64,000 bases of DNA from Gracilariopsis chorda (lineage: Eukaryota > Rhodophyta > Florideophyceae > Gracilariales > Gracilariaceae). The notes under the pieces are model-generated. The model made no database searches. It saw only the letters and a program-made list of their open reading frames with translations, and was not told where the DNA came from. The translations under genes and the position numbers were made by a program. The stretch lies in NCBI GenBank assembly GCA_003194525.1, contig NBIV01000124.1, positions 1-64,000 of the forward strand, written 5' to 3'. Each line of letters starts with the position of its first letter. Position 1 is the first letter of the stretch. Below, piece after piece: positions 1-64,000 of this stretch.

Positions 1-662
1 GAAACTCATATTCCAAAAACTTAGTCCGCTCGGGAGACGTCACGGAGCTGTGTAAAAAGTTTTTCCGTGACAGTGTCCACGCACTTCTTGTCAAAGTTTT
101 GGCGAAAAAGTAGCAAAGTAGACACACTTTCTGCAACCCCAATGACTGTATTCATTAAAAAGGGTACTGAAACGAAAGCTGCATTGCTTGCAATGCAAAC
201 CAACAGGCATCACATGAAGCCGCCGACGTGAAGTAAAAACCTACTCAAAAACTGCAAATATTTGCCAGTTTTTTGCTTTAGTGTACAAACTCAAATAATT
301 TGTAGTCATGTACTTCCCAAATTTTTATTTCTCTGCTTTGCAAGACGGAGTCCGGGCATGAGGGTTTTCGCTGACTGCTGTTGCCAGTTGATCCGAGCAC
401 CTTGCGTGTGGGGCACTTTGCCGAGCAGAGTCTGCTCTGTCAAAGGATTTTGAAGCGCCTGCGACAGCGGCCTGAGGCTGCCGCGTGTCTCATACGCTCT
501 GCAACATATCCATACGCTGTGTGTCAGCTTCTGTTATCTACGCCTTCGCTTGTATCCTCATACTTCACCAAACTCACGGCTTCCGGTCCATGACGCCGGA
601 CGTGCCCTTGCCACTACTGTGCCGCAGGCAGCAGCATCACAGGAGTCATCGCCGTCGCCCAT
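1..662. other. Unassigned 5' flank
   Basis: Only short overlapping open frames of 60-100 codons on both strands, none with a recognisable domain or codon pattern. I see no RNA gene or repeat here. It is the upstream flank of the TTC27-like relic. Confidence 0.4.
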
Positions 663-3250
663 ATGGCTTCTCTTCCCGTCAGCACCAATATGTCCCTTGC
701 GGCCTTTGAAAGCGCGCTTTTCACAGGAGATATTGACACGCTTCATATCATTCCACCCCACGCTGCCCTTGTGGTCGCTGGTCATTATGATCTGTTTCTG
801 TCTTGAATCACGATTGAATAATGTGACGACGTGTATGAAGATTTGTCTTTTGTAATCACCGCCGAGTGTATTCAGAGCGCAGCTCAGCTAAACATGATCA
901 GTGATAGTTTGAAACGCGCGTTGATTGATGGCGCGAATGGAGCTGTTCACTCCGTGATTGCCGCGTATTTGGTGGGCGTGGCTTTGCTTCAGGGCATTTG
1001 TGCGAGAGACTTGGGCGAAAACTATTTCTAGGACCTCGTGCGCTGCACAGATTAAGAGTGCTTCTTTCTTTTTTGTTGTAGATGGAGAAGAGGTTGCTAT
1101 TCCGGCAAAGTGTCTTAATTGGCAACGTGCTGCCCGCTTCATATTAGTTGGGCATGTTCAGCAATTTGTTGCATGTGTGCTTTCTCTTGCACCATGGTGG
1201 GCTGCTAGGGTTCTTCTTGCTCCCCAATCCATTCTTGCAAACCCGACGCCCACTACGCAATACACCCTGTTTCGAATGTATTGTAGATTTATCGGAAAGC
1301 ACGTTGCAGATATTTGTTACCGTTCCGAACAACCCATTGAAGACACCAATCGCCACCACCAGATCGCTCAAGAAGAGGACGATGAAGCAGACGATTTTGA
1401 TCTGTTACCAGCACCAGTCGCTGAAGGAAATGATACCATTGCTGATTAGGATGATGAATTTCGACAAGTGCTAAGTAAAGATAAAGCGCACGATAGACAG
1501 CTAGCGGCTCTTACATACATTGAGCTGGCACATGTGCAGAAGTTGTTTTATGACAGAGATGGTGCGCTTGGAAGCCCCAAAAATGCTGGCAGACTTTACC
1601 ATGTAACATTTCGGCTCACTGGAGGGATGGGCGTTCGTACCAAGCATCAAAGCAAACCTTCAGCTCAGCTCATCTCGAGAGCCTTTGTCTTGAATGACCA
1701 TTCGGATTCGTTTGTGGGTGGTATGAAGAAAAGTGCATTTTGCGTAAAGTTCCCTGGGAATGTAGAAAGATCGGATAATAGTGCCAATGGCTAAGCTATC
1801 TGGTCCATTACTACTGCGCTTCCACTCCCCAAATATATTGAAGTTTGCAATGAAGACGTTCTTGGTTTTGTGAAACTGACGAGCAGCGACGAGATTCTGA
1901 GTCAGGCCTTCAGTGAGAAAATTGAGATTGATGATAATGATGAAGAGTTAGCGAATCCCGAAACTATTGGAGCTGAAATGAGAAGCCTCACTCCCTTGCC
2001 ACAGGCTTTAGCGCTTTGTCATGAAATTGGTAACTGAGCTAGAAACGCCTCACACGTTTTGAAGAAGGAGGAGATGTCGCCATTTGCCAGCTTGTTTATA
2101 GAAGGAGCAATAAGTCCGTACGGAACAAGCAGCGTACTGCAACTAAGAGCACTGATGCTTCGCGTCGGGCTTGAAGGGGAACGTGGACGCTTTCTAGAGA
2201 GGTGCATGCATCAGATGGAAGAGAATGGACGGTTTTCTGACGATCCTCTTGAATCACTAGACAAGGACCTTAGGTGTTCTGCCGCAGCAGAATGAAATAT
2301 GTTCGTATATCGCACGTCTTTGCATCACGGAGGGAAGTGAAGAACGAACTGGCAATTTCAATCTGCAGGAATGGTTTAGTTAGATCAGCCATGGAGATCT
2401 TTGAAGAGCTAGAGTTTTTGGGATGAAGTAGTAGATTGCCATCGCTTGATTGGCAATCTCGGAGCCGCCGAGGACCTCGTGCGTAAAAGAACTAGATAGA
2501 CTTGACAAAGCAGTGCTTGACGAGGGAATTTCTGACGATGCCACTTTTGATCAGTCCATTCAGAAAAGGGGCTTTATACCAGAGCAGTTCAAAGTAGGGC
2601 TGCTAGAAGACCACTTCTGATCTGCGTAATTGGAAATGTAACAAGACCTCAAGAGCACTTTGAAAATTGCTTGGGAAGAGAATTGCCATCGTTATGCTCG
2701 AGCCAAGCGTGCTTTGGGAATAATGTGTATTGATTCTGAGCAATTTGGAAGCGGCGATGGGGCATTATAAACAGCGCCTGAATCATTTCCCTCTTTCTAG
2801 AGGCGTGGTTCGTTTACGGATGCGCTTGCAATACAAACAGGAGACATACAGAACTGGCGCCCATGCGTTCACGCGAGTTATTCAAAAACACCTGAAAACG
2901 GAGAAGCTTGGAACAACTTGGCCAAAGTTCTGCATGATCTGGGAAAGATGAAGGGAGCTCTAAAATCTCTCATCGAAGCAGGTAGACTCATGAGAGATTC
3001 TAGCGGGTGTGGAATAACGTTTGCTCCTCTCTACAGAACTACAAGCATGTCCCGAAATTCTCAGAGCTTTGAACAGACTTCTGGATATCCGAGGGAAAAA
3101 AGGTGTGTCGACGTCGTCCATAGGGGTAGTTGTAACTGTTAACGACGCAGCACAGAACAAGAGGCTTTGATGCATGAGTAGATGCGGAATCATGGGCAAT
3201 AAGTCTATGGGATGGAGAACCTTCCAAGAGTAGTCTTGACTCGAGCGGGC
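663..3250 (+). pseudogene. Relic of a TTC27-like TPR protein
   Basis: Fragments in all three plus-strand frames line up in order with the TTC27 (Emw1-type) TPR protein family. An ATG at 663 opens about 47 codons before a TGA. Matching pieces follow near 1480-1790 (a segment with LAALTYIELAHVQKLFYDRD), 1815-2035, 2059-2295, 2300-2480 (reading VKNELAISICRNGLVRSAMEI, then a segment like FEELEFWDEVVDCH), 2600-2720 and 2730-3050 (AFTRVIQ, ENGEAW, NNLAKVLHDLGKMKGALKSL). The last block is a TPR unit. Stops and frameshifts interrupt at least eight places, too many for introns, so I call it a pseudogene. A working copy is expected elsewhere in the genome. The family call rests on remembered motif similarity and is good but unconfirmed. 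Confidence 0.72.
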
Positions 3251-3438
3251 GCCCTCGTATAGAGTATCTGTGTCGGTGTTGGCGATCGCCCCTCGTCAGT
3301 TTCAGTTCAGTCCGCGAATCTCCGGCGAAAGTTTGTGTATGAAACGGAGAAGGGCCTAAGTTTTTTGTAATGGATTTGGGAAGTGGTGGGTCGTGAAGGC
3401 TTCTTGTCATTTGGATGGTGGCTCTGAAGCTCGTGAAC

Positions 3439-4270
3439 TGAAGTGCAACCCCCTCAGGGAGGGATTCTTGGTACTTGAATGCTTTCCGATATTATTGGTT
3501 GTGTAGTGTGTATATGAACTACGCCCCACAATGGGGATATGGACACGTGGCACACCGTTTTGGGTCAATTGGCGGTTGGCCACAGTAGTGGACGTTTGCC
3601 ACGAAATGTGGAGTATTTTTAGTTGATTTTTACTTATTATTTTCACACCCATTTCTGGGAAAGGTAGTACTTAGTGCGACGGCGCACTGCCGTCGCACCA
3701 GCAAACCTTCCCCAACAAGGACCGCAACCTGGGTAATTGGCTCTAGTTGTTACTGCTTGCGCGCGTGCTCTACTCCTCCTTGGAGGGAAACGCCGTGAAC
3801 CACATCTAAAGGGACCCATCACTGGGGGTCATATTATTCCAATTGCATTGGTGTTTCGCCCTGTGTAGGGATATTGTTACGCGGCATCGCCGTTCGCCCC
3901 CGTCGCTCTCGCCACTCACTTCGTCCTCTCTTCCTCCTCTTCGCCTTTCCTTTTCCCCCTTTCTAGGGTAGCACCTCCCGCTATCCGCGGCCCTCGTGTG
4001 CGCATCCGCTCACACACCCGCACTTACGTGAAAACCTACCTCTGGCGAGGACGCATTTACCGCTTTCGCGGATACCGATTCTTTTCCTAAACCCTCTTGC
4101 GCTATTCGCGAAGGGTGGCCTCGGTCTTACAAAACCGGCTCCGCCGTGCCACCCCTAGAGGGGCTCTACCCAACTGGGTTCGCCTTCAAGGAGGAAATAT
4201 CCCGAACGTCTTTCGGTGTTTCTCCCCTTTGGAGCGTTGCACCACAAAGTGGTCTCCCGACCTAGAATTG
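3439..4270 (+). repeat. 5' LTR of chromovirus copy 1
   Basis: This stretch is about 70-75% similar by eye to the reverse complement of roughly 45280-46093. Both copies start with TGAAGTGC (3439 here, 46093 on the minus strand), a normal TG LTR start. Shared blocks include the segments around 3660-3700, 3790-3850 and 4100-4250. The downstream limit near 4270 is uncertain and I could not fix a primer-binding site. The size (about 0.8-0.9 kb) is long for a gypsy LTR. Confidence 0.65.
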
Positions 4271-4351
4271 GTTTTTGTTTTCCCTCTTACGAGGTTTGTT
4301 TTCATTTACCAGAATTTCCGTGATCGTTTCCCGTCTTAACGGTATTTTCTC

Positions 4352-6448
4352 ATGTCGAGAAATCCCTCGGATGCGGAGCCAGTGGTTACGGGTAGTCACT
4401 CCCGCGACAACGCGGACACATCCGAAGTTCGGTTCGTACCTCGTATACCTATACAGAAAAGTTTCAGCCGTGCTGGCGCCGCTTCATTGCGATCCGGCTA
4501 TTGCCGCACTGCCCCAAGCACCCAGCCTGCTCCCGCTGTCGCGGATTCAAGCCCCCGTGGAACGGGCGATAACACCCCTCAGGGGACTTCCCTGGAATCC
4601 CAAATCTGCGCTCTGTGGACTGCCCATGACACCCTTGTAGGGGAACTAAAATTCCTCCAAGAGGTGGTCTTGGCAACCCCCGTAAAGGGGGTTGCCGAGG
4701 AACTCCGTATTTCACGGTCTGACGTCAACTCCGTGTTGGAGAGTTTGGGACAACCCACCACCTTCATCGAAGGAGTTGAAGCCCGATTTGATCGGATTGG
4801 TGCCCCCCTGGAGACACTGGAGCAGCTCGTCCTCATGAAAAAACCATCCCCGGATGATCCAGTAAACGAGGCATCGCACAACGACCAGCTTGCTGGGAAG
4901 AAGAAACGCCGTCATCGACGGAAACACCACCGAAAATATTCGGACTCCGATTCTTCGACATCGTCGGACTCATCCCGAAACCATTCGGTTAGCTCGAGCT
5001 CCTCGGAATCCGACTCGGAGGACGAGAAGCGAGGCTACTCCTCCCACTCGTAGCGGTCATCGGCCACTGAAGGTGTGGTCCGAACCCGCCAGAAGGGGAG
5101 AAAACGCCCCGGTCTCCGGGAATTGAAACCGACAAACCCGGATTACCGGAAGCTTTTATCATACCGGTACTACCGGCTCGAAGATTCGTCACTTGGACGT
5201 ACGCCCCGTGGTACGGGAAATGTGCGAGAATGCATTAAGCGAATGCAGCTCTCGCTCCGCAACCAGTATTTTACTGGAGAGGACCCAGTCCTAGTACTGG
5301 ATTTCCTATCCCGCTTTGTAGCGGAGGCCCATATCCTCGGTATGAATGAGGGACAAGCCTATTTGGCTTTACCGTATTTCTTACGGGGAGTGGCGGAGGA
5401 CCAATACACCTCTGTCAGAGGATCTTCTCGCGCCTCCGAGGGAGGATTTACTTGCTGGCCGGAGGCTGTGCAGTATCTTCTGCGCTTCTACGCCACCAAC
5501 ACCGCTATTCAGCAGGCTATCCTCGCTTTGCGAGATACACGCCAGCGTGCTGGAGAGACCGAGACCGATTAATCGTTGCGCCTTAACAAGGCTTTCCACA
5601 GATGTGGTAACGTGTACCCCGCTGAGGAGCGCAGTACCATGTTCATCGATGGTCTTGACCCTGCAATCCGGAGCTTAGTTACCCGTTATCGGGAGGAAAA
5701 GCGGAGGATCACCTATCTCGAGCTGGTCCAACACGCTCGAGCGGAAGGGGATGCACTTCGTGCAAGAACTCCGAACAATCGGTCTAAATCCGCCAAGGCG
5801 TTGATGATAGAGAGTGACTCCTGATCGCTCCCACTCACTGCGGTTGGGAACCCTAGAAAGGGATTTGATACCGTGCATTTAGTGCAGGGGGATGGTGTGT
5901 CGATTCAAACCACCGATTTACCGTCAACGACGTTGATGACCCGTGATACGGGAACAGAAGATCCCGTTCTATACGGTGGTAACGGTCGGGTCCGACCCCA
6001 ACGACTCCCGTTTTCAAACGGTCAATCCCGTTATCAACGGCCTGGATAGACTGACACCCGCCCTACGGTTCGCTCCTCCGATACTCGGAATAATAATCCG
6101 CTTGTCGCGGTGCTGGCTCTCATTTGCCACCTTTGTTATGCCCATGGCCATACCTCGCCTCAGTGTATCTGCTCACTGAAGGATAGGGCCAAGGTGGTGG
6201 CAAACTACGAGGCCCTCACTCCAGAGGAGAAACGTTCCGTCCCGACGGCTTCCTACGTCCGTGCTAAAACGGACTTTTCCCATGCCCTACCACAGACCCC
6301 GCGTGCGCGGCAAGCTTCATACACCCCGATTCGGGAGATCGCGCAACCATCCGTTGCAACCCCCACTTATGCGGATAGAAACCCCCGTAAACGTGATGAA
6401 GCACTCGTTGTCGAGGAAACAAACCCACCGCCGAAGGCGGAAAACTAA
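4352..6448 (+). pseudogene. gag: Chromovirus gag (four in-frame stops)
   Basis: A single reading frame runs from the ATG at 4352 to TAA at 6448, broken only by in-frame stops near 5051, 5570, 5822 and 6048. It has a proline/serine-rich N-terminus, a Lys/Arg-rich then Ser/Asp/Glu-rich stretch (about 4900-5050), a retroelement capsid-like helical region (5200-5800) and a CX2CX4HX4C zinc knuckle (CHLCYAHGHTSPQC) near 6122-6163. That knuckle is the nucleic-acid-binding signature of Gag. No frameshift is needed across 2.1 kb, so decay here is by nonsense substitutions only. Protease and pol follow in different frames. Confidence 0.8.
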
Positions 6449-6582
6449 CTGATGGAGTCTCCCCTTTGGGAGAGGCATCCTCGAACCAGAGGCTGTTGGC
6501 GCCCGAGGCGTCCCCACCTCGCTCCCTATTGAAAGTCTTCTAGAGGAAAGACACCGCTGACGCAGACTCTGCGCACGTCGGT

Positions 6583-9500
6583 GTGTTGCGTCGCCCATGG
6601 ATACGGAGTAAAAATCCCTGGATTCCCGGTAGAGTCTTGGTCTTGGCCAATCGCAATTATAAGGTCTATGCTGACGTTGGCCTTGATCCCCAGTTTATGG
6701 TGAGGTTTCTCACCGTCCTGGATGCAGGTGTAGGTCCCAACTTTGTTGTGGAATCATTGTTACCCCCGCTTGTGCGGTCTCGTATCTGCTCTCACGCGGT
6801 CCCAGAAATTTCGGATGCGAAAAACAATCCGTTAAAAACGTGGGGCACAGTAAACGCGTCGTGAGACTTGGTACCTCCGTGGTGAAGTTGGACTTCATCG
6901 TTTGCCGTTCATTGGCAGCACCAGGCATACTGGGATGTGATTAATGCGACAGATTTTTCGACGCAATCAGGCCCCGCCTCAGGCGTGTAGAACTTGACGA
7001 TGGATCGCAGGTTCCGATTGTTCGCCGCTCGCTAAAGCGGTCCTCTCGGAAACAAGTCCCGCTCCCTGCTGCGCAGGAACCACCGCCCACGTCCCGCGAG
7101 TCCACCAATCTCCGCGTCGCTGCCTCGGTTTCTATACCGCATGAGTCCCAGGTCTGGGTGCAGGTAAATTCCCGTCAACACGGTCTTCGGGTTATACAAC
7201 CCCTCGCCTCTTTGTACGAGAAATCCCAGCTGGCGCTGGCTAATGGAATTGTCTTCATTTCCCCGGATGTTCCTTTCCGGATATTGGTTGCCAACCTTGG
7301 CAAAAAACCCCCAGTATATCGTAAAACACCAAATAATTGGGAGTGTAACCCCCCACCTATGGGAATGCTGCCAACCAAGATGAGAGCCACCGATGTACTC
7401 GGAGTTACCACCTGTTCTGAGGAATTTGCCCCGCCGTCCGAAGACTTCAAGTCTGAGGAGGGGGAGGAAACGGCTACTTCAGCGTCGAACACACCGAGTA
7501 ACTCGGAATTGCGAACCACACCTGTTCCACAGGACAATGCTCCATCGAGCAACGACCGGATTGATCCGAAAAAGGCACTTGAAGCGCTGGACTTCAGCCA
7601 CGTGCCGGAGTCGCACCGCGACAAACTCCGTACAATGTTACGGGAATTAACCACAATGTGGGATGGCTTGCTTGGCGAGATTAATCCAACAGAACACCGG
7701 ATCGATTTATTCCCCGGTGCGCGACCGGTTGCACAACCCCCTTACAAGGCAGGTCCGAAAGCTCGGGAAGAGGAGCAGTCCCAAGTAGACAAGATGCTCC
7801 GTGCAGGTGTGATTGAGCCCACTCAATCACCCTGGGCATCCCCAGTTGTACTGGCTTTGAAGGCCGACGGGACCTGGAGGTTCTGTGTCGACTACCGCCG
7901 GCTCAATGTCATGAATGTTAGGGACACGTACCCTATCCCTCGTATAGACGAGTGTATTGACTCCCTCGGAGACGCCACCCTTTTCACGGCTCTCGATGCC
8001 AATTGGGGATATTGGCAAGTACCTGTCAGAAAGGAGGATCGTGACAAAACCGCATTCACCTGCCACGCAGGAACGTACCGCTTCAAGTGGATGCCATTTG
8101 GGTTAACCAACACCCCTGCCACCTTTCAGCGTGCAGTAGATATTCTACCCAACCGCTTTAAGTGGCGGAGTTGTCTGGTCTACCTTAATGATATTATCAT
8201 CTTCTCCAACTCGTTGAACGACCTTCTCACTTACGTCCGAGACGTGCTGACCGTACTCCGCGATGCGGGAATTACCCTCAAGTTGAGGAAATGCGAGTTT
8301 TTCACAGATACTGTGAAGTATCTCGGTCACATTATCCGTCCTGGACGGTTAGCGATCGAGACAGCTCGAGTCAAATCCCTCGTTGAGGCGAAAGAGCCCC
8401 GTACTCAAACGGAACTGCGCTCTTTTCTGGGGCTGGTGAACGTCTATCGACGGTTTACCCCGTAATTTTCGGATACCGCGGCGCCCCTGAACGCGTTGTT
8501 GCGAAAGGGGAACCCCCCAAAACTGGGAACATTTACATCCGAGCAATCGGAAGCCTTTAACTCCTTGAGGGAGGCTGTCACATCAGCACCAATCCTACAT
8601 CTCCCAAAACTTGGGTTGCCATACTCCGTAGATACGGACTCGAGCGACTACCAGGTCGGGTGTGCTCTTTTACAAACCACCCCCGAGGGGGAAGGACACC
8701 CAATTGGTTATTGGTCGCGCTCACTCAATGTTCATGAGCGGAACTACTCCGTATCGGAAAACGTGTGCCTCGCCGTCGTATGGGCGATGACCACTCTGCA
8801 CCCCTACCTTATGGGAGTTAACTTCACCGTGTACACGGACCATTCCTCACTGAGGTGGTTAATGAATATCTCCGACCCGTCGGGATGCCTCATGTGCTGG
8901 AGACTCCGCCTCGCGGAATATGACTTCCAAGTCGTTTATAAGAAAGGCGCGCAGAGCACCCAACCCGACGCTCTGTCGCGGCTACCCACAAGTGGGGAAG
9001 CACTCCCAGCGGACAATGACGAAGTCCCATGTTTCATGGCGATAGACCCGGATGATCGGGAATGTGCCCTTGATCCGGAATGTGCCCTTGACGCTTGGCC
9101 ATAAAACTGGGACGAGGATGCTGACTTTGACGAACTACTCGCATCGCGAGATGAATTTGGGAACCCGTTACAGGGGAACTTTGTACCGGTATCACCGGAA
9201 GAAATGATCCGAGAACAATTCGGCGACCCATTCTGTGCGAGGGTTCGTGCCCGTATCAACGGCGGTGAAGATCTCCCTTTCGGGGTAAACGACAAAGACT
9301 ACCTCGTAAGGAAGGTCGAAGCCCGCCCACAGATTGTAGTACCACATTCCCTGCAGTCGCGGGTGTTACATCTATCACACTACGCCCCCATTGGAGGTCA
9401 CCCAGGTGGGAAGAAACTCTACCTAACCCTGCGAAGGGATTTCTATTGGCCCGCCATGGCGGTGTATTTCTACGCAACTGTGCGGTTTTGTAGCGAATGC

Positions 9501-10698
9501 GCGAAGAATCGCGTGAAACTCCGCAAAAATGCGAAGAAGATGAAACTCTTCCCCGCAAGGGCGCCGCTCGAGTTTATCGCGATCGATATTATCGGTCCAC
9601 TACTCACCACGAAACGGGGAAACAAGTTTCTACTTGTCATTATCGACCGCTTTTCTAAGCTGGTACGGACTGTCCCTCTTCGGAGGATAACCGCTCTCAC
9701 GGTGGCCCAGGCTCTGGTGACGCACTGGATTTTCGTCTACGGTCCCCCTGTGGAGGTGCTCTCCGACAACGGGAAGCAGTTCGTGACCAAGTTCTTCCAG
9801 GATGTTTGTCGCATCCTGGATGTCAAGAACGTGTTCACGACTACCTACCACCCCAAGTGTAATGGGCAAGTTGAACGGTTTAACCGGACGTTACTCGCGG
9901 CGTTACGTTCCTACGTCGCAGACCACCCAAAGAACTGAGACATGTACGCTGATGCGTTAACCTACGCGTACAACACGCAGGTAAACCGGACTACCGGAGT
10001 TTCGCCATTTGAGTTGGTTCTATCCAGAACACCCCCGCCTGTGGCGCTGGAATCCCAAGCTACCTTGGACAAATTCCCATCAGTGGGTATCTACCGGCAG
10101 CAATGAGAGCAATGGATTTCCAAGCTGGTCCCCGCTGCGCGGAAGTCTATGGCACGGGCCCAAGCCGCTTACAAGCGGGATTTTGATGCTCAAGCGGGAT
10201 TTTGATGCTCGCTTGCGAGGGAAACTGTCCCTGATTCGGGCGAATAACTACTTCTTCATCAGGAAGGAGTACAACAACCCGGAATGGGAGAAGCGCCATA
10301 AACTCTCGCCTGTGGCGGATGGACCATTCAAGTTCATCTCTGTAAACACCGGCACTGTCGTGATGGAGATGGGCGACACGCACGAACGGATTTCCCGTGA
10401 TCGTGTTGTCCTTGCCCCTCCTCCATCGTCAGAGGTAGCCCTGGATTCAGGCAACCCCGTTTCTACGGACTCTGCAATACCGGAATCATCCGGGAGTACT
10501 AGGCCTACGGTACTGCCACACCCCAGCCGGGGACTCTCAGACCTACCGACCCTGTCGGACTCACTGGCTCAGCCGGGTAATTCGGGCCACTCAGCGCCCA
10601 CCCCTACCACGCCCGCCCCCCAGGTGGGGAAGTTTATCCCTTATCCCGCCGCTCCGTCTAAGGAGGGGGAGGAGAACACTCGTTCGTGTGGTGTATAG
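6583..10698 (+). pseudogene. pol: Chromovirus pol: protease, RT, RNase H, integrase
   Basis: The protease core reads VLDAGVGPNFV near 6713-6745; Ala follows the catalytic Asp where Thr or Ser is usual. A frameshift near 6850 leads into a frame that holds RT (7600-8465), RNase H (8496-9104) and integrase (9204-9938), separated by single in-frame stops at 8463, 9102 and 9936. The RT catalytic box reads YLND (about 8180) instead of YxDD. RNase H keeps YWSRSL and the VYTDHSSL motif. Integrase keeps the HHCC zinc site (9370-9500) and D, D, E residues in AIDIIG, LSDNG and GQVERFNR. A 19-bp tandem duplication (10173-10210) shifts the frame before the integrase C-terminal region. The ORF ends in a Pro-rich tail at 10698; the chromodomain seen in copy 2 is missing. 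Confidence 0.88.
10173..10210. repeat. 19-bp tandem duplication in pol
   Basis: Two adjacent copies of a 19-bp unit beginning AAGCGGGATTTTG (10173-10191 and 10192-10210). Nineteen is not a multiple of three, so the duplication moves the integrase C-terminal region into another frame. Confidence 0.9.
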
Positions 10699-10714
10699 GC
10701 AGGAGCACAGAAAC

Positions 10715-12131
10715 TTTTCGTCTGAGGTCCTGTACTGCTCATAGCATGACCTGTACATTCCTCACAGTGGGGAACGAACTTGTTCATCTTCCACAAGCCA
10801 TTTTTCGGCTGCCAGTCGAACGTCATACACGCCGAGCAGTCTGTGTTAGGACATCCCGTTCTAACCTTCTCCCAAGTTTGAGCAATGTTAACTCCTTTAT
10901 AAACCCCAATATAAGCTTTGTAAGCTCGGATTAATTGTTCACACTGCCAGCGGAATTGCAACGCTATGCCTACATTCGGAACGAATTCGACACACCTGCT
11001 AGGCCTCCAGATCATTGCACCCACCTTCTCTGCCTGTAGAGCTAGTCTAGCTCTTTCCGTCGTGCGTCGTTTCGAAGTGCGTTTCTGCCGTTTCCTTCGG
11101 ATTTGAGTCGCCGTTCTCTGAAATGTTTGCGCGCCTTGCTGATGTTGACTTTGTGCCCAGTATCCTTCACCCTGCAAGTCATCTTCCTTTTCCACGTCAC
11201 CTCACATGTCCGAATTACTAAGTCCGTCACCCTCATTTGGTGCGGCAAAATCGTCACCGTCATACAAAATGTAGTCGGCAAGGGAGTAATCAGGGTCATG
11301 TCCCGGAAAGTCTGTATCAACATACCCATCTTCTGAGGAAATGTTCTCGGAACCATAATGACATTCTCCACCAGAATCACTCCTCGCCTCGCCTTTCCTG
11401 CTTCGTTGAGCACGTTCGCGCTCAATGTCCTCGGCGTGCTCGCGTTCAGCGTGCTCACGCTCAGCTTGGTCGGCATGATGTCTTTTGCGTTCTCGATCGG
11501 CGCGTTCACGCTCGACTCGTTCACACTCGGCGCGTTCTCGGGACTCTGCTTCTTTGTCAGCATTAGTATTTTGTGAGAGCTGATCATAAGTCCGCAAGTA
11601 AAGCTTTTGGTTGGTTTTGGCGATAGAATACATATCTGATGACTTCAGAACGAACTATTTATCTTTTATGGTATCTTGGAGTATCTGTTGGAATTGAACA
11701 TCACTTTGCAGTATATCTATTGCTCGAGAAAGAGTCATCATTCTGCGAGTGGCTCCTCGGGAATCGGTTTGGCATCGGTCCGGATGAACGAGTGCTGCCA
11801 AGCGGCGACATGCATTTTTGACGGATCTGAGTGGGGCAGATGAGCTTGAGAAGCAAAACAATCGAAAAAGAGCAGTAGTTTTGTCCTCAATCATGTTGAA
11901 ATAACGCAAGGCTTTTTGTGAAGTATTGGGTAATGTGGCAATCATGTTGAAATGACGCAAGGCTTTTTGTGGAGTATCGGGTAATGTGGGTTTTGGGGTC
12001 ATGGTGATCGGTCTGAGGGCTTGCAAGACAACGGAGAGAGGGTGACAGCTTTGAAAACCCCTCCGGGAAAGGGGTGAAAGAGGTAAAGAGTGGGGTGACC
12101 ATTTTGGCGATGCGCGAGAAGAAGGTGACAC
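10715..12131 (-). pseudogene. Mutator-like transposase N-terminus with J-domain-like segment
   Basis: One minus-strand frame runs from 12131 to about 10715 with only two stops (near 11655 and 11202). First comes a J-domain-like part (about 11840-11690) with helix II, an HPD loop (LAALVHPDRC) and helix III (MMTLSRAIDILQS). Then comes a Glu/Arg/Ala repeat region (11570-11420) and an acidic region. Last is a MULE-type zinc finger (CPNTDCSACMTFDW, then KMNKFVPHCEEC), the WRKY-GCM1/FAR1-like DNA-binding domain found before MULE transposase cores. The frame then runs into chromovirus copy 1 near 10690, so the DDE core is lost. The transposase call is fairly secure. Whether the J-domain belongs to the same protein is inference from the shared frame. 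Confidence 0.62.
11889..11991 (-). repeat. 51-bp tandem repeat, two copies
   Basis: Two adjacent near-identical 51-bp units (11889-11939, 11940-11990). On the minus strand each encodes a PxTxQKALRxFNMI-like unit just before the J-domain-like segment. The length keeps the frame. Confidence 0.85.
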
Positions 12132-12314
12132 AGTTCGGAACAGTGGTGACTTTGTCGTTGCATGTTATAAGCGTGGGTGACATTCCCGTGTCGCCCGGCA
12201 TTTCGTTCGAAAAACCACCTGTCACCCCCTGCCTCCTCCAGATTTCCAGACGTATCCCTCTACCCGGGCTAATTCTGCAAGCTGTCACCCTAAATCCACA
12301 GAATCTCCCTTTTA

Positions 12315-12590
12315 TTATTTTGTGCTTTTGTTTTGCACGAGTGGAGATGCTCTAACGCGCGGTCTACCAGCACAGATTGTTGGGCTTGTCAGGCGAGACA
12401 ATTCGCTGTCGTTCTTAGAAAAAAGGCATTTACTAAGGCGTTTCACGGTTCCAGTTGAGACATGTGTTGCTCTCGCTGTAGTGCGAATGTTCTGACCCGC
12501 CTTAAGGACCTCAACGGCGCGAAGACGGTTTTCAGCTTGAGCTAAGAGTTGCTTGATCCGCTTTTTGTAGTCGGCTGCCTGCTTGCGCAT
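12315..12590 (-). CDS. Small helix-turn-helix protein, probably transposon-derived
   Basis: A 91-codon ORF. It has a basic N-terminal helix (residues about 6-25), then a helix-turn-helix-like part (RAVEVLKAGQNIRTTARATH, then VSTGTVKRLSK), as seen at the N-terminus of Tc1/pogo-class transposases. It shares its frame with the J-domain/MULE pseudogene just downstream, but stops lie between them. It may be a fragment of a separate DNA transposon or an upstream exon. No catalytic domain is present. Function is not assignable beyond DNA binding. Confidence 0.35.
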   Translation of the reverse strand: MRKQAADYKKRIKQLLAQAENRLRAVEVLKAGQNIRTTARATHVSTGTVKRLSKCLFSKNDSELSRLTSPTICAGRPRVRASPLVQNKSTK

Positions 12591-14260
12591 CGAGGGAGGT
12601 ATTGTAGCGTCGTGACTGCTATGGGAGTCCCGCGGAGTGTTTGGACTACATTATTCATCTGATGGAGCTTCCACAGAGCCTTGGGGGCGTTTATCGTCTA
12701 CAGCTGGCTCACATGCGCATGCTTTGTTTGGCGGGGGGCATCTACACTCTTCTTGTTGTGGCCTTTCGTTTGTGGGTGAGGCGTTTCGGTTGTGAAGAGA
12801 GTGGCGGGAAATCGTTCAAAATATCCCCCTGTTCATAATGAAGCCCTTGAGAAGGGTATGCACATGTTGTGCGTTTATCTTTTCAGGAATCTCCCAATGT
12901 TCTTTATGTGGCGAATGCTACGCGCCAAAACAGCGGCTCAAAACGGGTTGCAGGCGTGGAGGCGTTTGTGAAGCAGGTGTGTGTCCCTTCAGACTGTGAA
13001 GTGCGTCTGTGCATCGTGCCCAAACACGATATGTACAATACGTTCACGGTAGAGGTGTCGTTGACGGGGAAGGAGCCGGACAAGTTGACCGTGGTAGTTC
13101 TGGAAATGCCGAAGGACTGCAGTGCAAGCGAGTTCGGATATTGAACAAGACAATCGAATGGTGGGGATCCAGGGATTTTTTGCATTCCGCAGATACGGTC
13201 CACTTGTCTTGATTCGGCAGTGGCAGCAGCCTGCGCCGCGTTCCAAGTTCAACATTGCAACAGGTTTTGATCGTAGTCCCCTCCAACAGACACAGTCTAC
13301 GACCCTGTCCGTCGCTTTCTTTCACGAGCCGTTCCGCAGTGCGTCAAAGTCATAGCCATTTCCCCACTGGTTCGGGGCGTACTACAGTACCTGGTTTAAC
13401 CGTAACAATGCGGACAAACATATCACGCATTTGCTGCCCATCTAGCGCATTGGCCTGAGCTGACATGCTCAATGGAAGGACAGGGATGGCGACGAATGCA
13501 ATGAGCATATGTCTGCGCGAGGCAAATGGGCAACTTACGCATTAGGTTTGTTCGCATTGCAACGCAAACGTCCACGGAAGGATACATATCGGCATCTCGG
13601 GTTTGCCATCAGTGACGTGAGGTACGGCCATCTGCTATCTAGCATAAGTGTACGGGGGGAGGTTCGATGACCTTTCCCTGCTGGAGAATAGGCAGATGAT
13701 TCTCGTAATCCCACGAGGATAGCAAAAGCGTTGGACAACGACGTCGGTGTCACTCAGTTATGAGTATTTCACTTACGATAAGCTACGCTCCGATGCTAAT
13801 TGCCTTCCCGCCTTCCCACTTTCCCACCTTCCCACCAGTGCAATAAGGTGATGGCGGAGCAGACGCATCATTCATAATAACCAAAAGAAAGGCCATTGGC
13901 ATGGATGACTGGACGTTGTAGCAACAAGGAAAATGTCAACTTTAGATTGAAGGATAATGGTAAGAAGCAATGCGATGGCATGATTCAGCCCAGATGTGCT
14001 CAACTCGTGAACACGATAGTAGGGTTGTTAGAAGAACAAAGTTAGACAGGAGTGCTAAAATGAGAAGATAGGAAGAGAAACGCACGCAGTGCGAGCGAGT
14101 AAAGACCTATGCGACGAATAAGTAATGTCAGATGACAAAGGCGCCGTTCTGCAAAGCGTCGTATAGTAAAGAAGATGATTCGGAGATGAATGAGATTGGC
14201 GAAGCACACAGAAAGAGATTCGGGAACTAAAAGAGCGGTGCTCTAGAATCACTTTTTGAT
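12591..14260. other. Region with possible decayed gene exons (12641-13350)
   Basis: Plus-strand frames at 12641-12838, 12869-13144 and 13122-13355 have protein-like composition and could be pieces of one gene. A GT...TTTTCAG stretch at about 12857-12887 would make only a 31-nt intron. I recognise no family. From 13360 to 14260 I see only short frames, some runs of CTTCCCACC-type repeats (13805-13840) and the 3' flank of the Hsp33 gene. Confidence 0.3.
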
Positions 14261-15445
14261 TTACGGCTTTTGTTGGGCCGCAAGGATCTTCTCGACTTCA
14301 TCGGGCGGCAAGGAGTATATCTGTCCACAAAATTCGCACGTGGCTAGCAAATCAGAAAAGAAAAAGACAAGCGGTGAGCGGCAGAAAGCGTAAAACAAGC
14401 TGCAACAAGACCGAAGCATAAACTTACCTTCAATTCTACCGTAATCAGCGAGCAACTGACGCACCTCGGTTTCAGGGATGAGTGCAACGGTACGTTTAAC
14501 GCGATCGACACCACACCGACATGAGTATCGCGGAGAACAGGTTGCTAGTTTCATTGGAGCGAGATCGTTCATGAGCAGTGCAACAATTTGTTCGGGGGTC
14601 ATACCGGCGCGAACCATTTCCGTAGGTGTAGGTGCAGCTCGCACATTATTTTCCAGAATGCGCGCGGTTTCCGAGGAAGCTCCAGGAAGCAGCTGAAGCA
14701 AATACCCGCCTGCAGCAGTGACGACTCCACGATGATCTAGATACACACCTGCGCCTAACGCTGATGGAGTTTGTTCAGATTCGAGTAAATACTGGGCTAG
14801 ATCTTGTGCAACCTGACCTGAAGATATTTGAACCATGCCTGTATAAGGGTGCTTACTATATACACTATCCTTTACAACAGCGACAATACCCGATCCAATG
14901 GCGGCGGGAACATCAAACTGGCCGTTTTTCAAAGGCAAGTTTACAAACGGATTGCCGATATAACCGCGGACTTGCGCAAGTGCATTTGAAATGGTGGTGA
15001 TGCGTTTGAGAGGCCCCGAGCCTCTAAACTCAATTTGCAAAGAGTCGCCATCCTTCTTGCCACTGCTCATGAGAAGGGCGCACGCAAGCGCCCTCCCAAA
15101 GGCGGTGGAGGCGAGGGGGGTGGTGCGATGCAGCCTTGCAGCACCGCTGACCAGCCCCGTACAGGACACGACGCTGCAGGAGACCTCGCCATTGGCGCTG
15201 ATGGTGCGGACAAGAGCGTCGCCCGGGACGGGCGCCTTGAGGAACAGCTGCTCAAACGGGAGCGGGTGGTCGGACGGCGGTGGCGATGGTGGCTGGGCGG
15301 CGTGGCAGTGCGCGATATGCAGTGGTGGGGAATAGTGGTATCGTCGCGGCGGACCCCCGCACGAGCACGGCACGAAAGAGGAGGACGCGCGCAGCGCGGC
15401 GCTGACGACGAAGGCGGCGGCAACTTCGCGCGCCATCACGGGCAC
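14261..15445 (-). CDS. Hsp33 redox-regulated chaperone, organelle-targeted
   Basis: Hsp33 is a holdase chaperone switched on by oxidation of four zinc-binding cysteines. The protein reads through the Hsp33 fold (NGEVSCSVV, IGSGIVAVVKD, AAGGYLLQLLPGA) and ends with the zinc motif as CxC (SCRC) and CxxC (CEFC), all four Cys present. An intron fits at 14344-14427 on the minus strand (84 nt, GTAAGT...TTGCTAG). It splits the zinc region; removing it joins GRIE to ATCEFC. Because 84 is a multiple of three and holds no stop, the unspliced frame is also open (394 aa versus 366 spliced). The first 40-60 residues are Ala/Ser/Arg-rich without acidic residues, consistent with a plastid or mitochondrial transit peptide. 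It is divergent to the ERGIC3-like gene; the two ATGs frame a promoter of under 200 bp. Confidence 0.92.
   Translation of the reverse strand: MPVMAREVAAAFVVSAALRASSSFVPCSCGGPPRRYHYSPPLHIAHCHAAQPPSPPPSDHPLPFEQLFLKAPVPGDALVRTISANGEVSCSVVSCTGLVSGAARLHRTTPLASTAFGRALACALLMSSGKKDGDSLQIEFRGSGPLKRITTISNALAQVRGYIGNPFVNLPLKNGQFDVPAAIGSGIVAVVKDSVYSKHPYTGMVQISSGQVAQDLAQYLLESEQTPSALGAGVYLDHRGVVTAAGGYLLQLLPGASSETARILENNVRAAPTPTEMVRAGMTPEQIVALLMNDLAPMKLATCSPRYSCRCGVDRVKRTVALIPETEVRQLLADYGRIEGKFMLRSCCSLFYAFCRSPLVFFFSDLLATCEFCGQIYSLPPDEVEKILAAQQKP
14344..14427 (-). other. 84-nt spliceosomal intron in Hsp33
   Basis: On the minus strand the donor GTAAGT begins at 14427 and the acceptor ends in TAG at 14344, after a pyrimidine-rich stretch. 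Splicing restores the canonical Hsp33 spacing between the CxC and CxxC pairs. If retained, it adds 28 hydrophobic, Cys- and Phe-rich residues. Confidence 0.85.
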
Positions 15446-15639
15446 ACCCGTCGGTGCCGGCGCAAGCAGATCGTCGTCGCGAGCTCAAAACACAATGCGA
15501 GCATGGACGTGTGCGCGTGGCCAATAAGGTGGGACACGTTGCCAGATGGCTGTACGTTGAGCCGTGCGGTTTTGTGTCAGTCAACGTCATCATAGATACA
15601 AGGGGCGCTATCGTAGATGTGCCGGGCGGGCGTGGGGCG

Positions 15640-16932
15640 ATGCAGAAGAGCCTGCGCCGTCGCGCCACAGCCGCTGCCGCCGTTGCCGTTGCCGTTGCCG
15701 TCGCCGTCGCCGTCATGACGCTGCCGCAGCGTGCAACCAGCCCGGAACGCGCGGGCGTTCCACCCTACGCCCGTTTTATGCGCTCGCTGGACGCATTCTC
15801 GCGTATGATGAAGGTGCCGGAGGACCTGCGCACGCAGTCCACCGTGGGCGGCACCATCTCTCTCATCTCCTTCGTCGTCATTTCAGTGCTTTTTCTCACC
15901 GAATTGGCGTCCTATCTCACCCCGCAGCGCTCCACAACGCTGTCGGTTGACGCCGGCGTCGGCGAGACTCTCACCATTTACATTGACGTCGATTTCCCGC
16001 ACGTGAATTGCGAGCTTATGGGCGTGGATGCGCTCGACATTGGCGGCACTGTGCAGCTTGAAATTACAAACCACATGTTCAAGACCGCCATCGATCACGA
16101 CGGTCGTCGCGTGCAAGGCTCTCTTCGCTCCAAGCTGGGCGAGCCGCCTCGAGTGATGCCACCGTCGCCGTCGCCGTGGCCGAACGGCTGCGGCAGTTGC
16201 ATGGGCGCCGGCATCACCGGCAAAGAGTGCTGCAACACTTGTACCGACGTGCGCAAGATGTATGAGAAACGCGGCTGGTTGTTGACTGATTTGAGCGGAA
16301 TTCCTCACTGCGTTCGTGAGGGCATTACCACGCTAACTCCCGGTCAGTACGACGCGCGTTTCGGGTGCAACATACACGGGCATATCCAGATATCCAAAGT
16401 GGCCGGGCGAATTAATCTCACGCCCGGTCATTCGTTTGAGTTTCACGGCCACACGCTGCACGACCTTAGCGCGGTGCGCGACCATACGCTTGATCTAAGT
16501 CACCGCATTAACAAGCTGTGGTTTGGAGATCCGTACCCGGGGCAGGTGAACCCGTTGGACGGCGTTTCCAAACACGCGAAGAGCGCGAGTGACGCTATGG
16601 GCGCTCACGAATACTTCATTCGCGTGGTGCCGACGACGTATAAATGGCCGTTTTCCAAAACGCTGCGAACAAATCAATACTCGCAGTCGTACTTTTTCCG
16701 CAAGAGTGACCCCAGCAAGGGCGGCCAACTCATGCCCGGCGTGTTTCTGAACTACGATCTGAGCCCGATTCACGTGGAGGTGTCGGAAAGTAGAGGCTCC
16801 TTTCTTCACTTTTTGGTGCAGTTGTGCGCTATTATCGGAGGCGTGTTCACTGTCGCTTCGATGCTGTCCACTTTCATGGACGACGTTGTGCTCAAGGCGA
16901 TGCGGAAACGGCGGATGGGCAAGTTGATGTAG
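15640..16932 (+). CDS. ERGIC3/Erv46-type ER-Golgi cargo receptor
   Basis: Membrane protein that cycles between ER and Golgi in COPII/COPI vesicles. It has a short cytosolic N-terminus (RFMRSLDAFSRMMKVPEDLR), TM1 (TISLISFVVISVLFLTEL), a long lumenal domain and TM2 near the C-terminus (FLHFLVQLCAIIGGVFTVAS). The family cysteine cluster is present (CGSCMGAG, KECCNTCTDVRKMYEKRGW), as is the NxSYNxxYFFR-like segment (NQYSQSYFFRK). The frame is open from 15454, but an ATG there lies 9 bp from the Hsp33 start. I prefer 15640 (430 aa); 15715 (405 aa) is nearer the usual length of about 380-400. A (GCCGTN) repeat at 15675-15714 encodes an Ala-Val run between these two starts. Confidence 0.9.
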   Translation: MQKSLRRRATAAAAVAVAVAVAVAVMTLPQRATSPERAGVPPYARFMRSLDAFSRMMKVPEDLRTQSTVGGTISLISFVVISVLFLTELASYLTPQRSTTLSVDAGVGETLTIYIDVDFPHVNCELMGVDALDIGGTVQLEITNHMFKTAIDHDGRRVQGSLRSKLGEPPRVMPPSPSPWPNGCGSCMGAGITGKECCNTCTDVRKMYEKRGWLLTDLSGIPHCVREGITTLTPGQYDARFGCNIHGHIQISKVAGRINLTPGHSFEFHGHTLHDLSAVRDHTLDLSHRINKLWFGDPYPGQVNPLDGVSKHAKSASDAMGAHEYFIRVVPTTYKWPFSKTLRTNQYSQSYFFRKSDPSKGGQLMPGVFLNYDLSPIHVEVSESRGSFLHFLVQLCAIIGGVFTVASMLSTFMDDVVLKAMRKRRMGKLM

Positions 16933-17084
16933 CCATGCATAGTGTAGCCGTAGTCGTTTGCTCGATCTCTTTTTTCTTTTTGCTGGTAAACCCAAAAAAA
17001 GCGATCCATTCGTGCAATCGCTCTCCGCACCAGAAGTAAGAGGGGCTCCCCGTGCGTGGCTCCAGGAGGAAGACGACGAAGAAG

Positions 17085-17090
17085 AAAAAA
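17085..17090 (-). terminator. Pol III terminator (T6)
   Basis: On the minus strand a TTTTTT run lies 13 nt past the 5' half of the permuted tRNA-Leu gene, a normal RNA polymerase III stop for a tRNA transcript ending there. Confidence 0.75.
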
Positions 17091-17103
17091 GGAAGATGCC
17101 GCC

Positions 17104-17194
17104 TAGCGCCTTAGACCACTCGGCCACGCTGCCTTATCCGATGACAGCGGTGAGATTCGAACTCACGCATACGAAGTATACTACGACCTGAACG
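17104..17194 (-). tRNA. Circularly permuted tRNA-Leu(CAG)
   Basis: On the minus strand the 3' half comes first (17194-17142, 53 nt), then 8 nt (17141-17134), then the 5' half (17133-17104, 30 nt). The 3' half gives the end of the anticodon stem, loop UUCAGGU with anticodon CAG (17190-17188), a long variable arm (AUAC-UUC-GUAU), a T arm (GUGAG-UUCGAAU-CUCAC), CGCUGUC and discriminator A. The 5' half gives GGCAGCG, UG, D arm (GCC...GGC), G26 and CUA. Joined, the acceptor stem pairs 7/7 (one G-U) and the anticodon stem CUACG/CGUAG pairs 5/5. Total 83 nt, a type II tRNA. The B box precedes the A box, and a T6 terminator follows the 5' half. No second 5' or 3' half is nearby. The junction lies in the anticodon stem, after position 28 or 29 (one A is ambiguous). 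Confidence 0.9.
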
Positions 17195-17403
17195 TTGCGC
17201 GCGGACTTGCTTGTAGGGCACACCTGAAATCTGTGAATTTAAACCACGGCAAAGCGAACTGTGCGTGTGCACGCAAATTGCGCAATTACTGCACGTTGCA
17301 CAGCAAAGAAGTCACCAGCGCTCCGCTCGTCGCCATGTGCTCGCGGTCGCGACGGCGTAGAGTCCCCCCCCACCGCGTCAGTCTCCGTCCGCCTTCCCGC
17401 GCA

Positions 17404-18560
17404 ATGGCGCACGTCGCCGCCTCCGCCGCCGCCGACGCGCCGCCCAAGCCCGAGCCCCAGCCCGCCAACGCCCAGCAACCCGCTCCCACCAACACCACCC
17501 CCGCCACCTCCTCCCACCCCGTAACATACAACCTCCCCCGGCTCCCACGGCCCTGTCTCGGCTGCAACACCAGCTCACAGTGACCTCCGACAAATTCGCC
17601 GCCCGCGCAGCTCGCTTCGGGGCCCCCCGCCTCAAGACCGCTGCCACCGAACTTGACGTCCTCGGCGCACGCCGTGCACACTCCCGTCTCGGATTCGCTT
17701 CCGGCTTTGACCCCGCCGCTCCCGACCAGCATGAGCGCAGGGAGGCCAGGGCAAAACGCTTTGCAGACCAGTTCGTTCCGGATGCTCAGGTCGCTGCGCG
17801 CAATGCGAGGGCCGAGCGATTCGGAGGTGACGCCCGTCAACTTGTTGCCGATGCTACAGTCTGTAACGATCCGTTGGAGAGACGACGCGATGTGGCCGTG
17901 GGCGAATTGCCTCGCCCCAATGTTCTGCACCTATTCGGCGTCGACCTGCTCACTACTTCACAGGTTCTCAGCCATTTTCATGAGTATGGTCCGTCGTGGT
18001 GTGAATGGCTTAACGACTCCAGTTGCAACATTGCCTTCGAAGATGAGCATACCATGAAAAGAGCCCTGCGCGGTCTTACAGATCACGCCAAGCGAGTTGG
18101 CATGGATGACATTGTTGAGAGTGCTCCTGAAGATCGAATGGATGATGGCGCAGGAGCTGGATTGGGTCTGTCCGTTGCGGCCGACGGTACTCTTGCTGAA
18201 GAGCTTACCTGGCGTTCTGGAAAGCCTTTTGAAAAAGGCAATGTCCTGCTTCCTATCTGGATTCGACAGGCTACTGAAAAGGATCGACGTCCGGAAATGC
18301 CAAATCCGAAAAGCAAGTGGAGTCGCACCGTTAACACGAAGAAGCGAATCAGTCAAAGACGCTCCTCTGATTCCGCTACAACTGCCGATGCCGCGCGCAG
18401 ACGGAGACGGAACAGCGATAGCAATGCCTCCGCGGACGTGCAGCGCGCGACTCGAAGAGGATCGGCACCTGGCGTTCATCACGACAAGAAGATGGCTATT
18501 CTCAAAGCCCAGACCAGGAAGGTCACCAGGATGGACTTGGATCGTGCATTGGAGTCTTAA
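17404..18560 (+). CDS. NCBP3-like cap-binding protein with SARNP-type repeats
   Basis: NCBP3 binds the mRNA cap region with NCBP1 and links to export factors. The RRM-like segment matches the family (VLHLFGVDLLTTSQVLSHF, then FHEYGPSWCEWLNDSSCN), including the WL(N/D)D(S/T)SCN signature. Upstream lie three KRFG-like units (ARAARFG, EARAKRFA, ARAERFG), as in Tho1/SARNP and in the NCBP3 N-terminus. The C-terminus is Arg/Ser-rich. The main frame has no good ATG near its beginning. An ATG at 17404 with an intron 17521-17573 (GTAACA...CACCAG, 53 nt) joins in phase and gives about 367 aa with an Ala/Pro-rich start. An upstream in-frame ATG at 17335 is an alternative. Exon 1 is the less certain part. 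Confidence 0.8.
17521..17573 (+). other. 53-nt intron in NCBP3-like gene
   Basis: Starts GTAACATA and ends ACACCAG. It joins the Ala/Pro-rich 39-codon exon (17404-17520) in phase 0 to the main exon, whose first residues are then LTVTSDKF. A second AG at 17579-17580 would put exon 2 out of frame. Confidence 0.6.
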
Positions 18561-18888
18561 TCTTTGTGTTTCTTCTTTTTCTTAACACTCTTCATTACAA
18601 AGTAACCGAGCTGCCTGTCGCTTGACACATTTCTGTTTTAAGCTAATACAGGTCACTTCATAGAGCCTTGCGACGAGGTTGATACTCACTGCACATGCAT
18701 CTACCCTACATTCGCATACACTAACCGGCCGAAACAGTCCACCACCCGCGCTTGCATAACGCAGTGCTCATCTTGATGCATAATGTACACTGATGGGCCG
18801 CCTAAAATTACGCAGCACAAGCGCTGAACAATACAACTACCACATGATATATACACTGCACTTGTACAGATGCATTGCCCGTTTTGGC
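18561..18888. other. Convergent intergenic spacer
   Basis: Spacer between the 3' ends of the NCBP3-like and PEN-2 genes. A T-rich stretch (18563-18590) follows the NCBP3 stop. No further feature is visible. Confidence 0.5.
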
Positions 18889-19416
18889 TCATACAAGGTA
18901 ACCAAACGGCACAGTCGAATTGTATATGCTGAGCAAGTCGAAAGTGATCGAGTCAACAATGCGAAATGCCGTGAACCACAGAATCCAGAGAAAGGACTGT
19001 AACAGCCCCACAATCACCGAGAGCCACAAGTACGTTCGAATTCGGAACGAACCGGACTCCGCATTGAAGTCCTCGCAAAAGTGAATCACGTTGACAAACA
19101 GCAGCAGTGGTAGCCCGAAACAGCCTACAATAAAGTACATGCGACAATGTTTGAAACGTTGTTCCTCTATCTGATCCACAATTCGGGCCTCTTCTTGTTC
19201 CAGTTCCAGTTTGCGTGCGTGCTCGGTGTGTTGGAGGTCTTCTTTGTAGGCGTCCTTCACCAATATGGGCGCCGGCAGTTGGTGGATACCGTCTCCGCCT
19301 GACGCTCGCTGCGCGTCGTTTTGAGCTTGCACTCTCGCGCTTCGCATCCATGGCGTTACGCCTTCGTGAAAGACGGAGCGTGTCGTTTGCGCGCTGGGAG
19401 GGCCCGGTTCTTCCAT
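18889..19416 (-). CDS. Gamma-secretase subunit PEN-2
   Basis: PEN-2 is the small subunit that completes presenilin maturation in the gamma-secretase complex. The C-terminal 85 residues fit the family: RMYFIVGCFGLPLLLFVNVI (first membrane segment), a loop with HFCEDF, YLWLSVIVGLLQSFLWIL (second membrane segment), then TAFRI and the end LLSIYNSTVPFG, which matches the usual L-S-x-x-x-P-x-G tail. At 175 aa it is longer than the usual of about 100 because of an N-terminal extension. The extension ends in a charged helix (LELEQEEARIVDQIEEQRFK) that could be coiled coil. The family call is from motif pattern and topology. Confidence 0.8.
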   Translation of the reverse strand: MEEPGPPSAQTTRSVFHEGVTPWMRSARVQAQNDAQRASGGDGIHQLPAPILVKDAYKEDLQHTEHARKLELEQEEARIVDQIEEQRFKHCRMYFIVGCFGLPLLLFVNVIHFCEDFNAESGSFRIRTYLWLSVIVGLLQSFLWILWFTAFRIVDSITFDLLSIYNSTVPFGYLV

Positions 19417-21640
19417 CGTTTTCGGGGAAGCGTGTGGATGCGGATGGAAACTGAGATGTTGACGGAGAAAGCTAACTGTGAAAACCGAAGTTCAGATACG
19501 ATATACGGTGCGCTTCCGAGCAGACGAATGAAGGAAATCGCACGCCTACATAAAGGCACGCGTGTGGGCAGGAGCTGCGGTATAAATCCTCTGGAGTTAT
19601 GACCCTTGCTGCCTTTGGGTATAGGTCCCTTGGGCGGACTCAACCCAAACTTTTGAAAATGAATGCAAGCCGAGGACTTGCCGGCGGTTTCACTCAACGG
19701 CGGGAACGCTCAAGTCGCGTGAAAGGTAGTTTGCTGAGAGAGACAAGGTGGCACCCCACGCCTGAGGAATTCCGCCGTGAGCAACAAGGTACGGCCCACG
19801 TATTACTCTGAAAACATTCATTTTTCATGATGGAGGTCATGTCCCATTCCATCATGATCTCGGCAAAGCTGAAGCTTCCCGGAAGCTTTGGCTTCCGTCA
19901 ACCTTGTTTGTTGTTCGCTTCTATGCGCAGTGCCCCCAGTTCCGAGACATCGGTCTCAATTTCGGCTGTGTACAAGACGAATCATCCCCTTGACGGCTGG
20001 TTTCCCGCAGTGGACCCGATCGCATCTCCATTTGGCTTCCTCGTCCGGCGTTACTTCACAGTCTTTTGTACTCATTCGGAAGGCCGTCATCCCTCGACGG
20101 GTGGATGTGCATGTACCTGCAGAGCGGCTCGCCAGCATCCCAAGGGTGACCCACCACCACAATAGTATTCTGCGCAAAGCGACTTAACAAGCGTGATTCC
20201 AGATGGGCTGCGACAGCTTTGACACCCCTGCTTTCCTTACGTCAAACAGCTCTCAGCTGTTTACCAACAACGTGTTCTTCTCAGCGCCGACACAGTGCGC
20301 TTTGCATGCAAATGAATCGTCCTCGGTGCCCAGAGCGCACTGGAGATGGCGCCAATCCGCATTCACCGCAAGCAGACCTTTTTGTTTCCGTCAAACAGCT
20401 CTTAGATGTTTACCAACAACATGGTCTTCTCAGCGCCGAAACATTGCGCCTTGCATGCAAATGAATCGTCCTCGGCGCCCAAAGCGCACCGGAAATGGCG
20501 CCAATCCGCATTCACCGCAAAGAGACCTTTTTGTACCCGTGTTCGTCATTATCGCTATCACGGGCTACACACTTATCCTTTCGTGGGATTTGGCTAAGAG
20601 TTGGCTTTTCAACTGATTCGAAGCAAAACTTACCGCCTGACATTCATCGCTCAGTAGCTCTGAGGTGTAGAGTGCGGGAGACGGGAACCATTTTCTCGTT
20701 GCGGATTGAATTCTTACACGGCCCCTTGGCTTCCGCAGCACCATTTGTAAACGCAGTGCCTCCCTCGTCACTGCGTTTCGGTCCACAGCTCGATCGTTTT
20801 CTTCAACTCTTGCAGACAAGTCACCGCTGCCAAACCCCAAGACGGCGTTCTTAGCTACTTTTCACACTTCCCTGCACTTTAGGCATGGAAGGGGTCAGTT
20901 TCACCGAGGTGTCGCCGCCATGAAAGGGCTTCTTCGCTCTCGCTGTGATAAGGAAATCAGTTTGTCAAACAAGTGCAAATCTCAGTCATGTCATTACTTC
21001 TACCTCAGGAGCACTATCGAACACGTCCAGGTGACCTTGCTCCTTGACAGCACCGCGAAACACAGGCGGAGAAATCAACAGAGTTGACGTCCAGCCCCAT
21101 ATCATTGGGCCTGCCCGTACGGCTCACTACGCATCGTAAGCGGACATAACCATAATCTGTTCCATCAGAATCCTACGGTGGCTGCATCCCCTTCTTCCTT
21201 AAATTCTGAGTTCCGGAACCTTCCAGAACAGTGGTGCAAAACGCTAATGTTTCTGTCTATGACAACGACGAATAGTTTCTTCAAGAGGCTAAAGTCACTG
21301 TAGACATAGATTCAGCTTGCGCAATCGTGCGAAAGGGAGAACGCATCACCACCCTCCCACTTCCCAGACTACGCCCTTGGTAGAAGTTCGGGTTCAATCG
21401 CGCGTGCCCACAGAACCCCGCAGGTGAGGGGGATTGGGAACAGGAAACGTGCCGTCTCGACGTACCTAGCTACTATTGCTGGACTCATACTGCCCTTTAT
21501 AGTAAAGGATAAAGGGTTAGCGGTCGCTAACCCTCTACCCGTAGACAGTTCTAACCTACAGATCTTCAAGCTGTAAGTCCAAACCCCTCACCCTTCGTAG
21601 CTCTGTCTTCAGGAGCGTTGTGCCTTGAACCGATAGTAGA
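19417..21640. other. Long intergenic region with one tandem duplication
   Basis: No gene I can support. It holds a two-copy 149-bp tandem repeat (20241-20538) and scattered short frames. A TATA-like element (GGTATAAAT) at about 19580 has no clear gene after it. Confidence 0.4.
20241..20538 (+). repeat. Tandem duplication, period 149 bp
   Basis: Two adjacent copies starting GTCAAACAGCTC at 20241 and 20390, roughly 90% alike by eye over about 149 bp. One plus frame across the junction reads QADLFVSVKQLLDVYQQHG and then LLSAETLRLACK before a stop, which looks protein-like, but I do not recognise it. Confidence 0.85.
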
Positions 21641-21868
21641 AACAGATGAGGTCACAGACGGCTTGCAGGGTTGAATGTCTCGGTCCAAGAATGTTGAGAA
21701 GCTGTGGAAAGAAAGAATGGCAGTCTACAAACCAAAAATTTATGGCATCCTACCTTGTTCTCATGTTGGAAAGGCTTCCACAACTGAAAATAACGACCTC
21801 GCTATTTTGTTGGCGCATTAGAATAGATACTCTTAAGATCATTTCGGACTATGCCATAGAGATCTCTC

Positions 21869-22765
21869 TTGAATGTGTTTCGTTCCTCCCTCTCAATGAG
21901 AAGAGAAGCGCTACGCCAGGGATGGGCTATCGATGCTTCACATGGAGCTCAATCTGTAATCAACGCAAACAACATTTTGGACCATCTTCGAGCGCTTCCC
22001 GAGAACCCTCCCGACTCTCAATGGGCTCGCGATTTGCAGTCTTATGTCCAAACCCATACGGCTAAGATTCTAACTCATCCCGAGCTACTGCGAGAACCGC
22101 CGCGAGTTTTGAAATTTGTTCTTGCACAGAATTCGTTGACAGTTCCTGAAGATGATATTCTCCATACAGTATTGGCTTACGCACAGGAACGTCAGAATGC
22201 AGAAAGTAGTGCCGTTGCTCAAAGCTCTGACGAAGGAGAAAATGAAGAATTAAAAGACCTTCTCCCGTTAGTTCGAATACTGTCATTATCAACTGAAGTC
22301 TTTGTTCGCGTCTTAGAGCCACTTCACATCCTGTCAGAGTCGCAGCTCATTGCCAAATATAAGCATGATGCCCTTACTCGTGATGGAGAAGGATGGAACA
22401 CAATTCATTGTCGTCCCGACATCCACGCCATCCGGATTCTCGCAACAGTAGCCGAATCAACTCACCCTTACCATGTTGGACACGACGAAATGCTTCAAGA
22501 AGTGCGAACGCATCCTCCAGGTACTCGAACCTTGGTCGAATTCGATCGACGATGCAGTATTGGGCGGGGGGCCTCACTGACATTCTACGGCGATGCCGAA
22601 GCTACGATTGTCATAGGAAGATGGAGGGATTTGTGGCGGGGTCGAGGGCGTCCTGTTCGTGTTTGGGTGGTAGAAGGCTCACGCTTCTGGGTCGGTCTCC
22701 GATGCGCCTTCGATGGCATATCCTGCTGGGGATGGAAGCTTATGGCTACTCCTCTGTTTTCATAG
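21869..22765 (+). CDS. BTB/BACK-domain protein with CUB/discoidin-like C-terminus (partial)
   Basis: The first 150 residues read as a BACK domain, the helical part that follows BTB in Cullin-3 adaptor proteins (ILTHPELLREPPRVLKFVLA, EDDILHTVLAYAQER, LLPLVRILSLSTEVFVRVLE). The next part (ESTHPYHVGHDEMLQEVRTH, then LVEFDRRCSIGRGASLTFYG) resembles the CUB-like module found in HERC/ZZ-type and RCBTB-like proteins. The expected BTB domain is not intact. The frame at 21770-21900 holds a decayed piece (RIDTLKIISDYAIEI) that looks like the end of a BTB fold with stops and a frame change. So it is either a shortened gene or a 5'-damaged pseudogene. Confidence 0.6.
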   Translation: MNVFRSSLSMRREALRQGWAIDASHGAQSVINANNILDHLRALPENPPDSQWARDLQSYVQTHTAKILTHPELLREPPRVLKFVLAQNSLTVPEDDILHTVLAYAQERQNAESSAVAQSSDEGENEELKDLLPLVRILSLSTEVFVRVLEPLHILSESQLIAKYKHDALTRDGEGWNTIHCRPDIHAIRILATVAESTHPYHVGHDEMLQEVRTHPPGTRTLVEFDRRCSIGRGASLTFYGDAEATIVIGRWRDLWRGRGRPVRVWVVEGSRFWVGLRCAFDGISCWGWKLMATPLFS

Positions 22766-24163
22766 CGAGGAGTGATGCGGACAACCCCTCTGTATCTCCA
22801 TGTACCGGTTCGACATCCTCATCCTAATATTTGTGTAATCGGTAGTAGCGCATGTCGATTCGAAGAAACTCACTAAGTCTCACCCCCACATCCTTCATCC
22901 AGGAGAGGCATCATATCAGATGCATTTAAAGTGATCTGCTGTTACGATAGGCGGGGAGTGGAATCTTTGGATGGATCGTGTCCTGATACCGTACGCATCG
23001 CACCGGCTATGAACAGGGCCGTTTTTTACATGTTGTCGCGCAGAACCAAGGTCGACGTATTTCTTGATCCAACTGTGCACTGTTCAATCGTTACAAACCA
23101 CCTAAAAATGGAAGCATGGTGCACAAGGGTAAGGGTTAACCCCTATCCACAATTGATGCTCTGAGGTTCTGATATACTAGTTCGCGCATTTTTTTCTCCT
23201 CCTCGGCGGGATCGACTGCTTGTGCAGGGTTCACCGTCATATGTGAGCATCCTGGCCTCATGAGACGGGTCGAAGTTTGCAACGAAGCTACTCACGCCAA
23301 ACGAAATGAAAACAGCGAGTGGATCTCCAGTGAAGGCCGAAGGTTTTGAACCTCTCGTCGAGAAGAGCCGTGAGAGCTTTTTCGGAGAGGAGGCAGAACC
23401 GATTATAACTACGAGAAAATGATCTCAGGAGCTTGGCTTCCTTGAACGCTTGAGAGTTTCTACAACCAAGATAGATCTATCGGGACTTTGCCGTGGGGCG
23501 TTCTGAGCACAGAACGATAAACGCTCAAGCACTGCTTTGTGCAGAAACTTCTATTCCACTACAAAACAGGATAACCCAAGTCCAGTCAGACTCCCGCTCG
23601 AGTCATTCCACTTTGCTGCGATTAGAAAGTGCGATGAATAGATAGGTTCCTACGAAGGGTGTTCGTGAAGGCCATTCGGGCTCTTCGCTTTAAGGACTGC
23701 GACGGAGGTACAAGCTCAAAGCGTTGTCGATCAGGTCTAAGGTACAGTTTTCGGAATGTCGGGTCAACCGCTCTTCTGATGAGGACTGTTATCAATAGTT
23801 TTGGCACAATTACGTGTGCAACATCACCATATGCAGCACAAGTAGTCTTTACGGTCACGACAAAGCGACTTCACAGAACCAGATCCTACGAAAAATCTCG
23901 TGGAGCACATGGAGTCTCGGTCGTTAAGTTAGGCATGTTAGACCTTAATAAATCACAGCTGTGCAAACAAACCTTAATACCGGCTTCTAACTTCAGAACT
24001 TACAAAAAACGTTTCTAGGGCAATTCTTATCAGCATGATGCGTGCCTGGAAGCGAGGGTCTGGCGTTGTGACGAAACAGCAGGTCCTCGGCGAAATGCTT
24101 CGTGCCATCTAGAAGTGCAGGAAATGTTGTAGGTGCATGCATCTCACCTCGCAGACAACGACT
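22766..24163. other. Intergenic region, nothing assigned
   Basis: Short frames only (the longest is 23659-24018, plus strand, basic, no family). A stretch at about 23300-23350 resembles 32025-32090 by eye (GGATCTCC...GTGAAGGCC...GGTTTTGAACC), a possible dispersed repeat. Confidence 0.35.
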
Positions 24164-25282
24164 CTAGTCGGATTTGTGTATACGATCCGCACGCTTGGCA
24201 AGCAATACTTTGGTTGTAGTCGAAATATTTCCGATGAAGTTTGCCATGAACAGTAAACCGAGAAGAAGTATTTGCAGTTCGTTGGAATGCTTTCTATATA
24301 AAGTGAGGAGGTATATAGCTTGAGACGCTTGCATGAAGTGCCCAACCACAATCAGAGGAAGCAGTAACGTCATGGTTTCACTCCAGTGAATTTGAGTAGA
24401 GTCGGAACTGGCAACGTCCATCTCATTGGCCATACCAAGGGAACGAAGCGCGTACAGACGAGCCATCTGATACCGATACTGGAAAATCATAAGTGTGGCG
24501 TTGTATAACCCGTAAAGATGCAATTTTCGGCTGTACTGGGCGTATGAAGCACCATTGGGCCACGTCAAGAGCAAGACGCCTTGTAGCATTGTGAAATAGT
24601 GGTGTATGATCCACCATGATCGCAGATTGCTCCCGTTGACGCGCAGGATATTCTCGCGGACGGCAAGAGCGGTGTAGTAGAACGAAAGCGCAAGTTGGAG
24701 CATCATATGCACCCAGCGATATTCCTCGAAGAAGAGACAGACAATGGTAACGATTAGAAATACGGGTGCCAACTTAAGCTTCAGCTTTTCATACTCTTGC
24801 TTAAAAGCAAGACGTTCTTTCTTGCGGGCGAAACGAACATTGATAGAGCCCAAGAAGCACTCTACAAAGAGGCCACCTGTTGCGGGCATGAGCTGTTGGT
24901 TAGCGCGAAGACGTGTTGATATAGAGCTCAATTGTTCGGAAAACTGGTCGAGAGATACGACGTCTTGTGACTGAGATGAGTCGGATTGTGATGTGCGCTC
25001 TCCTTGTGAGGGTGTGGGGCTCTCTGAAGCGTTCTGAGCGCCGCTGCTGCGCCGACGACGACGAGACAACATCGCGGAGCGAATTTGCGAGGCGGAGTTC
25101 AAGGATTTATGCTGTTTCTTAACGGCGGTTTCAAAGTTGTCTTGGAGAGCATGAAGTTCCTTCATGGTGGATTGCAGCAAATCGCCCAGACGGTCGAGAT
25201 CATCTTGCGCTTTCTTCAGGTTTTCCAAGGTCGAGGCTTGAAGCGTGTTCGCAGAAGCTGAAGCACCAGCTGTGACAACCAT
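24164..25282 (-). CDS. TMEM120 (TMPIT/TACAN) family membrane protein
   Basis: TMEM120 proteins are six-helix membrane proteins of the ER and nuclear envelope with a fold like fatty-acid elongases and a bound CoA in the solved structures. Here an N-terminal coiled coil (residues about 18-65) and a Ser/Arg-rich linker lead into the membrane domain. It carries the family signature ENILRVNGSNLRSWWIIHHY, then LLTWPNGASYAQYSRK and MIFQYRYQMARLYALRSLG. At 372 aa it is close to the family's 340-345 plus a longer linker. The gene starts 200 bp from the divergent bL35 frame. Family call is secure; molecular function in algae is unknown. Confidence 0.9.
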   Translation of the reverse strand: MVVTAGASASANTLQASTLENLKKAQDDLDRLGDLLQSTMKELHALQDNFETAVKKQHKSLNSASQIRSAMLSRRRRRSSGAQNASESPTPSQGERTSQSDSSQSQDVVSLDQFSEQLSSISTRLRANQQLMPATGGLFVECFLGSINVRFARKKERLAFKQEYEKLKLKLAPVFLIVTIVCLFFEEYRWVHMMLQLALSFYYTALAVRENILRVNGSNLRSWWIIHHYFTMLQGVLLLTWPNGASYAQYSRKLHLYGLYNATLMIFQYRYQMARLYALRSLGMANEMDVASSDSTQIHWSETMTLLLPLIVVGHFMQASQAIYLLTLYRKHSNELQILLLGLLFMANFIGNISTTTKVLLAKRADRIHKSD

Positions 25283-26012
25283 AGCTAGGTAGAGTGAGGT
25301 TATGGGCGCTGCAAGCAGCTCGCCCTAGTGACTAGTGAGTTGTTCAAGCTGTAGGGTTTCAGTCTAAGATGAGAGCGAACGACAGGAGGCATGCAGCAGC
25401 TGCCCTGCTAACAAGAAGCGTCGCTGTGACCAACGAACCAGAAGAAGAGGAAGAGAAGGCGAGCATGGTGGAGAGGTCCAGTGTGCAGCAGTGATTCGAT
25501 CCGTCATCGATTATGTGCAAAATGCAGAGGAGTGCGGCTTGATGCAAGGGCAAGGCTCAGCATGTGGCATGTGCAGTTCTGTTTACGTGGATGACGTTTA
25601 CTCACGCAATTTCAATACAGCCGTTCGGCCGGAGAGAAGTTGCACGGAGAGAAGTTGCACGGCTTTGCGGTCAACGTCAATTTTCGTGGAGTCCTGTCTG
25701 ACAGTTCTGTCCTCCGCTCTGCTGACCAGCAACGATACTCTTGTCCCCGGTATCCGCATCCCCGGCGGATATTCACGACAAACCAGTTCGCGCAGAAGGA
25801 GAACAGGATCATCAGCTTCTCTTTCTCGTGAGTTCTGGTCGGCAGCCCCTGCCATTCAAAGTACCGCAGGGTACAAGGTTAGCAATCCTTATCTTTTCTC
25901 CCGCAGAGAGGTTGTAATCTTGATCCCGACTTCGGCCATCCTGGTAAAGCCGTCCGTGATACAGAAGAAAAACTCGTCAGCCCTTGCTTCGTCATTCAGG
26001 AAGGCAAGAAAT

Positions 26013-26267
26013 ATGCTGCGCTGCTTCCTCACAACATTCCGACAACAAGTTCGCTATTTTCCCAAACCAGGGAAGTCAAGTAAGAGCGCTCGCGCCCGGT
26101 TTTATAAAGCTCCAGATCCTGCAGAAAAAGGCTTGTACTACCACGCCCGCGCTGGTGCTGCGCATCTGATGGGACATAAATCGACCACACGCAAGCAAAG
26201 GCTCCGAACACCGGCCTTGCTCAGCAAAGCTGATCGCCCCCGGGTGGTTCGCTTGCTCAAAAACTAA
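26013..26267 (+). CDS. Organellar ribosomal protein bL35
   Basis: The C-terminal 65 residues are bL35: KSSKSARARFYKAP, HARAGAAHLMGHKSTTRKQR, LRTPALLSKADRPRVVRLL. The family has the same basic layout (K-x-A-x-x-R-F, H-L-L-x-x-K-S-x-x-x-K-R-x-L-R, then V-x-x-x-D). I set the start at the ATG at 26013 (84 aa), giving a short basic leader. The frame stays open upstream to 25491 (258 aa), and a possible intron (about 25877-25906, ending CCCGCAG) may link an upstream leader exon. Red algal plastid genomes usually carry rpl35, so a nuclear copy is more likely mitochondrial; that is inference. Confidence 0.75.
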   Translation: MLRCFLTTFRQQVRYFPKPGKSSKSARARFYKAPDPAEKGLYYHARAGAAHLMGHKSTTRKQRLRTPALLSKADRPRVVRLLKN

Positions 26268-26408
26268 ACTGTGTGCTACCGTGTTCACCTGGTGCTTGTG
26301 GTGCTTACATATTACTGGCCACGGGTCTCTGTTCATTATTGACATGTTCCCAAGCGAGCGTCTCAAGTAACTAGTAAACGCGTTCGCACACCACCGCTCT
26401 CAAAGAGT

Positions 26409-26903
26409 TCAGCTTTTGTCCACAAGACCTTCTTCGATGACCTCCATCGCACTCTCCTTCTCCTCCCTCTCTCTTAGCTTCTCGCGTACAATGAGTGGCT
26501 TGATAACATCCAAACCGGTTGCCAGCTCACGTAGCGCATCTTTCCTTGTTTCCTTCTCGCGCTCTACCATACGGGTTCGATAAAAGTCGTGCTCCCTCTC
26601 GCTTCTGACTTTTTGGATGACGGGAATTGCCTGCAACGTCTTCGCAACCAGATCACGGTCGTACTTGACGGCGCGGTTACGGCGTCTCTCGAACGCAAAG
26701 GAAGTATCAATAGCAAGCTCCTTTCCGGCCGCTTTTCGGAATGCCTTTGTCCAACGCAGCTTCCGTGGATTTCTTTTAAGGTTGAAGTTCCGACGACACT
26801 TGGACCGACAAAACCGGAAAATCTTTGCGTCATTTCTCACGAACATACTCCCATGGCCGGGGTAGATTGTTGAAGAGCAAACGTAGCATTTCTCGAGCCT
26901 CAT
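26409..26903 (-). CDS. RLP24 (RSL24D1), 60S ribosome biogenesis factor
   Basis: RLP24 holds the L24e site on pre-60S particles and is exchanged for eL24 in the cytoplasm by the Drg1/SPATA5 ATPase. The N-terminus is the L24e zinc finger: [20 protein letters not shown], then [18 protein letters not shown], with the CxxC and CxxxC pairs. It continues [18 protein letters not shown] and [15 protein letters not shown] as in RLP24 rather than true eL24. The long charged C-terminal helix is typical. At 164 aa the length fits. It is convergent to bL35 and divergent from COG7. Confidence 0.93.
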
Positions 26904-27322
26904 GTTGCTTTTTTGTTCCCCACTTCAGCAAGAAGCTATGCGATGAAGAACTTTGAACACTACTGCAAGACCAAGAAAGCGCAGCACCTATCTTCGGTCG
27001 ACGACGACGGCATCCCTCCTGTGCAAAGTTCTCTGCACAACTAAGACACAGTAGGTCTACCCTTGGTAAGCACCCTCATCTGATAAGGCTCATCACAGTG
27101 CACACACAAGCGTTGCACTTCACAATGCCGGGGGCTACCAGGATCTCTTTCCGAATTCTAGCTTGTCCTCAGTACAGTAACCTGGCAATTTGAACTGCAG
27201 GTGGACTTACATTAAGCATCTCCTGTTGGAAATTGCCCACACTCTGCTCACCAAACTCAGACTCGCTGCTCTCCTGAGCTTTTGCACAATACGGGCTTCC
27301 CTCATGACGGCAACAGCGAAGA
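26904..27322. other. Divergent promoter region RLP24/COG7
   Basis: A 419-bp spacer between two divergent starts. No coding signal or clear TATA box is seen. Confidence 0.5.
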
Positions 27323-29758
27323 ATGTCTTCAACAGATGCATCCGTTCTGCGATCCCAAGATTTTGATGTGGATCCAGACTCTTTTCATCCTTCAACATGG
27401 CTCAATTCGGTTCTTTCCCAGGCCCAGTCCACCCGTCCTCAACCGACGCTAAGCGAACTGTTGGATTCCACGAACGACGAGCTCCGTGAAGCACATCAAA
27501 CACTAGACCAATCCCTTAAATCAGCTCTGGCTGCTATTCCATGGGTAGTACGCGAAACAGAACGCGTTCGTCAGCGGGCTACGCTCCTGAGAACAAGCGT
27601 GGATGGTGTCGGTGAAAGGGTCGCAGGTGTTGAAACTTCGGTTGTATCGAGTGTCAAGACCATTGCTGATGCTGATACTGTGGTCCGTCGAGTACAGGAT
27701 ACCGCCCACCTTTTGAACACAGCTGTTACTGTTGACACACTTCTCGACCGTCTGTCATCTCTTCTTGCATCATCAGCGGCCGATGGCGCTGATCTTGTTC
27801 AGGCCGCTGACCTCGTTGCTCAGCTCAGAACCTCTCTGCTTCCGCTGCGTCACATATCTGAGTTTAATTCTCGTGTATCCAAGCTTGATGAGGCAGATGC
27901 ATCGCTTGAACAGCTTGCAAAACCCCAACTTCAGCGAGCGTTGGAACAGCGCAATACCGCAGCAGCCCGGAATGCCCGCATTGTTTACGATCATGCTGGT
28001 CGTGAAAACGCGTTCCGCACGCAATACGGATCACTTCGTGCTGCCGAAGTTCGTTCCATTTGGTCGCGGGCATGGTCTTCTTTGAGAGATGATGCCATCG
28101 ATTCTCATAGTCTCGTGCCGTCTCAAAGCCTTCAAGCGAATCTATCGTCGCCAAGGGCGGATAAGGCCATGCAAGTGTTTTATGGCAAGCTTGAGGAGAT
28201 GCTCATTGCCGAACGTGAATGGCTTCTCGACGCTTTCCCAGATCTCTGTGATGTTGTCCTTCCGGAGCTCGTATCAGAAAGCATGCGTCAGCTGTCGCCG
28301 CCAGTAGCTGTAAATATTGGAGACGCCAGTGATGAGAATCTGTACGCAGTTGCTGTTCGCAGTGTTTTGTCAGGTAATCGAATTGGACGCATCCTCCTGC
28401 CGGATGCGGCCGAGTTTGTCAGTGCTGGAGATTTTGATGAACAACAAGATAGGACTACCGCAGATGAAGAGGTTTATCTTGCCATAATTGACGCCATCTC
28501 CGCGCTTCTTCTTCCATACCGCAAGTTTTGGGACAACTTTTCTTTGGTATCCATTCGAAGTGCGCGGATGAAGGCGCAGTGTCTTGAGCTGCCCAACGTG
28601 GACTCTGTAGCAGGTACGTCAAGTACCGTTCCAAAGCCTACGAGGTACTGTCCGTCACTCAGCCTCATTGCTAAGGACGTAGATTCTCTATCGAAGGATG
28701 CCCTCGCACTTCTCGATAAGATGTTGACAAATCTAAACCAGCGCACTTGTGGTATAGGCATCGATGTTATGAAGAAAACCTGTACAGCCATTGCTTCCGA
28801 GCTTTCCACGAGAATTCTGGTCTCTCTGAGGTTGCCCACTCGACTGACTGATATCGATGAATGGACAAGCATTAGCGATGTGCTTCGCCTTTTGATATCG
28901 ACCAGCACGTTTAAGAGAACGTGGGATGCGAGAAAAGAGTCTTTATTTGCTGTAGCCATAGGCACAGCTACGCCGGTGCTTGAAGTGGCGTCAGTTGTTC
29001 AAGGATCACGAACAAAGAGAATACGACAATTCCTCATTCAGGCTGAAGGAACTCCAGCTGAGGCAGGAGTGATATGGGAGCTTGTACGCGATGCCGGTCT
29101 TTCAGCTCGAACTGTCTCCGAATTTGAGTTACTGGAAGGAATTGATGATTTCAACAGTTTGGTGGAGGTTATCCATCGTCTTGTGTATGAAAGAATGTTT
29201 AGCGGGGTCACGGAACGCTTCAAGACATTTAACGGCCAGGACTTTTGGAATGTTGATGGCGATGACGAGACGTTAGCGAGTGTGTCTAGCTCTCCTCTGT
29301 CGTACGCCACTGAGGTGGCAGACTATCTTATGACCGTACCCCAGCAACTAGAGCCATTCGTTCCAGATGAGGAAGAAGCACAGTATGCAATGCCGAAGTC
29401 TCCGTACGTGTTCTGCAAGAATAGTGGTACATTTGATGAAGAGCTTTCCTTTGCAGGAATGTGGATATCTGTGTTAGCTCTTGCTACAATGGAGCACTAT
29501 GTGGAAAAGGTAGCTAGTCTGTCGCGTTTATCAGAAAGTGGCACTCGCCAATTGGCTACTGATGTGGATTACATATGCAATGTCATTGCTTCGCTGGGAG
29601 TTTCCCCGTCCTCCGAGATGACCCTGATCAGCAGACTGCTAGAAGCGAAGCCAGATAAGTCATCGATTTTAGACGCTCTAGATGGATATACAACGGTGGA
29701 GCACAAGAAGCTGGCACGTCGCATCGCTGCCGTACGTGGAATTAATGTACCACTCTAG
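27323..29758 (+). CDS. Conserved oligomeric Golgi complex subunit 7 (COG7)
   Basis: COG7 belongs to lobe B of the COG tethering complex, which steers retrograde vesicles within the Golgi. The protein (811 aa, family about 750-830) opens with the COG7 N-terminal pattern: an F-x-P-x-x-W-x-N-x-x-L segment (FHPSTWLNSVLSQA), then ALAAIPWVVRETERVRQRA and heptad-rich coiled coil to about residue 200, then ISEFNSRVSKLDEADASLEQ. The rest is helical as in CATCHR-family tethers, with no transmembrane segment. It has no intron. The stop is 76 bp from the stop of the convergent SDR gene. Confidence 0.85.
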   Translation: MSSTDASVLRSQDFDVDPDSFHPSTWLNSVLSQAQSTRPQPTLSELLDSTNDELREAHQTLDQSLKSALAAIPWVVRETERVRQRATLLRTSVDGVGERVAGVETSVVSSVKTIADADTVVRRVQDTAHLLNTAVTVDTLLDRLSSLLASSAADGADLVQAADLVAQLRTSLLPLRHISEFNSRVSKLDEADASLEQLAKPQLQRALEQRNTAAARNARIVYDHAGRENAFRTQYGSLRAAEVRSIWSRAWSSLRDDAIDSHSLVPSQSLQANLSSPRADKAMQVFYGKLEEMLIAEREWLLDAFPDLCDVVLPELVSESMRQLSPPVAVNIGDASDENLYAVAVRSVLSGNRIGRILLPDAAEFVSAGDFDEQQDRTTADEEVYLAIIDAISALLLPYRKFWDNFSLVSIRSARMKAQCLELPNVDSVAGTSSTVPKPTRYCPSLSLIAKDVDSLSKDALALLDKMLTNLNQRTCGIGIDVMKKTCTAIASELSTRILVSLRLPTRLTDIDEWTSISDVLRLLISTSTFKRTWDARKESLFAVAIGTATPVLEVASVVQGSRTKRIRQFLIQAEGTPAEAGVIWELVRDAGLSARTVSEFELLEGIDDFNSLVEVIHRLVYERMFSGVTERFKTFNGQDFWNVDGDDETLASVSSSPLSYATEVADYLMTVPQQLEPFVPDEEEAQYAMPKSPYVFCKNSGTFDEELSFAGMWISVLALATMEHYVEKVASLSRLSESGTRQLATDVDYICNVIASLGVSPSSEMTLISRLLEAKPDKSSILDALDGYTTVEHKKLARRIAAVRGINVPL

Positions 29759-29834
29759 CAGAGTTGTGATTTGCTTGATGTACCGTTGGTACATTTCCCT
29801 ACTTGCTTTCAGAACTCCTGTAGCTTACGCTGTT

Positions 29835-31115
29835 CTAGCTCCAAAACTGAACAGCACCCATCAGGGCTCGCGTGAGCCACCACGGCGCACACAAGGACGC
29901 CGGAATCAGATGGCGAAAGGGGCTATTTCGAAGTGCCGGTATGGCATTCAGAGCAGCGAATCGAAGTGTTCGGAAGGATACTGGTCGAAAGCCATTCTCG
30001 TCGTTAATTCCGAACTTGTTTGCAGCCTCTGCGGCGATCACGATTCGGCCGTCCATAGACTTGAGGGTACGTCTGTTCTTGGTGACAATAGCTGCTAGAA
30101 CTCTACCCACGAATAGAGGTGTCTCCGCGTTCCATAGTGGCATCTCGGAAAGCTTTTCTCGTACTTCCGCCCTCAAATCTCTTGAGTGTGCCCCTGCTTG
30201 GTTTCTCAGTTCTAAGAGAGCCTCAGTCCCCACAAAGCCCGGCCATAAAGTAAAGCATTGCACTTTCGGGGGAGCGTTGGCAGCTATCTCCGCGGAGAGT
30301 CGATCTACTGCACTCTTCCCAACTGCATAAACAGCATCGAATATGGAAACAAGCCCTCCCCAAGAGGAAACGTTGACAATTAAACCACCTTCTCCTTGTC
30401 CGGCCATGATGCGGGTAGCATATACCGCACATATGTAATTCGTGCGAAGCCCTACTCCCGTCAGCAGATCCCAAACTTTTCCAGGGTCTGATTGGGAATC
30501 CTCTTTTGTAGGATGGGACGTGTTCTTTAACCAAAACGGAACACCCCCGCTTTCCGTAAGGAAATTTACCCCCGCGTAGGCATTGTTAACAAACACGTCA
30601 AGTGTCCGGTTTTGCTTCTGCAGGTTGGTTTTCATATTTTCGAAGAAAGATGCCACGTCCTTGTCGTTTCCAAGGTCAACGACATAATACTCGCAGGTGC
30701 CACCAGCCTCGCGAACGCGCTCTGCAGTTGCCTCTAGAGAGAACTGCCCAGTCTCTGTTCTTCCAGTAATGATCACGTGGGCCCCAGCTTCTCCTGCAGC
30801 AATCGCCAACCCGCGTCCAATACCGCGTGTGGCTCCAGTGATAACAGTGGTTCGCTGTTTGAGAGACATTCTTGGTGTATCGTATCGGAAGCGAATTGAT
30901 CTTGTGAAGGGCACGCCCAGAGCCACAGTCGAGCGCACGAAACCAACCTTATACAGTGGAGACCGACACGATTTGATGGAACTGCGCCCGGTATCAAGCT
31001 CCATGGCTACCAGATTGTTTTGCAACGAGACCGCAGTGCAAAAAAAGCAATGGATTTGGCTGAAGAAATGCAAGTTCAATGAGCTCCACGTGAACTCATT
31101 AATGATCGTTGGCAT
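29835..31115 (-). CDS. DHRS1-like short-chain dehydrogenase/reductase
   Basis: NAD(P)H-dependent SDR. Motifs in the 426-aa frame: cofactor loop TGATRGIG (93-100), NNAYAG (177-182), catalytic Ser in VNVSSWGG (about 250-251) and YAVGK (Tyr263, Lys267). The NNAYAG motif, the insertion before VGLR and the SMDGRIVIAAEAA tail are like DHRS1, which is linked to ER membranes and carbonyl/steroid reduction. The ATG at 30869 (MSLKQRT) starts right at the fold (344 aa). The ATGs at 31004 and 31115 add an Arg/Ser-rich, acid-poor leader that may be a targeting peptide. The true start is unsettled. Confidence 0.87.
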   Translation of the reverse strand: MPTIINEFTWSSLNLHFFSQIHCFFCTAVSLQNNLVAMELDTGRSSIKSCRSPLYKVGFVRSTVALGVPFTRSIRFRYDTPRMSLKQRTTVITGATRGIGRGLAIAAGEAGAHVIITGRTETGQFSLEATAERVREAGGTCEYYVVDLGNDKDVASFFENMKTNLQKQNRTLDVFVNNAYAGVNFLTESGGVPFWLKNTSHPTKEDSQSDPGKVWDLLTGVGLRTNYICAVYATRIMAGQGEGGLIVNVSSWGGLVSIFDAVYAVGKSAVDRLSAEIAANAPPKVQCFTLWPGFVGTEALLELRNQAGAHSRDLRAEVREKLSEMPLWNAETPLFVGRVLAAIVTKNRRTLKSMDGRIVIAAEAANKFGINDENGFRPVSFRTLRFAALNAIPALRNSPFRHLIPASLCAPWWLTRALMGAVQFWS

Positions 31116-32095
31116 GGAGTGTACTGCGTCTAGCTAGCCTTCGCCATAGCCACAGATGATGTCAAGGTCGTGTTCTCCATCCGAGACAACTGTAAGAAGC
31201 TCAAAACCTTCTCCAACTAGGCCTTCTTGCGGTAAGCAGAAAGTACAAGATATGCCATCCATGAACGGAATACAGCCGATTGAAATGTGGTTTTAATGCT
31301 TTCAGATTCGCAGAGCAGCTGTCTGGGAGCCATAGCAAAAACGTAAGGCATTGCCAAGGCTTAGCAATTGCTAGCCTTTGTGTGAGGGTTAGCGGTACCC
31401 AGCCCTGATCAACTCCACAAAGCAAACCTGCACCTTACCAGTTCAAAAAACACCCTCGAATTAGGATCTGGTGATGCAAAAGCGTTCTCAAACCCGAATG
31501 TTGGACAAAGATGAGGATGATCACGAGTTGCGTGTCCGAGAACAAATGTCGCGCGTTGAGATAGACAAGCAAAAAGTGGCTAGGACATTGAAAAGCAAGG
31601 GTACTGGACATTCCTGGCCGCTACGAAAGGTGATTGCTTTGTAGAGTGATCTAGTTAGCGCCCGATCCCAGAACAGCTTAATTCTACGTACACCTTAATT
31701 TCGGGGCAAGGCGCCTCATTCCGGCTCCATGGCATATAGGTCTTCCCCAAAAATCTTGTAGTATATTGTGTGTTCTGGTTTACTGAGGTTGTCATACATG
31801 AGCTGTATCCTCCCCACAGAGTTGATAGCATCTCAACCAAACGCCTTATTCCGGCGCCGTAAAAAGATCTTCTATAGACCTTCACATCCCTGTAGCATAA
31901 GCCTTTCAGGGCCGTTTAGTTGGAGCCGTGTTAATTTCACATACTACAGTATCTCTGCGTTGCCCGACAAGCATTAAGTTTCTGCAGGTAGACCTATCTC
32001 AGATCCCTCGTCACAGGGACGGAGCGAAATGAGAACGCAGACGGATCTCCAAAGGAGGCCAAGGACGGATGTGAAAGGTTCAAAATCGGACGACA
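31116..32095. other. Intergenic, no gene seen
   Basis: Short frames only. The stretch at about 32025-32090 resembles 23300-23350, hinting at a dispersed repeat. The end abuts the foldback element. Confidence 0.4.
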
Positions 32096-32433
32096 TGAGC
32101 CACAGAAGTTCTTGGCCTTCCTGAAAAGAGAAAGCTTTTACTAAAAGCTCTCCTTCAGCTTAGTAATAGAAAGCTGTTGTCCACAATAAAGAAGAAGAAG
32201 ATCAATGTCAATGTCGCTGCTGTCTCAACTTGACTTTTCTTTCTTTGCTCGCAATTCCTGTCATAGTCCGTCAGCTTTGGGCTTGAAACGTGGAAAGACA
32301 GGACTGCCCAAAGGGCGCCAACCGAGGGCTTCTTCTTCTTTATTGTGGACAACAGCTTTCTATTACTAAGCTGAAGGAGAGCTTTCAGTAAAAGCTTTCT
32401 CTTTTCAGGAAGGCCAAGAACTTCTGTGGCTCA
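32096..32433. mobile_element. Foldback element with 105-bp inverted arms
   Basis: The left arm (32096-32200, starting TGAGCCACAGAAG) and the right arm (32329-32433, ending CTTCTGTGGCTCA) are almost perfect reverse complements, around a 128-bp centre without a clear ORF. The arms include GAAGAAGAAG/CTTCTTCTTC and AAAGCTTTTACT/AGTAAAAGCTTT. It looks like a non-autonomous foldback or MITE-type DNA transposon, or an inverted duplication. It lies right against the LINE remnant that starts at about 32434, so it may have inserted there. Confidence 0.85.
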
Positions 32434-33215
32434 ACAAAGGGCAAAGGAAAACGTAGCACAGGGCGCTCTACATCTTTCATTGAAGTGGCCAGAGGTGAGT
32501 TCCTGGGGAAAGAGAACTGCTAAGGGGACAACAATTTCCCAGAGCTCTATCCGAAGTTGCTGTGAAAGTTTGCTGTGGCTGGAGAGGCACAATCAGATTT
32601 GCTACGGACTCGAAAAGCCTCGTTCAAGGCTTGCAACGTCCCAACGACGCCAAACACGCCAGCTTCAGGACATCTCTGAATGCGTGACATTGATAACAAA
32701 CTATTGCCAATGCCAAATTGTTTGGATACCAGGACATTGCGGGTTAAAGGGTTAAAGGGTTACCGCTACCACAAAACGAAGCCGCCGACGAACTTGCAAA
32801 GAAAAGCCTTGGTCTCCCCATAGCGCAGCAGCTCCAAAAAGAGATCGATTTTCTGGAAGTGGAACAGAGAACTCGCGTCGGTCTTACTAGCGCAGAGCCA
32901 GTAAGCGAAATCCCAGAGTCACTAAGCAGGGGGCATACTGCCCTGTCACAAATATTTACCGGTCACGTTCCGACGCTACATCCAGTCTCTACGTTTCTTC
33001 ACAACAGGAAATGTTTCTGCCCGCTCGGATGTGGGCTCAACATACTTGATAGTGTAGACCATTTCGTTCTTAGATGCCACCGAAGAGCGGCGTCCCGGCG
33101 TCGAGAGCTCCCGTCTCTCCGCGAGAGGCAGGGCTCTAACGCCGAATCAATACTTAGGACATGGCCAGAAAAGCTGTTGGTTTATCTAGAGATAGAGGGG
33201 TTCTTCTCAATGTAA
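32434..33215 (+). pseudogene. 3' end of a LINE: RNase H and zinc-finger tail
   Basis: Reading frames match the end of an RNase H-bearing LINE ORF2. Pieces are HNQICYGLEKPRSRLATSQR, then CVTLITNYCQCQIVWIPGHC with GLKG, then NEAADELAKKSLGLP after a frameshift. The frameshift comes at a repeated GGGTTAAA unit (32744-32762). WIPGHCG...NEAADELAK is the last catalytic region of RNase HI in such elements. It is followed by a CX3-4C...H...C tail (CFCPLGCGLN, DHFVLRCHRR). The 5' part (endonuclease, RT) is absent, as usual for 5'-truncated LINE copies. Confidence 0.8.
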
Positions 33216-33255
33216 CCCCTACCGTAGTCTTGAAATTCGAGACACGAGCTCATAT

Positions 33256-33272
33256 ACACACACACACACACA
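33256..33272. repeat. (AC)n microsatellite
   Basis: An AC run about 40 bp past the LINE stop codon; it may be the simple-sequence tail of the LINE. Confidence 0.9.
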
Positions 33273-33308
33273 TGTTTGCCTCCTATTGTTGGGAGGGAGC
33301 TGTATAGA

Positions 33309-34334
33309 TTATGTTTTCTTCTGTATCCCTGCGAATCTTGGGGATCGCCTGGGAATTGTGGAGGTTCTTGTACTTATCTGAGAGGTAGTAGATGCATATG
33401 TTTGTCTCCTCTTGGGAGAAGGTGACAGTCTTCGAGATGGGCTGCGCGACAACTCCTCGAGAAGAATACCTCTTGGCCAAAACCCCTCCTCCACACCGGT
33501 CGAGCACCTGGGGCGGCGACAGGAAGGAGAAGGCCTCACGAGCTTCAGAAGCTTTTTCTGAGATTCCTTGGGTCTTTTCAGGTAAAGAGCTCCTTCTGAT
33601 GAGTAGAAAGATACTTCAATTCTCTGTCGTTGGATAAACAATCTTGCTTCGTTGATAAGCTGGAGCCTATTATCATCAAACGTTTTCGAGTCAGGTATGG
33701 CTCTGCCTGTGATACTATGAATGAGGTTGAACATAATACCTTTAGATATATGATCTCCACAGTGCGCTCGTTGCCCAGAAATAATCTTGACTTCGTCCCA
33801 CATCCAAGTACAAACACATCGGTGAAGCAGTTCAAGAGCATCATTTGGAGAAAGTCTGTGAAGGTCTAGTTCCCCCCAAACCGAAAACCACTCCTTGGCA
33901 TTAGAACGAAGCATCCTATTCAACAAGCTTCTGAAAAGTTCTTGTTCTCGTGACCTAGGGACATCAGACGAGTTTCCGTGAAATACTGCTTCTCGTAACT
34001 CCGCAATTTCATTGCGAACAGAGCAGAAGCCATCGTAGCTACTGTTCCACTTAACTGTCCAGAATTCTCGAACGTCACCAGATTCCCTATCAAGAGTTTC
34101 TATAAAATGTTCGGTGAGACTTTGAGCTCGTTGCATAGCTTCATCCCAGCTTTCGTTTAACTTCTTTCTCTTCGAAATAACTGACAGCTCGTCATATGCG
34201 CTCCCATAATCACCACCTTTCTTAGTCAGAGCATTTCCGATTTCTTGCTCGCAATTTGGAAAATGGGCGTGTAGCAGCTCTTTTCCTTTTTCTGCAAATG
34301 CAAAGCTTCCCGGAGGTGTTCTCTGAATAGTCAT
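33309..34334 (-). CDS. Uncharacterised protein, 341 aa
   Basis: A clean open frame with no family I recognise. The N-terminal two thirds look helical and soluble, with many charged residues and Trp (MRSNAKEWFSVWGELDLHRL-like region, CVCTWMWDEVKI). The last 75 residues are Ser/Arg/Pro-rich (SRSPSRRLSPSPKRR) and may be disordered or nucleic-acid binding. It stands alone between a LINE remnant and a long spacer. It could be a lineage-specific gene or part of an unrecognised transposon. The LINE's microsatellite tail lies beyond its stop, so its 3' end is not disturbed. Confidence 0.5.
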   Translation of the reverse strand: MTIQRTPPGSFAFAEKGKELLHAHFPNCEQEIGNALTKKGGDYGSAYDELSVISKRKKLNESWDEAMQRAQSLTEHFIETLDRESGDVREFWTVKWNSSYDGFCSVRNEIAELREAVFHGNSSDVPRSREQELFRSLLNRMLRSNAKEWFSVWGELDLHRLSPNDALELLHRCVCTWMWDEVKIISGQRAHCGDHISKGIMFNLIHSITGRAIPDSKTFDDNRLQLINEARLFIQRQRIEVSFYSSEGALYLKRPKESQKKLLKLVRPSPSCRRPRCSTGVEEGFWPRGILLEELSRSPSRRLSPSPKRRQTYASTTSQISTRTSTIPRRSPRFAGIQKKT

Positions 34335-36105
34335 AAAGATGAATCTTAAGTGCAGAAACGGACCACGCTTGAGCTCTCAGAAATTTAAGCACAAGTACTG
34401 AACATATGCTTTGTTTGCTGTGATGACGCGTTTTAGGAAACCGTCTACCTCTAGCGGTCAAAAATGCAGGCGTGATACCTTGCCCTTACTACTGTTCCAC
34501 TCAGACCAGACGGAGTGAAGCGAAATGGGCTTGGCGCTAGCACTCCCAGGAAGAGTGGCAACTTCAAGCAAGAACACCACCAAATAACACTGCCGTGCCG
34601 CCAGCCTCTTGCGCAAGAGCAGATATAACGCTCGTCTCTTATACAGAGCACACATTCTGTTGAACTCAGCAAACCTTTGTCTCGTTTACATCGAGTTCAG
34701 AATGGCTTGCGAGAGCACCTGAAATGGGCAGATATCATTTATAATTTCTTACATGGCGCCCAAAAACCTTAGCGAGTTTGAATGTAAACGACACCGTTTC
34801 AAAGCGATGTGGTTCTAGCATCGAGTTTGAATAGCTATACCAGTTGATGAAAAACTCTTTATACGGATAACGTATGGGCTAACGATCGACGATTCCTAAC
34901 TGAACGTGCTGGTTCGTTTGCAGCAGAGGGGGACAATATCTGAAGGTTGATATTCAACACATGTTACGCGAGATGAGGAAGCCGAATGGAGATGCGATTG
35001 AGTCTATTAGGGGGGTGTAGGTGTCAAATAGATAATTAACCTTCTGCTTCTAGAAAGTTCTCTCTCTCTTTTACGAACACGCATACATTAATTCCTCGTA
35101 GCGCGGGGGTTTGCTAAGAACCCCAACAACCTATAATACTTACTCCTATACCGTAGACACGAACTACAAACCAGCAGCCGTGCTACACTCACTGGGCTAC
35201 ATATGATACGAAGAAAGCATTAGGTCCCGTAGGTGTCTTCAACCGCTGAAGCGTTTTGTTTCCGACGACTATCGCCTTCTTCTTTGCACCTCTTCATTCA
35301 CCCTCTAGAGATCGTCGGTTAAGGGGCACACCACGACAAGACGTTTCGCATGTACCACGTTGGCCGCCATAGAAACCATTGACGACGTCCTTTCACTCAA
35401 TCTTCATATCATCCGCGAGACCATGCAAAAGAACCAGTGCGTAGCTTGCATCATCATCCGACCCAAACGTAATCCTTCGAGAAAACCCTGGAAACCCCCT
35501 GTCCAGAGGCCCCTTTGGAGCTCTTCCTTCAAGGGAAAAATTCACGCAAACGGCGGTTGGATCTTCTTCGGACAACAGACTCGTGACCGACTGCGTACGT
35601 GTAGTTAGACGGGGCCTTTTCACGACTTTCCACCCAGATCCGCGACCGGCAAGGTGACCGATCGCCTGGACGAGTTTAACGACCTCCCGGGTCATCTAGA
35701 AAGTTAATACCTTTGCCTCGGAATTAGAGGCACGTGCCCAAAAACACACACGCACAAAACATGTTGTGCCACTGAGTTGCTCATGTACGCAATGTGCTTC
35801 ACAAGTGCCCTGGTTTCAATAAGGAAAGATTGTGCTCTGAAAGCCCACTACCTTGAATGCTTTGCTCTACTTCAGAGAATGCACAGTCGCCGCGGAAATT
35901 CCTTGGTTTCCTGCGGAGAGAAAAGAATCTTTTAACCAGATATGTTTTACCCTTATGTTGTAGTTAGACATCAAGGGCCTACGGTAAAGAAGAAGAAGAA
36001 GTAGAGAATGCAGATGACTCCAATAACAGAAAAATGCCTTCAAAGATGAGTTGGTTTCAGAATCTTTTTGACACCAACGGAAAGATATGCACTAGTCGTT
36101 GACAA
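34335..36105. other. Intergenic region, nothing assigned
   Basis: Short frames at 34451-34672 (minus), 35360-35608 (plus) and 35393-35695 (minus, 100 codons), none recognised. A GAAGAAGAAGAAG run at 35990-36003 recalls the foldback arms at 32190-32200. Confidence 0.35.
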
Positions 36106-37881
36106 ATGGTTCGGAACGTTATAGAAAAGAGCACTGACGTAGCTTTTCATAACATCTACTGGAAGGCACGAGAGTTCTCACTCGTATTCGACGACCTTCT
36201 TATTGCCCGGATCAAATGGGAATCATTCGACTTCAACAGGAAAGTGTCTTTCTCTAAGCTCTGGGCCTCTTTTACGACGAGAATGAACTGGGGTCAATTC
36301 CAAGGTCAACATGAGGCTAAACCCGCTTCGAAGCCATCACACATTTTGCATACATTTTTGGAGCATAATCAACAAGCATTATCTGCGAAAGAACGGATGC
36401 AGCGAACCTTTATCGTTAATGCTTTGAACACTATTGCAGAGTACTGGGTTAGGAGTGTAGCGCTGAAGTATCATATACCACTTCCAAAGCGAAACGAAGA
36501 ACTTTCGAGAGTTCTTCCCTTCGGCTCACATGCTTTAGGTACTGACGTACCAGGCTCTGATGTGGATGTCGTGGTTCTCACTCCTTCGTTTATCTCCAGA
36601 AATGAGAATTTCTTTGGGACGGGCGATCAGCGCGCTCAGCAGCTTGTAACCAAGAAGCCCGACTCAACTTGCATGCTTGAAATTCTCCGTGAGGTACGAA
36701 AAGTGAAGCACATTGTTGCTCTTCGACATGCTTACGCCCCAGTAATTCGTTTTCTCTTTCATGGGGTCAACGTGGACATGCAGTGCGCTCCACTAGCTGT
36801 TCATTTCCTTCCATTTCCAATGGATGTCCTGAACGACTCACTGCTAAGATATGTAGATCCCGGAACAAATCGTAGTGCGTCGGGTGTGAGAACCGATCAA
36901 ATTATATTGCGCAGTTTGTCAGACTGCAACGAATTTTGCACGCTCCTTCGAACAGTGAAGCTTTGGGCTAAGCGCCGATTCATTTACTCGAGTATATACG
37001 GATATCTTGGCGGTATATCATGGACACTTATGACGGCTCGTACATGTCGTGTTTATGAAGGATACTCTGGAATTCAACTCTTGGCCTTATTCTTCAAGAC
37101 TTACTCCGCTTGGCAATGGGCACCGTTTCCCTCGTGGAAGCCAGTTCGATTGACCTGTGAAAGAAATGAGGGAATATGGACTGGATGGGATAGCTGGATA
37201 CCACCAAGTACTTACTATCAGAATCCCATGCAAATAATCTGCCCGGTATTTCCCTACACAAACTCTTCTTACAATGTGTGTCGTTCTACTCACAAAGTAA
37301 TTATGGAAGAGCTTAGGCGTGCGGATGATATTATGAATCAAGTGACAAAGGCATGCTTGACTACTCAGGAAGGGCTCTCAGAACTAGTTGAGCTTTATCC
37401 GTTCCATGACAGTTTCCAGTTCTATCTCATTATCGAAATTTCAGCACGAGGTGTGAAGGAGCATAGAGAGTGGCAAGCTTTCGTGGAGTCGAGGGTTCGA
37501 AGACTAATATATGAGTTGGAGCAAACGAGCACCTTCGACATGATTAGGCCTTTTCCGGAGGTCGTCAAATCTGCTTCTTCCCATTCCAACCAAGAGATAA
37601 GCCACTTCTTCATTGGAATAGGGAAGCATACATCAAGCACAGAAGCCGAAGAGATCATTCTAAACCAAAGGAGCAAACAGGCTATACTTGGATGGGAGGC
37701 AATGATCAATTCTTGGAAACTGAAAACCACCAGAATGCAAATGTTTGTCCGTTTTTCAAAGAGATGCCAGGACTCCAGTGAGAAAAGCACTGTAGGGGGC
37801 AGGTCTGACAGGAAGAGAAAGCGCATCGAGTATGAAGGAGAAGAGCAAGCGTTACACCCCCACTATCCAGTCGCTGAATAA
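36106..37881 (+). CDS. Poly(A) polymerase (canonical nuclear type)
   Basis: Adds the poly(A) tail to pre-mRNA 3' ends. The nucleotidyltransferase core reads LPFGSHALGTDVPGSDVDVV, with FGS at 139-141 and metal-binding Asp152 and Asp154; the third Asp is Asp224 in VNVDMQCA. The central PAP domain follows: RTVKLWAKRRFIYSSIYGYL and LGGISWTLMTARTCRVYEGY. Then come PVFPYTNSSYNV and a basic C-terminus (SDRKRKRIEYE) that may be a nuclear signal. At 591 aa it fits a short PAP. The first 60-90 residues are not typical, so an internal ATG such as that at about 36283 (MNWGQFQ) is possible. No intron. Confidence 0.9.
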   Translation: MVRNVIEKSTDVAFHNIYWKAREFSLVFDDLLIARIKWESFDFNRKVSFSKLWASFTTRMNWGQFQGQHEAKPASKPSHILHTFLEHNQQALSAKERMQRTFIVNALNTIAEYWVRSVALKYHIPLPKRNEELSRVLPFGSHALGTDVPGSDVDVVVLTPSFISRNENFFGTGDQRAQQLVTKKPDSTCMLEILREVRKVKHIVALRHAYAPVIRFLFHGVNVDMQCAPLAVHFLPFPMDVLNDSLLRYVDPGTNRSASGVRTDQIILRSLSDCNEFCTLLRTVKLWAKRRFIYSSIYGYLGGISWTLMTARTCRVYEGYSGIQLLALFFKTYSAWQWAPFPSWKPVRLTCERNEGIWTGWDSWIPPSTYYQNPMQIICPVFPYTNSSYNVCRSTHKVIMEELRRADDIMNQVTKACLTTQEGLSELVELYPFHDSFQFYLIIEISARGVKEHREWQAFVESRVRRLIYELEQTSTFDMIRPFPEVVKSASSHSNQEISHFFIGIGKHTSSTEAEEIILNQRSKQAILGWEAMINSWKLKTTRMQMFVRFSKRCQDSSEKSTVGGRSDRKRKRIEYEGEEQALHPHYPVAE

Positions 37882-39028
37882 TTGTAGTATCAGTTTACCT
37901 TGAAGCCTTCAGTTTCCGCAGGGCCCATTTCTCTCCTGGCCGCTTAGGTACATTGGAGTCAGACACACTACGGGAATTGGAGCGCGAATCCGAGTACCGG
38001 CTACAAGTTTTACCCGCTCACTTGCGCTCTGCCGTTCTCAGATTCACCATCAGAAGAATACCAACATTCGACCACGTGCGTGATTGCGCCAAGCGCGTAC
38101 TCGTTCGTTTTCTCATAAGTCACGGACTGCAACGTTGTTCCGTTCGCGGGTTCACCGATTGACGTTTTGCGTTCGTTGAAACTACATTGTGCGGCTCGCC
38201 GGGACTTCGTGTGGAAATGGCATTTTCGACAATGCTGCGCACTGTTTCGACTGTCACTTGCTATGTACCGGGGTGAGAAAAGGCCTCCATTCCTATCGCC
38301 AGACTTAGGTCGACGCAGAAGGTACCTTGACGCGGATCCCGTTGCTTCCTGAGCCAAACGAAGAAGTCTCGGCGGCCGTTCTTGTCGTACGACAGCGCGC
38401 CTACCCGGTGGACGAATCTGACAGTAGCATGTGCCATCACTCTGGAGAGCTGCTTTCGTCTTCGTTTGATGGTAGGAGTTGCAACATGCACCGCAGTAGT
38501 CAAGGGCCTCTTGGGAGCAAACGAATTCCCCTTGACTTTGGTTCAAAAGGCGTCGCAGATACCCCAGAATCGAGTGCTGAGCAAGAGACGGGATGGGCTC
38601 AAAGACCATCATGAATCCGCGGCATCACGCGCATGGAAGAACTTACTTAGCTATACCCTTGACTCATAGGATGGGATTGTACTGTTCCCCATCGGTAGCC
38701 TTACAGTTCCCTGAATATTTGCGCGACGACCGATTGCACCTGTATCCGGGATTGGATTGCCTTGCAAAGTACTTCGGGTACCGTTGGTACCGTTGGTAGC
38801 GTTGTACCGGGCGAAGCAAACGTAACGCTGCAAACCAATTCGTTCAACTCTCCTCACATTTCTGACTTCTGCACTTGCGTTGTAAAAGAGCTAAGGCATT
38901 CCTACCATCACGATACAGAAAGAACCCTTTCCACTTTATGGTTCCCAAAAGCATGTGCCGCTCTAAAATTCAGAAGAACTTGTAGTGTTTGCCAAGCCCA
39001 ATGCCAGAGTCACTAAGGCTAGCGATCA
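37882..39028. other. Region with unassigned decayed frames
   Basis: Overlapping frames at 37953-38162 and 38382-38669 (plus) and 38010-38612 (minus, 200 codons) cover the same DNA. I cannot tell which strand, if any, is coding, and I recognise no domain. Several imperfect GTACCGTTGGTACC-type repeats lie at 38778-38800. Confidence 0.3.
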
Positions 39029-41261
39029 GAAGGGCTTAATTTGAGAAAGGGCTTAATTTGAGAAAGGGCTTTATTTGAGACGGTGCAACTGCAAATGACA
39101 CAATCTCCTATCCCAGCGCTTCCACTAAACCCTGGCCCAAGATTCCCACACCGTTCAACACCGCGCCCAACTCCCTTCCCCTCTACCCAAGAACATTTGC
39201 TGCACAACCATGTTACTTGTTCCATGCGCCACCAAACAGCCCATCTGAAACGCAATTTCAAATATAGAAGCGAGGAACAAGCAAACCGCATTTGCGCGGT
39301 AGTACTTTTCAAATACGGCTGTACCTCACGAAACGTTGCATCAGCCTGTCATCGTTCAGGTGCGACAACCTATCACTTGTTCCAAGCAGCCAAATTGACA
39401 AACAGAACCAAACTATTTAAGCTCCTGAACCTCGTAGACTTTAAATCAGGTAGACCAACAACTCTAAGCCCAACAGAAGAGAAAATGATTGTTAAGCGCG
39501 TCATTTATGCAGGTCAGCGCATATTTGCATTCGATATAAACCAAATGAAAAAAGTCTAATTGCAGATATAAACGCCGATGGACAGGATGGATACCAGTGT
39601 GGTGTTCCTTCTGATGCAGCCATTCGTTCATTTTGTGCACGGAACCGTTCCCTAACGTTTAGCTACGCCGAAGAAATGTCTCATAAGTACTTTGCCGGTG
39701 AGAACATCGAACATGTGATAACGCTTAGTACATATCTAAAAGAGCTCCAAAAACAAAAAAAAACCGAACTTTTCCAAGATCCAGATCGCATCTGGAATCT
39801 AGAACAAACAGCTCTGAATGCTTCGCATGGTCCCAGATTAAAATTATTTTCAGCTTCTAGTAGTCATCGTTCCAGCAGACGTCATGACATGAAAGAGAAT
39901 AGAAATCATCTCACTGCCGTTGTGATTGGTTCAAGCTCTGGGAAACTTGCACCACCTTTTCTTATCGCAGAAGCGAAAAAGTGTATGCCGAAGTGGATGG
40001 ACGAAATCGAGCAAGATACTGTTAGTCTTTTTTTCCAAAATACAAGTGGCTAGGCTACAATACCTGGATTGCAACCGTTACAGCGGTCCCATGTTAACCA
40101 AAGGGAAGTATGAATCGTGCAACTTTGACACATGTCGTGAAGCATTTTTCAGAATTAGCGCGTCAGTTCGTGTCGCCTTCAAAGTCACTATTGCTTTTGC
40201 TTGATAGGCATAGCTCTTGCAGAGGTACAGACTGCTTGGTAGAATGCTAGAAGTCTAAGATACATGTCATTCAACTTCCCTCCAATACTTCACATTTCCT
40301 TCAGCCTTGTGATTCCCATATAAATAAACATTTCAAAGAAGAAACGAGGTCAGTTCGTGATGTTCTTCTGGGAAACTAAGAGTTTTCCCATGCCCATATG
40401 TGTTTCAAAATGAAAATGGCCATTGCTGGCTATCGAAAAATTACGCCTGAAGTTGTCAAGAAGAGCTTTGTTGACGTTGGGATGTGGCCAATGGATAAAG
40501 TCTTAGTGGAAAGAATCCGTGAGAAAGTGGAAATGCGAGCTGATTCGAAGAGTCGGAAAGGTGTAACGGATGCACTTGAGGTCAGAACTTCCAATCGGCT
40601 GTGAACCAAAGACGAAACGATTTAGCGAAAGATACGGGACGCATTATCTACTCAAGTTAATCCAACTGCCGCAGTCACAGAAGTAGAGAGTATCCTCCAG
40701 AACAACCGCTCAACAAATTGAGTTATATGGGAAGCAGCACCATGGCGTGCTCCAGTTCGTCTGGTCCACGGAAAAATTGCCCGTGATGGCGGAATCCCGG
40801 CTTTACGACTCACTCAGAGCACGGTTAATGAAGAAAAGCATCTGCAAAACTCCACCATAACAAAGAAAGAATGCGATGCTTCACCAGGGAAAGTAAAGGA
40901 GAGAACGGCGCGCTTGTACCTGTAGTGTCTGGACTAGAATATGCCGCCGCTGTTTAAGAGTGTGCGGGATGACAGTGTGCCGATGAATACGTTAGTGAGA
41001 CGTCGAAAAGCCAAACAAAGACGTGGAAACGTACGGATTGAGCTAGGAGAAGGACCGCGAGTCCCAAGAGGCACGCTCAGATCGCGCATGCCTCGATAAG
41101 TGGCGAAAAGTAGTGCTGGGGATGGCGGCAGAGTCGTCTCAAATAAAGCCCTTGGCCTCATTGCACCGCATTTTTGTTTTACAGGAGGGGATATTTTGTT
41201 CCAAGCACCTTCAAAATCGCCTTTTTCTGAATCATAGTGTGTGTCTCAAATTAAGCCCTTC
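39029..41261 (+). mobile_element. Pogo/Tigger-like DNA transposon with nested terminal repeats
   Basis: An 18-bp motif (GAAGGGCTTAATTTGAGA, 39029-39046) recurs inverted at 41244-41261. The left end carries three tandem copies of the unit (about 39031-39080); the third reads GGGCTTTATTTGAGAC and matches an inverted inner copy at about 41134-41151. Between them are transposase pieces: a Psq-like HTH (about 39240-39440), a CENP-B/DDE_1 region (39676-40053) and a C-terminal piece (40398-40604). I could not confirm a TA target-site duplication. It is dead by frameshifts and stops. Confidence 0.75.
39221..40604 (+). pseudogene. Broken DDE_1 (pogo/Tigger) transposase
   Basis: Three plus-strand pieces in different frames. 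The first has an HTH with YKYRS-like start and GRPTTLSPTEEKMIVKRVIY. The second has RIWNLEQTALNASHGPRLKL, where family members have NLDET; the first catalytic Asp is thus Glu here. It continues NHLTAVVIGSSSGKLAPPFL. The third has ITPEVVKKSFVDVGMWPMD, the usual end of the DDE_1 domain. The part with the second Asp is not found between 40053 and 40398. Confidence 0.72.
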
Positions 41262-41629
41262 GGACCGCTAACCCTCTTCCAATGGTAAACGGTTAGTAGA
41301 TACTTAGCAAAGACTAAAGGGGGGGTGCAGCAATGTCTAGACGCGACGCTAATACTTGGACGTTGAAATTTCATCTACAATTAAGCTTTCTGCTATTTTG
41401 AGAAGCTAGAATGATTAGGTGTAGAAAGGAAAGGAAATCTCGAAATCATGTGGATAAAGATAAAGACAAATCATAGCATTCGACTCAGCGCCCTTCAAAA
41501 CAGTTTCAACGAGCATCCAGCGAAATTCAAATGACAGAGTAGGCAACTATATGCAAATCCTTACCATTAGGCAATTAATCTCAACGGTTCTCTCCGCCCA
41601 GATGAAGTTCCAATCCTGTGACTAAACCA

Positions 41630-43240
41630 TGGCAAACCAATCCAAAGAGTCTCATGAACCCGATATTAAGACTGCTTTAGCTACAATCACTGCAGGCCGT
41701 CCGTACCACACAGTCGAGCGCTAGTTTGGCGTGCCAAGGTCCACCCTTCATTACCGCGTGAACCATTACCGGAACACCAGTCCCGGTCGACGTCGTGGGC
41801 TCATGGGAGAAGAAGAACAAAAAATAGTTTGTTTCCTTTTGCGCTTTGCTGCACGCGGAACTCCACTCACCAACCACCATCTACGCGAAGCAATCCAAAC
41901 ATTTTGTGCAATCCTGCCACCCGAACGACTCAACGCACTGCTGTTTAACTATACGTAGATCTCGGATTACCTTTTAGGAAGCTTCCGTAAATGCCATGCA
42001 ACACGGTTGTCTTTTGCACGCCCATTGTAGCAGGAAAACGAGCGCTTCAAGGCTGTAAATGGTGAGACTGTGACCCATCATTTCGCTACGGGGAAGAGAC
42101 TCATCGCTGACTACAATATAAACGCCTGCCGAATGTTTAATCTTGACGAAGTCGGCGTAACCCCCGACAAGGAATTATCTGGTGTGACATCACTGCCAAG
42201 TTTATTCCCGCAAAACGGAACACGGGACATGCTGATGAATTAATTCAGTTACGAGCAAAGAGTAACAATGATTCCAGTGGTAAGAGCCGCTGGTGACACT
42301 GGACCTCTTGTATTCATCTTCAAAGGGAGCCGTATTCCCTATCGTACCGTCGTGCGCAACGGCGTTATGCATTACGAAACGCCAGCTTTCAATCTACCTC
42401 GCGGGTCTGGTCTTGCTACTAGAGCTGAAAATGGTGTTGTGGACAGTGTCAAATTTCGTGCTTGGGCGGATAAGCTCGTGGAATACGTGAAAGATTTAAC
42501 GGCGAATGGAAGGAAGGTTTTATTAATTTACAATGCGTATCAAGCCCACATCTCTCTTGAGGTATTGGAACGTTTTCATATGAACCACATTGTAGTGTAC
42601 ACACTTCCGGCGCATAGCTCTGGAAAGACGCAGCCTCTTCATGCCGTTATATTTGTCTCCCTAAAGTCACACTTGAACCGCATTGGGGCCGAAATGACAC
42701 TGAGTGATTGTGAAAGTTGTATTGATATGTTTTCGTTTACGGCACTGCTTCGTGAAGGATACTACTGTGCGTTTTTTGAGAATGTAATCAAGGCAGGGAT
42801 CAGGTGGGCTGGGCTGTGGCCTCTGGTGCCAGCGCGATTGTTGGGTGTGCCACGGCCTGCTACTAGTACTGGAGATAGCATTCTTTCTGTGGACGATTTG
42901 GAGGATTTATTTAAGAATATATGTATTTAATACAGAAAGAAAGTGCTGGGCTCTGATGCATGGATGTTGGATTTTGGCTACATAGATACTACTAATGGTT
43001 GCGTTATGACCTCGGATAAGGTCCTTGATGTGGTTCGTGTTAGGCACGTGGCAGATGTGGCAAAAGGCGCTAAAGAGCAATACAAGCAGCTTGCACGTAT
43101 GCAAGCAGCTGATGGACGTCTACAGTTGCATCTTCAAGCTTGTGAGGGCTTTAAGTCTGACTGGGATAGGGTCAGAGCTCTTTTGCCGGGAATGAGCGTC
43201 GATCGCATTCGTGAGCAACAACGCCCAATAGCACTATAAC
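41630..43240 (+). pseudogene. Second pogo-like DDE_1 transposase, decayed
   Basis: Begins with MANQSKESHEPDIKTALATI, a stop, then FGVPRSTLHYRVNHYR (HTH). The catalytic region has RMFNLDEVGV at about 42128, with the first Asp intact, then after a stop a long frame 42268-42930. Where the second catalytic Asp (LLxDxHxxH) is expected it has LIYNAYQAH, an Asp-to-Asn change, followed by VVYTLPAHSSGKTQPLHAVI. The same frame goes on past one TAA (42928) for about 100 codons to 43239. It is a different family from the element at 39-41 kb. Confidence 0.72.
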
Positions 43241-44950
43241 GAGCGATTGCAAGACGTCGAACAGCCGCTCGAACGCAGCTGTTGACCTGACCTGTGCCGC
43301 TATTTTTGTTTCAAATAAATATTGTTTCACCGGCGCAATGCGCCGTGACTGTCCGACCATTGAAGCATTTTTGTGTCACGCAGCCGTCGCACGTGTTTTG
43401 AACGTTACAGATTGGTTTTCTCGCCCGACACTCTGTTATTCTGTGGGTTGAATACAGAATTGTCGCGCTTCTTTTGAGATGTGTTACAGCTCTAAAGGTG
43501 GTTTTGTTATGGAGATACTGGACGTTTTTAGGATTTTGTCCAAATATTGGTGTACTTCCCCCCCCCCCTTTACAGCCTATTGATTTGCGGTCGTCTTCAA
43601 GCGCATCATACCACTTATCCAGGCAACAATTTACATAAAAATCGTTCTCATTGGTGTTTCATTCAAAACATAGTGTTTACGGCCACTCGCCGCATTGCAT
43701 CAGTCTCCTTAAAGAACTGGTACGACGCTGAAAAACGTTCTTCAACACAAGAACCTTTTCCTTGTTTGGAAATCAGTACGCATACCAGTCGGATGCATTT
43801 CATCATGATGGCGTACAAATGAGCTATTCTCCATGACCTACGTGGCCTTGAACTCTAGATAACTATAGTACGATGCGAACATGAAGCCTCAATATTCGCA
43901 GACTGCTCTAGCGCTTTTTCACTTACATTCTGAAATCTGTTCCCTACAGAACATGTTATTCTGACAGATTTGTCCCCTGCTGGCTGGGGTAAGTTGGGAG
44001 CGACTATTGGTTACGGGCCTCCTGTCGATAAACTTGATTATTAAAAAAAGCGATACAGCGGTAGGTACGGCTAGCATCGAAAAAACTATAGTAGATTTTC
44101 TTGGAAGAGAACAAAGTTTATCACAGGAAGTTGGGTTGGGAAACAGAAGAGAGGCAAAGGCCAACCCCTGATCCCCCAGTCTTATAATGTTGGGGAAAGA
44201 GGCCAGTCATCTTTTTTCACTACAACTATGCTAAGATGCTTGCATTAATTCGGCAGTGTAAACAACCATTTCACCATCCTCGGAGATGGTGAGCAGGCAG
44301 GACGCTTTCTCACCATCTCCCAGAATGGTGAGATAGTCTGCTCCATCTTGACGTATTTTCCCATCTGATAGGATCGTTAGAAAGCTGATTTACTCACATT
44401 CTCTGTTCTTTTTGTATCGATTACAATTGTCGCATAAAATCACGAATTGCTAATTGATGAATATCTATAATGCATTTTGAAGTAATTAGAGGTTAGTTTA
44501 GAGCATAATTGTTTTGAAATTTCGTTAGGAAACAGGCATGGTTGTTATTGGAGGTGATATATCCAACAACAGAGATGTAATTGTTTGAATAGGCTTCATG
44601 AACTTCTGAAATATCGATCATGAGTCGCTATTCAGATGTAAACGAGGTTTTGTTTAGCAAGTATAATAAACGTTTCGTTGAGTCAGTTAACATCGTGATT
44701 GGAATTTCCTTTCCGATTATGGTCTCTAAGTCATAATTTTAACGTAAGAAACCTCTAATGCATCTATAACTGCTTATCGTGTTCTTCCTAAGACCAATGT
44801 GGTAACGCTTTGGATTTTGTGACATGAGGAATGAAGAATATTGCATTTTGCGAACTTTGCCACTAAAATAATAATGCATCCAATCTGAGATGCGTTGTCC
44901 GCAATGTTGGTAAGCGATTAGTCGGAATGAATGTGATACAGTGAGATCTG
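43241..44950. other. AT-rich intergenic region
   Basis: No gene seen. It holds a C10-like homopolymer (43557-43567) and a cluster of short inverted CACCATC/GATGGTG motifs (44272-44340). The rest is AT-rich without long frames. Confidence 0.4.
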
Positions 44951-44959
44951 ACTACATGG

Positions 44960-45180
44960 GCAGTGCAAAGGGCGCTAGACCAATTGGTGAGTTTGCCACG
45001 TGGGTCAGCATGGCTAACTAATTAGTTTGATAATTAGTTTAATTATTGTAGATAGGTAGTGACACCACGCTACGGTGGTGTGGGGCCAGGCCACTAGGGA
45101 AGGACCCAACGTATAATACGTAGCCATGTGCACCTGAGGTTGAGCGTCACTCAACCTTAAGGTTAGTGCAGCGCTCCCTC
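44960..45180 (-). repeat. Repeat shared in inverted orientation with 56380-56600
   Basis: The reverse complement of 56380-56600 aligns with this stretch over its whole length (shared CCACGTGGG, TAACTAATT, GGTAGTGA, GTGCACCTG-like blocks). Similarity runs on to about 45300 versus 56240. It abuts the chromovirus LTR and may be the distal part of a longer LTR type. Confidence 0.6.
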
Positions 45181-45199
45181 ACTGAGCATTTTGAAGGCA

Positions 45200-46093
45200 A
45201 GCCCCTCGTGGATTTTTGTGCACCAAATGGTTTCTACAGTCAACCTCTTGGTTTCACTAAGACTATTCAGGCTTTGCTAACCCATGTGCGCCGTACTACT
45301 GTAGTGCAATTCCCGAAAGCGGGAGCGCACCGAAAGATGTTCGGGATCTTTCCTCGTTATAGGTGAGCCTACTTGGGTTGAGCCCTCCCAGTAGTGGCAT
45401 GACTATGACGGGTTGTAAGGCCGAGGCCACCCGTCACAACTAGCACAGGGAGGTTGAGGCAAGAATCGGGTATCCGGAGGAGCCGTGTATGGGGGTAGTC
45501 GTCCTCTACAGAGGTGAGGTTTCCAGATTAATGACACGCGCGAACACGAGCCGTGGGTAGTAGGAAAGCCACCCTGTAAAGGGAAAAATAAGGGGCAGCG
45601 AAGTCACGAGTGTCGTGACGAAGACAAACAGCAGTGCCAGTAAATAAAAATTATACAAGGCAAAAACCAAGATAGTTGGAATAACAATCCTAGTACTAGG
45701 GTCCTTTAGACGGGCAAGGGGTTAGACTTTCCGTGTGCTACGGTGCTTCCCTTCAAAGCGTAGTAGAGAACACGCGAAGGCAGTGAGGTCTAGAGCCCAA
45801 TCCCCAGGTTGGGGTACCTTGTTGGGGAAGATTTACTGATGCAACGGCAACGCGCCGGCGCACTAAGTACTAACCATCCCGGAAATGGGTGTAAAATAAT
45901 AAATAAAATTAACTAAAGTACTCCACTTTGGTGATTCATGCCCACTATTGTGGCCCACCGCCAATTGACTCTTCCGTGTCCGATGTGTTCTATCTACTAT
46001 TAGTGGTAGTAGTTCATGCAATGGCTACATTACCGAAACATTCAGGATATCAACGAAGTACTAAGAAACCCTCCCTGAGGGCATTGCACTTCA
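45200..46093 (-). repeat. 3' LTR of chromovirus copy 2
   Basis: Starts TGAAGTGC at 46093 on the minus strand, as in copy 1 at 3439. Similarity to the copy 1 LTR runs to about 45280. The outer end is unclear because sequence shared with the 56-kb remnant continues to about 44960. Confidence 0.62.
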
Positions 46094-47815
46094 TATCCCC
46101 CTCCTTATTCGAGAAAGCAACTGCGAAGGCGGGCGAATGCCATGGAAAAATGGGTGATAAAATTCCAAACCTCTCCGGATCACCGGGTCAAACCTCTGCC
46201 TCAGAGAAACAACCTCCTGGAAAAGCAGCGAACCTGACTTCCAAAACTGCAAGCTCCTCCTCGTCCTGCTCAACTCAGTCAGATCACACCCTTTCAAAGG
46301 ATAATATGAACAACAAAAACAACCAGCCCCCAAGACCGACTCCAGTCGAGAACTTCACGACCAATTTCCAGTCTGTACCCTTGCCACAAGAGAGGCGAAC
46401 TCCGGCACAGCCAGCCAACATTGGCACGGCGTCCGAGCATGGGTTCCAACATCCACCTGCTTTGGCTCCTTCTGGACTGATCTCGGCGTCGACTTGGCCT
46501 TTCTATAACGCCTTTGTAGGGTTAGATCCGATGAATCGGATTCACGCCTCTCGGCTACTGCTTGCGCCGTGGTACCATCCCATCGCTGCCCTCGACGAGG
46601 ATTTGATTTTGGCCTACGTGGATGGTTCTTGTACTTTGGACGGGTATCTACCCAGCGTCTTCACCTCATCGTGAGACTGGTGGCATCGAATTGCCATCCT
46701 GGTGCACCATATCCGAAGAAATTCGGGAGAATGCGCGACTGCGGCTCATGCAGCGCTGGTGCGTATTGCATATCAACGGCAGAGCCGGGCGCCTTTCAAA
46801 TTCCTGGTGCCTAACGGCTTTGGATTCGACGTCAGCCTATTCCGCACGTGCGGTGAAATCGGTTACGGCGAACGCCTGGCCGGCCTCGAAACCCTCGCGT
46901 GGAAGAACTTTCCCACTGTGTGGCAAGAAGCCTTGTGTTGGGAACGCCCGATTCTTCGGGCTGAATTCTGGTACCTTTTCCGGCAGTCCCGGTCCAACTT
47001 CCTCCAAAACGCCATCCGTTATGAACGGTGCTGACGATCACGATTTGGGTTCTTTGTCCTGTATCAAAACTTGGAGATTGAGCGGATTGCTTTGCCTCAC
47101 CGACAGAGTCGGTACGTCACACTCTCCGAGTGGTGGAGGTTCCATGAGGCCTGCCGGGGTTGCTACTTTGAGCTCTCGCCGGAACTCACGTACCTCGGTT
47201 CCTTTTTGATCCCCGGTCCAGGCTTTGGTCGTTAATTATAACCGAGTGGGTTGCCCGCACTGCGGCGTATGTGCTCGTTGAGATTTATGATCAGCATCGA
47301 CTGCAGTTCATCTAACCCCGTGTGCAGGCCGCTATTCGCAATCTGGACCTCAGTGTCCCCCTTGAGGATATCGCCAAGAATAACGAATTAATCCAATTAC
47401 TTGGTTTGATCGACAGTATTGACTGGAGCAAGGTCCCGCTGGAACAGAGTGGTCGGCTTGATGGCAGCGGTGGAGGTACTGGTGGTCCGGGTCTTGGTAG
47501 AAACACCGCTCCTACTGGAGACTTCATCTACTACGATCCCCAGGAGTTCCAGGAGATGTCCTCCGAGGAAGAGAGGGAACTCCGCGACGCACCCCGGCAC
47601 GTGCCAGACGACCACCAGATTGGGTACGTCGATTCCGACGATTACTAGCGTGCTTTTAGTGCGAATGACCCGATGGTCGATAGCGAACACAAAGAGCCGG
47701 GGGACGTGGAACTAGATGTTGCCGACATGGTCGTAGACAAATCCCCCGAGGGAGTGCCTCCGGATCTCAGTCCTCCGACAGCGAGCGTTGGGACTTCACT
47801 CCCTAAAGGGTTATA
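46021..47815 (+). pseudogene. Antisense ORF inside chromovirus copy 2
   Basis: A plus-strand coding pattern, opposite to pol. It opens at an ATG inside the LTR (46021; the frame is open from 45928), crosses the LTR edge and runs in frame to 46674. It then continues in two further frames (46622-46800, 46800-47210) and again at 47323-47648 and on to 47815. It has a Ser/Thr/Pro-rich N-terminus, then compact segments (FVGLDPMNRIHASRLLLAPW, LEIERIALPHRQSRYVTLSE, WWRFHEACRGCYFELSPELT). I recognise no domain. Two or three frameshifts and a few stops make it non-functional here. Confidence 0.5.
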
Positions 47816-48179
47816 ATCAATGAAAGCGATGTCATTGTCCACTTCCTCCGCGGAGCGGGTTGAAGCACTGCCGAGGTTTCGGGTGACGTCAACACTATGG
47901 CAGATGCTATGGCTTACCTCCTTGCAGGTGGTCACGCCCCGGACAATGGGGAGGGATCAAACCTCAAATCCAGTATCCTGGTCTTTTTCCCTGGCCTAGC
48001 CAGTCATTTAGCTTGGCATCAAACAGGGGCGCGAGGCTCCTGAGTAAACGTTCCCGTTTAGAACGGCGTTTTCTCTTTTATTTCCGTCCTTGACGGAGTC
48101 CATACAAATGGGGGTGTACTCCTTCTTTCCTACTTTCCCCGGATTCGCGACGCTTTTATCCCATTTGGGCATTGCACAG

Positions 48180-50215
48180 CCTAGCTGGATTTGCGTTACG
48201 GGGGCTGCGGTGATATTGGACTACCTTTGAACGAGGGAGGTGTTCGATGAGTTCCATGGTGTCCCAGCTTGGGTCATATCCGTACCAACGGACTCGGTAT
48301 CTTAGAGTACCTTTTGATTCCAGGTGTGCCCAACGATTCGGTCAATCACAAACTTTTGTTTGTAGACTTGCCGGCCTTGCCGTGTTACGGTGACCTCGAT
48401 TGTCAGGGGTTGCCCGTTGGACGGGATATTTTCTCTCAGGAGTGCTTCAGGATGCAACCTGCTGGCTTCGCTCGGAGAATGCGGCACAGAGTGTGGAATA
48501 ATATCCCTCAAGAGGGTGTACTCGTGAAACGGTTGCCACGTGCGGCAGTAATTGGGTCGTAGCGCTACGTAACGAGGTTTCTCCGTCCCATGTTAACGGC
48601 AGACCGGTCGAACCGCGAGCTTGCGGGCATCTTGCCACTTTGGCGGAGTGTGGAGGTCATTCCCTGGTGGTGTTTTCAAAGTGGCACTGTGATTGGTGCG
48701 GGGCGCACAATCTCCGTGCGTTCATGTCACCCCTACGGCATGTAGTTTTGAACCCCCTCTTTGCGTTCCACCTCCGTTGGATTGGGCCTTACAGTGTCCG
48801 GCTGAGCCGTGCACTGCTGTGTTGGCACCCGATATCTGGCCGTTATTTCCGATGCTTCGGTGTGTTCCCTCAAACTCCTTGATGGAAAGTGTACAGCTGG
48901 CCTCGTGGACACCCCGTCCGGGGACTTTGCATCTAAGTGAGGTGTGATGTCTTCCTCAAGAGGTGCATCATCCGGGACGACCGGTTTAACCTTGGCAACG
49001 ACGCCGGATTTTTCCAAGATGGTCGGTATATCACGGCGTACGGGCGGAGACCTTGGCACTTCAATCTCCGAGGTTCGGACAGTATTCCCGTTATGAATGG
49101 TTCTCAAATCCGGGGCTGTAGAGCCAGGGACTTGAGTTGCCAGAGGGGCATTTTTGCTTTCCTCCCTCATGAGGGTTTTTTCAATTTCCAGAGTTGCTGG
49201 TTTTCCAACCCGTGCGTTGCCCGCTACCAGCGGTGTGGTTGGTGCTGAGGAATCCCTTTTGGTGGGAAATTTCGTCAACAACGGTTCTGCGACTACACCC
49301 TGATGAGGGGTCTGCGAAACGATATCGCTATCCAGATTCAGGAAACTGCCCTGGTTTAGGGTTACAGACTGCGATTTCGGTCCACTCTCCCGTATCATAA
49401 GGTGTAACTGCGTCGTTCTGGAACCCTGTGTGTGAGATTTCGAGGCTTCATCGACCTTCCTTGTTCCACGATGAGGTTCAATATTACCTTTCCCTGTATC
49501 ACAGCTCAAATCCCATTGACACGGTAATACATTTCTAGCTTGGCGACAGGTCCCCTCCTCCTCCTTAGACGGAGCAAGGGGAGTAGCAGTAGGATGTCCC
49601 GCATGGCGGGTGTAAATGCGCGCTGAAGGGGCGGTAGGGTTAGGAGAAGAGAATGGTCCGCTTGGACCTAAACGATCCGCCCAAGCCGGGGTTCCGACAA
49701 AGTCGGTAAATCTGAGAGGCCCCAAGTAGGGTGTGGTAGAGTAGTCTTTATATTTAGTCCGAAGGTTTCCGGTGTTGCTGAGTGTGTAAAGACTGGTTTC
49801 CCCGTTTCCCGGACGACCTCAGACGAGGGAGGAGGGGCAGGTACAATACGAACGTGGGAAATCCGCTCGTGTGCCTTGCGCATTTCCACTAGGACAGTGT
49901 CGGAGTTAATAGATACCACTTTAATGGGTCCATCCGCCACAGTCGAAAGCTTGTGAAGCTTCTCCCGTTCCGGGTTATAATATTCTTTACGTATAAAGAC
50001 TTATGTAATAGCCCATATGCGGGGAGCATTATATCGTAAACGAGGGTCAAAACCCTGCTTGTACGTGGCTAATGCGCGGTCCATAGACTTCCAAGCTGCG
50101 GTGATCAGTTCAGTAATCCATTGCTTCCATTCCTGGCGGTAGCGACCCACAGATGGGAAATTGGCCAGGTGGCTTGAGATTCTGATGCCACAGGCAGGGG
50201 TAAACGAGATAGAAC
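48180..50215 (-). pseudogene. pol: Chromovirus pol 3' end with chromodomain
   Basis: The integrase C-terminal region (FIRKEYYNPEREKLHKLSTV, then ADGPIKVVSINSD) aligns with copy 1. A long Pro/Thr-rich linker (49725-48733) follows. A chromodomain then appears: KFVIDRIVGHTWNQK, a 1-nt frame change near 48305, then YRVRWYGYDPSWDTMELIEH. Aromatic residues and the W-x-G-Y-x-x-x-x-x-T-W/M-E pattern fit. Chromodomains on integrase guide insertion into marked chromatin. This defines the family as chromoviral. Confidence 0.8.
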
Positions 50216-52290
50216 CAATTCGAACGGTAATCAGGCACGTGGTCTTGAGGTTATGGGGATGACGAACTAGACGCCTGAGCTCTTTCTTTGACAGCACCAC
50301 GGCTTCTTCGCATGCGTCACCACCTTCAGCCTGACTGGTGGTTTTTCTTTCCCCAGACGCTAATATTAGTGTCGCGGCATGTATGAGCACCTCTTGGGAT
50401 ACATCTAGCATGTATTTGGCCGTCGTTTGAGCCATATTCAACAAATGTCTGTAGCTATGCAACGAACGAAAGAAACTAAAAGATTCCAATAGTTCCCGAC
50501 GCTCATACATCCACCAGCTTAGAAAAGCATTCACGGGTATCGTCTTGATGATTTGAGAGACGATCTTCTGCACCCATTGGAGATGGGATGTTGGAGATAT
50601 CATGACGCCTTGCAATTGTGTCGTTCCATCGACACCGAGCTTCGTGTTAGAGTAAAACCTCTGAGCGCCATGTTTGAAAAACTTCAATGGCGAGAACGGA
50701 GTGTTTGTCTTGACATGCTCATCAATCATTTGCCAGAATTGCGAATGCGACACCAGCATGTTCTTGCAATGATTCTTGAAATGTGAGGGTAGTTCCGGCA
50801 CTCGTTCGTGCGTCCAAGAAACGACTGGGCTCACAACAGCCATAATAGCTTCACAACAGCGCTCAAGGACACTTTTGGAGCACTTGAAGACCACCATGTA
50901 CAGTATTCCTGTTTCTGCCGCACAAATGTATAACGCCGGGCCAAAGTTCAGAACAACCAATTCATGAATTATCTGGGTCATGTGCTACATCGGAATGTAC
51001 TTCAAAAACGTTTCGTCGCCAACCTCGCACTGAATCAAACCAGTTGTTGATATCGTTGTAGCTGCCATGAGACTGGAAGCTGCGACTCGAGTTCTGATCT
51101 CAACAGCGGCCAACACAATTGGCTCGTCTCCCACATCCCAATCTACACCAAGATCTGCTTCCTAATCTCGAAAGTTTACCCTTTGGAGAACGGCAACACC
51201 CTCATGGGAGAAAGACAAGTATTGCATGTTCTTCAGTGCGACCATTCTGATCTCAAAAACGTCTTTGACAAACGTCTTAGATGTTAGTGTGCTTAAGACA
51301 GCTTGCTCATTGATTGTGCCTCTCATCATGGGTTCCGTTGAAACCTACGAGCTAAACCTGCCGGTGTAGAATAATTCAAACCAGCTCTGTACATTTCCTT
51401 CCTTGCCAGAATTGCCACCCTCCAACCCCATCATTTCTTTTACATCCACCAGGTTTAACAAGACTTGTCCTGCATTGGTTCCGGTGACGTGAATTGTCCC
51501 AATACGAACCACTCAGTGCATTGCTGACCAACTGGGAGGGGTTGGCAACTCGCCTGGATCACATTCTGTGTTCGCTCCTTAAATTCCCTGTAGCTGCCCC
51601 TCTCTCCTCTGATTTCGTGAAACAGAGCTTTTGTAAAGTTAAAGATGTGTTTAGCAACTGCCACCCAAGTGTTCAAACTTCTTTGAATACTTTTTAGCAC
51701 AGTTTATATGAACCGAAGCACTTTGGGGAACTTCTCTGTGCCATGCTCCCTGACAGCAACAGCTGCAATCCTAGACTGTCCTACACGACGGTTCAATCTG
51801 GCTCCCACTGGTTTTGGTGCAACGAATCAAGCCGCCCCCAAAGATCGTCTGTCGTCAACGAACTTTTTTTGGCGGTCGAAGACTTGCTGCATGTCAGGGG
51901 CGGGAACAGAAGAAGCAGCTGTTGCAAAACTTGAGGAAAGATTTCTACCACTTCCGCTCTCCGCGCCCCCCTTCGGACTGTACGCTTGTCTCGCTGTTAG
52001 CCATCTTTGTCTCTGCACACGAAAGCCCAATGGAATCTCCCACAATTTCTCCTGGCATTACTCCCTCTCTCTCAGTTGCAGCATCTTGCTGGTCATCACG
52101 TGCAGGGTCCGTAAACGACGCAACGACAAACGGATGCACCCTCAAAAAGGTGATCAGACATACGAACACCTAACCCACTCCCAAATCAGAAATCAACTCC
52201 ATAAACGTCTTCTTTTTGTACCCTCTGTCCGCGGAAACGATACAATTGTTCAGAGACTCCTCATTACGGCTATATAGAAAAGATAGAGAA
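50216..52290 (-). pseudogene. Transposase-like protein relic cut by chromovirus copy 2
   Basis: A minus-strand series of frames, read N to C. It has NNCIVSADRGYKKKTFMELI at about 52265 (a DRGY block like that of DDE transposases), VCLITFLRVHPFVVASFTDP, VFDRQKKFVDDRRSLG, then LKSIQRSLNTWVAVAKHIFN (51700). After a frame change comes HVTGTNAGQVLLNLVDVKEM, then three in-frame stops, then the open part 50981 to about 50216. The last 70 codons of that ORF are chromovirus integrase sequence. The relic is therefore truncated and fused to copy 2 near 50216. I cannot name the family. Confidence 0.5.
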
Positions 52291-52807
52291 GCTTTCTCAC
52301 CAATTTCATATGAGCCTAACTGCAACGCCTAAATATTATACCGAAAACAACGCGAAACAAGGCCTCAGGTACGGCGTAAGCAAATTGTCCTTCTCTGTCC
52401 CCCTTTCTACAACTAAATATTTTCACCTGATTTTCCGCTGCCCTGGTGCCAAATAGTTCATAATCGAGAGTTACAAGAAGCCGCAGAAGCGTGAAGAATG
52501 CTTTGCGTGTTTCCCTGAACGCCAGGCTTTCGAAATTCGATCAGTTGTTTTGTTCGGTCGCGTTGTGCGATCTAAATGAGACTGCTTTCATCGCCCTTTC
52601 CAGTGAGAGCGTATTCCTTCATCTTCTCTGACATGAACTGCATCCTTTGCAGTGACAAAGTAATGTGCTCAAACTGTCAAGGCGTGTCAATTGCCCTTTC
52701 AAACCCAAAACGGGTCGTTTGTGACAGCAACAGCACAAAAAAGTAACAGTGCCTTTTGACCAGTGTAAGAGTGCTGTAAGACCACTTTTTGTGCACAATA
52801 ATCTCAC

Positions 52808-54724
52808 TTAGCCATTGCATCTGTCGAAGAAGGCGCCGATGAAGGGGAAGACCATGTCGAGGGTGCGGTGTTCCTTTTCTTCCAGCATTCCTCGTAAGCC
52901 TTCTGTGGTGAAGAAGCCGTTGAGGGCTTGGGAGTTGTCGGTTGTGGAGAAGTCGATGTGGAGGCCGGATGCGGGGGAGCCCTTTTCAATGGCGGCGAGG
53001 ATGGAGTTGGAGTGTTTGAGGATCGAGGTGCGGATGGAATGGAAGGAACGTTTGGTGTTGTTGGGGCCGACTGTGGTGAGGAGTGATTCGGAGCGTAGTC
53101 GTTCGATGGCGGTGGCTTTGATGAGCTTTGAGACGTCGAGGTGGAAGTTGTGAAGGGGTTCGAAGGCGAAGATGTTGTAAGAGGAGAGAAGGGGAGTGAT
53201 GTTGAAAATGGCGTAAGATTCGAAGAGAGAGGGATACTTTGCGAGCGAGAGGGACTGTAGGGCTCTGGTTGCTTGTTCCTTTTTGGTGCGAGCGAATTTT
53301 GGCTTGCGGTCGAGCTGGGCTTCGTCGGACTGGCGAAAGAGAGCGGCGTGTTCTCTGCGTTTGTTTCGCGTCTGAAATTGTGTGCGGAAGTGGATGGGGT
53401 TTGTGTTGAGGGAGAGGTGTTCGTGGGGGACGGTACATCTGGGGCAGGGGTGCTGTGGTCGTGTTCCGTTCGAGATGGCGAGGATGTCCTTTGCCTTTGG
53501 GATGTTTGCGCAGTAGCTGGAGAGGATGGGGTGGCAGTGGTGGAGTACACCGTGGGCGTAACGGAATGAGAAACCGAGGAGGGCGGAAGAGAGGAGTGGG
53601 TTGAGGATTGCAGAGATGGTGCGCTGAATGAGGTCCATTCTTGTTTCGCGTGGGATGCTGAAGGACGAATTTGGGATGAAATCTGCGTGGTCGGGAGAGG
53701 AAGAGGTGGAGAAGGATATTGGGATGTATCCGAGGAGGGTGAGGTTTTCGGAGATACACTTTCGGCGGAATGCGTCTGAAAAGTTGAGAAGGGTGATGTG
53801 AAGGGGATATGAGTTGATGGAGGAGCTCTTGAGTGAGGTGGCGGACTTATCGGAGTATAACGGGACGAGACCGACGAAAAATTCCATACCTGTTGTTTCG
53901 GGGGTGTGCCAGACGATTTCATTGATGTGGCACTGCATGATGGCTTGTTTGAAGGCAGGAACGACTTTGTTTCCAAAGGCTGCGGCCACAGGATTGGCGA
54001 AGGCGGGGGTGGAAGAGGAGGAAGGGGAAGATTGGGAGACGGGTTGGAAGAAGGTGTTGTTGAGGTGTGCGAGAGCAAGTTGTTGCTTCAGGACGTCTGT
54101 GGCACGTTTTTGGAAGAGGGTTGCGGAGAAGGAGTTGTGCTCGTCGGTGAATGTGAGAGGGAGCAAGCCGGTGGAGCTGATGCGTTCTTTGAGGAGGTGT
54201 TCTTGGAGTGCGAGGCACTGCTTTGCGGAGGAGATGGATTTCTGGAAGGCTGACTTGGAGAAGTCCGGGTGGTTGAGGAGGGAGATGAGTTCGTCGGCTT
54301 TGCGTGTGCTGAAGGAGGAAGCGATGGAGGAGATACAGAGGACGAGTTGCTTGAGAAGAGGGTTGTGGAGGAGAGGGGAGGGGGATTGAGACGAGGTATG
54401 GGGAGGTGGGTTTGAGGAGGAGACTGAAAAGAGGGCGTGACTTGCCTTGTGGTGTGCGTCTTCTTGTTTGGAGGGAAAGGGAGGCCTGTTGGATGTGATA
54501 GGGTTCATCTTCGGCGAGGGGGACGTTGTCGGAGGGGCGGTGTGAGGGAGTGGGTGGAGGAATAGTGGAGAGGTTTGGAACGGATTTTCGTCGCTTGGTC
54601 CTTGGAGGGAACTGGACTGGAGCGTTGGCAGAAGAGGAAGGGCCTTTGTCGGGGATGAGTCGATGAGGGTACATGCGTTGGTGGCTCTGATGAGAGAACG
54701 CCGTGTGGCCATAGAAGGTGCCAC
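52808..54724 (-). CDS. CACTA/Plavaka-like transposase ORF, open over 638 codons
   Basis: An unbroken frame, unlike nearly all other transposon genes here. The N-terminal 120 residues are Ser/Pro/Thr-rich. The middle part resembles the Plavaka/En-Spm transposase pattern: a TGMEFFVGLVPLYSDKSATS segment, NSYPLHITLLNFSDAFRRKC, LTLLGYIPISFS, then after a gap CHPILSSYCANIPKAKDILA and the zinc-like HPCPRCTVPHEHLS. A conserved tail has FAFEPLHNFHLDVSKLIKAT. The ORF ends soon after at 52808, so the C-terminus may be lost. I see no CACTA terminal repeats. A parallel frame (54078-52804, 424 codons, Ser/Pro-rich) is a shadow of this one. Confidence 0.6.
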   Translation of the reverse strand: MAPSMATRRSLIRATNACTLIDSSPTKALPLLPTLQSSSLQGPSDENPFQTSPLFLHPLPHTAPPTTSPSPKMNPITSNRPPFPSKQEDAHHKASHALFSVSSSNPPPHTSSQSPSPLLHNPLLKQLVLCISSIASSFSTRKADELISLLNHPDFSKSAFQKSISSAKQCLALQEHLLKERISSTGLLPLTFTDEHNSFSATLFQKRATDVLKQQLALAHLNNTFFQPVSQSSPSSSSTPAFANPVAAAFGNKVVPAFKQAIMQCHINEIVWHTPETTGMEFFVGLVPLYSDKSATSLKSSSINSYPLHITLLNFSDAFRRKCISENLTLLGYIPISFSTSSSPDHADFIPNSSFSIPRETRMDLIQRTISAILNPLLSSALLGFSFRYAHGVLHHCHPILSSYCANIPKAKDILAISNGTRPQHPCPRCTVPHEHLSLNTNPIHFRTQFQTRNKRREHAALFRQSDEAQLDRKPKFARTKKEQATRALQSLSLAKYPSLFESYAIFNITPLLSSYNIFAFEPLHNFHLDVSKLIKATAIERLRSESLLTTVGPNNTKRSFHSIRTSILKHSNSILAAIEKGSPASGLHIDFSTTDNSQALNGFFTTEGLRGMLEEKEHRTLDMVFPFIGAFFDRCNG

Positions 54725-55989
54725 GGGGATGGCAACAGGGTATCATAGCGGGGGAAGGAGAACGGAGAACGGGATGCTTGGAAACAGAGAATGGAGGGTG
54801 GTGGCGGAGTGGGATATCGGGGAGCGTGATATTTTGGCGCACGTAGATGAGGTGGTGCACGTGATACAGAGCGTCTTTTTGTAGGGCGTGGGGTAGAGCA
54901 TGCGATGCACGGAGCAGGTCGGGCAACGGGTGATAGAAAGCCAAAGCTATTTGGTTATGTAAACGCTATGTATCTAATATATTTTGCTATTTGAAGGGGC
55001 ACTCGCTCAGGACCAGTAAGATTTGGATTCCATGTGCACCTGAGAGGGTAGGTGTTAGTGGAGTCTGGCGCTAGTTTTACCTCCAAGGAAACTAGGTAAT
55101 GTCTAGTATACTGCTAGTATTTTGTCCCAAACAAACTAGCTCTGTGCTATGTATGGAATTATTTTGAGAAATTTGATTCATTCAAAATTGGGCTTGAAGA
55201 GTCGTTATTCGTTCATCTTAATTCGTTCTCTTTTCAATGCCAAACTTCAATACCGAAAACACTGACGAAGCCAATGTTTGCAGGCACTGGCTTGCATTTA
55301 ATGCAGACGAATGGAAGGAGAAAAAACAAGGATGGCAAGATTACAAAAGCTTTATATCAAGGACGATGCAATTTCTGCAAAGGTAATACAAAGTCCTAGT
55401 TTTCATATTCTGGGTGCTATATCAGAAAGGAAAAAGATGTTTTTTTATGTCACACTGTTACTAATAGAGATTGTTTTATGAAACGCATTGAAGAATGTCG
55501 CGGTATAATGAAGTTCAGAAGCTGATGAAGATGTCCTTAACCTTGTAAACCTTCGTTTTTTATATTAAAAATCTATTTCTGAATGCAAAAGTTTACAATA
55601 AGTTCATTTTACCTTTAGCCCCCTACTAGTTCAATCCGCGTTATTTAGACTTGCTAGATTATTTAAACTCTTTGACGAAACTGCCTCTTTCACAGATGTC
55701 ACCGTATTCTTTCTGCTGTTCAAGTGGGTGTTATAAAAGTTCTGAGAGTCTAAAGATATTTAGAATTAGTCGAGCTCCCGAAGGAGTTATGGAGTTTTAT
55801 GAAACCCAGCGAGGTTCGAACTCATGTTTTATTGCTCGCATGTGACCTGATGACCGCTGAGCTGCTGTTATGGCTCAGTGGTAGTCTTCTACAAGTACCT
55901 ATAATTGAAAGACCACCCGGTTGGCCATGTTTCAAGTTCAAATTTTGAAATGTGGAGCCATGCGGATCAGATCTCAATATTTTTTAATT
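54725..55989. other. Intergenic, AT-rich, with tRNA-like relics
   Basis: No gene. AT-rich from about 54950. At 55870-55975 (plus) a TGGCTCAGTGGTAG block (A-box-like) is followed by a T-arm-like TCAAG-TTCAAAT-TTTGA. On the minus strand at 55870-55795 a CAGCTCAGCGGTCA block precedes GAGTTCGAACCTC. Neither has a pairing acceptor stem, so I call them relics, possibly of a SINE. Confidence 0.3.
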
Positions 55990-56600
55990 TAGCCTGCGCT
56001 GACCTCATATGAGGTCAGCGCGCCGGTCCGATAGACACTAGGTATAGAGACAAAAAGTGGTACAACGAATTTGGTGAGTAGCACCAGCGGGGTAGTCCGT
56101 TCGCATAAACTTCGGTCTGACTGCGGCGAGGACTCAAACATGAAGGGTGGAAGTTGGGTCACCGGATGGGGGTGGCAGCACCAAACCATTAGGGGCACCA
56201 GATAGCCCAGTGGGCTAACCGTAACCAAACGGTAGTGCTCTTTTCACGGCGCACATTGGCTAGTAGCGCCTGACTAGCCTTAGCTAAGCCAGATGTTTGA
56301 CTGTAAAAACCAAATGGTATCACACTTAGCGAAGAGATGCTTACCTTTACCAGTCTTGGAGAGAGAGCACTGCACCCGCTTTATGGGTAGGCGAGGTTGA
56401 ACCACAGGTGTACTCTACTACGTGGCATACGTTAGGGTTGGCTCTAGTGGCATGGCACCACGCCAAAGTAGTGAGGTATCACTACCTACCTAAAGTAATT
56501 AAAACAAAATACTACTCCAATTAGTTAGAAACTCAAACCCACGTGGTATACTAAGAAATTGGTTCAGCGTTCATTACACTGCCCAGGTGGACAGATAATA
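55990..56600 (+). repeat. Solo LTR or LTR remnant related to chromovirus copy 2
   Basis: The part 56240-56600 aligns with the reverse complement of 44950-45300, and 56100-56240 weakly with the copy 2 LTR interior. No gag or pol follows. It begins near a perfect palindrome (GCTGACCTCATATGAGGTCAGC) at 55998-56019. Confidence 0.5.
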
Positions 56601-56814
56601 CTGTAGTACAGGATTACCGGGTGACTTTTCTGTCACTCTGAATTTTCTTATGACTCTTGCCAGAGTGGGGTGTTTCGACTTATATTTTGATTTTCTCATC
56701 AATATTCTCGTGAAGGTTATCGGTCCGGTTCTTTTACTGATCCCGGGGTGTCTGCGTCTTCTTGAGAATCGAGGCTACACCTACGGTTTCCTTTATTCCT
56801 GCGGTTAGAGCTCA

Positions 56815-57384
56815 TCATACCCTTGATTTCCTTTTTGTTTTGCGCTTGTTGGTTTTAATCTCAAGATCTTGATCCTGTAGTTGGGATTCTCTGAAAGCAT
56901 TCACGACATATTAGAGTCCAATCAAGACCACTTGCTTATCTTTTGTGTGGTGTTTTTTGAATTGTTCGATAATAGATAGTCCTACCTCGTAGCACTTCTT
57001 AAGTTTCGTTGGGCCTACTTCTCCCATAGCAGCATCTTGTTTAATTCAGAGTATATCCAATATGTCTTTCATCCGACCCAGGTTCATGTTAAATATTGGT
57101 TCTTGTGGTTTGTGTGTGTCTATACAGCTCATCACTAAATCATTTATAATGCTAGCGAACCTTTGCGATGTCATACCTGCATTCTTTATTCAGAATAGTT
57201 CCATGTTCGGAACTTTGTTTTGCGTTCTATTTGGCTTTTGAAAGATCAGAAAATGCCATTGCGGATCCGGTGAAGTGATCAAGATATTGAGAAATCTATT
57301 CAGATGAGCGTTTTTGCTTGCATTGGATTGTTTGTAAAGCTTAACACTTCGTCGAAGTCTGTCAGTCGTGGAATTTGTGGCCAT
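56815..57384 (-). pseudogene. Unrecognised decayed protein, about 190 codons
   Basis: From the ATG at 57384 (MATNSTTDRLRRSVKLYKQS) one frame runs about 190 codons with only three stops. It keeps protein-like stretches (AGMTSQRFASIINDLVMSCI, NMNLGRMKDILDI, MGEVGPTKLKKCYEVGLSII). Helical, basic, no Cys/His motif. It could be a retroelement Gag core or a host gene relic. Its antisense overlap with no other frame makes real coding history likely. Confidence 0.4.
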
Positions 57385-57399
57385 AGAATTGATGATTTT

Positions 57400-59780
57400 T
57401 CAAACAGGCAGACGTTCTCACGGCTTTGAAAGCATCTTGAAGCTCTCCTTATGTGGTGCAATACCGTGAGAGGGAAGGCACACGAGGGTGTTAGAGATCA
57501 TTCTCTCTGAAGAGGGTATTGCAGCGACAGATACCGCTGTGGTGAGTACACGAGCCGGGTTTAACTCCGGGACTCATTCCAAGACTGACATGCAGGTGTG
57601 GGAACGCCCTAGAAACGATAGAGACGTGCATAGCGGCGTCAGTACGGGGAGCGAGATCACTCAGGAGAGGTGTGAAAGACGTGTCACTGGTAAGGAAAAT
57701 AAGTACCACTTGTATAACAGAGAAATAACAATAGAACAAAACACATATTAAGAGATACACAAGTCTATAAATGTGGTTGAAAGCGCCATGGGGGGATGTA
57801 TTTTCCTACAGAAAGCGACGAATATGGGAAGAAGGATATCGTGTGCCAAGGGTTCCTTAAGTCAACGCCGAACACTCGCTTGTGCGAGGTTTATTGACGG
57901 GGATGACCCAGGCTCACCTACCTAAGTAGGGTGCTGGTCATCAGCCGTGCACTGTATCGTTTAGATAGATAAATAGATAAATAACTAAATAAATGAATAG
58001 CTGCACAGTATCCCTGAGAAGGGTCGCCTGCACGCACACACGTGTGTTATTCGCACTTCTATCACTAGTTTCCAATTACAACAGTACGAACTGTGCCAAA
58101 ACCACATTGGAGAACTGCTTGTCATACACCTAGGCCAGTCCGCGACCCCTCGAGAGGGATATATGGGCAGATAAGTCCACAAGTACTGTGAAGAGCGTTG
58201 CTCTAAACCTTTCCTGACCGCCTTTTTGATGGTTAATTTCTTTCCGAACTTTAGGTACCAATATATGGTCATTGCTAAAGTGACTGCTTATGCGTTGGGC
58301 ATATTGTAGCCGAGACTTGCTTGTGCGTCTAGATTTTCAGCCTATTATCTGATTGATTTCCGATATAACATCGTATGGGTGCTATGCCAGAAAGTTGGTG
58401 GAATTGAATTGCTGCTTACGCTGAGTTTGTTCTCTTGGAACATTAAATAGGGATTGAAATTTGGACACGTGGTGTAGAGTTATGGTACGTAACCGAATTT
58501 GAGAATGTTTAGATATAAACAAGCCACGGTCACCGGATATGATGCTGGGAACAGAGGTGGAGTGGTTGAATTGGTTGGAAGTCCATGGTGATGATCCGAG
58601 TTAGAAGTTCGGAACATCCATAGGGGTTTATATAGAGTTTCTGGTGTAGTTCTATCAGTGCCACTAGTCGATGAGAATTCGTCCGAGTTAAACGGTATGA
58701 TGCTTGGTGTTCGTGCTGGCCTCCATAGCGACTGGTTTACCGGGTTCAGTGCCGGATCTAGTCGTTTTATGACTTGGTAAATTCCATCAATACTGATGAC
58801 TTGTCATCAGACGAGGTCTCGATGATCTGGCATGAAACCAGGGTGCCAGTGGTGACTTGGCACGATTCCTTCTGGAATCTTTCATGGCCGTTCGATCCCT
58901 GCTGTACCGTGTGAAGTGTCTGTCAACGTTGTGAGTAGTAGGCAACGTGTACTTTAGAGCCAATATGTCCACGTGGTCAACCAAGACTTCTTTGACATGA
59001 ACATGTTGTCATGTCATACTGACAGGGTGTCACGAAGATGTCAACTCGGCTTTGAGACCAGTTTGGTATTGCAAATGGGTAACTGATTTATTCAGCAGAT
59101 CGAGTAAAAAAAGTAGCTGGTTTGTGCAAGTTAGAACTGATGCTGTAGCCAACTATACTCAAAGAAAGGTAAATAAGAACTAATTCTAACATATGACAAA
59201 AGGGTACTAAAAGCGCCCAATTAGCTCCAGTGGATTTAAGGAAGTTATATAAGCCTACTAGCGCAGTAATTCGTTACTCAAGGTTGAATGGCAAGTACTG
59301 TGGCAGGACGTATGTTTATGTGGCCGTGTTGACAACATGTGGGTCCTTGCCCACAGTACAAGATTTCCATTTGGAGTGCGTGTAGTACGTCACCGACGAC
59401 AGCAGGCGATTCATAAATTTCCTTTTCGCAAATATCTTGCACCTGAATTCATCAATTCAGTAACGTGAAGTATGCTCAAATGGCAAAAGCAGGTGGTGAC
59501 GCGCCATTGTCGGAACTACTGTTCTTATGAGAAGATTAACGAATCAAGGGTAACACAAACAAGGGTTTAGTAACAAAAGTAGATTATGACGGTGTCTCTT
59601 CCTTCTACTCTGTTTTTCTTTCACAGGTTCCTAGGCAGCGTTCCGGCTTAAAAACTGGAAGATTCGAAGAGCGCAACAGTTCAAACATTATACGTAGTAG
59701 TTGCACACACAAATTCAATATCGGAAGTACACTAACAAGCGTATTGAGGGTACAGAGAGTATAAGCGGGGCAATGAAGAT
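57400..59780. other. Intergenic, nothing assigned
   Basis: One plus frame of 87 codons (57488-57751) without family. A TAGATAAA/AAATAAA-type microsatellite lies at 57962-58002. The rest shows only short frames. Confidence 0.4.
57962..58002. repeat. TAGA/TAAA tetranucleotide microsatellite
   Basis: Imperfect run of TAGATAGATAAATAGATAAA-type units, about 40 bp. Confidence 0.85.
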
Positions 59781-59789
59781 ATAAATCTT

Positions 59790-60392
59790 TCACACTGTTT
59801 CCATTTTTTGGGAACCAAACCAAACTAGTCGAAGAACATGTAGGCAACAAGGTGAGCCAACATAGAAATATCTGGTTGATAAATTGGAGGAGCGTGAATC
59901 GGAAGAGGTGGGGTCAAGAGGAAGTTTGCCAGAGAACAGAAGCAGTTCCAGTGCTTGGTTGAGAGGACTGTTAAGCTTTGTAAGCGGGTTGGCAAGGTTA
60001 CAATTTACTGGAACCCACACCTTACGATTAACGTTTTGGGTTTCTAACTCATAGCGAATAACACTCACATCTGCACGAATCGAGTGGTCTGAAGCATTGC
60101 GGCAGGTAGAAATTATGTCAAAAAAATCCTTAGAATCCATTACTACAGCCAAAGACACATCCAAATTAAACATATTCGAAAGAGCTTTGAACAAAATCTT
60201 CACTTCATCAATAGCAGTGCCTGCAGCTAGTACTTCTGCGGATCCGATAGACTTAACGGGACGGCGAGACTTGCGGGAAGCCCACGAAAGCGTATGAAGC
60301 ACAGAGTTCGAACACATTTCTCCAAATAGTAGTCCAGAAACGTAGCCAGGTTGACTATACTCGCACGGGCGACTGGCATCAGCAAAAACCAA
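59790..60392 (-). pseudogene. Copia RNase H domain
   Basis: Open over 200 codons: MVFADASRPCEYSQPGYVSG, then SWASRKSRRPVKSIGSAEVL (the K-x-S-x-x-S-T/A-x-x-A-E-x-x-A region), LAVVMDSKDFFDIISTCRNA (catalytic D), RADVSVIRYELE and NLANPLTKLNSPL. These are the usual copia RNase H and C-terminal motifs. A frameshift or stop cuts it from the RT part upstream. Confidence 0.82.
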
Positions 60393-60699
60393 TACAGAGA
60401 TATTGTAACTTCTACTTTCTAGCCTGGAGTAGGGAATGCCTGTACCCTAGTTCTTCAAGTTTCGTAGTGTGTTGATCTGACAGATTAGATCTCTGACGTG
60501 CGCGAAAGGGCCGTTCTGCTGCAGAAGGCTAGACGCCATAGAACAAAAAGGGGATATAGCTATACCGAGCCATCCGCTGGAGCTGTTAAGTGAACGAAAT
60601 GCAGCAATATCTACTTTGTTTAGATGCTCATCGTATTGCTTGCGTCGCGTACGACCGCGGGGGAACGCTTCCAATGAATGCAGTTTTTCATCTCTGTGG

Positions 60700-61470
60700 A
60701 TAAAGAATTCGTAATCATTGGTCTGAATGATAACAAGACCGTAAAAATGAAAAGAACCTGGTCCGAATACAATACTTCCAAGCTCCTAGGAGCGATGTGT
60801 CCTTGATATTGTTTGATCTATGAGATTCGGAGGTCCAGCAAGTAACACGTCATCCACAACTTTGACAGCGACCATTGCCACAATAGACTTTTTCATCCAG
60901 TAAAATAATTTGGGTACATAAGCAAGCTGGGTAAAACCAAGAGAACGTAACAGACTGTCGCTCAGCATTTGCTACTTTGCAGATGCGTTAACCAGTGCAT
61001 AAGCCGCAGCCAAAAGCAGCCAGTAGAAACGATAGCGAGTAGCACATTCGCGCAGCCGGACGACGAAGACGTCTCTGGTTGCATCCCCGGTCTGCTAGAA
61101 CGGGCTCTTGAAGTCAATTTTCGCCAAGATTCATTTGTTAACTACGGCAAGCGAGAGCAAAATGCGAATTCCAGTCGGAGGGCAGGTAGCAGAGTCGGTC
61201 TTCCGCGATAATGTTTCCTTGTCTTCGCTTCCATGCGGGGCTATACTAGCTTTGAGAAAGAGGGAAGAATCGTCACATTTCTTGATACGATACAACACGT
61301 GGCTGGTAATGACATTTGCCCCTTTGGATATATTTGAGATGGGAGTTGCCAAGACTGTTTTCTTGAAAGATTGTTCTTCTTTTCGATACGCTTTCTCGGT
61401 TACAAACAAAGGCAGGCCCTTTGCTTGGTGTAGCATAAATGTTTTGCATCCAAACGCTTCGTAGAACTCA
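60700..61470 (-). pseudogene. Copia reverse transcriptase
   Basis: Pieces in order: GANVITSHVLYRIKKCDDSS, LFLKASIAPHGSEDKETL, DSATCPPTGIRILLSLAVVN (61440-61131), then a frame change, LAKIDF, then LGFTQLAYVPKLFYWMKK and VKVVDDVLLAGPPNLID (60968-60786). The catalytic box is VVDD where YVDD is usual. Several stops lie between 61131 and 60968. Confidence 0.8.
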
Positions 61471-61484
61471 TGTACATACTTTTG

Positions 61485-62990
61485 CTATATGCTATCGAGT
61501 TCTTGGCCTGGTGACAATTGTACTTCGTTGCTGTGTACGGGATGGAAGACAGAGGGACTGTTCTCGGTAGGGAGGTTGGTGTTTGCATCTTCCGATGTCT
61601 GCTTCGAGATGGGTGGAGCAAGGGAATTATGGCTTTCGGTGTTGTACCGCCATTTTTCGTCCTGTAATTTCAATAATTTCTTCCCACCATCGCCGCATCT
61701 GATAGTATGTTTACCTGTACGAGCAGTAAGTGTGTCCACTGTTCCTGGGTAAAATGCGTTATCGAGTGGCCAGAATATTCCGATGTTGTCGCCAACTGTT
61801 TGCAAAGCAGGATTTGGGGGTTGAAGGGTAGGATTCAAGGAGGGTGAGACGGAAGGGTCCGGAGAAGTTGTATATGGACCGTGAAAAGATGGAGCAAATG
61901 GAGGGGTGAGATCTTCGGTATCGCTACTTACGGGTTGAGGGGTCTCCGGGGATACGTTGGGGTCCTTGAACGTAACATCTTTTAAATTTTGCGATAGTGA
62001 AACATCTAATTCATCAATAGCATGCTGCACAGCCGTAGCTAATTCATCATTGGAGGGGGTTATTCTTATGTCTTCCAACGCAGAAGAGATAGTGCGTTCG
62101 TTATTTCTGTGAACGGTAGTAGTGTGCAATGCATGACCATAGGAAAGCACAGGTCTAGGAGAAAACCAACGACCTCGTTTTACTTGTTGTTGCTTCACAT
62201 ATACTTGCACCAAGTCTCCTACGGCAAGGGGAAAGTCATGAGTAACCTTCGAACGTAGGATTATTGTTAACTTAAGTTTCGCAATTAAGGCTTCGTGAGC
62301 CTCAGCAAGATCATCGGATATGGGAGCAGGGAAAGAGAAAAATAATATTGGCCGTGAAAAACCTTTCGCTAAATCGTATGCAGACAATATATCGTATCCT
62401 TGCAAGTGATTGGAAATGAGTAGCGCTTGTTGAGTTAACAAAGATGTTACGGGGGGTTCTGTTTGGGAATGATCGCCTTTGAGCCGTTGAAAAATGTCTC
62501 TGATAAGCTTGTGCTTGGATTCGAGAACATTTTTGTTATGTATCCATGGTGGTATTGGGCGAGGCTGAATGTCATGATTGGACAAGTAATTGAGAAAGAT
62601 TTAGTTCTTAAGAGTGGGATCAAAGAGTACAGCAGCGGGAGCCCAAAACGGAGAGACCTAATTTGACTCGAATGCAGTAATGGCATGTGCCATAGGCGGA
62701 TTGGGTACAAAAGTACCAGCAGAGTATCTCAAGACGGAATCAATGGCATGAAATACGCAGATCTCATTCAAAAAGAAATGATCGACACACACAAGTTCGT
62801 TGAAAGAACGTGACAAAGAGAGAAGGGACAACTTGCGTGGTGGCAAAAGGCGTGCATTAGTAGAGCGACTACTGCATTCTTCAGGTGTTTCTTCAGGTGT
62901 TGTTGATACGCATTTCTCAATGCCATCGGTCCAAGTACCGTTATGTTACAGGAGTAGCTTAATATCAGTATAAGACGGGTGTCCATATAT
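61485..62990 (-). pseudogene. Copia integrase and C-terminal region
   Basis: The zinc-binding part begins with GHPSYTDIK (near 62980). The core has LPPRKLSLLSLSRSFNELVC, then VDHFFLNEICVFHAIDSVLR (first catalytic D), then after a frame change the region up to 62585. The long frame 62585-61485 (366 codons) has the RSKVTHDFPLAVGDLVQVYV and RGRWFSPRPVLS parts of a copia integrase C-terminal (GKGY-like) domain, then a Pro/Ser-rich linker and FWPLDNAFYPGTVDTLTART. Confidence 0.75.
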
Positions 62991-63142
62991 ATGTTGATGT
63001 ACTTTGTTCACGATTCGTTTGACTTCCGACCACTGGCGCTCGCTGGTAGAATTGGTAATTGAAGCAGTAGCGCAAGAAAGGGATGAAGCATGTTGAGTAG
63101 GAAGCGTTGTTTTTGATGAATTGAAAGTATGAGAGGGTATTA

Positions 63143-63690
63143 TCAGTGCATATCGTGATCGATTAGAGTGATCGTGTCTCGCGCGATTTCATCAGACGTC
63201 TTGGGAAGTTGGAGTGCACTGGTACTGTTATGCAATATGTTACAGTGTTGGGTGACGTTTCTGCCAACAACCCATTGGGAAGAACCTTCCACGAAAAGGT
63301 GGCGTATATGCACAAGTTTGTTTCTGTCAGAGTACAGCTCTACTCCAATCGAACCAATAATTGGCTGAGACTCAATAGAATGATCGCCTATACCATACTG
63401 CAAATAGGGAGTATCGGCGATGGATTGAGGCAGTGGATCATAATTTCCTTTCCAAGAAGGGCATACAATATGCTTGATCAAACTTAGTTCATTCTCGCCG
63501 ATACCTGAATAGGGCGCACCATCGTCCAGCAAAGTCCTAAAGTAGGCATACCGTAAAAAGGAAGATTAGCATGAGAAAGTGAAACCATGTTGAAAACGAG
63601 TACCTTATGTGTGGAGCAACGCTTTCCGGTCGGTTGGGAGTTTTTCCTATTCATAGGAGTATCCACTGGTGGATTGGTTCGATACCTCAT
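63143..63690 (-). pseudogene. Copia protease region
   Basis: A frame change near 63535 splits the aspartic protease site: the part LLDDGAPYSGIG has the D-x-G-A pattern, in DDGAPYSGIGENELSLI. Following segments (YGIGDHSIESQPIIGSIGVE, RNKLVHIRHLFVEGSSQWVV, GRNVTQHCNIL) fit a retropepsin-like fold. Confidence 0.65.
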
Positions 63691-64000
63691 TTATGAGTTG
63701 ATCCCTCACGGGATAGCGATGAGGTGGCATTTGAGGGACCTGGACAGGTATTAATAGTGGCATTCTGGTGAAAGATGGTAGGCTGTACGCGTGTGGTAAT
63801 TTCGGTTTCAATTTTGGATATTTAATTTTATGGTTATCGCCACTTGCGGCTCAGAAAGTGGGAAATCCACGTGTATGGACCTCAAGAGGTGTGCACCAAA
63901 TTAGTTTATTTATTTAGTTTATTGTGGTGCAAACATACTTAGGTAATCACGGCCTCGCCGTCCACACCACCAGTAAATGGTAACCCTCTTGGCGGAGTAA
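63691..64000. other. Window end, possibly leader or LTR of the copia element
   Basis: No ORF. AT-rich with TTAGTTTATTTATTTAGTTT at about 63901 and a CTCGCCGTCCACACCACCAG stretch. It would be upstream of the minus-strand copia element, but I have no second copy to prove an LTR. Confidence 0.3.

Follow-up and report, generated by a model that had tools for sequence, protein, structure and literature searches.

The window, which here denotes the initial 64 kb of a 193,374-base contig of the Gracilariopsis chorda assembly (91.3 Mb, 1081 contigs), contains what is with high probability a nuclear gene for tRNA-Leu(CAG) that is circularly permuted and functional. One such gene was found in the genome, and its layout points to expression through a circular intermediate by the mechanism known from Cyanidioschyzon merolae. 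The initial annotation had read the minus strand as a 3' half, an 8-nt spacer, a 5' half and a T6 stretch, and this order and its coordinates were confirmed. The 3' half (17142–17194, 53 nt) covers positions 30–73 of the tRNA, ends with the discriminator A73, CCA not being encoded, and includes the anticodon CAG (positions 34–36, at 17188–17190, read from the sequence). It is followed by the intervening sequence TCGGATAA (17134–17141), which separates the mature 3' and 5' ends, and by the 5' half (17104–17133, 30 nt, positions 1–29), in which 29 letters out of 30 are identical to tRNA-Leu(AAG). The gene lies between an ERGIC3-like open frame ending at 16932 and an NCBP3-like open frame starting at about 17361, both on the plus strand and thus opposite in orientation to the tRNA gene; an Hsp33 open frame (14261–15484), whose product is 93% identical to a G. 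chorda protein, is found in the same window.

Joining of the two halves yields an 83-nt type II tRNA-Leu in which every cloverleaf stem is paired, as had been proposed. The acceptor stem is complete (7/7, with one G-U pair), as are the T stem (5/5) and the anticodon stem (5/5, CUACG/CGUAG), the latter closing an intact UUCAGGU loop, while the D stem contains 3 bp and the stem of the variable arm 5 bp with one G-U pair. The cloverleaf lies 3.0 kcal/mol above the minimum-energy fold, which is another structure; this gap is 5.1 in the normal Leu(AAG) gene and 6.8 in the normal Leu(UAG) gene. The folding energy itself is ordinary, with z scores of -0.62 for the precursor and -1.77 for the joined tRNA. 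Neither ARAGORN nor Rfam at the gathering threshold reported a match in the 64-kb window. We further built a covariance model for tRNAs whose halves are permuted with the break in the anticodon loop, using 21 tRNAs of the same genome as training set and leaving out the permuted gene itself. This model matches the permuted Leu(CAG) gene over its full length (42.7 bits, E = 8.2e-13 in the 64-kb window) and ranks it first among 74 matches from 69 sources (272 kb). The next two distinct matches, at 35.6 and 31.7 bits, correspond to 3' halves of ordinary tRNAs with weak pairing behind them, the former being that of a tRNA-Thr with no real 5' half following it. Two additional models, R2 with the break in the T-loop and R3 with the break in the D-loop, gave zero matches and one match, respectively, in the window and 22 loci, which make up a tiny fraction of the genome, and the single match is again the permuted Leu(CAG) gene.

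The leader and the trailer of the gene can form a bulge-helix-bulge (BHB) motif of the HBh' type at the junction. The end of the leader (17195–17204) consists of CCGC (17204–17201, h' strand), GCGC (17200–17197, H strand) and AA (17196–17195, bulge), and the start of the trailer (17099–17103) of G at 17103, the third bulge nucleotide, and GCGG (17102–17099, h' strand). The leader GCGC pairs with positions 24–27 of the 5' half, also GCGC (17106–17109), to give the 4-bp central helix H, and the leader CCGC pairs with the trailer GCGG to give the 4-bp helix h'. Two 3-nt bulges flank helix H, one being U28 A29|G and the other A A|C30; cutting after the second nucleotide of each would join position 29 to position 30 and rebuild the anticodon stem. 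Since the cut in the BHB and the requirement for a paired anticodon stem agree, we place the junction at 29/30, within the range of positions 28–30 in the anticodon stem suggested earlier. A junction at 28/29 was considered and rejected: it gives the same mature tRNA and a paired stem, but not the BHB (three of four pairs in H, none in h'). The 37/38 junction of C. merolae is ruled out because the anticodon loop is unbroken within the 3' half. The helix h on the exon-exon side is absent, so that the motif is a relaxed HBh' and not a strict hBHBh'. The initial annotation noted a possible GCGG/CCGC pairing of trailer and leader, which is h', and saw no textbook motif, but a good BHB of the HBh' type is present.

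A BHB in the exact register (4 bp in H and at least 4 bp in h') arose in 2 of 20,000 dinucleotide shuffles of the leader and trailer, and one of the same register and size in 4 of 200,000 random flanks taken from the window. Both helices were equalled in none of 1000 leader-trailer shuffles and H alone in six. The eight BHB pairs have probabilities of 0.96–0.97 in the predicted ensemble of the precursor, whose minimum-energy fold also contains the motif. Positions 24–27 belong to the D and anticodon stems of the mature tRNA, and the precursor would thus have to refold after ligation.

Promoter and terminator signals were evaluated against the 67 other tRNA genes of the genome, nine of which (four iMet and five interrupted genes) had been located through string matching instead of ARAGORN. 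A TATAWAW element (at least 6/7) starting at -60 to -30 is present in 39 of these 67 genes versus 78 of 1320 control positions, and the A+T content across the reference genes is 63–67% at -50 to -31 versus 46–52% in the other bins. In the permuted gene, the A+T content at -50 to -31 is 75%, and a TATA-like element, TTTAAAT (17237–17243, minus strand), starts 49 nt upstream of the 3' half. A run of at least four T residues starts within 30 nt downstream in 59 of the 67 reference genes. The T6 of the permuted gene (17085–17090, minus strand), a likely RNA polymerase III terminator, starts at +13 from the 5' half, and T6 within 25 nt is found at 106 of 18,276 sampled window positions (0.6%). Both types of element flank the permuted unit as a whole, and none lies between its halves. 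Taken together, the cloverleaf, the match to the permuted model, the BHB and these flanking signals support the original reading of a circularly permuted nuclear tRNA-Leu(CAG) gene.

Expression of such a gene would start with RNA polymerase III at the upstream TATA-like promoter and stop at T6, giving a primary transcript composed of leader, 3' half, 8-nt spacer, 5' half and trailer. The end of the leader and the start of the trailer would fold into the HBh' BHB, the tRNA splicing endonuclease would cut at UA|G and at AA|C, and joining of A29 to C30 by a ligase would then give a 91-nt circle, from which RNase P and RNase Z would excise the spacer; after addition of CCA, the product may be used in translation. 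The catalytic domain of the splicing endonuclease is encoded at two loci in the genome. In four genes of the window, CTG is used for Leu more often than any other codon (28 of 99), and CUG codons could be read by Leu(UAG) as well.

In order to place this gene among the Leu isoacceptors, the genome was searched with the joined sequence, with A-box patterns and with an anticodon-arm pattern. Used as a DNA query, the joined sequence recovered itself in two pieces, together with three Leu(AAG) genes (81–83% identity) and one Leu(UAG) gene (78%), all in normal order. Allowing three mismatches at most, an A-box 20-mer occurs at 10 places, of which two are not tRNAs; the others are the permuted gene, three Ser(AGA) genes and the four Leu genes just named. 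A second A-box pattern gave 19 places, of which 10 were read. Five of these are not tRNAs, and the other five are two Leu(CAA) genes interrupted by introns in the anticodon loop, a Leu(UAA) gene whose insertion lies in the D-loop, and a Ser(CGA) and a Ser(UGA) gene, both with introns; four further places coincide with Ser, Thr and Arg genes already known. One of the two Leu(CAA) genes is called Val by ARAGORN and was assigned on the basis of its twin. The anticodon-arm pattern GTTCAGGTCGTAG, with at most one mismatch, is found at 58 places, fewer than for the reversed control (104), and none of the 10 read among the 57 other places, including one exact match and three occurrences of GTTCAGGTCGCAG, is a tRNA. 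Four Leu isoacceptors are thus present in normal order (three Leu(AAG), one Leu(UAG), two Leu(CAA) and one Leu(UAA) gene), and Leu(CAG) was found, in these non-exhaustive searches, only as the single permuted gene. How far the searches reach can be judged from the genes that they missed: the joined sequence and the A-box 20-mer did not find the Leu(CAA) and Leu(UAA) genes, and the Rfam tRNA search of the genome (63 matches) did not find the four iMet genes, all in normal order, so that an interrupted or diverged normal-order Leu(CAG) gene could have escaped in this assembly of 1081 contigs. Human Leu(UAA) used as bait likewise gave no match although the genome has a Leu(UAA) gene. A pattern for Asp gave 9 matches, fewer than its reversed control (20). 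The isoacceptors Asp(GTC), Gly(TCC), Gly(CCC), Pro(AGG), Pro(CGG), Ala(CGC) and Arg(CCG) were absent from all of these searches, which are likewise non-exhaustive.

The most serious alternative is a dead relic, namely a tandem pair of tRNA-Leu genes that has lost its outer halves, or the result of a small rearrangement, whose halves are never joined; we consider it unlikely. A normal-order Leu(CAG) gene with the same body sequence, named at the outset as a sign of such a relic, did not turn up in the DNA search described above, and the permuted gene is the only Leu(CAG) found within the same non-exhaustive limits. Moreover, with sequence identities of 81–83% (Leu(AAG)) and 78% (Leu(UAG)), no cloverleaf stem is broken, and the acceptor pairs, which span the two separate halves, are all formed; this intact pairing is what selection for a joined product would predict. 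The BHB, the TATA-like element and T6, all in place, also argue against a relic. On the other hand, the last letters of the leader together with C30-G31 (GCGCAACG) resemble positions 24–31 (GCGCUACG) at seven of eight letters, as an eroded first copy would, but a tandem origin gains no independent support from this likeness, since the BHB requires GCGC in any case. Compensatory change was considered as proof of selection and dropped. In pairs 3-70, 30-40 and 31-39 both letters are other than in Leu(AAG), but all three pairs are present in Leu(UAG) and are possibly ancestral, so that they give no evidence of compensation after the permutation and leave the relic without that particular counterargument; at pairs 4-69 and 29-41 the gene agrees with Leu(AAG).

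A split tRNA, with halves transcribed separately and joined in trans, would fit the junction, since splitting at 29/30 is known from the archaeon Caldivirga maquilingensis (PMC4090602), but is very improbable here: judged from the sequence, the halves are not separate transcription units, as they lie 8 nt apart with no terminator in the spacer, and the unit as a whole is flanked by a single TATA-like element and a single T6. A swap of the two halves of a normal gene during assembly can practically be dismissed, since it would be unusual for such an error of 91 nt to create, in register, a BHB of 4 + 4 bp with signals on the right sides.

Other tRNA genes of this genome are also interrupted. 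Insertions of 13–23 nt are found in the D-loop of two Lys(UUU) genes and of Ala(UGC), Ile(UAU) and Leu(UAA) genes, and resemble the ectopic introns reported for C. merolae. Insertions of 14–15 nt with a perfect 4-bp BHB central helix are found in the T-loop of two elongator tRNA-Met genes, which have anticodon introns too, and of one tRNA-Ala(AGC) gene. Both kinds of insertion look like introns and suggest splice sites outside 37/38 in this genome. The sequence TAGCTCAATTGGTAGAGTG occurs at seven places of the genome resembling tRNA-Ala(AGC) D arms; the two that were read are an intact gene and the gene with the T-loop insertion. Regarding the transcription machinery, C. merolae is reported to be without the TFIIIC subunits TFC1 and TFC3 (PMC3978253), and a match to the Tau95/TFC1 family is found in the G. 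chorda genome (C200:54821-55123). An A+T-rich tRNA-Cys(GCA) gene located in a 496-kb contig (C19:33892-33963) is perhaps of organelle origin, a guess from its composition.

A circularly permuted tRNA-Leu(CAG) gene of C. merolae was reportedly described by Soma in 2007. The G. chorda gene is similar to it in isoacceptor, in having the 3' half first, in spacer length (9 bp there, 8 here) and in its predicted terminal BHB, but the junction is at 37/38 in the anticodon loop in C. merolae and at 29/30 in the anticodon stem here, the two genes being compared by description (PMC3978253, Table 1). A TATA-like sequence upstream and a T-stretch downstream are likewise reported for most permuted genes of C. 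merolae. Whereas C. merolae is a unicellular member of the Cyanidiophyceae, G. chorda is a multicellular member of the Florideophyceae. According to PMC3978253, 34 listed permuted genes are distributed over six unicellular algae and one archaeon, with junctions of types I–V at 20/21, 37/38, 50/51, 59/60 and 15/16; 29/30 falls outside these types, and the initial impression of a stem junction unlike that of other permuted genes thus holds with respect to Table 1 of that source. The spacer, by contrast, is not unusually short as had been thought, intervening sequences of 1 to 74 bp being published there, and many of the permuted tRNAs in the same table are, like this one, of type II (Ser, Leu). 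Permuted nuclear or nucleomorph tRNA genes are also described in prasinophyte green algae and chlorarachniophyte nucleomorphs (PMC3978253, PMC4494063), including the nucleomorph of Amorphochlora (PMC4494063), and in Auxenochlorella, of the unicellular green lineage (PMC12636532); the green and nucleomorph junctions given in Table 1 of PMC3978253 are 37/38 and, once, 15/16, in contrast to 29/30 here. The permuted tRNAs of Thermofilum pendens share very short spacers (1 and 7 bp) with the G. chorda gene but are archaeal, have their junction at 59/60 and in both genes contain an intron (same table). The 29/30 position itself is used by archaeal introns and split tRNAs, for example in tRNA-Ala of C. 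maquilingensis, with splice sites of BHB or relaxed HBh' type; those described in PMC4090602 are introns of genes in normal order or halves at separate loci, hence neither permuted nor eukaryotic. A literature search over titles and beginnings of abstracts gave, among the matches listed, no paper on permuted nuclear tRNAs of multicellular algae. What appears to be new relative to the permuted genes compared here is the 29/30 junction and the multicellular host lineage of a gene that, judged by its sequence, is very probably functional and would follow the same mechanism.

Concerning its origin, the positions 24–27 that contribute to helix H also read GCGC in all four Leu(AAG) and Leu(UAG) genes found. 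As this tetranucleotide is a palindrome, the remnant of a truncated tandem copy could pair with positions 24–27 of the next copy and so provide the central helix of a BHB. The published model for the origin of permuted tRNA genes starts from a duplicated intron-containing gene, whereas a splice motif derived from the tRNA itself would need no ancestral intron. We mention, as a tentative idea that is rather less than probable, that Leu(CAG) was permuted twice independently in red algae, at 37/38 in C. merolae and at 29/30 here, the latter with a tRNA-derived splice motif and no ancestral intron.

The permuted tRNA genes listed in the sources cited here come from unicellular algae, nucleomorphs and one archaeon. 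If the gene described here is functional in a macroscopic multicellular seaweed, gene permutation would not be tied to tiny genomes or single cells, and a permutation junction could sit inside a stem that its own motif must unfold. The Tau95/TFC1-family match in G. chorda would further imply that the loss of a TFC1-type subunit is not required for keeping a gene with inverted A and B boxes. Finally, since the permuted Leu(CAG) gene is missed by both ARAGORN and the Rfam tRNA model, more permuted tRNAs may exist in other macroalgae.
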